34,498 nt of DNA. Source: Gemmatimonadaceae bacterium (GTDB lineage Bacteria; Gemmatimonadota; Gemmatimonadetes; Gemmatimonadales; Gemmatimonadaceae). The translations under genes were made by a program, and so were the position numbers. Shown piece after piece: positions 1-34,498 of this stretch; position 1 is the stretch's first letter, and every line of letters begins with the position of its first letter. The notes beneath the pieces are model-generated. The model was not told where the DNA came from. It worked only from the letters and a program-made list of their open reading frames with translations, and did no database searches. The stretch is from NCBI GenBank assembly GCA_019694735.1, contig JAIBBJ010000146.1, forward strand, positions 1 through 34,498, read 5' to 3'.

Positions 1-449
1 ACGAGCGCGCCGAGCAGCGCCTTGAGCACGAGCGCCGACGGCGGGTCGGGCACCGCGCCCGGCGCGGGACGCGCCGGCAGCAGCCGCGCGCCGAGCTCGC
101 GCGCGGCGGCGGCGACCTCGCGCCAGACGACCATGCCGAGCACAACGGTCACGGCAAGCACCACCGCGAACCGGAGGAGGCCGGCGACACCGAGCGCGAG
201 CAGCACGAGCGCGAGCACGGCGGCGCCGAGCGAGGCGTCCACGGGCCAGCGCCAGCCGGCGTCGGCCGAGAGGGCGTCGCCGGCGTCGCGGGTGTCCGCT
301 GCGGCGCCAGCCACGCCCGGCGCCCCGAGTGCGCGCCGGACCCGCGCACCGAGCCCGACGTGCACGAGGAGGAGGAGGAGCGCGCCCAGCAGCGCGGCGC
401 CGTTCTCGAGGAGGACGGCGAGGCCGGTGCGCGTGTCGAGGACGGTCAG
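1..449 (-). CDS. Hypothetical integral membrane protein, N-terminal part (runs off the window)
   Basis: This frame is open on the minus strand from the end of the methyltransferase gene to the left edge of the window. It has strong G/C third positions and no stop. The product is hydrophobic, with a likely membrane segment near residues 8-30 (rich in Leu, Val and Ala) followed by an Arg-rich stretch, a polar loop, and another hydrophobic stretch or pair around residues 78-110. The frame has no ATG or GTG near its beginning. The best-placed start is a CTG at 449-447 that overlaps the methyltransferase stop in the CTGA arrangement, like the other overlaps in this operon. I do not recognise a family. 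Its position after a glycosyltransferase and a methyltransferase suggests, by inference only, a role in making a cell-surface glycan. Confidence 0.55.
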   Translation of the reverse strand, partial: MTVLDTRTGLAVLLENGAALLGALLLLLVHVGLGARVRRALGAPGVAGAAADTRDAGDALSADAGWRWPVDASLGAAVLALVLLALGVAGLLRFAVVLAVTVVLGMVVWREVAAAARELGARLLPARPAPGAVPDPPSALVLKALLGAL

Positions 450-1399
450 GGCTTCACCGCCTCGAGCAGGAAGCCGGTGCCGAGCTCGCTGCGCGTGAAC
501 CAGGTCTGCACGTGGCAGCAGGCGCGCATCGCGAGCCGCCCCGGCAGCGACGTCATCAGCGGGAACACCCGCACCTCGGCGTCGCGGTGCACGCCGCTCT
601 CGCTCGTGCGCGCGTCACGCGCCGCGATCTCCTCGGGCGTGCGCGCGGGGCGCTTGCGGGGCTCCACCGAGGAGAGCTCCTTGGCGTGCGTCCACGACTT
701 GATCGGCTCGACGACGTTCGCGAGCGGGTAGCCGTAGTTGTCGCACGAGACCACGCGCGCGCCAGCCTTCTCGCCGAGCGCGACGAAGTCCCTGCGGTCG
801 TAGCGGCGGACGTGGCCGGCGAAGGTGTCGGTGGCGGTCCAGCGGTGCGCGTGCGCGGGCACCGAGAGCAGGACACGGCCGCCGGGCCTGAGGTAGCGCA
901 TCCACGCGGTGAGCACGCCCACGTCGTCCTCGATGTGCTCCAGCACCTCGAACGCCATCAGCAGGTCGAAGCTCCCCTCCCACGCGGGATCGGGGTGCTC
1001 GTACAGTCCCATCTGCGGGAGGTCGGCGAGCATGTGCGACGCGATGGTGCGCGCGTGCGCGGAGGTCTCGACGGCCGCGCCGCTCCATCCCATCGCGGCG
1101 AGGTCGGCGAGGAGGCTCGCGGCGCCGCAGCCCATCTCGATGACGCGGCCGGGAGGCACCTGGCGGAGCCGCGCGAGCACGCGGTCGCGGCGGAGCAGGA
1201 AGCGCGGCGCGGGGACCCAGCCGTACGGGATGGCGGTGCGGCCGTACTGCCGGTCCACGACGATGCCGGGATCGCGGGCGGGCGGGGTCACGGGTGTGCT
1301 CACGTTCGGATGGGCGCTCGGGATGGCATTGGGGCTCGCGTTGGAACTGGCGGTGGAGCTGGCGGTGGAGCTGGCGTCGCGGCCGGCGTCGGCGCTCAT
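446..1399 (-). CDS. Class I SAM-dependent methyltransferase
   Basis: The product is 317 aa. The first ~35 residues are a Ser/Thr/Ala/Asn/Pro-rich low-complexity tail with no predicted fold. A Rossmann-type methyltransferase domain follows. Motif I is visible as VIEMGCGAASLL, followed by an acidic residue at the end of the next strand (AAVETS). The post-I segment FDLLMAFEVLEHIEDD and the later YLRPGGRVLLSVPAH are typical of the Methyltransf_11/UbiE-like group. The substrate cannot be read from sequence. The ATG at 1399 overlaps the glycosyltransferase stop (ATGA), so the two are probably translationally coupled. The pairing suggests methylation of a glycan or glycolipid (inference). The C-terminal third has an extra ~80 residues after the core, common in methyltransferases acting on large substrates. 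Confidence 0.85.
   Translation of the reverse strand: MSADAGRDASSTASSTASSNASPNAIPSAHPNVSTPVTPPARDPGIVVDRQYGRTAIPYGWVPAPRFLLRRDRVLARLRQVPPGRVIEMGCGAASLLADLAAMGWSGAAVETSAHARTIASHMLADLPQMGLYEHPDPAWEGSFDLLMAFEVLEHIEDDVGVLTAWMRYLRPGGRVLLSVPAHAHRWTATDTFAGHVRRYDRRDFVALGEKAGARVVSCDNYGYPLANVVEPIKSWTHAKELSSVEPRKRPARTPEEIAARDARTSESGVHRDAEVRVFPLMTSLPGRLAMRACCHVQTWFTRSELGTGFLLEAVKP
1341..1376. repeat. 12-bp tandem repeat inside the methyltransferase 5' end
   Basis: There are three consecutive 12-bp units: TTGGAACTGGCG, then GTGGAGCTGGCG twice. On the minus strand they encode the Ser/Thr/Ala repeat in the disordered N-terminal tail of the methyltransferase. Because the unit is a multiple of three, copy-number change would keep the frame. 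Confidence 0.8.
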
Positions 1400-2508
1400 G
1401 CGAGCCCCGCGATGACGCGCGTGAAGGCCTCGCCCACCTCGCGCGGGCCGATGACCGGCATCGGCGGCGCGTCGGGCCATTCCTCCATCCGCGCGATGGC
1501 GATGACACGCTCGGCGAGGGCCTGCGGGTCGCCCGGCGTGGTGCGGAAGACCCAGGGGTGACCGGGCGCGAAGTCGCGCATCGCCGGCGAGTCGCCGCTG
1601 ATGAGCGGCGTCTGCGTGGCGGCGATCTCGTACGCCTTGTTGGGGATCACGGTGAGGGCCTTGCCGGAGGTGCCGAAGACGCCGAGCCCGACGTCGGCGT
1701 CGCGGATGCGGCCGGGCAGCTCGGTGGGGGCGACCCAGCCGACCTGCGTCACGGAGCGGACGCCGAGCTGCGCGATGAGCGCGGTGATGCGCGCCTCCTC
1801 CTGCCCGGCCCCGACGAGTTCCCACGCCACCGCGACGCCGGCCTCCTCGACGAGTTTGGCCGCCCGCACGATGGTCTCGAGCCCATGGAGCGGGATGTAC
1901 TGTCCGTAGAAGAGCACGCGGAGCGGTACGTGCAGCGTGGGCTTCCCGTCGCGCGGCGGGAAGCGCGTCGGGTCGGTGCCGAGCGGCACGTCGCCGACGG
2001 TGCCGGGCGCGACGCCCATGAGCGCCTCGAATCGGCGCGCGTGCGCGGGGGTGTCGATGAAGCTGCGGTCGGCGAGGCGCACCGCGAGCCACTCCATCGC
2101 GTAGAGGCCCCACGCGACGGGGTTCCAGCGCGAGAGCATGCGGCGGTCGTTCACCGCCGTGTCGTACGGCGAGATGAAGACCTGCCAGATGATCGGCACG
2201 CCGCGGGACCGCGCGAATGGCAGCAGGACGAAGAGGTCGAAGAGGCCGAGGTACGGCACGAGGACGGCGACGTGCGGGGGGGCAGCGAGGTAGCCGCGGA
2301 CGAGGCGGGGCGCGGCGGCGACCCAGCGCCACATCGCCCGCACCTGCTCGACGCGCGTGAGCGTGCCCTTGTCACGCACGCCGGCCCAGATGTCCGCGTG
2401 CACCTCGTGGACGGGGATCCCCACGGCGCGAATGCCGGCGAGGAGCTGGCGGACGTTCGGCTTGGAGACGTCGTACGTCCCCCACACGAGCAGCGGGCCC
2501 GTCAGCAC
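1396..2508 (-). CDS. Glycosyltransferase, GT-B fold (GT4-like)
   Basis: The 370 aa product resembles family 4-type glycosyltransferases, which transfer a sugar from an activated donor to a glycan or lipid acceptor. The N-terminal half has the acceptor-side Rossmann pattern (LLVWGTYDVSKPNVRQLLAG, then a hydrophobic stretch around AVLVPYLGLFDLFVLLPFA). The C-terminal half carries the donor-binding signature: LRVLFYGQYIPLHGLETIV, then a PNKAYEIAATQTPLISGD segment that matches the usual E-x7-E-like donor motif region. The start is GTG at 2508, which overlaps the wtpC stop codon by 7 nt. The stop overlaps the methyltransferase ATG. No signal peptide is seen, so it should act at the cytoplasmic face. 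Donor and acceptor are unknown. It is unusual to find this gene welded to an oxyanion transporter operon. Confidence 0.85.
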   Translation of the reverse strand: MLTGPLLVWGTYDVSKPNVRQLLAGIRAVGIPVHEVHADIWAGVRDKGTLTRVEQVRAMWRWVAAAPRLVRGYLAAPPHVAVLVPYLGLFDLFVLLPFARSRGVPIIWQVFISPYDTAVNDRRMLSRWNPVAWGLYAMEWLAVRLADRSFIDTPAHARRFEALMGVAPGTVGDVPLGTDPTRFPPRDGKPTLHVPLRVLFYGQYIPLHGLETIVRAAKLVEEAGVAVAWELVGAGQEEARITALIAQLGVRSVTQVGWVAPTELPGRIRDADVGLGVFGTSGKALTVIPNKAYEIAATQTPLISGDSPAMRDFAPGHPWVFRTTPGDPQALAERVIAIARMEEWPDAPPMPVIGPREVGEAFTRVIAGLA

Positions 2509-3596
2509 AGGTGCACCGCCATCGCCTTGAAGCTCACGACCACGGCGATGCCGGGTTCGAGGCGGAGGTCGCGCGCGGAGTGGGTGGTGAGCGCGGCGAC
2601 GAGCGGGACGCCGCGCACCTCGACGGTGACGCGCGTTAGGGGCCCGTGCGCCGCGACCTCGACCACGCGCCCGGCGAAGCGATTGCGCGCCGAGTCGTGC
2701 GCCTGGTCCCGCGACACGGTGATCTCCTCGGCGCGGATCACCGCATGGCGTGCGCCCGGCGGGACGTCGCCGACGGCGTGGAGGGTGAGCGGGCCGGATG
2801 CGAAGACCACCGCGCGGGTGGCGTCCTCGTCGGCGGTCGCGGCCGCATCCACCGCGGCGTCCGCACCCATCGCGCCCGCCGCGTCGCCGGAGCCGCGCAC
2901 CTCGCCGACGAGCACGTTCTCGGCGCCGAGGAACTCGGCGACGTACGGCGTCGCCGGCCGCCGGAACACCTCGGCCGGCGGCCCCGCCTGCAGCACGCGG
3001 CCGCCGTCGAGCAGGATCGCCTGGTCGCCGAGGAGTCCCGCTTCGGCGAAGTCGTGCGTGACCTGCAGCGTGGTGAGCGCCCACGCGGCGTGGAGCGCGC
3101 GGACCTCGCGGCGCACCTGCGCGCGTCGGCGCGGGTCGAGCGCGGAGAAGGGCTCGTCGAGCAGCAGCACGCGCGGCCGGCGCGCGAGGGCGCGGGCGAG
3201 CGCGACGAGCTGGCGCTCGCCGCCGGAGAGCGACTCGACCGCGCGGTCGAGCAGCGGCGCGACGCCGAAGCGGTCCACCACCTCGCGCACGGCGGCGGCG
3301 TCGGCGGCGCCGTAGGCGACGTTGTCCTGCACCGAGAGGTGCGGGAAGAGGAAGGCGTGCTGGTACACGAGCCCCACGCCGCGCGCCTCGGGCGGCACGC
3401 CGCGCAGGTCGGTCCCGCCGAGCCGCACGGTGCCGGCGCTCGGGCGCAGGAGGCCGGCGATGACCTCGAGGAGCGTGGTCTTCCCCGCCCCGGCGGGACC
3501 GATCACGACGCCGTAGCCCCCCGCGGGGAGCGCCACGCTCACGTCGCGGAGCGTGAAGCGGCCCTTCGAGGCGGTGAGGGACTCGACGGCGATCAC
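2502..3596 (-). CDS. wtpC: Tungstate/molybdate-type ABC transporter ATP-binding protein
   Basis: This 364 aa protein is the ATPase of an import system. Walker A is GPAGAGKTT (residues 33-41), the ABC signature is LSGGERQ, Walker B is VLLLDEPFSALD, and the switch His is in QVTHD. After the ~230-residue ATPase domain there is an Ala/Asp-rich linker and a C-terminal TOBE-like domain (VVEVAAHGPLTRVTVEVRG), the oxyanion-sensing or regulatory extension seen in ModC, WtpC and CysA proteins. The start is GTG at 3596, 28 nt after the permease stop; no in-frame ATG competes. Specificity is assigned from the adjacent WtpA-like binding protein, not from this sequence, so sulfate or another oxyanion remains possible. 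Confidence 0.85.
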   Translation of the reverse strand: MIAVESLTASKGRFTLRDVSVALPAGGYGVVIGPAGAGKTTLLEVIAGLLRPSAGTVRLGGTDLRGVPPEARGVGLVYQHAFLFPHLSVQDNVAYGAADAAAVREVVDRFGVAPLLDRAVESLSGGERQLVALARALARRPRVLLLDEPFSALDPRRRAQVRREVRALHAAWALTTLQVTHDFAEAGLLGDQAILLDGGRVLQAGPPAEVFRRPATPYVAEFLGAENVLVGEVRGSGDAAGAMGADAAVDAAATADEDATRAVVFASGPLTLHAVGDVPPGARHAVIRAEEITVSRDQAHDSARNRFAGRVVEVAAHGPLTRVTVEVRGVPLVAALTTHSARDLRLEPGIAVVVSFKAMAVHLC

Positions 3597-3624
3597 CGGG
3601 TGCCCCGGGCGCGCGCCGCCGGGC

Positions 3625-4410
3625 TCATCGCACCCGCTCGGCGTCGGCGCGCAGCGCGCGCAGCAGCGTGAGCGGCACGAGCGCGAGCACCGCGAGCGCC
3701 GCGGCCACCGGCAGCGCCTCGCTCAGGCCGTGGCTCGTGAGCCGGTCGTAGCTCAGCACGCTGACGACCTTGGGGTTGTACGTGAGCACGACGATGGCGC
3801 CGAACTCGCTGACGGCGCGCGCCCAGGTGACGAGCGCGGCGGCGAGGAGGCCGCGGCCGGCGAGCGGGAGCGTGATGCGGCGGAAGGCGCGCCACGGCGT
3901 GTCGCCGAGCGTGCGGGCGACGCCCTCGTAGCGCGCATCCACGCGCGCGATCGCCTCGCGCGCGGCGCTCACGAAGAGCGGCGCAGCGACGAACGCCATC
4001 GCGGCGATGATGCCGAGCGGGGTGCCGACGATGCGGAGGCCGGCGGCGAGCGCGGCGCCGCCGACGGCGCTGTCGCGGCCGAGCAGGAGCAGGAGCGCGA
4101 TGCCGGCGACCGGATGCGGGATGAGCAGCGGGAGGTCGAGGCAGGCGGCGAGCACGGCGCGGCCGGGGAAGTCGCGGCGGGCGAGGAGCCAGGCGAGCGG
4201 CACGCCGCCGAGCGCGGCGCACGCGGTCGCCGCCGTGGCGCAGAGGGCCGTGAGCAGCAGCGCATCGCGCAGCTCGGCGTCGCTGCCGAGCCTGGCGAGC
4301 CCCTCGGCGCCGCCGACGCCGACGAGGCCGATGACGGGTGCGGCGAGGAAGAGGAGGAGCAGCGAGCCGGCGAGGGCGGCGGCGATGCTCACCAGCCGGG
4401 AGGTGCTCAC
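3625..4410 (-). CDS. wtpB: Tungstate/molybdate-type ABC transporter permease
   Basis: The 261 aa inner-membrane permease has about six hydrophobic segments, beginning with an N-terminal helix (residues ~5-28). It has a clear EAA loop (RTLGDTPWRAFRRITLPLAGRG), the cytoplasmic loop that contacts the ATPase, with the EAA...G spacing of ModB/CysT/WtpB permeases. The following segment, TWARAVSEFGAIVVLTYNP, is the hallmark of oxyanion permeases of this family. The GTG start at 4410 overlaps the stop of the binding-protein gene (GTGA). The gene is the middle of a binding protein-permease-ATPase order, which supports an import role. Confidence 0.87.
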   Translation of the reverse strand: MSTSRLVSIAAALAGSLLLLFLAAPVIGLVGVGGAEGLARLGSDAELRDALLLTALCATAATACAALGGVPLAWLLARRDFPGRAVLAACLDLPLLIPHPVAGIALLLLLGRDSAVGGAALAAGLRIVGTPLGIIAAMAFVAAPLFVSAAREAIARVDARYEGVARTLGDTPWRAFRRITLPLAGRGLLAAALVTWARAVSEFGAIVVLTYNPKVVSVLSYDRLTSHGLSEALPVAAALAVLALVPLTLLRALRADAERVR

Positions 4411-5354
4411 GGCGCGGGCATCCACGGCGCGGGCATCCACGGCGCCGGCGTGCCGCGCGTCACCGGCGCGTCGAGCGCGTCGAGGCCCTCGCGCCGCAGG
4501 ATCGCGCGGCCGTCGTCGGAGAGCAGGAAGCGCGCGAGGCGCTCCGCGAGCTGCGGATGCGGCGCGTTGCGCGGCACCGCGAAGGCATAGACGATCGGCT
4601 TGCCCGTGAAGGTGACCGAATCGGCGGAGGCCGTCGCGCCGCGCACGCGCACCTGCGCGGTGGCGTAGGTGGCGGCGGACTCGGGGTCGGCGAGGTCGAT
4701 CGCCGCGGGGAGCCGCACGAAGCGCAGCCCGATCGCGCGCGCCATGGACTCGTACGACCAGATGTAGTCGAACTCGCCGGCCTCGAGGAGCGCGACGAGG
4801 TCGGCCTCCTTGGGGCGGACGTTGCGGGCGGGGCTCGCGGCGGCAAGGCGCGCGGCGAGTCCGGGCTGGGCGTAGTGCCGCTCGGCGAGCTGCCAGACGA
4901 GCAGCGTCCGATAGCCGTTCGGGTCGAGCTGCGGGTCGGAGCGGCCGGTCTCGACGCCGGGCTCGAGCAGGATGCGCCACCACGAGTCGGGCCCCATCCC
5001 GGCGGCGAGGCGCGAGCGGTCGGTGTAGGCGAGCACCATGCGATTTCGCGCGAACTCGACCCAGCCATCCACATGGGCCGGCGCGAGATACGACGGGAAG
5101 ACGTCGGCGTCGGCGAGGGCGATGAGGTCCGGGGTGCGCTGGAGCTCGGTGAGCTTGCGGGCGGACTCGAGGGAGCCGGCGTTCTCCTGGGTGACCGGGA
5201 CGCCCTCGCGGCGGGCGAAGGAGTCGAGGGCGGCGCGGAGGGGTCGGGCGAGGGAGCCGGCGTTGAAGACAACGATCGGACCGGGCTCGGCGGGAGCGCC
5301 GCCGCAGGCGGCCAGCAGGGCGAGGACCAGGGGGAGGAAACGCCGGGCGGGCAT
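4407..5354 (-). CDS. wtpA: Tungstate/molybdate-type substrate-binding lipoprotein
   Basis: This 315 aa product has a lipoprotein signal peptide (charged MPARR, hydrophobic core, lipobox LLAAC, Cys at residue 17), so it should be membrane-anchored outside the cytoplasm. The mature sequence opens with IVVFNAGSLARPL and continues with QENAGSLESARKLTEL, the anion-binding loops of the WtpA/ModA-like family. Further family marks are DLIALADADV, the downstream DPNGYRTLLVWQLAE, and GKPIVYAFAVPRNA near the C-terminus. These match archaeal-type WtpA better than E. coli ModA. It is the first gene of the minus-strand operon. The last residues are a short PAPWM-type repeat created by a 15-bp tandem duplication. 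The ATG at 5354 is chosen because it gives an intact signal peptide. Confidence 0.85.
   Translation of the reverse strand: MPARRFLPLVLALLAACGGAPAEPGPIVVFNAGSLARPLRAALDSFARREGVPVTQENAGSLESARKLTELQRTPDLIALADADVFPSYLAPAHVDGWVEFARNRMVLAYTDRSRLAAGMGPDSWWRILLEPGVETGRSDPQLDPNGYRTLLVWQLAERHYAQPGLAARLAAASPARNVRPKEADLVALLEAGEFDYIWSYESMARAIGLRFVRLPAAIDLADPESAATYATAQVRVRGATASADSVTFTGKPIVYAFAVPRNAPHPQLAERLARFLLSDDGRAILRREGLDALDAPVTRGTPAPWMPAPWMPAP
4411..4455. repeat. 15-bp tandem repeat at the 3' end of wtpA
   Basis: GGCGCGGGCATCCAC occurs twice back to back (4411-4425 and 4426-4440), with a diverged third unit at 4441-4455. It lies in the last codons of wtpA, just before the wtpB start, and adds a PAPWM repeat to the C-terminus without changing the frame. 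Confidence 0.8.
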
Positions 5355-5400
5355 CGCCGTAGTGTCGCCCGACGGGGCCACCGACACCAGTCCTCGCCGG

Positions 5401-5406
5401 TATATT
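5401..5406 (+). promoter_or_regulatory. Candidate -10 element (TATATT) for the ABC exporter genes
   Basis: The 76-bp gap between divergent genes holds a clean TATATT 24 bp before the ATG at 5431, in an otherwise very GC-rich stretch. No good -35 is seen at 16-18 bp, so only the -10 is proposed. A similarly placed TAGATT sits 30 bp before the next divergent plus-strand gene at 17496. Confidence 0.35.
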
Positions 5407-5430
5407 CCCCGCACCCTCTCCCTCGGACAG

Positions 5431-6396
5431 ATGACCGACCTCGCCCTCGAGATCCGGGGCGTCTCCAAGCGGTACGCGGCGCACGTCGCCGTGGAATCGC
5501 TCAGCCTCGCGGTGCCGAAGGGCACCGTGTACGGCCTGCTCGGCCCCAACGGCGCCGGCAAGACGACCACCATCCGGATGATCCTCAACATCATCGCGCC
5601 GGACACCGGCGCGATCACGCTGCTCGGCCGCCCCAACACGGACGCGGCGGTGCTCGACCGCCTCGGGTACCTCCCCGAGGAGCGCGGGCTCTACAAGAAG
5701 ATGGCGGTGCGCGACGTGCTGCGGTTCCTCGGCGAGCTGAAGGGCGTGCCCCGGGGCGAGCTGGACCACCGGATCGACGGGTGGCTGGAGCGGATGTCGC
5801 TGCGCACGGCGGAGAAGGACTGGAGCAAGCAGAAGGTGGAGGAGCTCTCCCGCGGCATGCAGCAGAAGGTGCAGTTCATCGGCACGCTGCTGCACGACCC
5901 GGAGCTGGTGATCCTGGACGAGCCGTTCTCGGGGCTCGACCCGATCAACGCGCAGGCGCTGAAGGACACGGTGGTGGAGCTCCGGCAGCGCGGGAAGACG
6001 GTGATCTTCTCGACGCACCTGATGGACAACGCGGAGCGGCTCTGCGACGCGGTATGCATCATCGCGAAGGGGCAGAAGGTGCTCGACGGCGCGGTGGCGG
6101 CGGTGAAGGCGGAGAACGCGGGCCGCACGGTGGCGCTGGGGCTCGAGGGCGGGATGAGCCCGGCGGTGCACGCGGTGCTGGGCGACCGCGCGCTGGTGGC
6201 GCGGGCGGACGACCACAACCGGTTCGTCGAGGTGGAGCTGGCGGCGGGGGCGGACCCGCAGCAGCTGCTGCAGCGCGTGCTCGCCACGGGCGCGCGGATC
6301 GAGCGGTTCGAGCGGGTGCAGCCGTCGCTGCACCAGATCTTCCTGCAACGGGTCGGCGCCACGGGCGTCGAGGAGGGGATGAGCGGCCATGGGTAA
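5431..6396 (+). CDS. ABC transporter ATP-binding protein (NatA-like exporter)
   Basis: The 321 aa ATPase belongs to the ABC-2/NatA exporter group. Walker A is GPNGAGKTT (residues 38-46), the signature region is ELSRGMQQKVQF, Walker B is LVILDEPFSGLDP, and the switch His is in STHLMDNAE. The signature reads LSRGM rather than the more common LSGG, as in many NatA-type proteins. The C-terminal ~90 residues form the extra domain seen in NatA relatives and end with the SLHQIFLQRV motif typical of these ATPases. The ATG at 5431 begins the conserved domain directly. The gene overlaps its permease partner by 8 nt, so the two make one exporter. The substrate is unknown; sodium extrusion is known for NatAB but cannot be inferred here. 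Confidence 0.88.
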   Translation: MTDLALEIRGVSKRYAAHVAVESLSLAVPKGTVYGLLGPNGAGKTTTIRMILNIIAPDTGAITLLGRPNTDAAVLDRLGYLPEERGLYKKMAVRDVLRFLGELKGVPRGELDHRIDGWLERMSLRTAEKDWSKQKVEELSRGMQQKVQFIGTLLHDPELVILDEPFSGLDPINAQALKDTVVELRQRGKTVIFSTHLMDNAERLCDAVCIIAKGQKVLDGAVAAVKAENAGRTVALGLEGGMSPAVHAVLGDRALVARADDHNRFVEVELAAGADPQQLLQRVLATGARIERFERVQPSLHQIFLQRVGATGVEEGMSGHG

Positions 6397-7738
6397 GCTC
6401 TGGGCGGTCATCCGGCGCGAGTACCTCGAGCGCGTGCGCAACAAGTGGTTCATCTTCGTGACGATCTTCGGGCCGGTGTTCTTCGGCGCGATCACCTTCC
6501 TGCCGGCGGCGATGTCGGTGCGCTCGATGCGCAACGCGCGGGTGAGCGACGTGCGGGTGCTCGACGCGACGGGCACCGGCGTGGGCGAGCGGGTGGCGGA
6601 CCGGATCCGCGCGATCAACGCGCCGGCGCCGGGCGACACGTCGGCGGCGGCCCGCCGCGCGCCGGCGACGCAGGTGACGGTGGAGACGCTCGAGATGGCG
6701 GCGCTCGCCGCCCGCGAGGAGGCGCTGGTCGCCGACGTCGCGGCCGAGCGGCTGACGGGCTTCCTCGTGCTCGACACGGGGACGGTGCGGACGGGCGACG
6801 CGCGCTACCTCGGGCGCAACGCGTCGTCGGTGGGCGAGGGGAACCAGCTGGAGGCGGCGCTGCGGCGCGCCCTGATCTCGTTCCGGCTGGAGCAGATCGG
6901 CGTGGACGGCTCGATCGCCGACACGGTGTCGCGCTTCCGCGTGGACCTCGCGACGGAGCGGATCACCGACAAGGGGCGCGCCGGCTCGGGGTTCGCGGGC
7001 GCGATCTTCGGTTTCATCCTCTCGTTCACGCTCTACATGGCGATCATCCTCTACGGCCAGGCGATCCTACGCGGCGTGCTGGAGGAGAAGACGACGCGCG
7101 TGGCCGAGGTGATCGTGGCCAGCGTGAAGCCGGACGTGCTCCTCGCGGGCAAGGTGCTCGGCGTGGGCGCGGTGGGGCTCACGCAGTTCTTCATCTGGAT
7201 CGCGGGCGGCGCGTTCTTCTGGTCGCAGCGGATGAGCCTGATGAGCTCGATGGGCGCCGACCCGGCCGCGCTGGCCGCGGCGCAGTCCGGCGCGGCGTCC
7301 TTCACCTTCCCGACGATCACGCCGTTCACGATGGTCGCGCTCGTGCTCTTCTTCGTCCTCGGCTACACGTTCTACGCGTCGCTCTTCGCAGCGGTGGGCG
7401 CGATGGTGGGGAGCCAGGAGGAGGCGAACCAGGCGGTGCAGCCGGTGATGATGCTGCTCGTCTCGGGCATCATCTTCGTGCAGCCGGTGATGCTGAACCC
7501 GACGAGCGGGCTGGCGCGGACGATGAGCCTCCTGCCGTTCTCGGCGCCGATCATCATGCCGCTCCGGATGACGGCGGCGCCGGTCCCCGCGCTGGAGGTG
7601 CTCGGATCGCTGGGCGGGCTGGTGCTCGCCTGCCTCGCGGCGATCTGGCTCTCGGCGCGCATCTACCGGGTGGGGCTGCTGATGTACGGGAAGCGGCCGT
7701 CGCTGCGCGAGCTGGGCCGCTGGATCCGGCAGTCCTGA
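6389..7738 (+). CDS. ABC-2 family permease (NatB-like)
   Basis: The 449 aa membrane partner of the preceding ATPase has the NatB/YhaP layout. A first membrane helix (about residues 22-42) follows a short cytoplasmic REYLERVRNKWF segment. A large extracytoplasmic domain runs to about residue 205, and about five more hydrophobic segments fill the C-terminal half (for example GAIFGFILSFTLYMAIILYG). The EEKTTRVAEVIVASVKP segment after the second helix is a recognisable hallmark of this permease group. The ATG at 6389 lies inside the last codons of the ATPase gene, so coupled translation is expected. The exported substrate is not evident. Confidence 0.87.
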   Translation: MGKLWAVIRREYLERVRNKWFIFVTIFGPVFFGAITFLPAAMSVRSMRNARVSDVRVLDATGTGVGERVADRIRAINAPAPGDTSAAARRAPATQVTVETLEMAALAAREEALVADVAAERLTGFLVLDTGTVRTGDARYLGRNASSVGEGNQLEAALRRALISFRLEQIGVDGSIADTVSRFRVDLATERITDKGRAGSGFAGAIFGFILSFTLYMAIILYGQAILRGVLEEKTTRVAEVIVASVKPDVLLAGKVLGVGAVGLTQFFIWIAGGAFFWSQRMSLMSSMGADPAALAAAQSGAASFTFPTITPFTMVALVLFFVLGYTFYASLFAAVGAMVGSQEEANQAVQPVMMLLVSGIIFVQPVMLNPTSGLARTMSLLPFSAPIIMPLRMTAAPVPALEVLGSLGGLVLACLAAIWLSARIYRVGLLMYGKRPSLRELGRWIRQS

Positions 7739-7795
7739 GCGGGCCGCAGGACCCCTTCAGGACCATGTAAACGCGCCCGGGGCGGCCGGCATCAC

Positions 7796-7800
7796 AGGAG
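7796..7800 (+). promoter_or_regulatory. Ribosome binding site AGGAG that selects the sigma-factor start
   Basis: AGGAG lies 5 nt before the GTG at 7806. The in-frame GTG at 7800 overlaps this site itself and so cannot use it. This favours 7806 as the start of the ECF sigma gene. Confidence 0.6.
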
Positions 7801-7805
7801 TGACC

Positions 7806-8366
7806 GTGCCTCCCGCCCCCGCCCCGGAGCCGCGCGCCGACGAGGCGCCCGACGACGTCCGCGCCGCCCAGCGCGGCGACGCGGAGGCGTTCGGCCGACT
7901 GTACCGCCGGCACGTGGGCCGCCTCAACGCCCTCGCGCTCCGCCTGACGGCCGACCGCGCGCGCGCCGAGGAGCTGGTGCAGGACGCGTTCGTCCGCGCG
8001 TGGGAGAAGCTCACGGGCTTCCGCGGCGAGAGCGCGTTCGGCACGTGGCTCCACCGTCTCACGGTGAACGTGTACCTGGCGCAGTCGCGCGCGAGCGGGC
8101 GGCGCGGGGCGCACGAGGAGGCGATGGACGAGCTCCCCGACCCGGCGCGCGACGTCGAGGGGGAGGGGCTCGGGCGCGAGGGGCGGATGGACCTCGAGGC
8201 GGCGATCGCGCGGCTCGCGCCGGGCGCGCGCACGGCCTTCGTGCTCCACGAGCTGGAGGGGTACTCGCACGAGGAGATCGCCGCGATGTCGGGGATCGCG
8301 GCCGCGACGGTGCGCGCGCAGCTGTTCCGCGCGCGGAAACGCCTGCTGGAGGAGCTCGACCGATGA
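7806..8366 (+). CDS. RNA polymerase ECF-type sigma factor
   Basis: The ~186 aa product has the two-domain ECF layout. Region 2 is at about residues 20-85 (RGDAEAFGRLYRRHVGRL, then EELVQDAFVRAWEKL and the FGTWLHRLTVNVYL promoter-melting segment). An acidic linker follows. Region 4 is at about 125-180 (LAPGARTAFVLHELEGYSHEEIAAMSGI, then VRAQLFRARKRLLEEL, the -35-binding helix-turn-helix). The GTG at 7806 is preferred because AGGAG sits 5 nt upstream. The stop overlaps the next gene's ATG (ATGA). Co-transcription with a membrane anti-sigma-like protein and a secreted DUF4097 protein suggests regulation by a cell-envelope signal, with likely autoregulation (inference). Confidence 0.92.
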   Translation: MPPAPAPEPRADEAPDDVRAAQRGDAEAFGRLYRRHVGRLNALALRLTADRARAEELVQDAFVRAWEKLTGFRGESAFGTWLHRLTVNVYLAQSRASGRRGAHEEAMDELPDPARDVEGEGLGREGRMDLEAAIARLAPGARTAFVLHELEGYSHEEIAAMSGIAAATVRAQLFRARKRLLEELDR

Positions 8367-9028
8367 CGATGCCTGACGAACTGGATCCGGAGCGGCTGGC
8401 GCAGCTGCGGGAGGCGGCGCGGGCGCTGCCGGCGGAGGTGGAGCCGACGGCGGACCTGTGGCCGGCGATCCGGGCGCGGATCGAGGCGGGACGGGTGCAG
8501 GCGATGCCGCCGCGCGACGGCGCCGCCGAGCCTGCGCGCGACCCCGCTCGCGCCCCCGCACCTGCACCGATGCCGTGGTACGCGGCGCCGCGGCGGCTCG
8601 CGGCGGCGGCCGTGCTGCTCGTGACGCTCACCGCCACGGCCACGTGGTTCGCGAGCCGGCCGGGCACGCCCGATGTGGCGGTCGTGCCGACGGGCGTGGA
8701 GCCCGCCGCGGCGCCGGCGGCATCGGCGACGCCCTCCACACCGGGCGCGCCGGGCGGCGACGCGCTCGCCTCGTTCGCGTCGTACGAAGCCTCGGCGCAG
8801 GACCTCGCGAAGGCGCTGGAGGAGCGGCGCGCGAAGCTCGACCCGGCGACGGTCGCGGCGATCGAGCAGAGCCTCCGGACGATCGATTCGGCGCTCGTGG
8901 CGGCGCGCGCGGCGCTGGCGCAGGACCCGGCCAGCCAGCGGATGCGCGCGTACGTGGAGGCGGCCTACCGCCAGAAGCTGGACTTCCTGCGGCGGGCGAA
9001 CGACGTCGCGAGCACCTGGACCCTCTGA
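8363..9028 (+). CDS. Putative membrane-anchored anti-sigma factor
   Basis: The 221 aa protein has a cytoplasmic N-terminal ~70 residues (LDPERLAQLREAARAL, ADLWPAIRARIE), a single membrane helix around residues 75-97 (LAAAAVLLVTLTATATWF), then an Ala/Pro-rich linker and a helical external region. The position after an ECF sigma gene, the overlapping start and the one-helix topology fit an anti-sigma factor. It lacks the usual zinc-binding His-x3-Cys-x2-Cys of ZAS anti-sigma factors; there is no Cys in the cytoplasmic part. So the role is by context, not by motif. The external helix region (ASFASYEASAQDLAKALEERRAKL) may form a coiled coil. Confidence 0.65.
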   Translation: MTMPDELDPERLAQLREAARALPAEVEPTADLWPAIRARIEAGRVQAMPPRDGAAEPARDPARAPAPAPMPWYAAPRRLAAAAVLLVTLTATATWFASRPGTPDVAVVPTGVEPAAAPAASATPSTPGAPGGDALASFASYEASAQDLAKALEERRAKLDPATVAAIEQSLRTIDSALVAARAALAQDPASQRMRAYVEAAYRQKLDFLRRANDVASTWTL

Positions 9029-10002
9029 TGCGCACTGCCCTGCTCTTCCCCGCGGCACGGCGCGCGGCGGTGGCCGCGGCCGGCACGGCCGCGCTCGCGT
9101 TCGCGATCGCGCTCGCGGCGGTCCTCGCGCCGGGCAACGCCGCGGCGCAGGGCGCCGCGCCGGCGGCGAAGCCCGCGACCGAGCGCCGCACGATGGGCTG
9201 GCCGCTCGACGCCGACGGCGCGCTCAAGGTCTACAACTTCTCCGGCCGCGTGGTGGTGACCGGCTGGGACCGCGATTCGGTCGCGGCGGTGGCGACACTC
9301 CCGGCGGGCCACACGCTGCTCGGCGGCGGCGGGCGCGGCGGGATCAAGGTCGTGGTGGAAGCGGGCGGCGCCGCGCGCGGCGCGCCGAGCACGCTGGAGC
9401 TGCGCGTGCCGGCGGGTGCGAACGTGTGGGTGCGCGGCGGCGCGACGGACGTCGAGGTGCACGGCCTCATCGGCCCGCTCGACGTGGGCACGGTGAACGG
9501 CAACGTGCGGGTGAGCGGCTCGCCGCGCACGCTGACGGCCGAGTCCATGACGGGGACGGTGGACGTGGAGGCGTCGTGCGAGACGCTGCGCGCGAAGACC
9601 GGGAGCGGCGCGCTGACCTGGCGCGGCAGCGCGGCGGACGCGCAGCTCTCGTCGGTGAGCGGCCCGGTGCGCGTGAGCGCGGGCCCGATCGAGCGGGCGC
9701 GCGTGGAGACGGTGACCGGCGCGGTGACGGTGTCGTCGGCGCTGCGCAGCGATGCGCGGCTGACGATCGAGACGCACGCGGGCGACGTCGAGCTGCGCTT
9801 CCCGGCGCGGACGCCGGTACGGCTGGATGCCGACGCGGCCACGGTGCGTGGGCCGGGGATGGCGCCGGTGGCCCGTGCACCGGACGGGCGGCTCACGGCG
9901 CCGCACGTGTGGGAGTTCAACATCCCGCGCGGGGCGGGTGCGGCGTCGGCGGTGGTGGTGCGGTCGTTCTCGGGGACGCTCGCGCTCGGCTTCACCCCCT
10001 AG
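9028..10002 (+). CDS. Secreted DUF4097-family beta-strand repeat protein
   Basis: The 324 aa product has an N-terminal signal peptide (about residues 1-40, hydrophobic core LAFAIALAAVLA, cleavage near AAAQG). The rest is short beta-strand repeats typical of DUF4097 putative adhesins: LKVYNFSGRVVVTGWDRD, VEVHGLIGPLDVGTVNGNVRVSG, LTAESMTGTVDVEA, LSSVSGPVRVSAG and VETVTGAVTVSS. These turn motifs (x-G-x-V-x-V) suggest a beta-helix. The ATG overlaps the anti-sigma stop (TGATG). In this context it may be the envelope effector of the sigma regulon (inference). No enzymatic motif is visible. Confidence 0.8.
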   Translation: MRTALLFPAARRAAVAAAGTAALAFAIALAAVLAPGNAAAQGAAPAAKPATERRTMGWPLDADGALKVYNFSGRVVVTGWDRDSVAAVATLPAGHTLLGGGGRGGIKVVVEAGGAARGAPSTLELRVPAGANVWVRGGATDVEVHGLIGPLDVGTVNGNVRVSGSPRTLTAESMTGTVDVEASCETLRAKTGSGALTWRGSAADAQLSSVSGPVRVSAGPIERARVETVTGAVTVSSALRSDARLTIETHAGDVELRFPARTPVRLDADAATVRGPGMAPVARAPDGRLTAPHVWEFNIPRGAGAASAVVVRSFSGTLALGFTP

Positions 10003-10004
10003 AC

Positions 10005-10036
10005 GCGGAGGGGCGCGCCGCGGCGCGCCCCTCCGC
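10005..10036. terminator. Bidirectional hairpin terminator between convergent genes
   Basis: This is a perfect palindrome with 16-bp arms, GCGGAGGGGCGCGCCG and its complement, directly after the DUF4097 stop. It lies between converging genes. There is no clear T-run, so a hairpin acting in both directions is proposed. The core GAGGGGCGCGCC recurs in the hairpin at 14278-14305. Confidence 0.65.
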
Positions 10037-10047
10037 CCGCGGCCGCG

Positions 10048-10485
10048 TCAGTTCGCGCTCGCGGCCGGCGCGCAGTACTGGTCGAACGCCTTCGTGAGGT
10101 CGGCCGCGATCGCGTCCACCGAGCGGCCCTCGATCTGCCAGCGCTCGATCATGTGCACGAGCTTGCCGTCGCGCAGCAGGCCGATGCTCGGCGAGCTCGG
10201 CGCGAAGCCGGTGAAGTAGCCGCGCGCCTGGCGCGTGGCGTCCACGTCGTTGCCGGCGAACACGGTGAAGAGGTGGTCGGGCCGGATCGCGTGCTGCAGC
10301 GCCTGAGCGACGGCGGGGCGCATGTTGCGCGCGGCGCAGCCGCAGACGGAGTTCACGACGACGAGGCGGGTGCCGGGCTGGTCCTTCAGCGCGGCGTCCA
10401 CCTCGGCGGCGGTGCGGAGCTCGTCGATGCCGAGGCGGGTGAGCTCCTGGCGCATCGGGGTCACGAAGCGTTCGTCGTACATCAT
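10048..10485 (-). CDS. Bacilliredoxin, BrxA/BrxB (YphP/YqiW) family
   Basis: The 145 aa length matches the family. The protein opens with MMYDERFVTPMRQELTRLG, the family's typical start, and carries the active-site SVCGCAARNMRP (Cys48-Gly-Cys50). This CGC motif belongs to bacilliredoxins, thioredoxin-fold proteins that remove bacillithiol or similar low-molecular-weight thiols from oxidised protein cysteines. Further family segments are FTVFAGNDVDATRQARGYF and PSSPSIGLLRDGKLVHMIER. It is the last gene of the minus-strand operon, 36 nt after the GroES-like gene, and ends at the shared terminator. The actual thiol used by this organism is unknown. Confidence 0.9.
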   Translation of the reverse strand: MMYDERFVTPMRQELTRLGIDELRTAAEVDAALKDQPGTRLVVVNSVCGCAARNMRPAVAQALQHAIRPDHLFTVFAGNDVDATRQARGYFTGFAPSSPSIGLLRDGKLVHMIERWQIEGRSVDAIAADLTKAFDQYCAPAASAN

Positions 10486-10521
10486 GGCGGATTGGGGAAT
10501 GGGGAGTGGGAGGGAGCGGCG

Positions 10522-10881
10522 CTATTCCCGCGACAGCGCGAGGATGGCGGCCTGCGGCACCACGAGGTACCGCTCGTTCTCGAACGTGATCTCGACCGCG
10601 GCCTTGCGGAAGAAGATCGCGTAGTCGCCGACCTGGGCCTGCATCGGCACGTACTTCTGCTGCCCGGCGCTGCCGATGCGCCAGGGTTCGTCGAGGTGGT
10701 CGCTCACCTCGGGGAGGGGCTGGCCGGGGCCGGTCGCGACGATGGTCCCGCCCTGCACCTGTTGGTTCTCGACCGCGGTCGCCGGGAGGTAGAGCCCGAC
10801 CTTCGTGCGCTCCTCGCCCTCCTCGAGCTTGATGAGCACGCGGTCGCCGACGACCAGCAGTTCCTTGCGTCCCTTCTTCAT
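10522..10881 (-). CDS. GroES-like co-chaperonin family protein (divergent)
   Basis: The 119 aa protein has a GroES/Cpn10 fold pattern: LLVVGDRVLIKLEEGEERT near the N-terminus, GTIVATGPG in the middle, and VGDYAIFFRKAAVEITFENERYLVVPQAAILAL at the end. It is longer than normal GroES (~96 aa) because of an insert around residues 60-80 (SDHLDEPWRIGSAGQQKY). The mobile loop that binds GroEL normally reads with a Gly-Gly-Ile/hydrophobic tip; here it reads RTKVGLYLP, so GroEL pairing is doubtful. No groEL is nearby. The ATG at 10881 is chosen from the start of homology; longer versions of the frame run antisense-like into the peptidase gene. It probably acts as a specialised relative rather than the main GroES. 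Confidence 0.75.
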   Translation of the reverse strand: MKKGRKELLVVGDRVLIKLEEGEERTKVGLYLPATAVENQQVQGGTIVATGPGQPLPEVSDHLDEPWRIGSAGQQKYVPMQAQVGDYAIFFRKAAVEITFENERYLVVPQAAILALSRE

Positions 10882-10904
10882 ACGCCGTCCCGCCGGGGGT
10901 TGGG

Positions 10905-12338
10905 TCACTTCACGAGGAACAGGCGATCCTGGCGCTGGAACGCCCAGCGCGCGACGCCGTCGGCGCCGATCACCATGTCCTCCTCCTGCGCCATCCGGAC
11001 CTTCTGGCCGTTCCACTCGGGGACCGGCGTGGTGGCCTGCAGCTCCACCGAGAACCACATGTTGGGGATCACCTTCGCGTCGCCGCGGCCGGGGACGCCG
11101 TCCTGGTAGTCCCAGAGCCCGACGAGCGGACCGGCACCATGGCCGTGCTTGCCGATGGGGTGCGAGTAGAACGTGCCGTCGATCCCCAGGGCCTCCATGC
11201 GCCGGCGGGAGGCCGCCAGGACCTCGTTGCCGGTGCGGCCCGGGCGGATCTCCTCCATCTGAATCTCCTGCATCCGGTTGGAGTTCCGCAGGGCGGCCTT
11301 CAGCCCCGCCGGGGCGTCGGTCTCGCCGGGGAGGAGGACGTAGGCCATGTGCTGGGTGTCGGTGTTGAGCCCCAGCGCCGTGATGCCGACGTCGTGGTGC
11401 AGCACGTCGCCGCGCTGGATGACCGGGTCCTCGCCGAGCTGGGCGTCGGTGACGCCCTTCCGCTGCACCTCGACGCTCGGCTGGAACCAGGTGCCGAGCC
11501 CGAGGTCGTTGACCTGCTGGCGCCACCACCAGACGAGGTCGCTGGTGCGGGTGACGCCGGGCTTCACGACCTCGGCGGAGAACATCCGCTGCGAGAGCGC
11601 CCAGACGAGCTGCTGGAGCTCGCGGTAGAACGCGACCTCGTCGGGAACGCGGGTGGCGATGAACTCGAGCGCGAGCGCCTCGGCGGGGCGGAAGCGCGAC
11701 GCGAGCGCGGGCCCGAGCGCCTCGGTCATGCCATCGCGCTCGCCGGCCGAGAGGCCGTCGGTGAAGGCGAAGGTGCGCGAGACGTCGATCGCGATGACCC
11801 GGGGCTGCCGCTCCTCGAGCACCTGCTTGAGGACGGACCACTGCTCGTCGCCCCACAGCTCGGCCTGGCGGCCGGTGAGGTCGCCGGGGACGGCCTTCAT
11901 CGCGCGGCGCGCGGTGTAGATGCCGCCCTGCGAGGTGCCGCCGAGGGCGATGCGCTCGACGCAGGAGCCGTCGCCGGGGTCGGCGCGGCCGCTGGCGGCG
12001 CAGGTGTCGAAGAAGACGTAGATGGTGCGGCGCCGCGCGGCGAAGGTGGTCGGCGCGACGAGGGACGAGAAGACGGGGTCCTCGTTGTACTCGCGCATGG
12101 GGACCACCCACGCGTCCACGCCGTGCTTGCGCATCAGCGCCGGGAGCACGGTGCGCATGCGGGTCTCGAGCCACTGCTGCTGGCGCGCGGCCTGGTCGCG
12201 GAGGGTGCCGAAGGGGCGGCGCGGGGCGGGCTGGGCGCCGGCGGGCGCGACGAGCGCGCCCGCGAGGGTGCAGACGAGGGTGCAGGCGTGCGCCACGCGG
12301 GCGGCGGTGCGCAGGGCGGCGCGGGACGGACGGATCAC
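10905..12338 (-). CDS. Secreted M24-family metallopeptidase (Xaa-Pro aminopeptidase-like)
   Basis: The 477 aa product has a signal peptide (hydrophobic core CTLVCTLAGALVAPAGA, cleavage near AGAQ). An N-terminal creatinase-like domain follows (LMRKHGVDAWVVPMREYNEDPVF). The C-terminal pita-bread domain keeps likely metal ligands: Asp in HHDVGI, Asp in NTDTQH, His in GKHGHGAGP, Glu in NMWFSVEL and Glu in AQEEDM. Members usually cleave X-Pro bonds at peptide N-termini using two metal ions. The GTG start at 12338 overlaps the stop of the small membrane-protein gene. Export suggests digestion of extracellular or periplasmic peptides (inference). Confidence 0.87.
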   Translation of the reverse strand: MIRPSRAALRTAARVAHACTLVCTLAGALVAPAGAQPAPRRPFGTLRDQAARQQQWLETRMRTVLPALMRKHGVDAWVVPMREYNEDPVFSSLVAPTTFAARRRTIYVFFDTCAASGRADPGDGSCVERIALGGTSQGGIYTARRAMKAVPGDLTGRQAELWGDEQWSVLKQVLEERQPRVIAIDVSRTFAFTDGLSAGERDGMTEALGPALASRFRPAEALALEFIATRVPDEVAFYRELQQLVWALSQRMFSAEVVKPGVTRTSDLVWWWRQQVNDLGLGTWFQPSVEVQRKGVTDAQLGEDPVIQRGDVLHHDVGITALGLNTDTQHMAYVLLPGETDAPAGLKAALRNSNRMQEIQMEEIRPGRTGNEVLAASRRRMEALGIDGTFYSHPIGKHGHGAGPLVGLWDYQDGVPGRGDAKVIPNMWFSVELQATTPVPEWNGQKVRMAQEEDMVIGADGVARWAFQRQDRLFLVK

Positions 12339-12901
12339 GGCGTCTCCGGGGGCGGCGGGGGGTCGGCGGGCGGCACGACGGGCGGGACGACGGTCGTGGT
12401 GGTGCGGCGCTTGGGGCGGCGCGGCACGATGAGCAGCCGCACGACGGTCGAGACGAACGCGAGCACGAGGGTGAAGAGGAGCAGCCCCGACACGCGGACG
12501 GCCGCGAGGCGCATCGCGGAACCCTGCCAGTCCTCGAGCGTGGCGATGAGCGAGCCGATGCGCTCGAGCCCGGCGCTGGTGAGCGCGAGGGAGACGAGGA
12601 TCTCGGTCGCGGCCTCGAGGACGGCGAAGAGCGGCGCGCGCCAGAGCCAGGCGCGGACGGGATAGTTGCCGAGGTGGAGCGTGGCGAGGAGGAACAGGAT
12701 GGCCGCGCCGCCGAGGAAGGTGCCGGCGATCCAGAGCCAGGAGTTGCTCCAGCCGAACTGCAGGATGAGCGCGCGGTACACGCGGAGGCTGCCGCCGGTG
12801 AGGACGGCCATCGCGAGCACGTTCATCGAGAGGCGGCGGACGAACGTCGGCTCCTCGAGGTCCATCTGCGAGAGGACCATCGTGGGCCGGAGGAGCGGCA
12901 T
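12335..12901 (-). CDS. Hypothetical membrane protein with Pro-rich tail
   Basis: The 188 aa product has about four hydrophobic segments: around residues 26-48, 53-73 (SWLWIAGTFLGGAAILFLLATLHL), 85-105 and 130-157 (SGLLLFTLVLAFVSTVVRLLIV). The C-terminus is short and basic (PRRPKRR), then Pro-rich (VVPPVVPPADPPPPPETP). I recognise no family. It starts 13 nt after the ridA-like gene and its stop overlaps the M24 peptidase GTG (GTGA), so it belongs to the lepB operon. Confidence 0.75.
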   Translation of the reverse strand: MPLLRPTMVLSQMDLEEPTFVRRLSMNVLAMAVLTGGSLRVYRALILQFGWSNSWLWIAGTFLGGAAILFLLATLHLGNYPVRAWLWRAPLFAVLEAATEILVSLALTSAGLERIGSLIATLEDWQGSAMRLAAVRVSGLLLFTLVLAFVSTVVRLLIVPRRPKRRTTTTVVPPVVPPADPPPPPETP

Positions 12902-12914
12902 CAGCGGGCCTCGC

Positions 12915-13415
12915 TCAGGCGGTGGCGATGCACTCGATCTCGACGCGGGCGCCGAGGGCGAGGCCGTTGGCGCCGAGGGCCGAGCGCGCCGGGAGGCGGC
13001 CGGGCGCGAAGTAGGTCCGGTAGATCGCGTTCATCCGGTCCCACTCCTTCATGTCGGCCATCATCACGGTGCACTTGATGACCCGGTCCATCGAGGAGCC
13101 GACGGCGGCGAGGGTCGCCTTGATGTTCTCCAGCGTCTGGCGCGTCTCGGCCTCGATGCCGCCGGGGACGAGGGTGCTGCCGTTGGCGGCGGGGTTGTCG
13201 AGGCCGATCTGCCCGGAGAGGTAGATGAGGTTGCCGACGCGCACCGCGGGCGAGAAGGGGCGCGTGGGGGCGCCGAACGGCGTGAGGTACACGGCGGTGT
13301 CGCCGGCGGCGATGCGGTCGGCGACGCGCGCGGTGCGGCGCTCGCGGACGGCGCGGCAGCCCGTGGCGGCGAGCGCCACGGCGCAGAGCGCGAGGAGGGC
13401 GGGACGCAGGGTCAC
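12915..13415 (-). CDS. RidA (YjgF/YER057c/UK114) family protein with lipoprotein signal
   Basis: The 166 aa product has a ~130-residue RidA domain (VRVGNLIYLSGQIGLD, QTLENIKATLAAVGSSMDRVIKCTVMMADM, YFAPGRLPARSALG, ARVEIECIA). The conserved Arg of RARVEIEC-type C-termini, which binds the imine substrate in RidA deaminases, is retained (GARVEIECIA). RidA normally hydrolyses reactive enamines or imines in the cytosol. Here the domain is preceded by a convincing lipoprotein signal (LLALCAVALAATGC, lipobox Cys at about residue 20), so the enzyme should sit in the envelope. The GTG start at 13415 overlaps the lepB stop (GTGA); starting later would remove the signal but there is no better-placed start. 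The substrate outside the cytosol is unknown. Confidence 0.85.
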   Translation of the reverse strand: MTLRPALLALCAVALAATGCRAVRERRTARVADRIAAGDTAVYLTPFGAPTRPFSPAVRVGNLIYLSGQIGLDNPAANGSTLVPGGIEAETRQTLENIKATLAAVGSSMDRVIKCTVMMADMKEWDRMNAIYRTYFAPGRLPARSALGANGLALGARVEIECIATA

Positions 13416-14188
13416 TTGATCACCGTGCCGAGGCGGGACCAGCGGATGTCGGTGATCGCGGGCCAGGCGCGATCGGAATCATCCGCGTTGTAGGAGTAGT
13501 ACACGAAGAGCGGCCGGCCGCGGATGTTGCGGCGCGGGACGAACCCGTAGAAGCGGCTGTCGATCGAGTCGTAACGGTTGTCGCCCATCATCCAGAACGT
13601 GCCCTCGGGCACGATGAACGGGCCCCACTCGTCGATGCTCGGCTCGGCGGGCGGCGCGCCGAAGCGCGAGCCCTTGAGCTCGACGCGGTGCTGCCAGCCG
13701 AGGATGGGGTCCACGTGGTCGCCGCGGAGCGGGCCGGGGCGGCCGGAGGCCCAGCCCTGGCGCTGCGGCTCGCCGTTCACGTGGACGACGCCCTCGCGCG
13801 CATAGAGGGTGTCGCCGGGCATGCCGATGACGCGCTTGACGACGGTGGGCGTGGGGTCGTCGGGGCTGAACGACTGGAAGGGCGAGACGAAGACGACGAT
13901 GTCGCCGCGGCGGGGCTCGGCGTAGCCCGGCAGGTTCACGTCGGTGAACGGGATGTGCGGGCCGAAGCGCAGCTTGTTGACGAAGAGCCAGTCGCCCACG
14001 AGGAGCGTGGGGATCATCGAGCCCGAGGGGATGCGGTAGGCCTCGATGAGGAAGGTGCGGAGGAGGAGGAAGATCGCGAGGGTGCCGGCGACCGACTTGA
14101 CCACCTCCCATGACTTGCCGGAGGAGCGGCTGCCCTTGCGGGCGGCGGCGACGGAACTGGACTTGGTCGAGGACTTCTTCGCGGCCAC
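13412..14188 (-). CDS. lepB: Signal peptidase I
   Basis: The 258 aa membrane serine protease removes signal peptides from exported proteins. A basic Ser/Lys-rich N-terminus (residues 1-25) precedes one membrane helix (about 31-50). The nucleophile Ser57 is in YRIPSGSMIPT. The general base Lys118 is in TVVKRVIGMPGD. Box D is WMMGDNRYDSIDSRFYGFVP. All family boxes are present. It is the first gene of the six-gene minus-strand operon that includes several exported proteins, and its stop overlaps the RidA-like gene. The basic tail before the helix is longer than in E. coli-type enzymes that have two helices. Confidence 0.95.
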   Translation of the reverse strand: MAAKKSSTKSSSVAAARKGSRSSGKSWEVVKSVAGTLAIFLLLRTFLIEAYRIPSGSMIPTLLVGDWLFVNKLRFGPHIPFTDVNLPGYAEPRRGDIVVFVSPFQSFSPDDPTPTVVKRVIGMPGDTLYAREGVVHVNGEPQRQGWASGRPGPLRGDHVDPILGWQHRVELKGSRFGAPPAEPSIDEWGPFIVPEGTFWMMGDNRYDSIDSRFYGFVPRRNIRGRPLFVYYSYNADDSDRAWPAITDIRWSRLGTVIK

Positions 14189-14277
14189 GGGGAGCGGTGC
14201 TGGGGGAACGAGGGGGCGCCGAGGGGGCGGGGGCGGCGCGTCCCGTGGAATCTGCGGGGACGGGGGCCCGAATACGA

Positions 14278-14305
14278 GAGGGGCGCGCCTCGCGGCGCGC
14301 CCCTC
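14278..14305. terminator. Hairpin terminator after the SWIB gene
   Basis: Perfect 12-bp arms GAGGGGCGCGCC and GGCGCGCCCCTC flank a 4-nt loop (TCGC). The hairpin lies 22 bp beyond the SWIB stop on the minus strand and before lepB. Its arms match the core of the hairpin at 10005-10036. Confidence 0.65.
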
Positions 14306-14327
14306 CGTCCAGCCGGTCCGGCGAACC

Positions 14328-14660
14328 TTACTTGAGGTTCTTCGAGACGAGCTTGGTCATGTCGAACATCGAGACCTGGCCCTTGCCGCCGAAGACGACC
14401 TTGAGCTTGTCGTCGGCGTTGATCATGCGGCGGTTCTTCTTGTCCTGGAGGCCGTTCTTCTTGATGTAGGCCCAGAGCTTCTTGGTGAGCTCGGTGCGCG
14501 GGAGCGGCGCGGCGCCGACGACGGCGGCGAGCTTCTCGTTCGGGGTCACCGGCTTCATGAACGCGGCGTTCGGCTTGCGCTTCGCGGCCTTCTTCTTCGG
14601 CGCGGCCTTCTTGGTCGCCTTCTTCGCCGGCTTCTTCGCAGCCTTCTTCTTCGCAGCCAT
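14328..14660 (-). CDS. SWIB/MDM2 domain protein with lysine-rich tail
   Basis: The 110 aa protein has an extremely basic N-terminus (residues 1-30, alternating Lys/Ala/Pro like histone H1 tails). A SWIB domain follows at residues ~33-110 (FMKPVTPNEKLAAVVG, ELTKKLWAYIKKNGLQDKKNRRMI, LKVVFGGKGQVSMFDMTKLVSKNL). SWIB domains are best known from eukaryotic chromatin-remodelling complexes and also occur in chlamydiae and some other bacteria; the bacterial role is not settled. The Lys tail suggests DNA binding or nucleoid association (inference). The start at 14660 is favoured because GAGGAG lies 9 nt upstream; the ATG at 14669 directly abuts that site. It is transcribed alone, with a hairpin terminator downstream and an unusual repeat region upstream. 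Confidence 0.9.
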   Translation of the reverse strand: MAAKKKAAKKPAKKATKKAAPKKKAAKRKPNAAFMKPVTPNEKLAAVVGAAPLPRTELTKKLWAYIKKNGLQDKKNRRMINADDKLKVVFGGKGQVSMFDMTKLVSKNLK

Positions 14661-14736
14661 TCGAGACATCTCCTCGGAGGGAAGTGAGGATCGCGCGGTG
14701 CTACGCCCGGTCGAGTCGTTGCGCGATCTGCCCTCG

Positions 14737-14764
14737 AAAGTAAGAGGGTTCCCCTCTGGCGCAA
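14737..14764 (-). promoter_or_regulatory. Candidate promoter of the SWIB gene with a palindrome in the spacer
   Basis: On the minus strand, TTGCGC (14764-14759) and TACTTT (14742-14737) are 16 bp apart. They lie 77 bp before the ATG. The spacer coincides with the palindrome AGAGGG-TTC-CCCTCT (14743-14757, given on the plus strand), so a protein bound there would block RNA polymerase. The matches to consensus are only partial. Confidence 0.35.
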
Positions 14765-14781
14765 TAGGGCGCGCCAGAGGG
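14752..14781. repeat. Inverted repeat (11-bp arms) upstream of the SWIB gene
   Basis: CCCTCTGGCGC (14752-14762) and its exact complement GCGCCAGAGGG (14771-14781) flank an 8-nt loop. Both arms contain the CCCTCTGG motif that recurs through this intergenic region. Confidence 0.75.
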
Positions 14782-14916
14782 AAAACAGGGATTCCCCCTC
14801 TGGGACGGGGGGGCGGGGGGCATCGGCGGGGGGAATTCTCCCTCTGGGACGGGCCGCTCCCCCCTCGGGAACGCGGCGCGCGGCGCGGCGCCGCCGGTCG
14901 AATTCCCCTCTGGGAA
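14752..14916. repeat. Array of CCCTCTGG motifs on an exact 22-bp phase
   Basis: This fills most of the 332-bp gene-free stretch 14661-14992. CCCTCTGG occurs at 14752, 14796, 14840 and 14906. Its complement CCAGAGGG occurs at 14774. A one-base-deleted copy (CCCTCGGG) is at 14862. All start positions differ by multiples of 22 bp; the 14818 and 14884 slots are empty. Three copies are preceded by ATTC or AATTC and most are followed by GGA. The copy at 14902-14917 is a perfect palindrome, ATTCCC-CTCT-GGGAAT. The 22-bp unit is not a multiple of three, so this is not coding repeat. Two helical turns per unit would put all sites on one DNA face. The function is unknown. Confidence 0.7.
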
Positions 14917-14992
14917 TCGCCTCGCGCGGGCCCGCGTCCCGCCCGTGCGCGCGCGTTTCCGCGCCCGTGCGCACGCCGCGGGCGCGCGCCCG

Positions 14993-15901
14993 TCACGCCG
15001 TGAGGAACCCCTCGAGCAGCGCGATCATCCGCGCGTCGTGCGGGTCGGCGCTCACGTCGTCCTCGACGACGCTCTCGCGCGCCGCGGGGGTCTCCAGCAC
15101 GAGCGGGATGCCCGCCGTGCGCGGGTCGGCGAGGAGCCAGCGGAACGGCTCGGCACCGATCATCCCCTCGCCGAGGAGGGCGTGGCGATCCTTGTTGCTC
15201 GCGAACGGGTGCTGGCTGTCGTTCAGGTGGAAGAACGCCGGCGCCTCCCCCGTCGCGCGCACGAACGCGTCGATCGTCGCGCGCTGCGCGTCGGCCGACG
15301 TGTGGATGTCGTGCCCGGCGGCGAAGAGGTGGCAGGTGTCGAGCCCGTAGCCCGTGCGGTGCCGCCACTCGGGCGGGACCTGCGCGAGCATCGTCGCGAT
15401 CTCCTCCGGGGTGCGGCCCATGGTGCGGCCGGCGCCGGCGGTGTTCTCGATCAGCACGCGCGTGCCGCTCCCCTCGGGGACCTGCTCCAGCGCGTGGCGG
15501 ATGGCCAGCCCCACGCGCACGGCGGCGTCGGTGGGGTCCGAGTCGCCCGCCGAGCCGGGGTGGAAGCAGCAGCCCCACGCGCCGAGGACGCTGGAGCGCT
15601 CGAGTTCCTTGGCGAGGCCGGCGCGGGCGCGGAGCGCCTTCGGCTCCTCGGGGGAGGCGGTGTTGAGCACGTAGGCCGCGTGCACGAGCACGTGCTGCCG
15701 CGCGATGCCAGCGGCGGCGAGCGCGGCGTGCACCTTGGCGGCCTTGTCGGGCTTGAGGGTGACCTTCTCGTTGTAGTACGTGGGCGGCGCGGTGAAGACC
15801 TGCAGTGCGCGGGCGCCGGCGGCGGCGGCGCGCTGCACGGCGAGCGGGAGCCCGCCGTCGTCGGCCGGGTGCACGCCGAGGATGCGATGCGGCACGGTCA
15901 T
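14993..15901 (-). CDS. nfo: Deoxyribonuclease IV (AP endonuclease, Nfo family)
   Basis: The 302 aa TIM-barrel enzyme cuts DNA 5' of abasic sites in base excision repair and binds three zinc ions. Family segments are visible: ILGVHPADDGGLPLAVQRAA at the start, ALQVFTAPP, VLVHAAYVLNTAS, FHPGSAG, VLIENTAGAG, GYGLDTCHLFAAGHDI, FFHLNDSQHPFASNKDRH and HALLGEGMIG, ending in IPLVLETP. The ligand His, Glu and Asp residues in these motifs are retained. The ATG at 15901 overlaps the stop of the response-regulator gene (ATGA). Usual length is about 280-300 aa, so it is complete. Coupling to a two-component-type gene is unusual for this repair enzyme. Confidence 0.92.
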   Translation of the reverse strand: MTVPHRILGVHPADDGGLPLAVQRAAAAGARALQVFTAPPTYYNEKVTLKPDKAAKVHAALAAAGIARQHVLVHAAYVLNTASPEEPKALRARAGLAKELERSSVLGAWGCCFHPGSAGDSDPTDAAVRVGLAIRHALEQVPEGSGTRVLIENTAGAGRTMGRTPEEIATMLAQVPPEWRHRTGYGLDTCHLFAAGHDIHTSADAQRATIDAFVRATGEAPAFFHLNDSQHPFASNKDRHALLGEGMIGAEPFRWLLADPRTAGIPLVLETPAARESVVEDDVSADPHDARMIALLEGFLTA

Positions 15902-16575
15902 GCGTCCCCCTTGGGGCCGAGGTCCACCATCCTCTGGCCGCGCGCGTACTCGACGGTGCGCGGGTCCTCGAGTGCCGAGAGCCGCTTCACGACGGCGGCG
16001 ATGCGGCGCGCCTGCTCGTCGATCGCCTCGAGGATGGCGGCGCGCTCGCCCTCCGGCACCATGCCGCCGGAGAGGAGCGAGCTGTTGGTGAGGAGCGCGG
16101 CGAGCGGGTTGTTGATCTCGTGCTGGAGCGCGAGGGAGAGCTCGCCGACGCCGGCGAGGTAGCGCGCCTCGCGCAGCGCCTGCTCGGCGGCGCGCTGGGC
16201 GGCAGCGGTCTCCATGCGGCGCGCAGCGATGCGGAGGCGCGCGGCGATGTCCTCGGGGGTCACCGGCTTGGAGAGGTAGTCGTCGGCGCCGGCGTCGAGG
16301 ACCTGCTCCAGCGAGTGCATCCCGCTCTGCGCGGTGACGACGAGGAGGTAGGCGTGGCGGCCGTCGGGATGGCCGCGGATGCGGCGGCAGACCTCGAGCC
16401 CGTCGAGGCCGGGCATCTGCCAGTCGAGGACGACCATCTCCGCCGGGGCGCGGTCGAACGCGGCCCAGACGGCGCCGCCGTCGGCGTGCTGCTCGGCCTC
16501 GTGCCCGTGGACCTCGAGCACCGCGGCGACCAGCTCGCGCATCAGTTCGTCGTCGTCGGCCAGCAGCACGCGCAT
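15898..16575 (-). CDS. Response regulator receiver fused to a HisKA-like domain without an ATPase domain
   Basis: The 225 aa product opens with a full receiver domain (residues 1-120): acidic pair Asp7/Asp8, phospho-acceptor Asp51 in VVLDWQMPG, Thr81 and Lys103 in LSKP. A coiled linker (about 121-140) leads into a histidine-kinase dimerisation segment with the H-box GELSLALQHEINNPLAAL (His152). Kinases normally continue with N, G1 and G2 ATP-binding boxes. Here the protein ends about 70 residues later with no HATPase domain. The frame closes at a stop that overlaps nfo, so truncation by the window is excluded. It could be a phosphotransfer or docking protein that depends on another kinase. 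The ATG at 16575 gives the intact receiver start MRVLLADDD. Confidence 0.85.
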   Translation of the reverse strand: MRVLLADDDELMRELVAAVLEVHGHEAEQHADGGAVWAAFDRAPAEMVVLDWQMPGLDGLEVCRRIRGHPDGRHAYLLVVTAQSGMHSLEQVLDAGADDYLSKPVTPEDIAARLRIAARRMETAAAQRAAEQALREARYLAGVGELSLALQHEINNPLAALLTNSSLLSGGMVPEGERAAILEAIDEQARRIAAVVKRLSALEDPRTVEYARGQRMVDLGPKGDA

Positions 16576-16582
16576 CAGCGCC

Positions 16583-17434
16583 TCACCATGCGAGGGTCCC
16601 CGTCCGCACCAATGTGCGCGGCCAGGCGCCGCCGCGCTGGCTCGACGTCCACGCGATCGCCAGCCGGGTCCCGCGCACGGCGATGCGCGGGGCGCGCGAC
16701 TCGCCGGTGGCGTCGGTCGCGTCCTGCCGCGCCTCGAAGAGGTGGCCCTGCGTGCGCGAGACGGCCACGCCGAGCCGCGGGAGGCGGCTGTTCGGGTCCT
16801 CGTACACCACGACGACGGTATCGCCCCGCGAGGCGACGGCGGCGAGCGAGGGGCGGTCGCCGTAGACGATGGGCACCGGCTCGTGGAAGCGGGTGCCGCG
16901 CTCCATGGTGTGGGTGAAGAAGAGGCCGGCGCCCTCGCGGGCGTCGAGGAAGTAGGCGAGGTGGAGCCAGCCGCTGAGCGAATCGGCGGCGATGAACGGC
17001 GCCGGGCGCGCGCAGCCGTCGGTGCCGGCGTCCATCGTGTCGGCGGAGACGGCGGGGTGCCAGGTGCGGCCGTCGTCGTCGGAGCGGGCCACGCGGAGGA
17101 GCACGCTGGAGTCGGGACGGACGGCGAACCAGCTCGCATACGCGGTGTCGGCGAGGGCGCGGGCGGCGCGGCGGGTGGCGACGCAGAGGCCGGGCTCGTC
17201 GGGCCATGCGGGCGGCGTCCACGCGGGGACGAGGCGCGGCGCGCCGGTGTCGCCGAGCGCGAGACGGAGCGTGTCGTCGAGCGCGCCCGGCGCGACGGTG
17301 ACCGGCGCATCCCAGCGGACCGGCTCGGGCACGCACGCGGTGGCGAGCGCAGCGAGCGTAGCGAGCGCGAGCCCGACGGCCGGCGCGCGCAGGCGCGCGA
17401 GGGTGCGGGGCGACGGCGCGGGCGGGCGGTGCAT
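16583..17434 (-). CDS. Lipoprotein with Asp-box (sialidase/BNR-like) sequence
   Basis: The 283 aa product has a lipoprotein signal (hydrophobic GLALATLAALATAC, lipobox Cys at about residue 34). The mature part has beta-propeller features: one exact Asp-box SDDDGRTW, matching S-x-D-x-G-x-T-W, and further diverged repeats (LHLAYFLDAREGAGLFFTH, VVVVYEDPNSRLPRLGVAVS, LAIAWTSSQRGGAWP). Asp boxes occur in sialidases and many non-enzymatic propellers; catalytic Arg/Glu/Tyr residues of sialidases are not evident. It starts 61 bp from the divergent dehydrogenase gene and ends 7 bp before the response regulator, so it probably leads that operon. Confidence 0.75.
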   Translation of the reverse strand: MHRPPAPSPRTLARLRAPAVGLALATLAALATACVPEPVRWDAPVTVAPGALDDTLRLALGDTGAPRLVPAWTPPAWPDEPGLCVATRRAARALADTAYASWFAVRPDSSVLLRVARSDDDGRTWHPAVSADTMDAGTDGCARPAPFIAADSLSGWLHLAYFLDAREGAGLFFTHTMERGTRFHEPVPIVYGDRPSLAAVASRGDTVVVVYEDPNSRLPRLGVAVSRTQGHLFEARQDATDATGESRAPRIAVRGTRLAIAWTSSQRGGAWPRTLVRTGTLAW

Positions 17435-17459
17435 CGCTGAAGTGTCACCCTCCCGCGAT

Positions 17460-17465
17460 TAGATT
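17460..17465 (+). promoter_or_regulatory. Candidate -10 element (TAGATT) for the dehydrogenase operon
   Basis: TAGATT lies in the 61-bp divergent gap, 30 bp before the ATG at 17496. It is followed by a pyrimidine-rich leader like that behind the TATATT at 5401. CTGAAG lies 17 bp upstream as a poor -35. Confidence 0.3.
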
Positions 17466-17495
17466 TCCACCTCCGACCCCTCACCCCTCCGCGCC

Positions 17496-19130
17496 ATGTC
17501 GACCTTCTCGCCCAGCGGCATCCGCACGCTCCCGCCGCACGTCAACGAGCCGATCAAGGGGTACGCCCCCGGCTCCCCCGAGCGCGCCGCGCTGCAGGCG
17601 CGGCTGAAGGCGATGGAGTCGGAGTGCCCGGACATCCCGGTGGTGATCGGCGGGAAGGAGATCCGCACCGGCGACACGGCGAAGGCGGTGTCGCCGCACA
17701 AGCACGGGCACGTGACCGCGACGTACCACAAGGCCGGCCCCGAGCACGTGCGCCAGGCGATCGAGGCCTCGGCGCAGGCGTGGAAGGAGTGGAGCGAGTG
17801 GACGTGGGAGCAGCGGGCGTCGGTGTTCCTCAAGGCCGCCGACCTGCTCGCCGGCCCGTGGCGCGACACGCTGAACGCGGCGACGATGCTCGGCCAGTCG
17901 AAGACGGTGTTCCAGGCCGAGATCGACGCGGCGTGCGAGATGGCGGACTTCTTCCGCTTCAACCCGGCGTACGCGCGCGAGCTCTACACCGAGCAGCCGG
18001 TCTCGACCGGCGGGACGTGGAACCAGCTGGAGTACCGCGCGCTCGAGGGGTTCGTGTACGCGGTCTCGCCGTTCAACTTCACGGCGATCGGCGGCAACCT
18101 CGCCGGCTCGCCGGCGCTGATGGGCAACACGGTGCTCTGGAAGCCGGCCGCGACGGCGATGCTGTCGGGCTGGTACACGTACAAGCTGCTGGAGGAGGCC
18201 GGGCTCCCGCCGGGCGTGATCAACTTCCTCCCCGGCGACCCGGTCGCGATCAGCGACGTCGCGCTCTCGCACCGTGACCTCGCGGGGGTGCACTTCACCG
18301 GCTCCACCGGCGTGTTCAACGCGATGTGGGGCACGATCGGGCGGAACATGGGGTCGTACCGCTCGTACCCGCGCATCGTGGGCGAGACGGGCGGCAAGGA
18401 CTTCATGATCGCGCACCCCTCGGCGGACGTGCAGGCATTCGCGGTGGGCGTGGTGCGCGCGGCGTTCGAGTACCAGGGCCAGAAGTGCTCGGCCTGCTCG
18501 CGCATCTACGTGCCGAAGAGCCTCTGGCCCGAGGTGCGCGACCGGATGATCGCGATGATCCAGGACATCCGGATGGGCGACGTGAACGACTTCCGGAACT
18601 TCATGGGCGCGGTGATCGACGCGCGCGCCTTCGACCGGATCGCGGGCTACCTCGCGGACGGCAAGGCGAACGCGCGGATCCTCGCCGGCGGCGGCACCGA
18701 CAAGGGCACCGGCTACTTCGTGCAGCCGACGCTGGTGCAGACGGAGGACCCGTCGTACCGGTTGATGTGCGAGGAGATCTTCGGCCCGGTGGTGACGGCG
18801 TACGTGTACGACGACGCGAAGTGGAGCGAGACGCTGGAGCTGGTGGACCGCACCTCGCCGTATGCGCTCACGGGCGCGGTGTTCTCGCAGGACCGCACCG
18901 CGCTGGCCGAGGCGCACGCCAAGCTGCGCCATGCGGCGGGCAACTTCTACGTGAACGACAAGTGCACGGGCGCGGTGGTGGGCCAGCAGCCGTTCGGCGG
19001 CGGGCGCGGCTCGGGCACCAACGACAAGGCGGGCTCGAAGCTCAACCTGCTCCGCTGGGTCAGCCCGCGGACGATCAAGGAGACCTTCGTGCCGCCGAAG
19101 GACTACCGCTATCCCTTCATGGCCGAGTGA
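17496..19130 (+). CDS. pruA: 1-pyrroline-5-carboxylate dehydrogenase (L-glutamate gamma-semialdehyde dehydrogenase)
   Basis: The 544 aa NAD-dependent aldehyde dehydrogenase oxidises glutamate semialdehyde to glutamate, the second step of proline catabolism. The length and opening with NEPIKGYAPGSPERAALQARL match the mitochondrial/P5CDH group. Catalytic Cys331 is in EYQGQKCSACSR and general-base Glu297 is in VGETGGKDF. Also visible are AVSPFNFTAIGGNL (cofactor binding), HFTGSTGVF and CEEIFGPVVTAYVY. The C-terminus GGRGSGTNDKAGSKLNLLRW is diagnostic for this family over generic aldehyde dehydrogenases. No proline dehydrogenase is in the window. The ATG at 17496 follows a short pyrimidine-rich leader. 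Confidence 0.93.
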   Translation: MSTFSPSGIRTLPPHVNEPIKGYAPGSPERAALQARLKAMESECPDIPVVIGGKEIRTGDTAKAVSPHKHGHVTATYHKAGPEHVRQAIEASAQAWKEWSEWTWEQRASVFLKAADLLAGPWRDTLNAATMLGQSKTVFQAEIDAACEMADFFRFNPAYARELYTEQPVSTGGTWNQLEYRALEGFVYAVSPFNFTAIGGNLAGSPALMGNTVLWKPAATAMLSGWYTYKLLEEAGLPPGVINFLPGDPVAISDVALSHRDLAGVHFTGSTGVFNAMWGTIGRNMGSYRSYPRIVGETGGKDFMIAHPSADVQAFAVGVVRAAFEYQGQKCSACSRIYVPKSLWPEVRDRMIAMIQDIRMGDVNDFRNFMGAVIDARAFDRIAGYLADGKANARILAGGGTDKGTGYFVQPTLVQTEDPSYRLMCEEIFGPVVTAYVYDDAKWSETLELVDRTSPYALTGAVFSQDRTALAEAHAKLRHAAGNFYVNDKCTGAVVGQQPFGGGRGSGTNDKAGSKLNLLRWVSPRTIKETFVPPKDYRYPFMAE

Positions 19131-19134
19131 GCGC

Positions 19135-20037
19135 GTGCGCTACCTGACCCTCGACGTCTTCACCCCCACGCCGTTCGGCGGGAACCAGCTCGCCGTCTTC
19201 CCCGATGCGCGTGGGATCCCCGAGGGTCTGCTGCTGCGGATCACGCAGGAGTTCAACTTCTCCGAGGTGACCTTCTGCTATCCGCCGGAGGACCCGGCGC
19301 ACACGCGGAAGGTGCGGATCTTCGTTCCCGAGAAGGAGATCCCGTTCGCGGGGCATCCGACGATCGGCACGGCGGTGGCGCTCGCGCTCACCGAGGGCGC
19401 GCTGCCGGGCGGGACGGGCCGGATGCAGCTCGAGCTCGGCGTCGGCACGCTGCCGGTGGACGTGCGGGTGGAGTCGGAGGGACGCGCGTGGGCGGAGTTC
19501 TCGGTGGTGAAGCTCCCCGAGGTGGGCCCGCACGCGCCGACGCTCAACACGCTGGCCGAGATCCTGTCGCTGGAGCCGGGCGACCTGATGGGCGGCGCGA
19601 TGTCGCCGCAGGCGGTCTCGTGCGGCTACCCGTTCCTGCTGGTGCCGCTCAAGTCGCTGAAGGCGCTCAAGGCGGCGCGGGTGCGGATGGACCGCTGGGA
19701 GCAGACGCTCCAGCGCTTCTGGGCGCCGGAGATCTTCGTCGCGGCGCGCGACCCCGAGCAGGGGGAGCACCACTGGCGGGCGCGGATGTTCGCGCCGGGC
19801 ATCCGCGTGCCCGAGGACCCGGCGACGGGCTCGGCGGTGGCGGCGTTCGGCGGCTGGCTCGCGATGAAGGAGCCGAAGGCCGAGGGCTCGTTCGCGTGGT
19901 CGGTGGACCAGGGGATCGAGATGGGGCGGCCGAGCCGGCTCGACGTGAGCGCGGACAAGGCGGGCGGCCAGGTGACGGCGGTGCGCGTCGCGGGTCGCGC
20001 GGTGCTGGTGAGCGAGGGGGCGCTCCGGCTGCCCTGA
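19135..20037 (+). CDS. PhzF-family isomerase-like protein
   Basis: The 300 aa product has the PhzF diaminopimelate-epimerase fold. The N-terminal half has TLDVFTPTPFGGNQLAVFPDA and FNFSEVTFCYPP, with the family's acid-base Glu in the SEVTF motif. EIPFAGHPTIGTAVAL follows. The C-terminal half has ARMFAPGIRVPEDPATGSAVAAFGGWL, the second signature. PhzF acts in phenazine synthesis, but most relatives have unknown substrates and no phenazine genes are here. The GTG at 19135 is 4 nt after the pruA stop, so the two are co-transcribed; a role with amino-acid intermediates is inference. Confidence 0.88.
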   Translation: MRYLTLDVFTPTPFGGNQLAVFPDARGIPEGLLLRITQEFNFSEVTFCYPPEDPAHTRKVRIFVPEKEIPFAGHPTIGTAVALALTEGALPGGTGRMQLELGVGTLPVDVRVESEGRAWAEFSVVKLPEVGPHAPTLNTLAEILSLEPGDLMGGAMSPQAVSCGYPFLLVPLKSLKALKAARVRMDRWEQTLQRFWAPEIFVAARDPEQGEHHWRARMFAPGIRVPEDPATGSAVAAFGGWLAMKEPKAEGSFAWSVDQGIEMGRPSRLDVSADKAGGQVTAVRVAGRAVLVSEGALRLP

Positions 20038-20050
20038 GGCGATCGCGCGG

Positions 20051-20065
20051 GGCCGCGGCGCGGCC
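20051..20065. terminator. Possible hairpin between convergent genes
   Basis: GGCCGC-GGC-GCGGCC is a short perfect inverted repeat in the 40-bp gap between the PhzF stop and the diguanylate cyclase stop. The stem is short and there is no T-run, so support is weak. Confidence 0.35.
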
Positions 20066-20077
20066 GCGCGCCCCGGC

Positions 20078-21295
20078 TCACTCGTGCGGCGTGTCCACCG
20101 TGCGGATCATCGCCGGGGTGCTGTGGCGCGCGCGGCCGGGGCTGCCGGCGTCGAAGGCGCGCATCCCGGCGTGCCAGACCACCGCCCGGTCGCGGCCGCT
20201 CCGCTTCGCCACGTAGAGCGCCTCGTCGGCGCGGGCGAGCAGTGTCTTCGCGACCTCGTCGTCGCGGGCGGGGGCCGCGGCCACGCCGACGCTCGTCGTG
20301 ATGCGCCGCTCGGGCGGCAGCGAGTGGAAGCGGTGCGAGCGGAAGGCCTGCATCACGCGCTCGGCGAGGATGAGCGCGCCCTCGTCGTTGGAGTCGGGGG
20401 CGAGGATGGTGAACTCCTCGCCGCCGATGCGCGCCACGACGTCCACCTCGCGCGCCGTCTCGCGCAGCAGCGCGCCGACCTCGCGGATGACCTCGTCGCC
20501 GGTGAGGTGGCCGTACTCGTCGTTGATGTGCTTGAAGTGGTCCACGTCGATCGCGAGGACCGCGACGTGCTTCTTGCCGCGGATCGCGCGCGAGACCTCG
20601 CGCTCGGCGAGCTGGTTGAGGCCGCGCCGGTTGAAGCAGCCGGAGAGCGGGTCGGTGAGGACGATCGCCTCGAGGTGCGCCCGCATCCGGTTGTACGCGC
20701 GCCCGATGATGGTCACCGGGTCGGGCATCTGGTCGGCCGCCTCGTCGTACTGGGCCGAGAAGTCGCCCTCCTGGGCCTTGGCGAAGACGCGCACGAGGTT
20801 GCGCATCCGCTTGGTCAGGTGGCCCTGCAGCGCCGCGTAGGCGGTGACGCCGATCGCGTAGAGCGCGAGGGTCCAGAGCTCCTCGCCCGGGTACGGCATG
20901 CGGCCCGCGTCGGCGGCGAAGGCGATGAGCATCGTGTAGCCGACGGCGACCAGCACGAGGTTCGCGATCGTGGCGGTCCAGCCGAAGAACATCTGCGTCA
21001 CCTGGACGGTGAAGACGCAGACCAGCAGCACGCGCTCGTAGTGCTCGGGCGGCGTGATGAGGAAGACGAGGAGGAAGAGGAGGACGATGTCGCTCGCGAT
21101 GGTGGCCATCGCGAGGCGCAGCGTGGCCCGGCGGCGGCGCGCGACCCACCCGCGCATCAGCGCATGGAACCCCAGGTAGCCCACGATGAGCCCGAGCACG
21201 GCGAGCAGCGCCGGCCGCAGGCCGATCGTCGCGATGGCCACCGAGTCCGCGGAGATCACGCCGAACCACTTGAGCGTGACGGCCGCGAAGCCCAC
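20078..21295 (-). CDS. Membrane-bound diguanylate cyclase (GGDEF)
   Basis: The 405 aa product (from the GTG at 21295) has about five or six hydrophobic segments in the first ~165 residues. A short HAMP-like or linker helix follows (LVRVFAKAQEGDFSAQYDEAADQM), then a GGDEF domain of about 170 residues. The active-site loop reads GGEEF. An inhibitory RxxD site lies exactly five residues before it (REVD-VVARI-GGEEF), so c-di-GMP feedback is expected. Other marks are DPLSGCFNRRGL, AIDVDHFKHINDEYGH and ADEALYVAKRSGRDR. The frame stays open with coding-like codons for about 26-32 codons upstream, so the true start may be a CTG at 21373 or 21391. The protein makes c-di-GMP from GTP at the inner membrane; the signal sensed is unknown. 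Confidence 0.88.
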   Translation of the reverse strand: MGFAAVTLKWFGVISADSVAIATIGLRPALLAVLGLIVGYLGFHALMRGWVARRRRATLRLAMATIASDIVLLFLLVFLITPPEHYERVLLVCVFTVQVTQMFFGWTATIANLVLVAVGYTMLIAFAADAGRMPYPGEELWTLALYAIGVTAYAALQGHLTKRMRNLVRVFAKAQEGDFSAQYDEAADQMPDPVTIIGRAYNRMRAHLEAIVLTDPLSGCFNRRGLNQLAEREVSRAIRGKKHVAVLAIDVDHFKHINDEYGHLTGDEVIREVGALLRETAREVDVVARIGGEEFTILAPDSNDEGALILAERVMQAFRSHRFHSLPPERRITTSVGVAAAPARDDEVAKTLLARADEALYVAKRSGRDRAVVWHAGMRAFDAGSPGRARHSTPAMIRTVDTPHE

Positions 21296-21391
21296 GAGCC
21301 CGGCGAACAGCAGGCGATACCGGCCCTGCCAGAGCAGGACCTCGGCGTACGCGTGCTCCTCGGCTTCGATCAGTGCCGTGGGATCTTGCAG

Positions 21392-21621
21392 GGGGCCGGG
21401 CCGGTGCGGGGGATCAGGTGGGGAACGACGACAATTCCGCTACCAGTGGACCATCCGGCAAGAGGGAACGTCACGCTCCGGCCCGCCGCCGCTCCCGACC
21501 GCGGCCCGCCGTGGGCGCCCGTGGAGCCCGGCCGCACGACCGGACAGCGATTGGAGTGCGGTGCGGCGATCCCGCCCTGCGCCCCCGCACCTGCCCCGGC
21601 CTTCCGCGAGGAGGGCTGCGC
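21392..21621. other. Intergenic stretch upstream of the diguanylate cyclase gene
   Basis: About 230 bp (326 bp if the GTG start is used) lie between the diguanylate cyclase and the Omp85-like gene, both on the minus strand. I see no coding frame with good codon use, no strong hairpin and no convincing promoter pair. Confidence 0.5.
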
Positions 21622-23982
21622 CTAGAAGCGCGCCTCGAGGTACAGGTCCACGCGCGTCTGGACGCGCGGATAGATGCCGCGGGAGACATCGAAGCGGATC
21701 ATGCCGTCGAGGAAGCTGGCCCCCACGCCGACGCCGCTCATCGGGCGGCCGACGTTGCTCCAGCCGTCGCGCGGGCCCGCCCAGCCGAGGTCGCCGAAGA
21801 TCACCGGGCGGGCCGCGGCCTGGTTCTCGCCGATCTCGAGGCGGCCCATCCAGAAGGCCTCGCCGTAGCCGGTGCCCGCGGTCTGGCCGCGGACGCTGTG
21901 GAGCCCGCCGAGGAAGAAGTGCCGCTGGGCCGGGACATCGCCGGCGGTGGTGCCGGCGGCCCCGGTGAGCGACGCCGCGAGCCGGCCGAGCCCCCGCGAG
22001 ACGGTGGTCTCGAGATAGGCGCGACCGTAGCTGCCCGAGGGCGCGGCGGCGAAGTCCACCGACGCGCCCTCGAGGCGAACGTCGGCGCTCGCGCGCCAGC
22101 CGCGCGGGTCCAGCCCGCGGCTGCCGCGCCAGCGGACGCCGGCGCCGTAGAGCCACGCCTGGTCGGCGGTCACGTTGCCGATGAAGCGGTCGTCGTTGGC
22201 GCCGCCGAAGACGGAGTAGCGCGTCTCGACCGGCGCGTCCCACTGCTGCTCGGCGAAGAGGCGCCACTCGAAACCGTTGCCGGAGACGCGGGTGCCGGTG
22301 AGCTCGCCGCCCCAGGCCCGGTGATAGAAGCCCTCGTCGCGCGCCCAGAGGAGCGCGGGGACGGAGGCGCCGAAGGTGAGCGGCGTGCCGAAGTCGCTGC
22401 TGACGGCGAGGCGGCGATACACCGCGCCGCGCAGCTCGCGGCGGCCGTTGCTGCGCGCGAGCGAGAACTCGCCGTTCGGCTGGAGGTCGGCGAGGGAGAA
22501 CCGGCCGCCGAGGCCCAGTTTGTAGCCCTTGCCGAGCTGGGTGGTGACGAGGGCGCCGGTGCCGAGTCCCTCGACCCGGTTGTAGCGCGTGTGGTTGAGC
22601 CCCCACTCGATGCTCGGCGGGCGCGGCGCCCAGGCCGGCTGCAGCGCGAAGTCGAGCGCCTGCATGAGCTCGTTGCGCTCCTTGGCGCCGAAGAGCTCCT
22701 CGCCGTCGTCGTAGATCGAGGGCGGCAGCTCGGGCGAGTGGACGAGCTTGTCGCGGTCGCAGGGGATGTCCACGACCATCCGCAGGCGCATGTCGTCGCG
22801 CGACTGGACCTGACGGAAGGTGCCGCTGGTCTCGCACTGCCGGAGGCGGTCGGCGCGGTTCACCGAGTCGCGGGTGGCGTAGTACTTCTCCATCGCCTGG
22901 CGGACCTGGGCCGAGTCGAGGCCGGACGCCTTGAGCGAGTCCTGCACGTCGGCGTTCCGCTTCCAGGTCGGCGGCGGGATGGGCGTGAGGGTGTCGATGC
23001 CGTTCACACCGTCGTAGCGGTAGCGCTCCTCGATGCGGAAGGGCACGCGGATGAAGCTGACGCGCGCGTACCCCTCGGCGCCCTGCGTGCGCGGGAGCCA
23101 GTACCGCTGGTCGAGGAGCCCGTACTCGATGGTGACGGCGGTGATCTCGGCCTTCATCGGCGAGATCAGCCCGCGCACCAGCGGGGGCACGTCGTCACGG
23201 GCGGTGGAGTCCTCCTGCTCGACGGTCTCCCAGACGTCCATCGGCGCCGAGAAGCGCATCACGGCGCGCACGAGGTGTGCGCCGTCGGTCTCGAACCAGA
23301 AGGAGCCGACGACGAGGTTCCAGCGCGCCTCGCGTGGCGTCGCGACGATCTCGCGGAGCGTGATCCGCTTGCCGTCGGGGAGCGCGATGAGCACCGAGTC
23401 GCCGGTGGCGAAGGTGAAGTACGCCTCGGAGCCCTCGGCGACCGGGTGGATCAGCATCGGGCCGTCGCCGTCGCCGGAGCCGATGTTGTCGAAGAGCCAG
23501 AGCTCGTCCTTCCCCGGATAGTACGGGATCGCCATCATGTCGCCGATCTCGTCCCACATGTCGTCCTCCATCTCCTTCTCGGCCTCCTTGAGGCCGGCGA
23601 CGATGGGGACGGCGGAGCGGGCGCCGAGCATCTCGACGTGCGCACCGACGCCGCGGCGCCAGCGCACGTGGGCGGCGCTCTCCTGGCGGAACATCAGGCG
23701 GTCGCGCGCGGTCTCGCGGAGCGCCATGCCGGCGGAGATGCGCTGGTAGCTCTTCACCTCGTACGAGAGGAGCGTCGAGTCCTGCTGCAGGCGGGCGGCG
23801 CGGGCGCGGAGGAGGAGGTCGCGGGCGGTCGCGTCCCGGAAGGCCGTGCGCCGGTGCTCGTCGGTCACGGCCACCTGGTAGCGCGGGGGCCGGACGGAGA
23901 TGGACGCGCTCGCATGGGCCGAGTCGCGCGCGACGTTCACCTGCACCTGGAAGGCCACCGCCAGCATCCCCAACGCGAGCAT
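21622..23982 (-). CDS. Outer-membrane protein with C-terminal Omp85/surface-antigen (BamA-like) barrel
   Basis: The 786 aa product has a short hydrophobic N-terminus (MLALGMLAVAFQVQVNVA) that may serve as a signal peptide. An N-terminal region follows (TARDLLLRARAARLQQDSTL, VKSYQRISAG) and a middle domain with mixed strands (VVGSFWFETDGAHLVRAVMR, LLDQRYWLPRTQGAEG). The last ~300 residues alternate like a beta barrel. They contain FFLGGLHSVRGQ, matching the GG-x-x-SVRG loop-6 motif of Omp85/D15 proteins, and end with RVDLYLEARF, a C-terminal aromatic as in outer-membrane barrels. The ATG at 23982 has GGAG 5 nt upstream and shares one base with the upstream gene's stop (TGATG). POTRA domains are not obvious. 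A role in protein translocation or outer-membrane biogenesis is possible but unproven. Confidence 0.8.
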   Translation of the reverse strand: MLALGMLAVAFQVQVNVARDSAHASASISVRPPRYQVAVTDEHRRTAFRDATARDLLLRARAARLQQDSTLLSYEVKSYQRISAGMALRETARDRLMFRQESAAHVRWRRGVGAHVEMLGARSAVPIVAGLKEAEKEMEDDMWDEIGDMMAIPYYPGKDELWLFDNIGSGDGDGPMLIHPVAEGSEAYFTFATGDSVLIALPDGKRITLREIVATPREARWNLVVGSFWFETDGAHLVRAVMRFSAPMDVWETVEQEDSTARDDVPPLVRGLISPMKAEITAVTIEYGLLDQRYWLPRTQGAEGYARVSFIRVPFRIEERYRYDGVNGIDTLTPIPPPTWKRNADVQDSLKASGLDSAQVRQAMEKYYATRDSVNRADRLRQCETSGTFRQVQSRDDMRLRMVVDIPCDRDKLVHSPELPPSIYDDGEELFGAKERNELMQALDFALQPAWAPRPPSIEWGLNHTRYNRVEGLGTGALVTTQLGKGYKLGLGGRFSLADLQPNGEFSLARSNGRRELRGAVYRRLAVSSDFGTPLTFGASVPALLWARDEGFYHRAWGGELTGTRVSGNGFEWRLFAEQQWDAPVETRYSVFGGANDDRFIGNVTADQAWLYGAGVRWRGSRGLDPRGWRASADVRLEGASVDFAAAPSGSYGRAYLETTVSRGLGRLAASLTGAAGTTAGDVPAQRHFFLGGLHSVRGQTAGTGYGEAFWMGRLEIGENQAAARPVIFGDLGWAGPRDGWSNVGRPMSGVGVGASFLDGMIRFDVSRGIYPRVQTRVDLYLEARF

Positions 23983-25313
23983 CACGTCTCCTGCGGAACG
24001 GGTCGGCCGCCGGACGGCCGTGAGGCCCCGCCCGGCGGCGGTTGCTGCCCTTCTGTACGGCCGGGGGCGGAGGGGGGTTTCCGGGCGCGGCGTGCCTGGC
24101 GGTCCGCCGACCACTGGTACTCGGCCCGCTGGGCAGCGTCCTCGCGCTGGGCGAGCGGCACCATCGCGAAGGCGAGCCCGACGGGGAGCAGGAAGAGCCA
24201 TGGCCCGCCCGGGAAGTGCGGCCGCCCACCCCGCGCGGCCACGCCGAAGCGGGCCGCCAGCCGGTCGGCGTTCCGCTGCATCCATACGGTCGCGACGATC
24301 ATCGCGATGCCGAGCGCGGCGAGCACGATCGGGAAGGCGGGCGAGTCGCGGAACTCGGTGCCGGCGAGCCAGACCACGTAGCCGGCCGCGCACCCCATCC
24401 CGAAGACCAGCCACGCGAGGCGCCGCAGCAGGAGGGCCAGCGCGAACGCCACGAACGCGACGAAGGGGAGCAGGTGCTTGTACACCGACTCCGAGCCCAC
24501 GAGCTGCAGCGTCCCCGGCACCGCGCAGATGAGCGCGACGAGGTGCAGCCACCGCGCGACGTCGAGGTCGCGCGGCTGCGACCGCTCGGCGTGGATCGCG
24601 GCGGCGAGCGAGAGGCAGGCGCCGGCGCACCAGATCCAGCCCTGGGTGTGGTACCCGACGGTGCTGGCGCCGAGCGCGTCGGCGGCGTGGAAGAGCAGCC
24701 GCACGCCGAGCCCGGCGATGACCGCGGCGATCGGCGCGAAGCGCACGAGGCGGAAGACCGCGAGCGCGGCCGCCAGCGTCCCGAGCTCGACGACGAGCTC
24801 CTCGCCCCGGCAGGCGAGGAAGTCGAACTCGAGCCAGCCGCAGGCGTTGGGCGGCATCCAGACGAACCACTGCATCAGCGCGCTGAGCGCGAGCATCGCC
24901 GGCGGCACGGTGGCGATGACGAGCAGCCACGCGACATCGGCGGCGAACGCGAAGCCCTCGCGGCGCAGCACGCGCGCGGTGACCGCGAGCACGATGGCGT
25001 AGAGGCCGCTCGTCGCGAGCGCGCCCGAAGGCCCGAGCCAGCGCCAGCGCTCGGCGAGGAACCAGACCATCGCCGCGACGACGATGAGGGCGCCGAGGAC
25101 GTAGGCGATGGTGGCGGCATCCATCGGGAGGCGGCGGCGCGCGTGCACATCGGCGGCCGCATCGGCAGCCGCATCGGCGGCGGGCGGCGCGGCGCCCGAC
25201 GCGGGCGCAGCCCCCTCCGCGGGGCCGAGCGCGCGGATGGCCGCGGCCTGCGCCCCGGTGATGATCCCGCGCGCGACGGCCTCGTCGAGCCGGCGGTCGG
25301 ACGTGCCTGTCAT
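23982..25313 (-). CDS. DUF2157-like multi-pass membrane protein
   Basis: The 443 aa product has an N-terminal cytoplasmic piece of about 65 residues with a short helix pair (LDEAVARGIITGAQAAAIRAL, like the start of DUF2157 proteins) and an Ala/Asp-rich linker. About ten hydrophobic segments fill residues ~68-400, beginning MDAATIAYVLGALIVVAAMVWFL. The tail is basic and Pro-rich. GGAGG lies 5 nt before the ATG at 25313. The stop shares its last base with the downstream Omp85-like start, so the two are translationally coupled. Function is unknown for this family. Confidence 0.75.
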   Translation of the reverse strand: MTGTSDRRLDEAVARGIITGAQAAAIRALGPAEGAAPASGAAPPAADAAADAAADVHARRRLPMDAATIAYVLGALIVVAAMVWFLAERWRWLGPSGALATSGLYAIVLAVTARVLRREGFAFAADVAWLLVIATVPPAMLALSALMQWFVWMPPNACGWLEFDFLACRGEELVVELGTLAAALAVFRLVRFAPIAAVIAGLGVRLLFHAADALGASTVGYHTQGWIWCAGACLSLAAAIHAERSQPRDLDVARWLHLVALICAVPGTLQLVGSESVYKHLLPFVAFVAFALALLLRRLAWLVFGMGCAAGYVVWLAGTEFRDSPAFPIVLAALGIAMIVATVWMQRNADRLAARFGVAARGGRPHFPGGPWLFLLPVGLAFAMVPLAQREDAAQRAEYQWSADRQARRARKPPSAPGRTEGQQPPPGGASRPSGGRPVPQET

Positions 25314-25379
25314 CCGCTCCTCCCGGACCGGCTGCGCGCGCACCGTTGCCCTGCGCGCCCGAGCCGGATTCCATTCGTC

Positions 25380-26849
25380 ATGTCCAATACGTCCCCTGCC
25401 GCGCCCCTGGTGCCGCCCGAACCGGGCGACCTGCCGCCGGAGGTGTTCGAGGCCCACGCGACCGCGCTCGCGCGCTGGGTCGCGGACTACCTGCGGAATA
25501 CCGAACGATATCCGGTCCTCTCGACGCTCGCGCCGGGGGAGTTCCGTCAGCGCATCCCCGACGCGGCCCCTGAGGCGCCGGAGCCGCTGGAGGCGATCCT
25601 CGCCGACCTCGACCGCGTGGTGATGCCGGGGGTGACGCACTGGAACCACCCGGCGTTCTTCGCCTACTTCGCCAACACCGCCTCGGTGCCGGGGATCCTC
25701 GGCGAGCTCGTGATCGCGGCGCTCAACCAGGTGGGGATCCTCTGGCGCACGTCGCCGGCGCTGAGCGAGCTCGAGACCGCGACGACCGGGTGGCTCGGCC
25801 GCGCGATGGGATTGCCGGAGGGATGGTTCGCGATGCTCACGGACACGGCGTCGGTCTCGACGCTGCAGGCGCTCGCGGCGGCGCGGGAGCGGGACCCGTC
25901 GCTCGGCATCCGCCACGAGGGGATGGGCGGCCGGCCGGAGGTGCCGCGCATGCGGATCTACTGCTCGGAGCACGCACACTCGAGCGTGGACAAGGCGGCG
26001 ATCACGCTCGGCATCGGGGCCGCGAACGTGGTGCGATTGCCGGGCGACGACGCGTACCGGATGCGGGTGGACGCGCTCGAGGCCGCCATCGCGGCGGACC
26101 GCGCGCGCGGCTACCGGCCGATCGCGGTGGTGGCGACGGTGGGGACGACCTCGACGACGAGCGTGGACCCGGTGGACCGGATCGCGGCGGTGTGCGCGCG
26201 CGAGGGGCTGTGGCTGCACGTGGACGCGGCGTATGCGGGCGTGCTGGCGCTGGTGCCCGAGCACCGGCACCACTTCGCGGGGCTGGAGCACGCGGACTCG
26301 CTGGTGGTGAACGCGCACAAGTGGCTGTTCACGCCGATGGACTGCTCGGTGCTGTGGACGCGGCACCCGCAGCTGCTGAAGCGCGCGTTCAGCCTGACGC
26401 CCGCGTACCTCGAGACGGCGGAGCAGGACGTGGCGCTCTCGCAGAGCGACTACTCGTTCCAGCTCGGGCGGCGGTTCCGGGCGCTGAAGCTCTGGTTCGT
26501 GCTGCGCGCGTTCGGGCTGGAGGGGCTGCGGGAGCGGCTGCGGCACCACTGCGCGCTGGCGCGGCGGTTCGCCGGGTGGGTCGAAGCGGAGCCGGGGTGG
26601 CGGATGCTGGCGCCGGTGCCGATGTCGGTGGCGTGCTTCCGGCACGAGCCGGCGGGGATGACGGACGAGGCGGCGCTCGCGGCGCACAACGCACGGATCC
26701 TCGACCGGGTGAACGCGTCGGGGCAGGTGTTCCTCTCGCACACGAAGCTCGGGACGCGGTACGTCCTGCGGCTCGCGGTGGGGAACGTGCGGACGCGGGA
26801 GGCGCACGTGGCGCTGGCGTGGCGGCTGCTGCGGGAGGCGGCCGGCTGA
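25380..26849 (+). CDS. PLP-dependent aromatic amino-acid decarboxylase family protein
   Basis: The 489 aa group II decarboxylase matches the aromatic-L-amino-acid decarboxylase length (~480). The PLP lysine is Lys314 in VVNAHKWLF. The cofactor Asp is in LWLHVDAAYAG and the stacking His in CSEHAHSSVDKA. Other marks are VTHWNHPAFFAYFANTAS, LGRRFRALKLWFVLRAFG and ATVGTTSTTSVDPV. The glycine-rich PLP-phosphate loop reads TDTASVSTLQALAAARE, less Gly-rich than usual. It probably decarboxylates Tyr, Trp, Phe or a related amino acid to an amine; the choice cannot be read from sequence. It is a single gene facing away from the DUF2157 gene (66-bp gap) and ends at a strong hairpin. Confidence 0.88.
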   Translation: MSNTSPAAPLVPPEPGDLPPEVFEAHATALARWVADYLRNTERYPVLSTLAPGEFRQRIPDAAPEAPEPLEAILADLDRVVMPGVTHWNHPAFFAYFANTASVPGILGELVIAALNQVGILWRTSPALSELETATTGWLGRAMGLPEGWFAMLTDTASVSTLQALAAARERDPSLGIRHEGMGGRPEVPRMRIYCSEHAHSSVDKAAITLGIGAANVVRLPGDDAYRMRVDALEAAIAADRARGYRPIAVVATVGTTSTTSVDPVDRIAAVCAREGLWLHVDAAYAGVLALVPEHRHHFAGLEHADSLVVNAHKWLFTPMDCSVLWTRHPQLLKRAFSLTPAYLETAEQDVALSQSDYSFQLGRRFRALKLWFVLRAFGLEGLRERLRHHCALARRFAGWVEAEPGWRMLAPVPMSVACFRHEPAGMTDEAALAAHNARILDRVNASGQVFLSHTKLGTRYVLRLAVGNVRTREAHVALAWRLLREAAG

Positions 26850-26887
26850 TCCCTCGGTGCTGATTCCGCGGTGCTGATCCCGCGGAT
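26846..26887. repeat. 14-bp tandem repeat at the decarboxylase stop
   Basis: Three adjacent 14-bp units, CTGATCCCTCGGTG, CTGATTCCGCGGTG and CTGATCCCGCGGAT, begin in the final codon of the decarboxylase gene. The stop TGA is inside the first unit. Confidence 0.75.
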
Positions 26888-26936
26888 GCGGGAGGCGGGC
26901 GACCGGCCCGCGGCGGCGGCCCCGGGGGATGCGAGA

Positions 26937-26968
26937 ACGGCGGAGCGGCCCTGGGGCCGCTCCGCCGT
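26937..26968. terminator. Strong bidirectional hairpin terminator
   Basis: Perfect 15-bp arms ACGGCGGAGCGGCCC and GGGCCGCTCCGCCGT with a 2-nt loop lie between the converging decarboxylase and RND permease genes. No T-run is present. Confidence 0.7.
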
Positions 26969-27003
26969 CTCCGTGCCGTCCGCCCCGTGGGCGGCGACCG
27001 CGG

Positions 27004-30000
27004 CTACTTCCGGGTCGGGATCGCGTACTCCTCGGTCTTCGGCCGCTCGGGGAACTTGAACCAGCCGGACACCCAGAGCCGCAGCTCGTCCATGATCTCA
27101 TAGACCGTCGGGATCACGAGGAGGGTGAGCAGCGTCGAGGTGATGGTGCCGCCGATGATGGCGCGGCCGAGGGGGGCGCGGAAGTCGGCGCCCTCGCCGA
27201 TGCCGAGCGCGACGGGGATCATGCCGGCGATGAGCGCGAGCGTGGTCATCATGATCGGCCGCAGGCGCACGCGCCCCGCCTCGATGATGGCCGAGCGCCG
27301 GTCCATCCCCTGCTCCTGTCCCCATTTCGCGAAGTCGATGAGCAGGATGGCGTTCTTGGCCACGATGCCCATCAGCAGGATGACGCCGATCATCGACATG
27401 ATGTTCAGCGTGTCGTTGGTGATGATGAGCGCGAGCACCACGCCGATGAGCGACAGCGGGAGCGAGATGAGGATCGCGATCGGCTCGAGGAACGAGCCGA
27501 ACTGCATGACGAGGATCAGGTACATCAGCATCAGGGCGATGCCGAGCGCGGCGAGGATGTCGCCGAACACCTGCGCCTGGTCCTTGGCCTCGCCGCCGAA
27601 CCCGGTCGTGACGCCGGCGGGGAGCTTGAGGGTGGCGACCTTCGCGACGAGGGCGCCGGTGATCTCGCCGAGCGAGTGGCCGCTGGCGACGTTGGCCTGC
27701 ACGACGATGACGTTGTCGCGGTCGAGGTGGGAGATCTTCGCCGGGCCGAGGCCCTGCGACACGGTGGCGAGCTGGCCGAGGGGCATCATGCGGACGCCGC
27801 CGTTGGGGCCGCGCACCGCGATCGGGAGCCGCTCGATGTCGGCCACGCGCTGGCGGGACTCGGGGTGGAGCCGGACGCGGACCTTCCGGTTCTCGCCGGC
27901 GGGGTCCACCCAGTCGCCGGCGTCCATGCCGGCGAAGGCGGGCCGCAGCGACTGCGCGATCTCGCCGACGGTGATGCCGAGCGACCCGGCGAGGGCGCGG
28001 TTGAGCTCGATCGAGAGCTCGGGCTTCTGGCCCTTGGTGGAGAGCGAGACGTCCACCGCGCCGGGGATGCCCTTGAGCACCGCCATCACGGTGTCGGCGG
28101 CGGCCTGCAGCTGCCGCCCGTCGTTGCCGCGCAGCTCGTACTGCACCTGCTTGATCGCGCCGCCGAAGCCGTTGGTGTAGACGGCCACGGTCGCGCCGCC
28201 GATCCGCTTGACCTCCTCGCGGAGCATCGCGCCGAAGCGGTCCTGGGTGATGTCGCGGGTACGCTTGGGCGTCATGCGCACGTAGACGCTGGCGATGTCC
28301 ACCGCGCCGAGCGCCTCCGACGGGTCCATGCCGCCGCCGGCGCCGATGGTGGTGAAGGTGTACTTCACCTCCGGGTGCGACCGGGCGAGGCGCGCGGCCT
28401 CCTCCGCCTTGAGCCGCGTGTACTCGAGGTTCGAGCCGGGCGGGGTCTCCACCTGGATCACGAACTCCGAGTTGTCGGTGACGGGGACGAAGCCGAAGCC
28501 GCCGATGGTCGCCTGCAGGGCGATCGCGCCGACCATCGACAGCGTGGCGAGACCGACCATCGCGAGCCGGTGGTCGAGCGCCCAGCCGACCACGCGCGTG
28601 TAGCGCTCGGCCTGCCGGTCGAACCAGCCGTTGAACACGACGAGCTTGCGGGAGAGCCAGCTGCGGTGCTCATGCGACTCGAGCTCGGGGTCCGGCCAGT
28701 AGGCGGAGAGCATCGGGTCGAGCGAGAACGAGACGAACAGCGACACCAGCACCGCGCAGGCGATGGTGAGCGCGAACGGCTTGAACCACTGGCCGGAGAG
28801 CCCGTACATGAACCCGATCGGCACGAACACCGCGACGATCGAGAAGGTGGTCGCGGCGACCGCGAGCCCGATCTCGTCGGTGCCCTCGTGCGCGGCCTTG
28901 AAGTGGTCCTTCCCCATCTCGACGTGCCGCACGATGTTCTCGCGCACCACGATCGCGTCGTCGATCAGGATGCCGATCGCGAGCGAGAGGCCGAGGAGCG
29001 ACATCGTGTTGAGCGTGAAGCCGAACGCCCACACCGACACGAACGCGGCGAGCACCGAGATCGGCAGCGCGAGGCCGGTGATGACGGTCGAGCGCCACGA
29101 GTTGAGGAACACGAACACCACGAGCACGGTGAGGAGCGCGCCCTCGATCAGCGTGCTCTTCACGTTCGCCACCGAGGCGGTCACCCGCTCGCCGCGGTCC
29201 TGGATCACGTCGATCGTCGTGCCGGCGGGGAGGGTCGTGCGGATCCCCTCGACCGCCGCGAGGACCTTCTCGGCGACGTCGGTCGTCGAGTAGCCCTTCG
29301 CCTTCTTGATCATGATGCCGACGGCGTCCTTGCCGTTGTAGATCGCGGCCGTGCGCTGCTCGGCGGTGCCGTCGCGCGCGGTGGCGACCTCGCCGAGGCG
29401 GATCGCGCGGCCGTTGCGCTGCGCGACCACGAGGCGCAGGAAGTCCTCCGGCGTCTCGAGCTTGCCCTTGAGGCGGATCGCGCGCTCGTCGATCGCGCCG
29501 TTGATCCGGCCGACCGGCACCGCGAGGTTCTGCGACATCAGCGCGCCGACGACCTCGGCGACCGTGACGCCGGCCGCCTCCATCGCCTGCGGGCGGATCT
29601 CGACGGTGAGCTCGCGCTCCACGCCGCCCACCACGACCGCCTCGGCCACGCCGGGGATCGAGCGCAGTACGCGCGTGAGCTCGGGGTCGGCGATGCGCGT
29701 GAGGGCCGGCGCGTCGAGCGTGCTCGAGTTGAGCGAGAGCTGGACGATCGGCTGGTCCGCGGGGTCGAACCGCGTGAGCACCGGCTCCTTCATCTCGGCC
29801 GGGAGCTCCGAGCGGATGCCGCTGATCTTGTCGCGGATGTCCTGCGAGGCCTGCTGCAGGTCCTTCTCGAAGACGAAGTAGACGGTGACGTTGGCGAAGC
29901 CGTCCTGGGCCGCGCCCATGATGCGGTCCACGCCGGAGATGCCGCTGACGGCCTCCTCGACGCGGTCGAGCACCTCGCGCTCCACGACGTCCGGCGAGGC

Positions 30001-30159
30001 GCCGGGATAGGGGATCGCGACGTTGATGATCGGCTGCTGGACGTCCGGGAACTCGTCGGTCTCGAGCTGCCCGAGCGCGAACAGGCCGAAGACGACCAGG
30101 GCCACCATCGAGACGATGGTGATCAGCGGCCGCTTGATGGCGAAGTCGGAGATGAACAC
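27004..30159 (-). CDS. RND efflux pump inner-membrane permease (AcrB/HAE1 type)
   Basis: The 1051 aa length is normal for the family. It starts MFISDFAIKRPLITIV, the typical N-terminus, with TM1 at residues ~10-30. Two periplasmic loops are each ~300 residues, and the usual twelve membrane helices are present. The proton-relay acidic pair of TM4 is in SLAIGILIDDAIVVREN. The C-terminal half repeats the pattern (LLMGIVAKNAILLIDFAKWG, RPIMMTTLALIAGMIPVALG). The hydrophobic-and-amphiphile export (HAE1) type fits better than metal RND because the TM4 motif is DD rather than the metal-pump form. The start is GTG at 30159. It is the last gene of the operon TetR/TolC-adaptor-permease and ends near the terminator. 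Substrates are unknown. Confidence 0.93.
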   Translation of the reverse strand: MFISDFAIKRPLITIVSMVALVVFGLFALGQLETDEFPDVQQPIINVAIPYPGASPDVVEREVLDRVEEAVSGISGVDRIMGAAQDGFANVTVYFVFEKDLQQASQDIRDKISGIRSELPAEMKEPVLTRFDPADQPIVQLSLNSSTLDAPALTRIADPELTRVLRSIPGVAEAVVVGGVERELTVEIRPQAMEAAGVTVAEVVGALMSQNLAVPVGRINGAIDERAIRLKGKLETPEDFLRLVVAQRNGRAIRLGEVATARDGTAEQRTAAIYNGKDAVGIMIKKAKGYSTTDVAEKVLAAVEGIRTTLPAGTTIDVIQDRGERVTASVANVKSTLIEGALLTVLVVFVFLNSWRSTVITGLALPISVLAAFVSVWAFGFTLNTMSLLGLSLAIGILIDDAIVVRENIVRHVEMGKDHFKAAHEGTDEIGLAVAATTFSIVAVFVPIGFMYGLSGQWFKPFALTIACAVLVSLFVSFSLDPMLSAYWPDPELESHEHRSWLSRKLVVFNGWFDRQAERYTRVVGWALDHRLAMVGLATLSMVGAIALQATIGGFGFVPVTDNSEFVIQVETPPGSNLEYTRLKAEEAARLARSHPEVKYTFTTIGAGGGMDPSEALGAVDIASVYVRMTPKRTRDITQDRFGAMLREEVKRIGGATVAVYTNGFGGAIKQVQYELRGNDGRQLQAAADTVMAVLKGIPGAVDVSLSTKGQKPELSIELNRALAGSLGITVGEIAQSLRPAFAGMDAGDWVDPAGENRKVRVRLHPESRQRVADIERLPIAVRGPNGGVRMMPLGQLATVSQGLGPAKISHLDRDNVIVVQANVASGHSLGEITGALVAKVATLKLPAGVTTGFGGEAKDQAQVFGDILAALGIALMLMYLILVMQFGSFLEPIAILISLPLSLIGVVLALIITNDTLNIMSMIGVILLMGIVAKNAILLIDFAKWGQEQGMDRRSAIIEAGRVRLRPIMMTTLALIAGMIPVALGIGEGADFRAPLGRAIIGGTITSTLLTLLVIPTVYEIMDELRLWVSGWFKFPERPKTEEYAIPTRK

Positions 30160-30199
30160 GGCGCAGGGAGGGCGGAAGGTGGGTGGCGGCGGGCCGGGA

Positions 30200-31312
30200 T
30201 CAGGGCGTCCGCGGCGACGGCTGGTCGCTCGGCTGCGTCACCTTGAGCGGGGTGTTGGGGCTGATGCCGAGGGCAGGGCCGAGGAGCAGCGTGTCGCCGG
30301 CGGCGATGCCGCGCGTGACCTCGTAGCGCTCGGCGGCCTCGTCGCGCGCACCGAGCGTCACCTCGACCTTCTCGGTGCGGCCGCCCTTGAGGCGGAGCAC
30401 CGTCGGCACGAGGCCGCGCTGGTCGATCGCGGTCTCGGGCACCGTGAGCGCCTCGCGCGAGTCGCTCGCGACGCGCCCCTCGGCGAAGAGCCCGGCGACG
30501 AGCTGGTTGCCGCCGTTCGGGATGCGCACGAAGAGCCGCACCTGGCGCGTCTGCGGGTCGGCGCTCGGGTTGATGCTCGAGATGCGGCCCTCGAAGGTGC
30601 GGCCCGGGTAGCCGGTCACCGCGAAGCGCACCGGGGCACCGAGGCGCACGGCCGAGAGCTGCTCGGCGGGCACGGCGGCCTCGAGGCGCATCGTGCCGGG
30701 GTCCACCACGCTCATCAGGGGCGACCCCGGCGCGACGACGTCGCCCGGGTTCACGAAGCGCTCGCTCACCACGCCGGCGTACGGCGCGAGCACGTTGGTG
30801 GCGTCGAGCTGCTTCTGCGCGCCGGCGAGCCGCGCCCGGGCGTCGTCGAGCATCGTGCGTGCGGTGAGGTCGCCGCGACGCGCGTTCTCGAGGTCGCGGT
30901 CGCTGATCGCGCCGGCCTTCGAGAGCGCCTCGGCGCGCGAGAGCTCGCGCGCCGCGATGTCGGCCGCGGTCTGCGCCGCGGTCACGCCCGAGCGCGCCGA
31001 GAGGTAGCTGTCGTTGATCGCGCGGTCGTCGATCTTCGCGAGCGACGTGCCCTCGGCGACGCGCGCGCCGGGGTCGTGGAAGACCTGCACGACCGAGCCC
31101 GCCACCTCGGCGCGGATCTGCGCCGTGCGCTCGGCGACGAGCGTGCCCGAGAGGATCGGGCCGCTCGAGAGCGTGGTCGTCGCGGCGATGGTCATCGCCT
31201 CCGGGCCGACCTGCACCGTGATCTCCTCGCCGGAAGCGGCGGCCGCATCCGACCGGCCGCAGGCGGCGAGCACGAGCGTGAGGGCCACCAGGCCGAACGA
31301 CGGACGGGACAT
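30200..31312 (-). CDS. RND efflux periplasmic adaptor lipoprotein (MFP)
   Basis: The ~370 aa product has a lipoprotein signal (SRPSFGLVALTLVLAAC, lipobox Cys at about residue 20). The adaptor architecture follows: a lipoyl-like half-motif (VVQVFHDPGARVAEGTSLAKIDDR), an alpha-hairpin (about 90-140), the second lipoyl half (VLAPYAGVVSERFVNPGDVVAPGSPLMSV), then beta-barrel and membrane-proximal domains. It links the inner-membrane pump to the TolC-type channel. The start at 31312 is preferred since it gives a normal-length signal and has GAGG 9 nt upstream. An ATG at 31351, just after the TolC stop, also has a Shine-Dalgarno sequence and would add 13 residues. Confidence 0.9.
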   Translation of the reverse strand: MSRPSFGLVALTLVLAACGRSDAAAASGEEITVQVGPEAMTIAATTTLSSGPILSGTLVAERTAQIRAEVAGSVVQVFHDPGARVAEGTSLAKIDDRAINDSYLSARSGVTAAQTAADIAARELSRAEALSKAGAISDRDLENARRGDLTARTMLDDARARLAGAQKQLDATNVLAPYAGVVSERFVNPGDVVAPGSPLMSVVDPGTMRLEAAVPAEQLSAVRLGAPVRFAVTGYPGRTFEGRISSINPSADPQTRQVRLFVRIPNGGNQLVAGLFAEGRVASDSREALTVPETAIDQRGLVPTVLRLKGGRTEKVEVTLGARDEAAERYEVTRGIAAGDTLLLGPALGISPNTPLKVTQPSDQPSPRTP

Positions 31313-31353
31313 CGGGAACATCCTCAGGTGATGGAAGGGAGCATGGGTCATGG

Positions 31354-33351
31354 TCAGCGGCCTCCCGCGGCGAGGGGGAGGTCCTTCAGCAGCGCGAGGC
31401 GGAGCCGCGCGATCTCGAGGTCGCGCGCGGCGTTCACGCGCTGGAGCCGCGCCTGCTCGAGCTGCACGCGCACCTCGGTGAGCTCGAGCTGGGTGGAGAT
31501 GCCTTCCTGGAAGCGCACCTCGGCGATCCGGTACGCCTGCGCCGCCTGCGCGTCGGTGCCGACGCTGGCGAGGTAGGCCGCCTGCGCCTGCTCGAACTGC
31601 GTGAGCGCGAGCAGCGCGTCGAGCGAGGCCCCCTCGCGCGCCTGCTGCAGCCGCTGCTGCGCCTCGGTGAGGTTCGCCTCGGCGACGAGCCGCTCGCCGC
31701 GCAGCCGCCCGCCGGTGAGCACCGGGAACGAGAGGCCGAGGGTCACGGTCCAGTTGGGGAAGTAGAGGTCGATCGCCGACGGGAGGAACGTCCCCTCGGG
31801 CGGGTACGCGAAGCGCTGGTACGTGGAGGTGAGCTGCACCGAGGGGAGGTGCGCCCGCCGCGCGGCGCGGAGGGCGAACTCGCTCGCGGTGAGCTGCGCC
31901 TCGGCCTGCCGCACCGTCGCGCGCGCGCCGGCGGTGGTGTCGGGCGTGATCGTGCGCTCGTCGGCGAGCTGCAGCGGGGCGAGCCCCGGCGCGGACACCG
32001 GCGCGCCGTCATCCCGGATCGGCGTCGTGAGCGTGAGCTCGCCCTGCAGCGGGAGGTCGAGGAGCTGCTTCAGCCGCAGGTACGCGGTGGTGCGCGCACC
32101 GCGCGCCTGGATCACGACCGGCCGCTGGTTGTCGCGCGCGACGCGGGCGCGGAGGAGGTCGAACTCGGAGGCCGAGCCGACCTCACGCCCGAGCTGCGTC
32201 TGCGTGAGCGCGCGCTCGGTGAGCACGAGCGAGCTCTCGGCGATCGCGAGGAAGCGGTCGGACGCGACGGCGTCGAAGTAGGCCTGGGCGGCGTCGAGCG
32301 CGGCCTGCGCACGCGCCGAGCCGAGGCCGATCTCCGCCGCCGTGCGTCCGGCGCGCGCGCCGGCGCGGGCCGCGGGGATCTTGCCCGCGGTATAGAGCGT
32401 CTGCGAGCCGGCGAGCGTGAAGGTGAAGGTGTTGGGCGCGGCGAAGATCTGCGAGATCGCGCCGAATCCGCCGGTCCCGCCCGTCGACCCGCCGGTGGTG
32501 TCGGGTGCGCTCGGGAAGCGCTCGGTGATCGCCTGGAACTGGTTCTGGATGGCGCGCTGGTAGCCGGCCGAGCCGTTCACCTGCGGGAGGCGCGCGGCGT
32601 CGGCCTGCGCCTGCTGGCCGCGGGCGCGGTCCACGCCGGCGATGGCGATCCGGACGCCCTCGCTCTTCTGCTCGGCGCGCTTGAGGGCATCGGCGAGGGA
32701 GAGGGTGGCGGGTGCGGGCGCCTGCTGCGCGGCGAGCCGCGGCGCGGCGGCCGGGAGCAGCAGGAGCAGCAGTGCGGCGACGGTGGCGCCGAGGGAGCGG
32801 AGGAAGAGTCGCACGTAGGTGGCGGGAGCCTGGTCCTCGGGAGGGAACATCTGCGGCATCATGTCACGGCCCATCGCGTCGGCGAAGAGCGCGCCCTGGA
32901 GCATCGCGGCGGCGGCCTTCGCGTCGGTGGCTGAGGGGATGAAGCGGTGCTGGGCGAGCCGCTCGACGTATCCCGAGAGGTCGCGGTGGGTGTTCTCCGG
33001 GTGCTCCATGGTGGGCTCCGCGCACTCGGGGCGCTCGTGCATCTCCGCCATCGCGGTGCGGAGCATCCCGCGGTGGAGGAGGAGGAACTCGTGGTCGGCC
33101 TTGGCCCAGGCGGTGAGCTCGGCGCTGGGATCGCGCGGCACGTCCGGGAGCGGCGCGACGCCGAGCGCGGCGGCGCGGGCGCGGACCGCCTCGGCGATGA
33201 GCGAGGCCTTGTCGCCGAAGAGGCGGAAGAGGGTGACCTCGTTCACGCCGGCCACCTCGGCGATGCGCCGGGTGGTCGCGCCGCGGAATCCGGATTCGGA
33301 CCAGACGCGGGCGGCGGCTTCGAGGATCTGCTGGCGGGTGGGTTCGGTCAT
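31354..33351 (-). CDS. TetR-family regulator and TolC-family outer-membrane channel in one open frame
   Basis: One uninterrupted frame of 665 codons encodes two proteins that are normally separate. Residues 1-~190 form a TetR repressor: DNA-binding helix-turn-helix at ~8-54 (TRRIAEVAGVNEVTLFRLFGDKASL), then an all-helical ligand domain ending YVRLFLRSLGA, a usual TetR C-terminus. From residue ~180 the same residues read as a Sec signal peptide (VRLFLRSLGATVAALLLLLLPAAAPRLAAQ) followed by a complete TolC-type protein (~455 residues mature): ATLSLADALKRAEQ, LYTAGKIPAARAGARAG, FPVLTGGRLRGE and FQEGISTQLELTEVRVQLEQARL. A repressor joined to an outer-membrane channel cannot work as one chain, so internal initiation at GTG 32814, processing, or an undetected stop/frameshift is likely. 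The ATG at 33351 is chosen for TetR; the frame upstream crosses the operator. Confidence 0.85.
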   Translation of the reverse strand: MTEPTRQQILEAAARVWSESGFRGATTRRIAEVAGVNEVTLFRLFGDKASLIAEAVRARAAALGVAPLPDVPRDPSAELTAWAKADHEFLLLHRGMLRTAMAEMHERPECAEPTMEHPENTHRDLSGYVERLAQHRFIPSATDAKAAAAMLQGALFADAMGRDMMPQMFPPEDQAPATYVRLFLRSLGATVAALLLLLLPAAAPRLAAQQAPAPATLSLADALKRAEQKSEGVRIAIAGVDRARGQQAQADAARLPQVNGSAGYQRAIQNQFQAITERFPSAPDTTGGSTGGTGGFGAISQIFAAPNTFTFTLAGSQTLYTAGKIPAARAGARAGRTAAEIGLGSARAQAALDAAQAYFDAVASDRFLAIAESSLVLTERALTQTQLGREVGSASEFDLLRARVARDNQRPVVIQARGARTTAYLRLKQLLDLPLQGELTLTTPIRDDGAPVSAPGLAPLQLADERTITPDTTAGARATVRQAEAQLTASEFALRAARRAHLPSVQLTSTYQRFAYPPEGTFLPSAIDLYFPNWTVTLGLSFPVLTGGRLRGERLVAEANLTEAQQRLQQAREGASLDALLALTQFEQAQAAYLASVGTDAQAAQAYRIAEVRFQEGISTQLELTEVRVQLEQARLQRVNAARDLEIARLRLALLKDLPLAAGGR
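32812..32814 (-). other. Likely internal GTG start for the TolC-family channel
   Basis: Starting at this GTG gives a 486 aa TolC-family protein with a textbook signal peptide: Met-Arg-Leu-Phe-Leu-Arg, a Leu-rich core, then AAAPRLAAQ before QAPAP. No Shine-Dalgarno sequence is seen immediately upstream, so coupling to translation of the TetR part is the most natural route. An alternative is that the genome carries a lost stop codon at the TetR end. Confidence 0.5.
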
Positions 33352-33384
33352 GGAGCTTGTGAAGTCGTTCACGATGCAAGTGCC

Positions 33385-33400
33385 TGCTTGCTCGCAAGCA
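33385..33400. promoter_or_regulatory. Putative TetR operator, palindrome 1
   Basis: TGCTTGC-TC-GCAAGCA is a perfect palindrome with 7-bp arms, 34 bp before the TetR ATG at 33351. TetR repressors commonly bind such sites in their own control region. It shares the half-site GCAAGC with palindrome 2 and overlaps it by 3 bp. Confidence 0.6.
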
Positions 33401-33413
33401 AGCGAACGCTTGC
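33398..33413. promoter_or_regulatory. Putative TetR operator, palindrome 2
   Basis: GCAAGCG-AA-CGCTTGC is a second perfect palindrome with 7-bp arms and the same 2-bp spacing. Together the two sites could bind two repressor dimers. A further single half-site GCAAG lies at 33376-33380. Confidence 0.6.
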
Positions 33414-33492
33414 ACACAACGCAACGGTTCCCGTGGGGGTTTCAGGAGCGACCGGGGGCTGGTCGCTGGATGTGGACTGGACCAGGAGGCCG

Positions 33493-33521
33493 TAAATTCG
33501 GCATCTGTTCGGTCGTGTCAA
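33493..33521 (-). promoter_or_regulatory. Candidate promoter of the efflux operon
   Basis: On the minus strand TTGACA (33521-33516) is an exact -35 consensus. AATTTA (33498-33493) follows 17 bp later as a weak -10. The operators would lie in the transcribed leader, about 75-100 bp downstream, acting as a block to elongation or to a second promoter. Confidence 0.35.
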
Positions 33522-33648
33522 GGATTCGACCGTATTCCGAGGCAGTTCTAATAGGAGTGCGACGGGAACCTTGCCGACCGGACGCTGATTGCGCGTATTC
33601 CCGTGGGGCGCCGCCGAGGCGCCGCCCCGGCCCAATCCGAGGGATCCG

Positions 33649-34104
33649 ATGACCAAGCAGAAGCCGCAGGACCCGGCGCTCGTCGAGAAGCTCACGCCGA
33701 TCCAGTACCAGGTCACGCAGTGCAGCGCGACCGAGCCGCCGTTCCGCAACGAGTTCTGGGACCACCATGAGCCGGGCATCTACGTGGACGTGGTGTCGGG
33801 CGAGCCGCTCTTCTCGTCGCGCGACAAGTTCGACTCCGGCACCGGCTGGCCGTCGTTCACCAAGCCGATCGTGCAGGAGAACGTGACCGAGCACCGCGAC
33901 GTCTCGCACTTCATGGTGCGCACGGAGGTGCGCTCGGCGGGCGGCGACTCGCACCTCGGCCATGTGTTCGACGACGGCCCGGGCCCGATGGGGCTGCGCT
34001 ACTGCATCAACTCGGCGTCGCTGCGCTTCATCCCGGTGGCGCGGCTCGAGGCGGAGGGCTACGGCCGCTTCCTGCCGCTGTTCGAGACGCCGGAGGGGAC
34101 GTGA
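33649..34104 (+). CDS. msrB: Peptide-methionine (R)-S-oxide reductase MsrB
   Basis: The 151 aa enzyme reduces the R form of methionine sulfoxide in proteins. Family motifs are [48 protein letters not shown] and the catalytic Cys119 in [12 protein letters not shown]. It lacks the structural zinc CxxC pairs, as in Bacillus/Neisseria-type MsrB. The usual resolving Cys before WPSF is replaced by Thr65 (SGTGWPSF), while a Cys is present at position 25 ([11 protein letters not shown]). A known MsrB subclass recycles through such an N-terminal Cys. The ATG at 33649 is chosen because the domain starts soon after; the frame upstream is leader. The stop overlaps the msrA start (GTGA). Confidence 0.94.
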
Positions 34105-34498
34105 CCGTGACGACCGAACTCGCCACGCTCGCCGGCGGCTGCTTCTGGTGCCTCGAGGCGGTGTACCTCGAGCTGCGCGGCGTGCACGGCGTGAAGAGCG
34201 GCTACGCGGGCGGCCATGTGGCGCATCCGACGTACGAGCAGGTCTGCGGCAAGCAGACCGGGCACGCCGAGGTGGTGCAGGTCACGTTCGATCCCGCCGT
34301 GATCACGTACCGCGAGCTGCTCGAGGTGTTCTTCACGATCCACGACCCGACGACCAGGGACCGGCAGGGGAACGACGTGGGACCGCAGTACCGCTCGGCG
34401 GTGTTCTTCCATTCGCCGGAACAGGAGACGGTGGCCCGCGAGGCGCTGGCCGCGGCACAGGCGCACTGGCCAGCGCCGATCGTGACCGAGGTGCGGCC
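34101..34498 (+). CDS. msrA: Peptide-methionine (S)-S-oxide reductase MsrA (5' part, runs off the window)
   Basis: The first ~132 residues are present and the gene continues beyond the right edge. The active site [17 protein letters not shown] is intact, with catalytic Cys14 (from the GTG at 34101). [60 protein letters not shown] and [10 protein letters not shown] match MsrA throughout. It reduces the S form of methionine sulfoxide, complementing the overlapping msrB. The start could be GTG 34101 or the in-frame GTG 34107; the upstream GGAGGGG is better spaced for 34107. Confidence 0.94.

Follow-up and report, generated by a model that had tools for sequence, protein, structure and literature searches.

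The region upstream of the gene for a small SWIB-domain protein (swib) in this Gemmatimonadaceae genome carries a short motif repeated at a regular spacing, and the question that this locus raises is whether the repeats are binding sites that control the gene and, if so, which protein binds them. The window, i.e., the whole stretch of 34,498 nucleotides analyzed, corresponds to contig C66 in a draft genome of 3.52 Mb. The swib gene lies between an nfo-like gene on one side and a signal peptidase gene on the other, and its product is likely a chromosome-packing protein; a SWIB match is present in 164 of 179 family genomes. The genes and promoter elements are as follows:

14331 to 14660, minus strand: swib, coding for a 110-aa protein with a Lys/Ala-rich N-terminal tail and a SWIB/MDM2 domain (Pfam PF02201, E 9.9e-27, 93 bits)
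14737 to 14742, minus strand: -10 hexamer of the swib promoter, TACTTT; columns +22, +23, +26, and +27 from the -35 T hardly vary among 102 promoters from 25 genera
14759 to 14767, minus strand: extended -35 element of the swib promoter, CTATTGCGC (CTA then TTGCGC), found with at most two mismatches in 102 of 104 promoters
14993 to 15901, minus strand: endonuclease IV-like (Nfo) gene, the upstream neighbor (PF01261, E 2.1e-39)

The swib promoter is conserved in 25 genera as CTATTGCG-(about 14)-TTACTTT, and it is visible in a column count made without reference to the motif, together with T/C-rich columns and then GGGGAAAA columns at about -30 to -16. The extended -35 CTATTGCG is almost invariant among the 102 family promoters of these genera, often with TTTCC in front of it, and its CTA lies outside the usual sigma-70 -35 box. 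One member of the genus, G015, carries two extra swib copies (G015:C1:535554 and C5:34220) in addition to the orthologue.

A 22-bp lattice from 14752 to 14913 extends into this promoter and holds five exact copies of CCCTCTGG, at 14752 (+), 14774 (-), 14796 (+), 14840 (+), and 14906 (+), together with one variant; the slots at 14818 and 14884 are empty. No other exact copy occurs in the 34.5-kb window (shuffle mean, 1.34), and when five starts are placed at random in 155 bp, they fit a single lattice of some period from 15 to 40 with a frequency of 2.75e-5; chance clustering is ruled out by the shuffles and by this frequency. In the 3.5-Mb genome there are 85 copies of the octamer versus 98 of the reversed word, so that the octamer is not enriched genome-wide and the anomaly is the cluster itself. 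The phased 22-bp motif reported in the initial annotation is thus real, with all positions given correctly. The site at 14862, which had been described as lacking one base, is indeed a variant, but it carries one substitution in register (CCCTCGGG) and no deletion. The predicted site is a 15-bp imperfect palindrome, TTTTC-N5-GAAAA, or about TTTTC-AGAGG-GAAAA, and its copies, named by position relative to the -35 T, are listed with the half-site adjacent to them:

14741 to 14748, plus strand: TAAGAGGG half-site, 11 bp from the first site, not conserved
14748 to 14762, minus strand: site +9 (center 14755), in the promoter spacer, exact CCAGAGGG, score 11/15
14771 to 14785, plus strand: site -14 (center 14778), inverted relative to the gene, score 12/15
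14792 to 14806, minus strand: site -35 (center 14799), score 13/15
14836 to 14850, minus strand: site -79 (center 14843), score 13/15
14858 to 14872, minus strand: site -101 (center 14865), degenerate CCCTCGGG, score 11/15
14902 to 14916, minus strand: site -145 (center 14909), TTCCCAGAGGGGAA, score 14/15, the only perfect TTCCCAGAGGGGAA in the genome

The TAAGAGGG half-site had been proposed as a half-turn partner completing a palindrome; it does occur here, but the CCCTCT half of it (gene strand) is seen in only 1 of 14 anchored genus promoters and, since no other promoter of the genus has it, it is probably incidental. The slot of site +9 is also filled, at +10, in all 10 promoters of genus g13.

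Orthologous loci were taken from Gemmatimonas and other Gemmatimonadota MAGs, with upstream regions from the family genomes, and promoters were anchored on the -35 TTG, which was possible for 102 of 104 (G174 and G033 were dropped; a stricter rule anchored 23 of 104). Sites were called at a match of at least 12/15 to TTYYCAKAGGGRAAA with at most one mismatch in the core, in the range of -165 to +2 from the -35 T. The 102 family promoters contain 145 sites within 165 bp upstream of the -35 versus 3 in reversed sequence, with at least one site in 78 promoters and at least two in 49, although these counts are partly circular in that this family also supplied the consensus, whereas the test on other phyla described below is not circular. 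The other 24 have no site at score 12 and include genus members G003, G012, G015, and G016. Both the number and the place of the sites vary between promoters, and what is kept is the phase, one helical turn. Collapsing to distinct positions per genus, which does not fully remove between-genus ancestry from the phase statistic, leaves 69 sites with a period of 10.9 bp and a power of 44.9, a value reached by none of 2,000 random sets (99.9% quantile, 11.4). The collapsed gaps between neighbors are all 21 to 22, 32, 43 to 45, 54, 66 to 67, 76 to 77, or 88 bp, near multiples of 10.9. The 22-bp period first described is therefore the commonest gap but is part of this finer lattice, and the proposal of protein sites on one face of the helix, kept upstream of orthologues, is borne out by phase and conservation in the family promoters.

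The phase is fixed to the promoter, as measured from the -35 T at swib, at the upstream sites of the gyrase genes, and in the Betaproteobacteria. The slots used differ by lineage (e.g., -23/-45, -12/+10, or, in this genome, -14/-35/-79/-101/-145), and different slots in the same phase point to functional sites that turn over while their phase is constrained, and not to one array that was copied. Judged by these sequence comparisons, the array is functional, neither chance nor a duplication relic. A decayed 22-bp repeat, from local duplication or a minisatellite, would fit two 22-mers that lie 44 bp apart and are 91% identical, but the core alone repeats, one site is inverted, relatives use different slots that keep to this phase, and the same site occurs at the unlinked gyrase genes; this origin is scarcely credible. 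Neither the whole-unit repeat nor the inherited positions expected of a tandem duplication relic or minisatellite were found. Very improbable, too, is intrinsic curvature arising from phased A-tracts with no specific protein: GGGAAAA runs do lie on the helical phase in several genera (in a listing with some loci wrongly oriented), but most Gemmatimonas sites have no A-tracts and keep CAGAGGG. The array is probably an operator of phased sites for a sequence-specific DNA-binding protein, controlling swib and a small gyrase regulon.

The specificity expected of such an operator can be read from whole genomes. A scan of 179 genomes for two sites whose starts are 11 to 40 bp apart, at any distance in that range, returned 25 pairs versus none in the reversed control, and 24 of them are within about 450 bp upstream of swib, the exception being in G067. 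The gap is exactly 22 bp in 20 pairs (the rest are 21, 32, 32, 30, and 15 bp), and 10 of these 20 are from genus g13, where the second site is in the promoter spacer. A strict search for single sites gave 66 matches versus 1 in the control, with 44 at swib and 4 at gyrB; the remaining matches are at 3 tiny Lys-rich genes, at 8 places beside tRNA, tmRNA, or integrase genes, and at 7 that look unrelated. Genome-wide scatter and the state of orthologous upstream regions had been named beforehand as the checks that could refute the initial annotation, and it withstood both.

Two groups of the strict matches away from swib have features of their own. The tiny Lys-rich genes MAAKKKAAKKKAAPKKKAAKKK and MAAKKKAKKKAKKK of genus g20 (L278 and L281, start 1942; L280, 1867) resemble a SWIB tail without its domain, and a perfect 15-bp site precedes their putative -35 by 110 or 188 bp. 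Eight of the 22 non-swib strict sites adjoin tRNA/tmRNA 3' ends or tyrosine-integrase genes (L297, L310 to L313, L315, L316, and L319), as if the site had a role in island integration or its control.

The consensus learned from the family was also applied to 400 bp upstream of 72 swib loci of other phyla. A site is present in 34 of the 72 versus 1 in reversed sequence, and the site thus follows the swib gene across lineages. For 71 of these loci the density is 1.98 sites per kb upstream versus 0.158 elsewhere, where 21 of the 51 sites lie no more than 100 bp after gene starts that were probably set too early. The groups with a site at swib are Opitutae, Betaproteobacteria, Bdellovibrio, and one Bacteroidetes MAG, and several Opitutae have two sites 22 bp apart. 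The Betaproteobacterial phase was computed for 13 upstream sites at 12 loci with a clear TTGACA (promoter score of at least 13.5): 11 are within 100 bp, at -11/-12, -22/-23, -33, and -44 (power 10.2 at 10.9 bp), and two, at -132 and -150, lie well away from the promoter; three sites located downstream in these loci (+97, +103, and +107), loci with poorer anchors, including the Massilia-type -32, -57, -71, and -81, and all Opitutae were left out. In L143, L152, L155, L180, and other Betaproteobacterial swib promoters, TTGACA-N17 is followed by an unusual -10-like CATCTT/CATTCT.

Within the genus, the site, unnoticed at these genes in the initial annotation, also occurs in the 200 bp upstream of the gyrase genes, in 12 of 17 regions for gyrB and 11 of 14 for gyrA, versus none in the reversed control, and the rest of the same loci (103 kb in all) has only two further sites. 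A TTYYCAGAGGGRRA scan of 17 genus genomes gave 16 matches (control, 2), of which 7 are at gyrB, 3 at gyrA, and 2 at swib; the 4 others are 2 before rplK, 1 near atp genes, and 1 near a phosphoglucomutase-like gene, names that come from a reading of the translations, and the rplK sites overlap the likely ribosome-binding sequence. Relative to the -35 T, gyrB has sites at -23/-24 (7), -12/-13 (4), and +11 (1), and gyrA has sites at -13/-14 (3), +11 (1), +46 (2), and +69 (5). The upstream and spacer positions, which make up most gyr sites, are slots used at swib; the gyrA sites at +46 and +69 fit the swib phase poorly, and all 23 gyr sites together have a power at 10.9 bp of only 2.9. The copies in this genome are at C50:33602-33615 for gyrB and at C106:3809-3822 for gyrA, the latter stopping directly upstream of the start codon.

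These positions suggest how the array may work. Evolutionary gain and loss of sites would be confined to positions a whole number of turns (10.9 bp each; usually two) away from the other sites and the -35, a spacing that would place bound dimers on one face of the DNA, where they could contact each other and RNA polymerase; from this phasing we infer that binding at the array is cooperative. The array would control swib, and within the genus gyrB and, in part, gyrA would be controlled by single copies at corresponding positions, such that the three genes may form a small DNA-packing and supercoiling regulon. As to the sign of this control, the positions give repression or autorepression about an even chance, make activation rather unlikely, and leave a mixed or architectural effect less likely still. 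Negative (homeostatic) control is favored because the promoter spacer itself carries sites (+9 to +11), as does the stretch downstream of the start of gyrA, and, combined with cooperative upstream sites, it would account for most positions. A lone upstream site at a fixed distance from the -35 would suggest contact with RNA polymerase, and there activation is possible.

The protein that binds could be SWIB itself, which is plausible because the site accompanies swib across phyla. That SWIB binds the array as a nucleoid protein regulating its own gene, with gyrA and gyrB as further targets, is a tentative reading, with the site upstream of swib in several phyla and tandem arrays virtually exclusive to swib; binding by the gene product is the simplest reason for a cis site to stay with its gene from phylum to phylum. 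SWIB is not known as a classical helix-turn-helix (HTH) protein, which counts against it, as do G013 (100% complete) and G004 (88% complete), where gyrB retains TTTTCAGAGGGAAAA and gyrA also has a site. No SWIB gene was found in either by protein or PF02201 profile search, and the loss of sites elsewhere that would be expected when swib is lost is not seen, with the gyr sites retained. These two are small-genome MAGs of genus g1 in which the close nfo orthologue is also absent and a distant paralogue remains (38 to 39% identity); the joint absence of this orthologue and swib indicates that a single deletion removed both or that both fall in an assembly gap.

The solved chain nearest to the SWIB protein is yeast UAF30 (E 1.7e-12), for which a role in contacting promoter DNA is suggested in the available part of one report (PMC9020658). 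A fusion of SWIB to topoisomerase I in Chlamydia (SWIB-TopA of C. trachomatis), as given in the portion of that work consulted (PMC12445093), counts for SWIB as the binder; the 1,920 chromatin immunoprecipitation (ChIP) peaks of the Waddlia SWIB protein (Wcw_0377), binding judged genome-wide in the accessible text (PMC6426960), count against it. Because of the MAGs that have gyr sites and no SWIB, and the genome-wide Waddlia ChIP, SWIB itself is given somewhat less than an even chance of being the binder, and another regulator is reasonably likely. In its specific form, with an HTH dimer or a Fis-like architectural protein binding and swib, gyrA, and gyrB as its targets, the latter reading comes close to an even chance: a 15-bp palindrome is typical of a dimer, the gyr sites persist without swib, and extra sites occur beside tRNA/tmRNA genes and integrases, but the regulator must be common to several phyla with the same motif, and no candidate protein emerged. 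The most far-reaching proposal, that bacterial SWIB is a sequence-specific cooperative binder of phased TTTTC-N5-GAAAA that regulates its own gene across several phyla and gyrA/gyrB in Gemmatimonas, through an array that could sense twist, is on balance doubtful. Its last element follows from phase, in that binding that depends on sites in phase could let the array sense DNA twist and link the supply of a nucleoid protein to supercoiling.

Several known systems share parts of this arrangement. Fis of Escherichia coli is an autoregulated nucleoid protein that also acts on gyrA and gyrB, and the array is similar in having several sites upstream of a nucleoid-type protein gene and a link to gyrase, but it has no Fis-type motif and follows a 10.9-bp lattice with variable occupancy. 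ArgR and NrdR bind pairs of palindromic boxes (ARG boxes and NrdR boxes) whole helical turns apart near promoters; palindromic boxes at whole-turn distances next to promoters are likewise found here, whereas the box sequence is different, there are up to 5 or 6 boxes over about 160 bp, and the targets concern DNA topology. At CRP class I promoters, phased activator sites work from several positions one turn apart, as the positions here are, but sites of the present type also occupy the promoter spacer and, in the case of gyrA, positions beyond the start. The SWIB proteins of Chlamydiae (Wcw_0377, PMC6426960; SWIB-TopA, PMC12445093) have in common the SWIB domain, chromosome-wide association with DNA, and a topoisomerase link, whereas an operator, a motif, and autoregulation are unmentioned in the accessible parts of these reports. 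A literature search found neither a description of this array nor a described regulator of swib or gyrase genes in this phylum.

With this array, bacterial SWIB genes have a first candidate operator code, one that ties them to gyrase. If confirmed, it would make the role of bacterial SWIB directly testable and would provide a natural series of promoters in which the number and place of sites vary and the helical phase is held.

Follow-up and report, generated by a model that had tools for sequence, protein, structure and literature searches.

A TetR repressor and a TolC-family channel joined in one reading frame: a candidate self-processing precursor heading an RND efflux operon in Gemmatimonadaceae

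A Gemmatimonadaceae genome (GenBank assembly GCA_019694735.1, contig JAIBBJ010000146.1) carries, in the 34,498-nucleotide stretch of DNA analyzed here (hereafter the window), a gene in which a TetR repressor and a TolC-family outer-membrane channel are read as one chain. The gene is kept across the genus, and it is moderately probable that its product is a single precursor that Sec inserts and signal peptidase cleaves, such that TolC would be released and TetR left on the inner membrane. The analysis is based throughout on sequence and structure prediction.

Results

The fused gene and its operon

The initial annotation of this DNA described a complete TetR regulator and a complete TolC-family channel in one frame without a stop, and the reading frame, the Pfam matches, and the AlphaFold2 model all agree with that description. 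The frame runs on the minus strand from an ATG at 33351 to a stop at 31354-31356 and has no internal stops (Table 1). PF00440 (TetR_N) matched aa 9-55 above the Pfam cut-off (E 1.8e-12; 47.3 bits against a cut-off of 24), and PF02321 (OEP) matched twice on the C-terminal two thirds, also above the cut-off (E 1.2e-42, 146 bits). The AlphaFold2 model of the fusion, built on a 78-row alignment with a mean pLDDT of 90.9, has two confident domains: a complete, all-helical TetR core (aa 6-186, pLDDT mostly >90), for which Foldseek returned the TetR regulators Ms6564, MexL, and NalC, and a complete TolC protomer fold (aa 215-653), for which it returned TolC, OprM, and CusC. Between the two domains, the model places a short helix at aa 189-198 and then falls below a pLDDT of 50 at aa 200-208, where the signal peptidase cut is expected.

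The junction reads YVRLFLRSLGAT, then VAALLLLLLPAAAPRLAA, then QQ, and the C-terminus of TetR passes directly into the core of a signal peptide, just as first described. The junction helix stands in for the basic n-region of that peptide. The signal peptide of the TolC part occupies aa 179-208, behind the TetR domain, and is not N-terminal in the primary product.

The adaptor gene starts 2 nt past the tolC stop and the RND pump gene is next, and the locus is therefore a tripartite, multidrug-type efflux operon with its regulator first. That this operon is autoregulated is held, jointly with the single-precursor reading, to be moderately probable. Upstream, a gene pair at 33649-34498, judged by eye from the sequence to be msrB-like and then msrA-like, is divergent from the efflux operon and has an upstream region in common with it. 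The translations of the other long OEP frames of the genome (C63 and C189) revealed no similar fusion, only ordinary tolC beside adaptor genes.

Table 1. Features of the fused gene, its upstream palindromes, and the adjoining efflux genes (positions in the window)
Feature	Position	Strand	Evidence or remark
Fused tetR-tolC gene	31354..33351	-	665 aa + stop; kept in 16 genus members
TetR repressor domain, aa 1-190	32782..33351	-	TetR_N 1.8e-12; AlphaFold2 helices; helix-turn-helix dN/dS ~0.14
Helix-turn-helix, aa 9-55	33187-33327	-	Pfam TetR_N
Junction helix YVRLFLRSLGAT, aa 179-190 (last TetR helix)	32782..32817	-	Motif also ends many unfused TetR of the family
Internal Sec signal (predicted): hydrophobic core and c-region, aa 191-208	32728..32781	-	Ala-Gln invariance, hydropathy, pLDDT
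GTG codon of V180, proposed internal start	32812..32814	-	GTC/GTT/GTC in L016/L021/L022
Mature TolC-family outer-membrane channel, aa 209-665	31357..32727	-	Pfam OEP twice; Foldseek TolC, OprM, CusC
Periplasmic adaptor (RND membrane-fusion protein)	30200..31351	-	HlyD_D23 8e-31; TIGR01730 RND_mfp above cut-off
RND efflux pump (ACR_tran)	27004..30159	-	PF00873 1e-263
Operator palindrome GCAAGTGCCTGCTTGC (putative)	33376..33391	.	GCAAGN6CTTGC match; kept upstream in relatives
Operator palindrome GCAAGCGAACGCTTGC (putative)	33398..33413	.	22 bp from first palindrome

Distribution and origin of the fusion

The same junction was searched for in 199 relatives. The genus of the window is represented by 17 genomes, and in all 16 that hold the locus the junction is open, with no stop; the seventeenth, 71% complete, has no detectable copy of the locus. 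A conserved stop at this point in relatives had been named at the outset as the sign of an assembly error, and the genus shows the opposite. The genomes with the open junction include G011, a single contig rated 100% complete, and the near-complete G005 and G015, in 3 and 7 contigs, respectively. The fused tetR-tolC gene is real, and it is fixed among members that differ by up to about one third of their residues. Two small genomes, G004 and G013, have frameshifts further down in the tolC part (loci L025 and L066) and an intact junction; these frameshifts may represent decay or assembly error.

Across the family, 110 loci were classified and 100 usable tetR/tolC pairs, 20 fused and 80 encoded as separate genes, were placed on a tree built from TetR and TolC with the junction left out. 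The tree requires four changes between the fused and separate states, three of which are forced by well-supported branches, and the fusions of the genus form one clade with 100% support, indicating at least three origins of the TetR-TolC fusion within the family. Fusions outside the genus occur in the genus coded g20 (L023, L024, L032, and L146) and in G018 (L081), where the linker is longer and basic, and the linker differs for each origin. The genus of the window has lost both the tail of TetR and the n-region of the former TolC signal, and therefore the last TetR helix directly meets the hydrophobic core.

The related Gemmatimonadaceae operons share the order of tetR and tolC, the TetR family, and the upstream palindromes, but consist of two genes, with tolC overlapping or following the tetR stop out of frame, or in frame with a stop. 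In most separate pairs the two genes occupy different frames, and the ATG or GTG of tolC often overlaps the tetR stop (-1 position), a layout as in translationally coupled genes; 11 pairs share a frame, with the stop kept.

The TetR domain and its operators

The TetR part of the fusion is still constrained, judging by substitution rates within the genus, where mean pairwise dN/dS is ~0.14 for the helix-turn-helix, ~0.34 for the ligand domain, and 0.25-0.33 for TolC. The two 16-bp GCAAG-N6-CTTGC palindromes upstream of tetR are the only matches in the 3.52-Mb genome, which suggests a regulator with a single target promoter. Using the pattern G[CT]AAG-N6-CTT[AG]C within 200 bp upstream of tetR, one or two matches were found at 16/16 genus loci and at 81/86 other loci, while approximately 470 kb of other locus DNA held two only. 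Given the constraint on the helix-turn-helix and the retention of near-unique operators, the fused TetR very probably still binds its own promoter.

The internal signal and cut site

The residues flanking the candidate cut site, Ala at -1 and Gln at +1 (A208 and Q209), are invariant in 16/16 genus members, amid a c-region and linker that vary in sequence and length, and the same Ala-Gln pair is present in most unfused tolC of the family. The -3 residue is small or aliphatic (Met in L011). Signal peptidase I would be expected to cut between A208 and Q209. It had been argued from the outset that one chain cannot serve both roles unless it is cleaved, and the invariant pair supplies a candidate site for that cleavage.

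The strength of the signal core was measured as Kyte-Doolittle hydropathy, taking the best 18-residue mean. This value is 2.25 for the fused signals, 1.61 for ten further TolC signals from the genus (Mann-Whitney p ~3e-5, which ignores shared ancestry), and 1.73 for the unfused tolC of the family. As the members share ancestry, the difference may be inherited and not selected. A stronger core suits a signal that would need to be picked out after a long cytosolic domain and would then hold that domain.

Signal peptidase I is itself encoded in the window (13496-14110; PF10502, 134 bits), by one of two such genes in the genome, and a site-2-protease-family gene is present elsewhere in the genome. 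Both families are near-universal, and so their presence shows only that the machinery exists.

Alternative readings of the locus

The initial annotation further proposed nested translation, with some ribosomes making the TolC protein from the internal GTG 32814. In the form weighed here, starts inside tetR, at that GTG or at an ATG at aa 165 or 168, would yield TolC bearing a normal signal peptide, and the full-length fusion would act as a cytosolic repressor with an idle TolC tail. Several hints accord with this proposal. The V180 codon is GTG in 13 of the 16 genus members, among them every member of a 12-member subclade, and a product beginning M-R-L-F-L-R-S-L-G-A-T-V-A-A-L-L-L looks like a good signal peptide. 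At codons 180-181 (32809-32814, GTG-CGA), the rare CGA is kept beside the GTG in 11/16 genus members, against 7% of Arg in the gene, an over-retention that may mark an internal start or some other signal at the nucleic-acid level. Predicted RNA structure dips over aa 166-182, much as it does at the true start; the dip is broad, with its minimum at aa 168-170 and not at the GTG, and is therefore not decisive. V180 ranks 50 of 660 positions for low structure. What the hints do not supply is a conserved codon, V180 being encoded by GTC, GTT, and GTC in L016, L021, and L022. Codon 180 changed twice on the tree, within the range of 1-5 for other conserved Val codons, and synonymous sites change faster than the average across aa 165-178 and at an ordinary rate across aa 178-186. 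A synonymous-conservation scan for an RNA signal at the junction achieved a best rank of 57 among 652 windows. No Shine-Dalgarno-like motif precedes GTG 32814, which counts for little because the true tetR starts that were inspected mostly lack one too. Beyond the genus, fusions L024 and L032 lack any ATG, GTG, or TTG in the stretch from the TetR C-terminus to the signal core, and L146 has an ATG there. ATG165, which is also part of a TetR motif, is present in all 14 intact genus genes, and a start there could give a signal with a long n-region. The stronger hydrophobic core, for its part, would draw the full-length chain to the membrane, against the cytosolic repressor that nesting calls for. 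With the codon not conserved and no Shine-Dalgarno motif, a nested GTG start is not favoured as the main mechanism and is regarded as unlikely; the fusion appears able to persist without internal initiation, which may be an addition in some species.

This last possibility can be taken further, to a locus that works chiefly through one cut precursor and has an added internal start in the GTG subclade, raising channel over repressor. Every member of the 12-member subclade has the GTG, 3 of the 4 members of its sister clade lack it, and species with the GTG show less RNA structure at the site, but these samples are small and phylogenetically dependent and the rank of V180 for low structure is unexceptional, leaving the combined reading distinctly less probable than nesting by itself. 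Much further down in probability is a fusion that is a product of loss, with a non-working TetR as the passive leader of TolC. Once a stop has been lost, the TolC frame does force in-frame reading, but the helix-turn-helix is the most constrained part of the chain, both operators are kept as the sole matches in the genome, and the TetR fold is complete in the AlphaFold2 model; passive loss of repressor function is not favoured and seems very improbable. Loss of a stop through an assembly or sequencing error might be suspected in a window from a 226-contig assembly, yet it would have had to recur at the same junction in 16 separate genomes, three of them highly contiguous, and it is rejected as having next to no probability.

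Discussion

Since no stop separates the two parts and tolC is in the same frame, translation begun at the tetR ATG always yields the joined chain, and a nested start could add channel at most, never free TetR. As the frame is read here, repression has to come from the joined chain itself or from a product of its cleavage. Under the favoured single-precursor reading, the TetR domain would fold in the cytosol and the internal signal would enter Sec as an N-in/C-out signal anchor, after which signal peptidase I would cut after the invariant Ala and before the Gln. The released TolC would assemble in the outer membrane, and TetR, still carrying the hydrophobic helix at its C-terminus as an anchor, would repress its own operon from the inner membrane, or else an intramembrane protease would release it at a later point. 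One repressor would remain for each channel exported. The sequence of events assumes that a chain with a folded cytosolic domain of ~190 residues can be exported and that a membrane-held TetR dimer can bind DNA.

Several lines of evidence argue for this cut precursor: the fixation of the fusion in 16/16 genus loci as a fully supported clade; the invariant Ala-Gln amid a varying c-region and linker, combined with the more hydrophobic core; the loss of the GTG in three genus members and the lack of a start codon before the core in L024 and L032; the constraint on the TetR part and the retained operators; and the signal peptidase I and site-2-protease-family genes in the genome. A broader reading, offered tentatively and with less confidence than the precursor model itself, is that of a self-processing regulatory precursor in which what remains of a channel's signal peptide would hold the efflux repressor controlling that channel in the inner membrane. 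The number of repressors would then count exported channels, repression could sense the state of the membrane or the flux through Sec, and a single family would have given rise to such an arrangement on at least three occasions.

Efflux-pump repressors of the TetR type are viewed as proteins free in the cytosol. The repressor described here can be made only joined to an exported outer-membrane channel, which suggests that its synthesis is physically tied to export of that channel, and the locus offers a natural case of a possible one-to-one coupling between export and repression within a single operon. Two questions become testable with it: whether a TetR dimer can function at the membrane, and whether Sec handles a folded regulator ahead of a signal. 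A search of the literature, mostly of openly accessible papers, identified no description of a TetR-TolC fusion, in Gemmatimonadetes or elsewhere, and no clear precedent for a membrane-bound TetR.

Regulators of RND pumps of the AcrR/NalC/MexL type have the TetR fold and an autoregulatory position beside the pump genes in common with the fused gene, but are free cytosolic dimers, whereas here the repressor is the N-terminus of a channel precursor. For layout, the likeness lies with other systems. CadC is a membrane-bound regulator with the ToxR-type layout, and regulators of the ToxR/CadC type have a winged helix and keep their periplasmic sensor. The predicted topology of the cut precursor has the same layout, with a TetR-type helix-turn-helix in place of the winged helix and an outer part that is a channel expected to be cut off. 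ToxR itself has a cytosolic DNA-binding domain, one membrane helix, and a C-terminal part outside (PMC7496328). The resemblance to the ToxR/CadC type is one of layout only, and likeness to ToxR, to core-E1 of Hepatitis C virus, or to fbcH confers no family membership on the tetR-tolC gene. At the core-E1 junction, a cytosolic protein ends in the signal peptide of the next protein, where signal peptidase cuts, and core stays membrane-anchored until a further cut releases it (PMC5402940). That case is viral and eukaryotic and was shown by experiment, whereas the present one is predicted from sequence. Among bacteria, the fbcH cytochrome b/c1 precursor of Bradyrhizobium is likewise one gene that gives two proteins through a signal peptidase cut at an internal signal, although both of its products are subunits of one respiratory complex and neither is a regulator.
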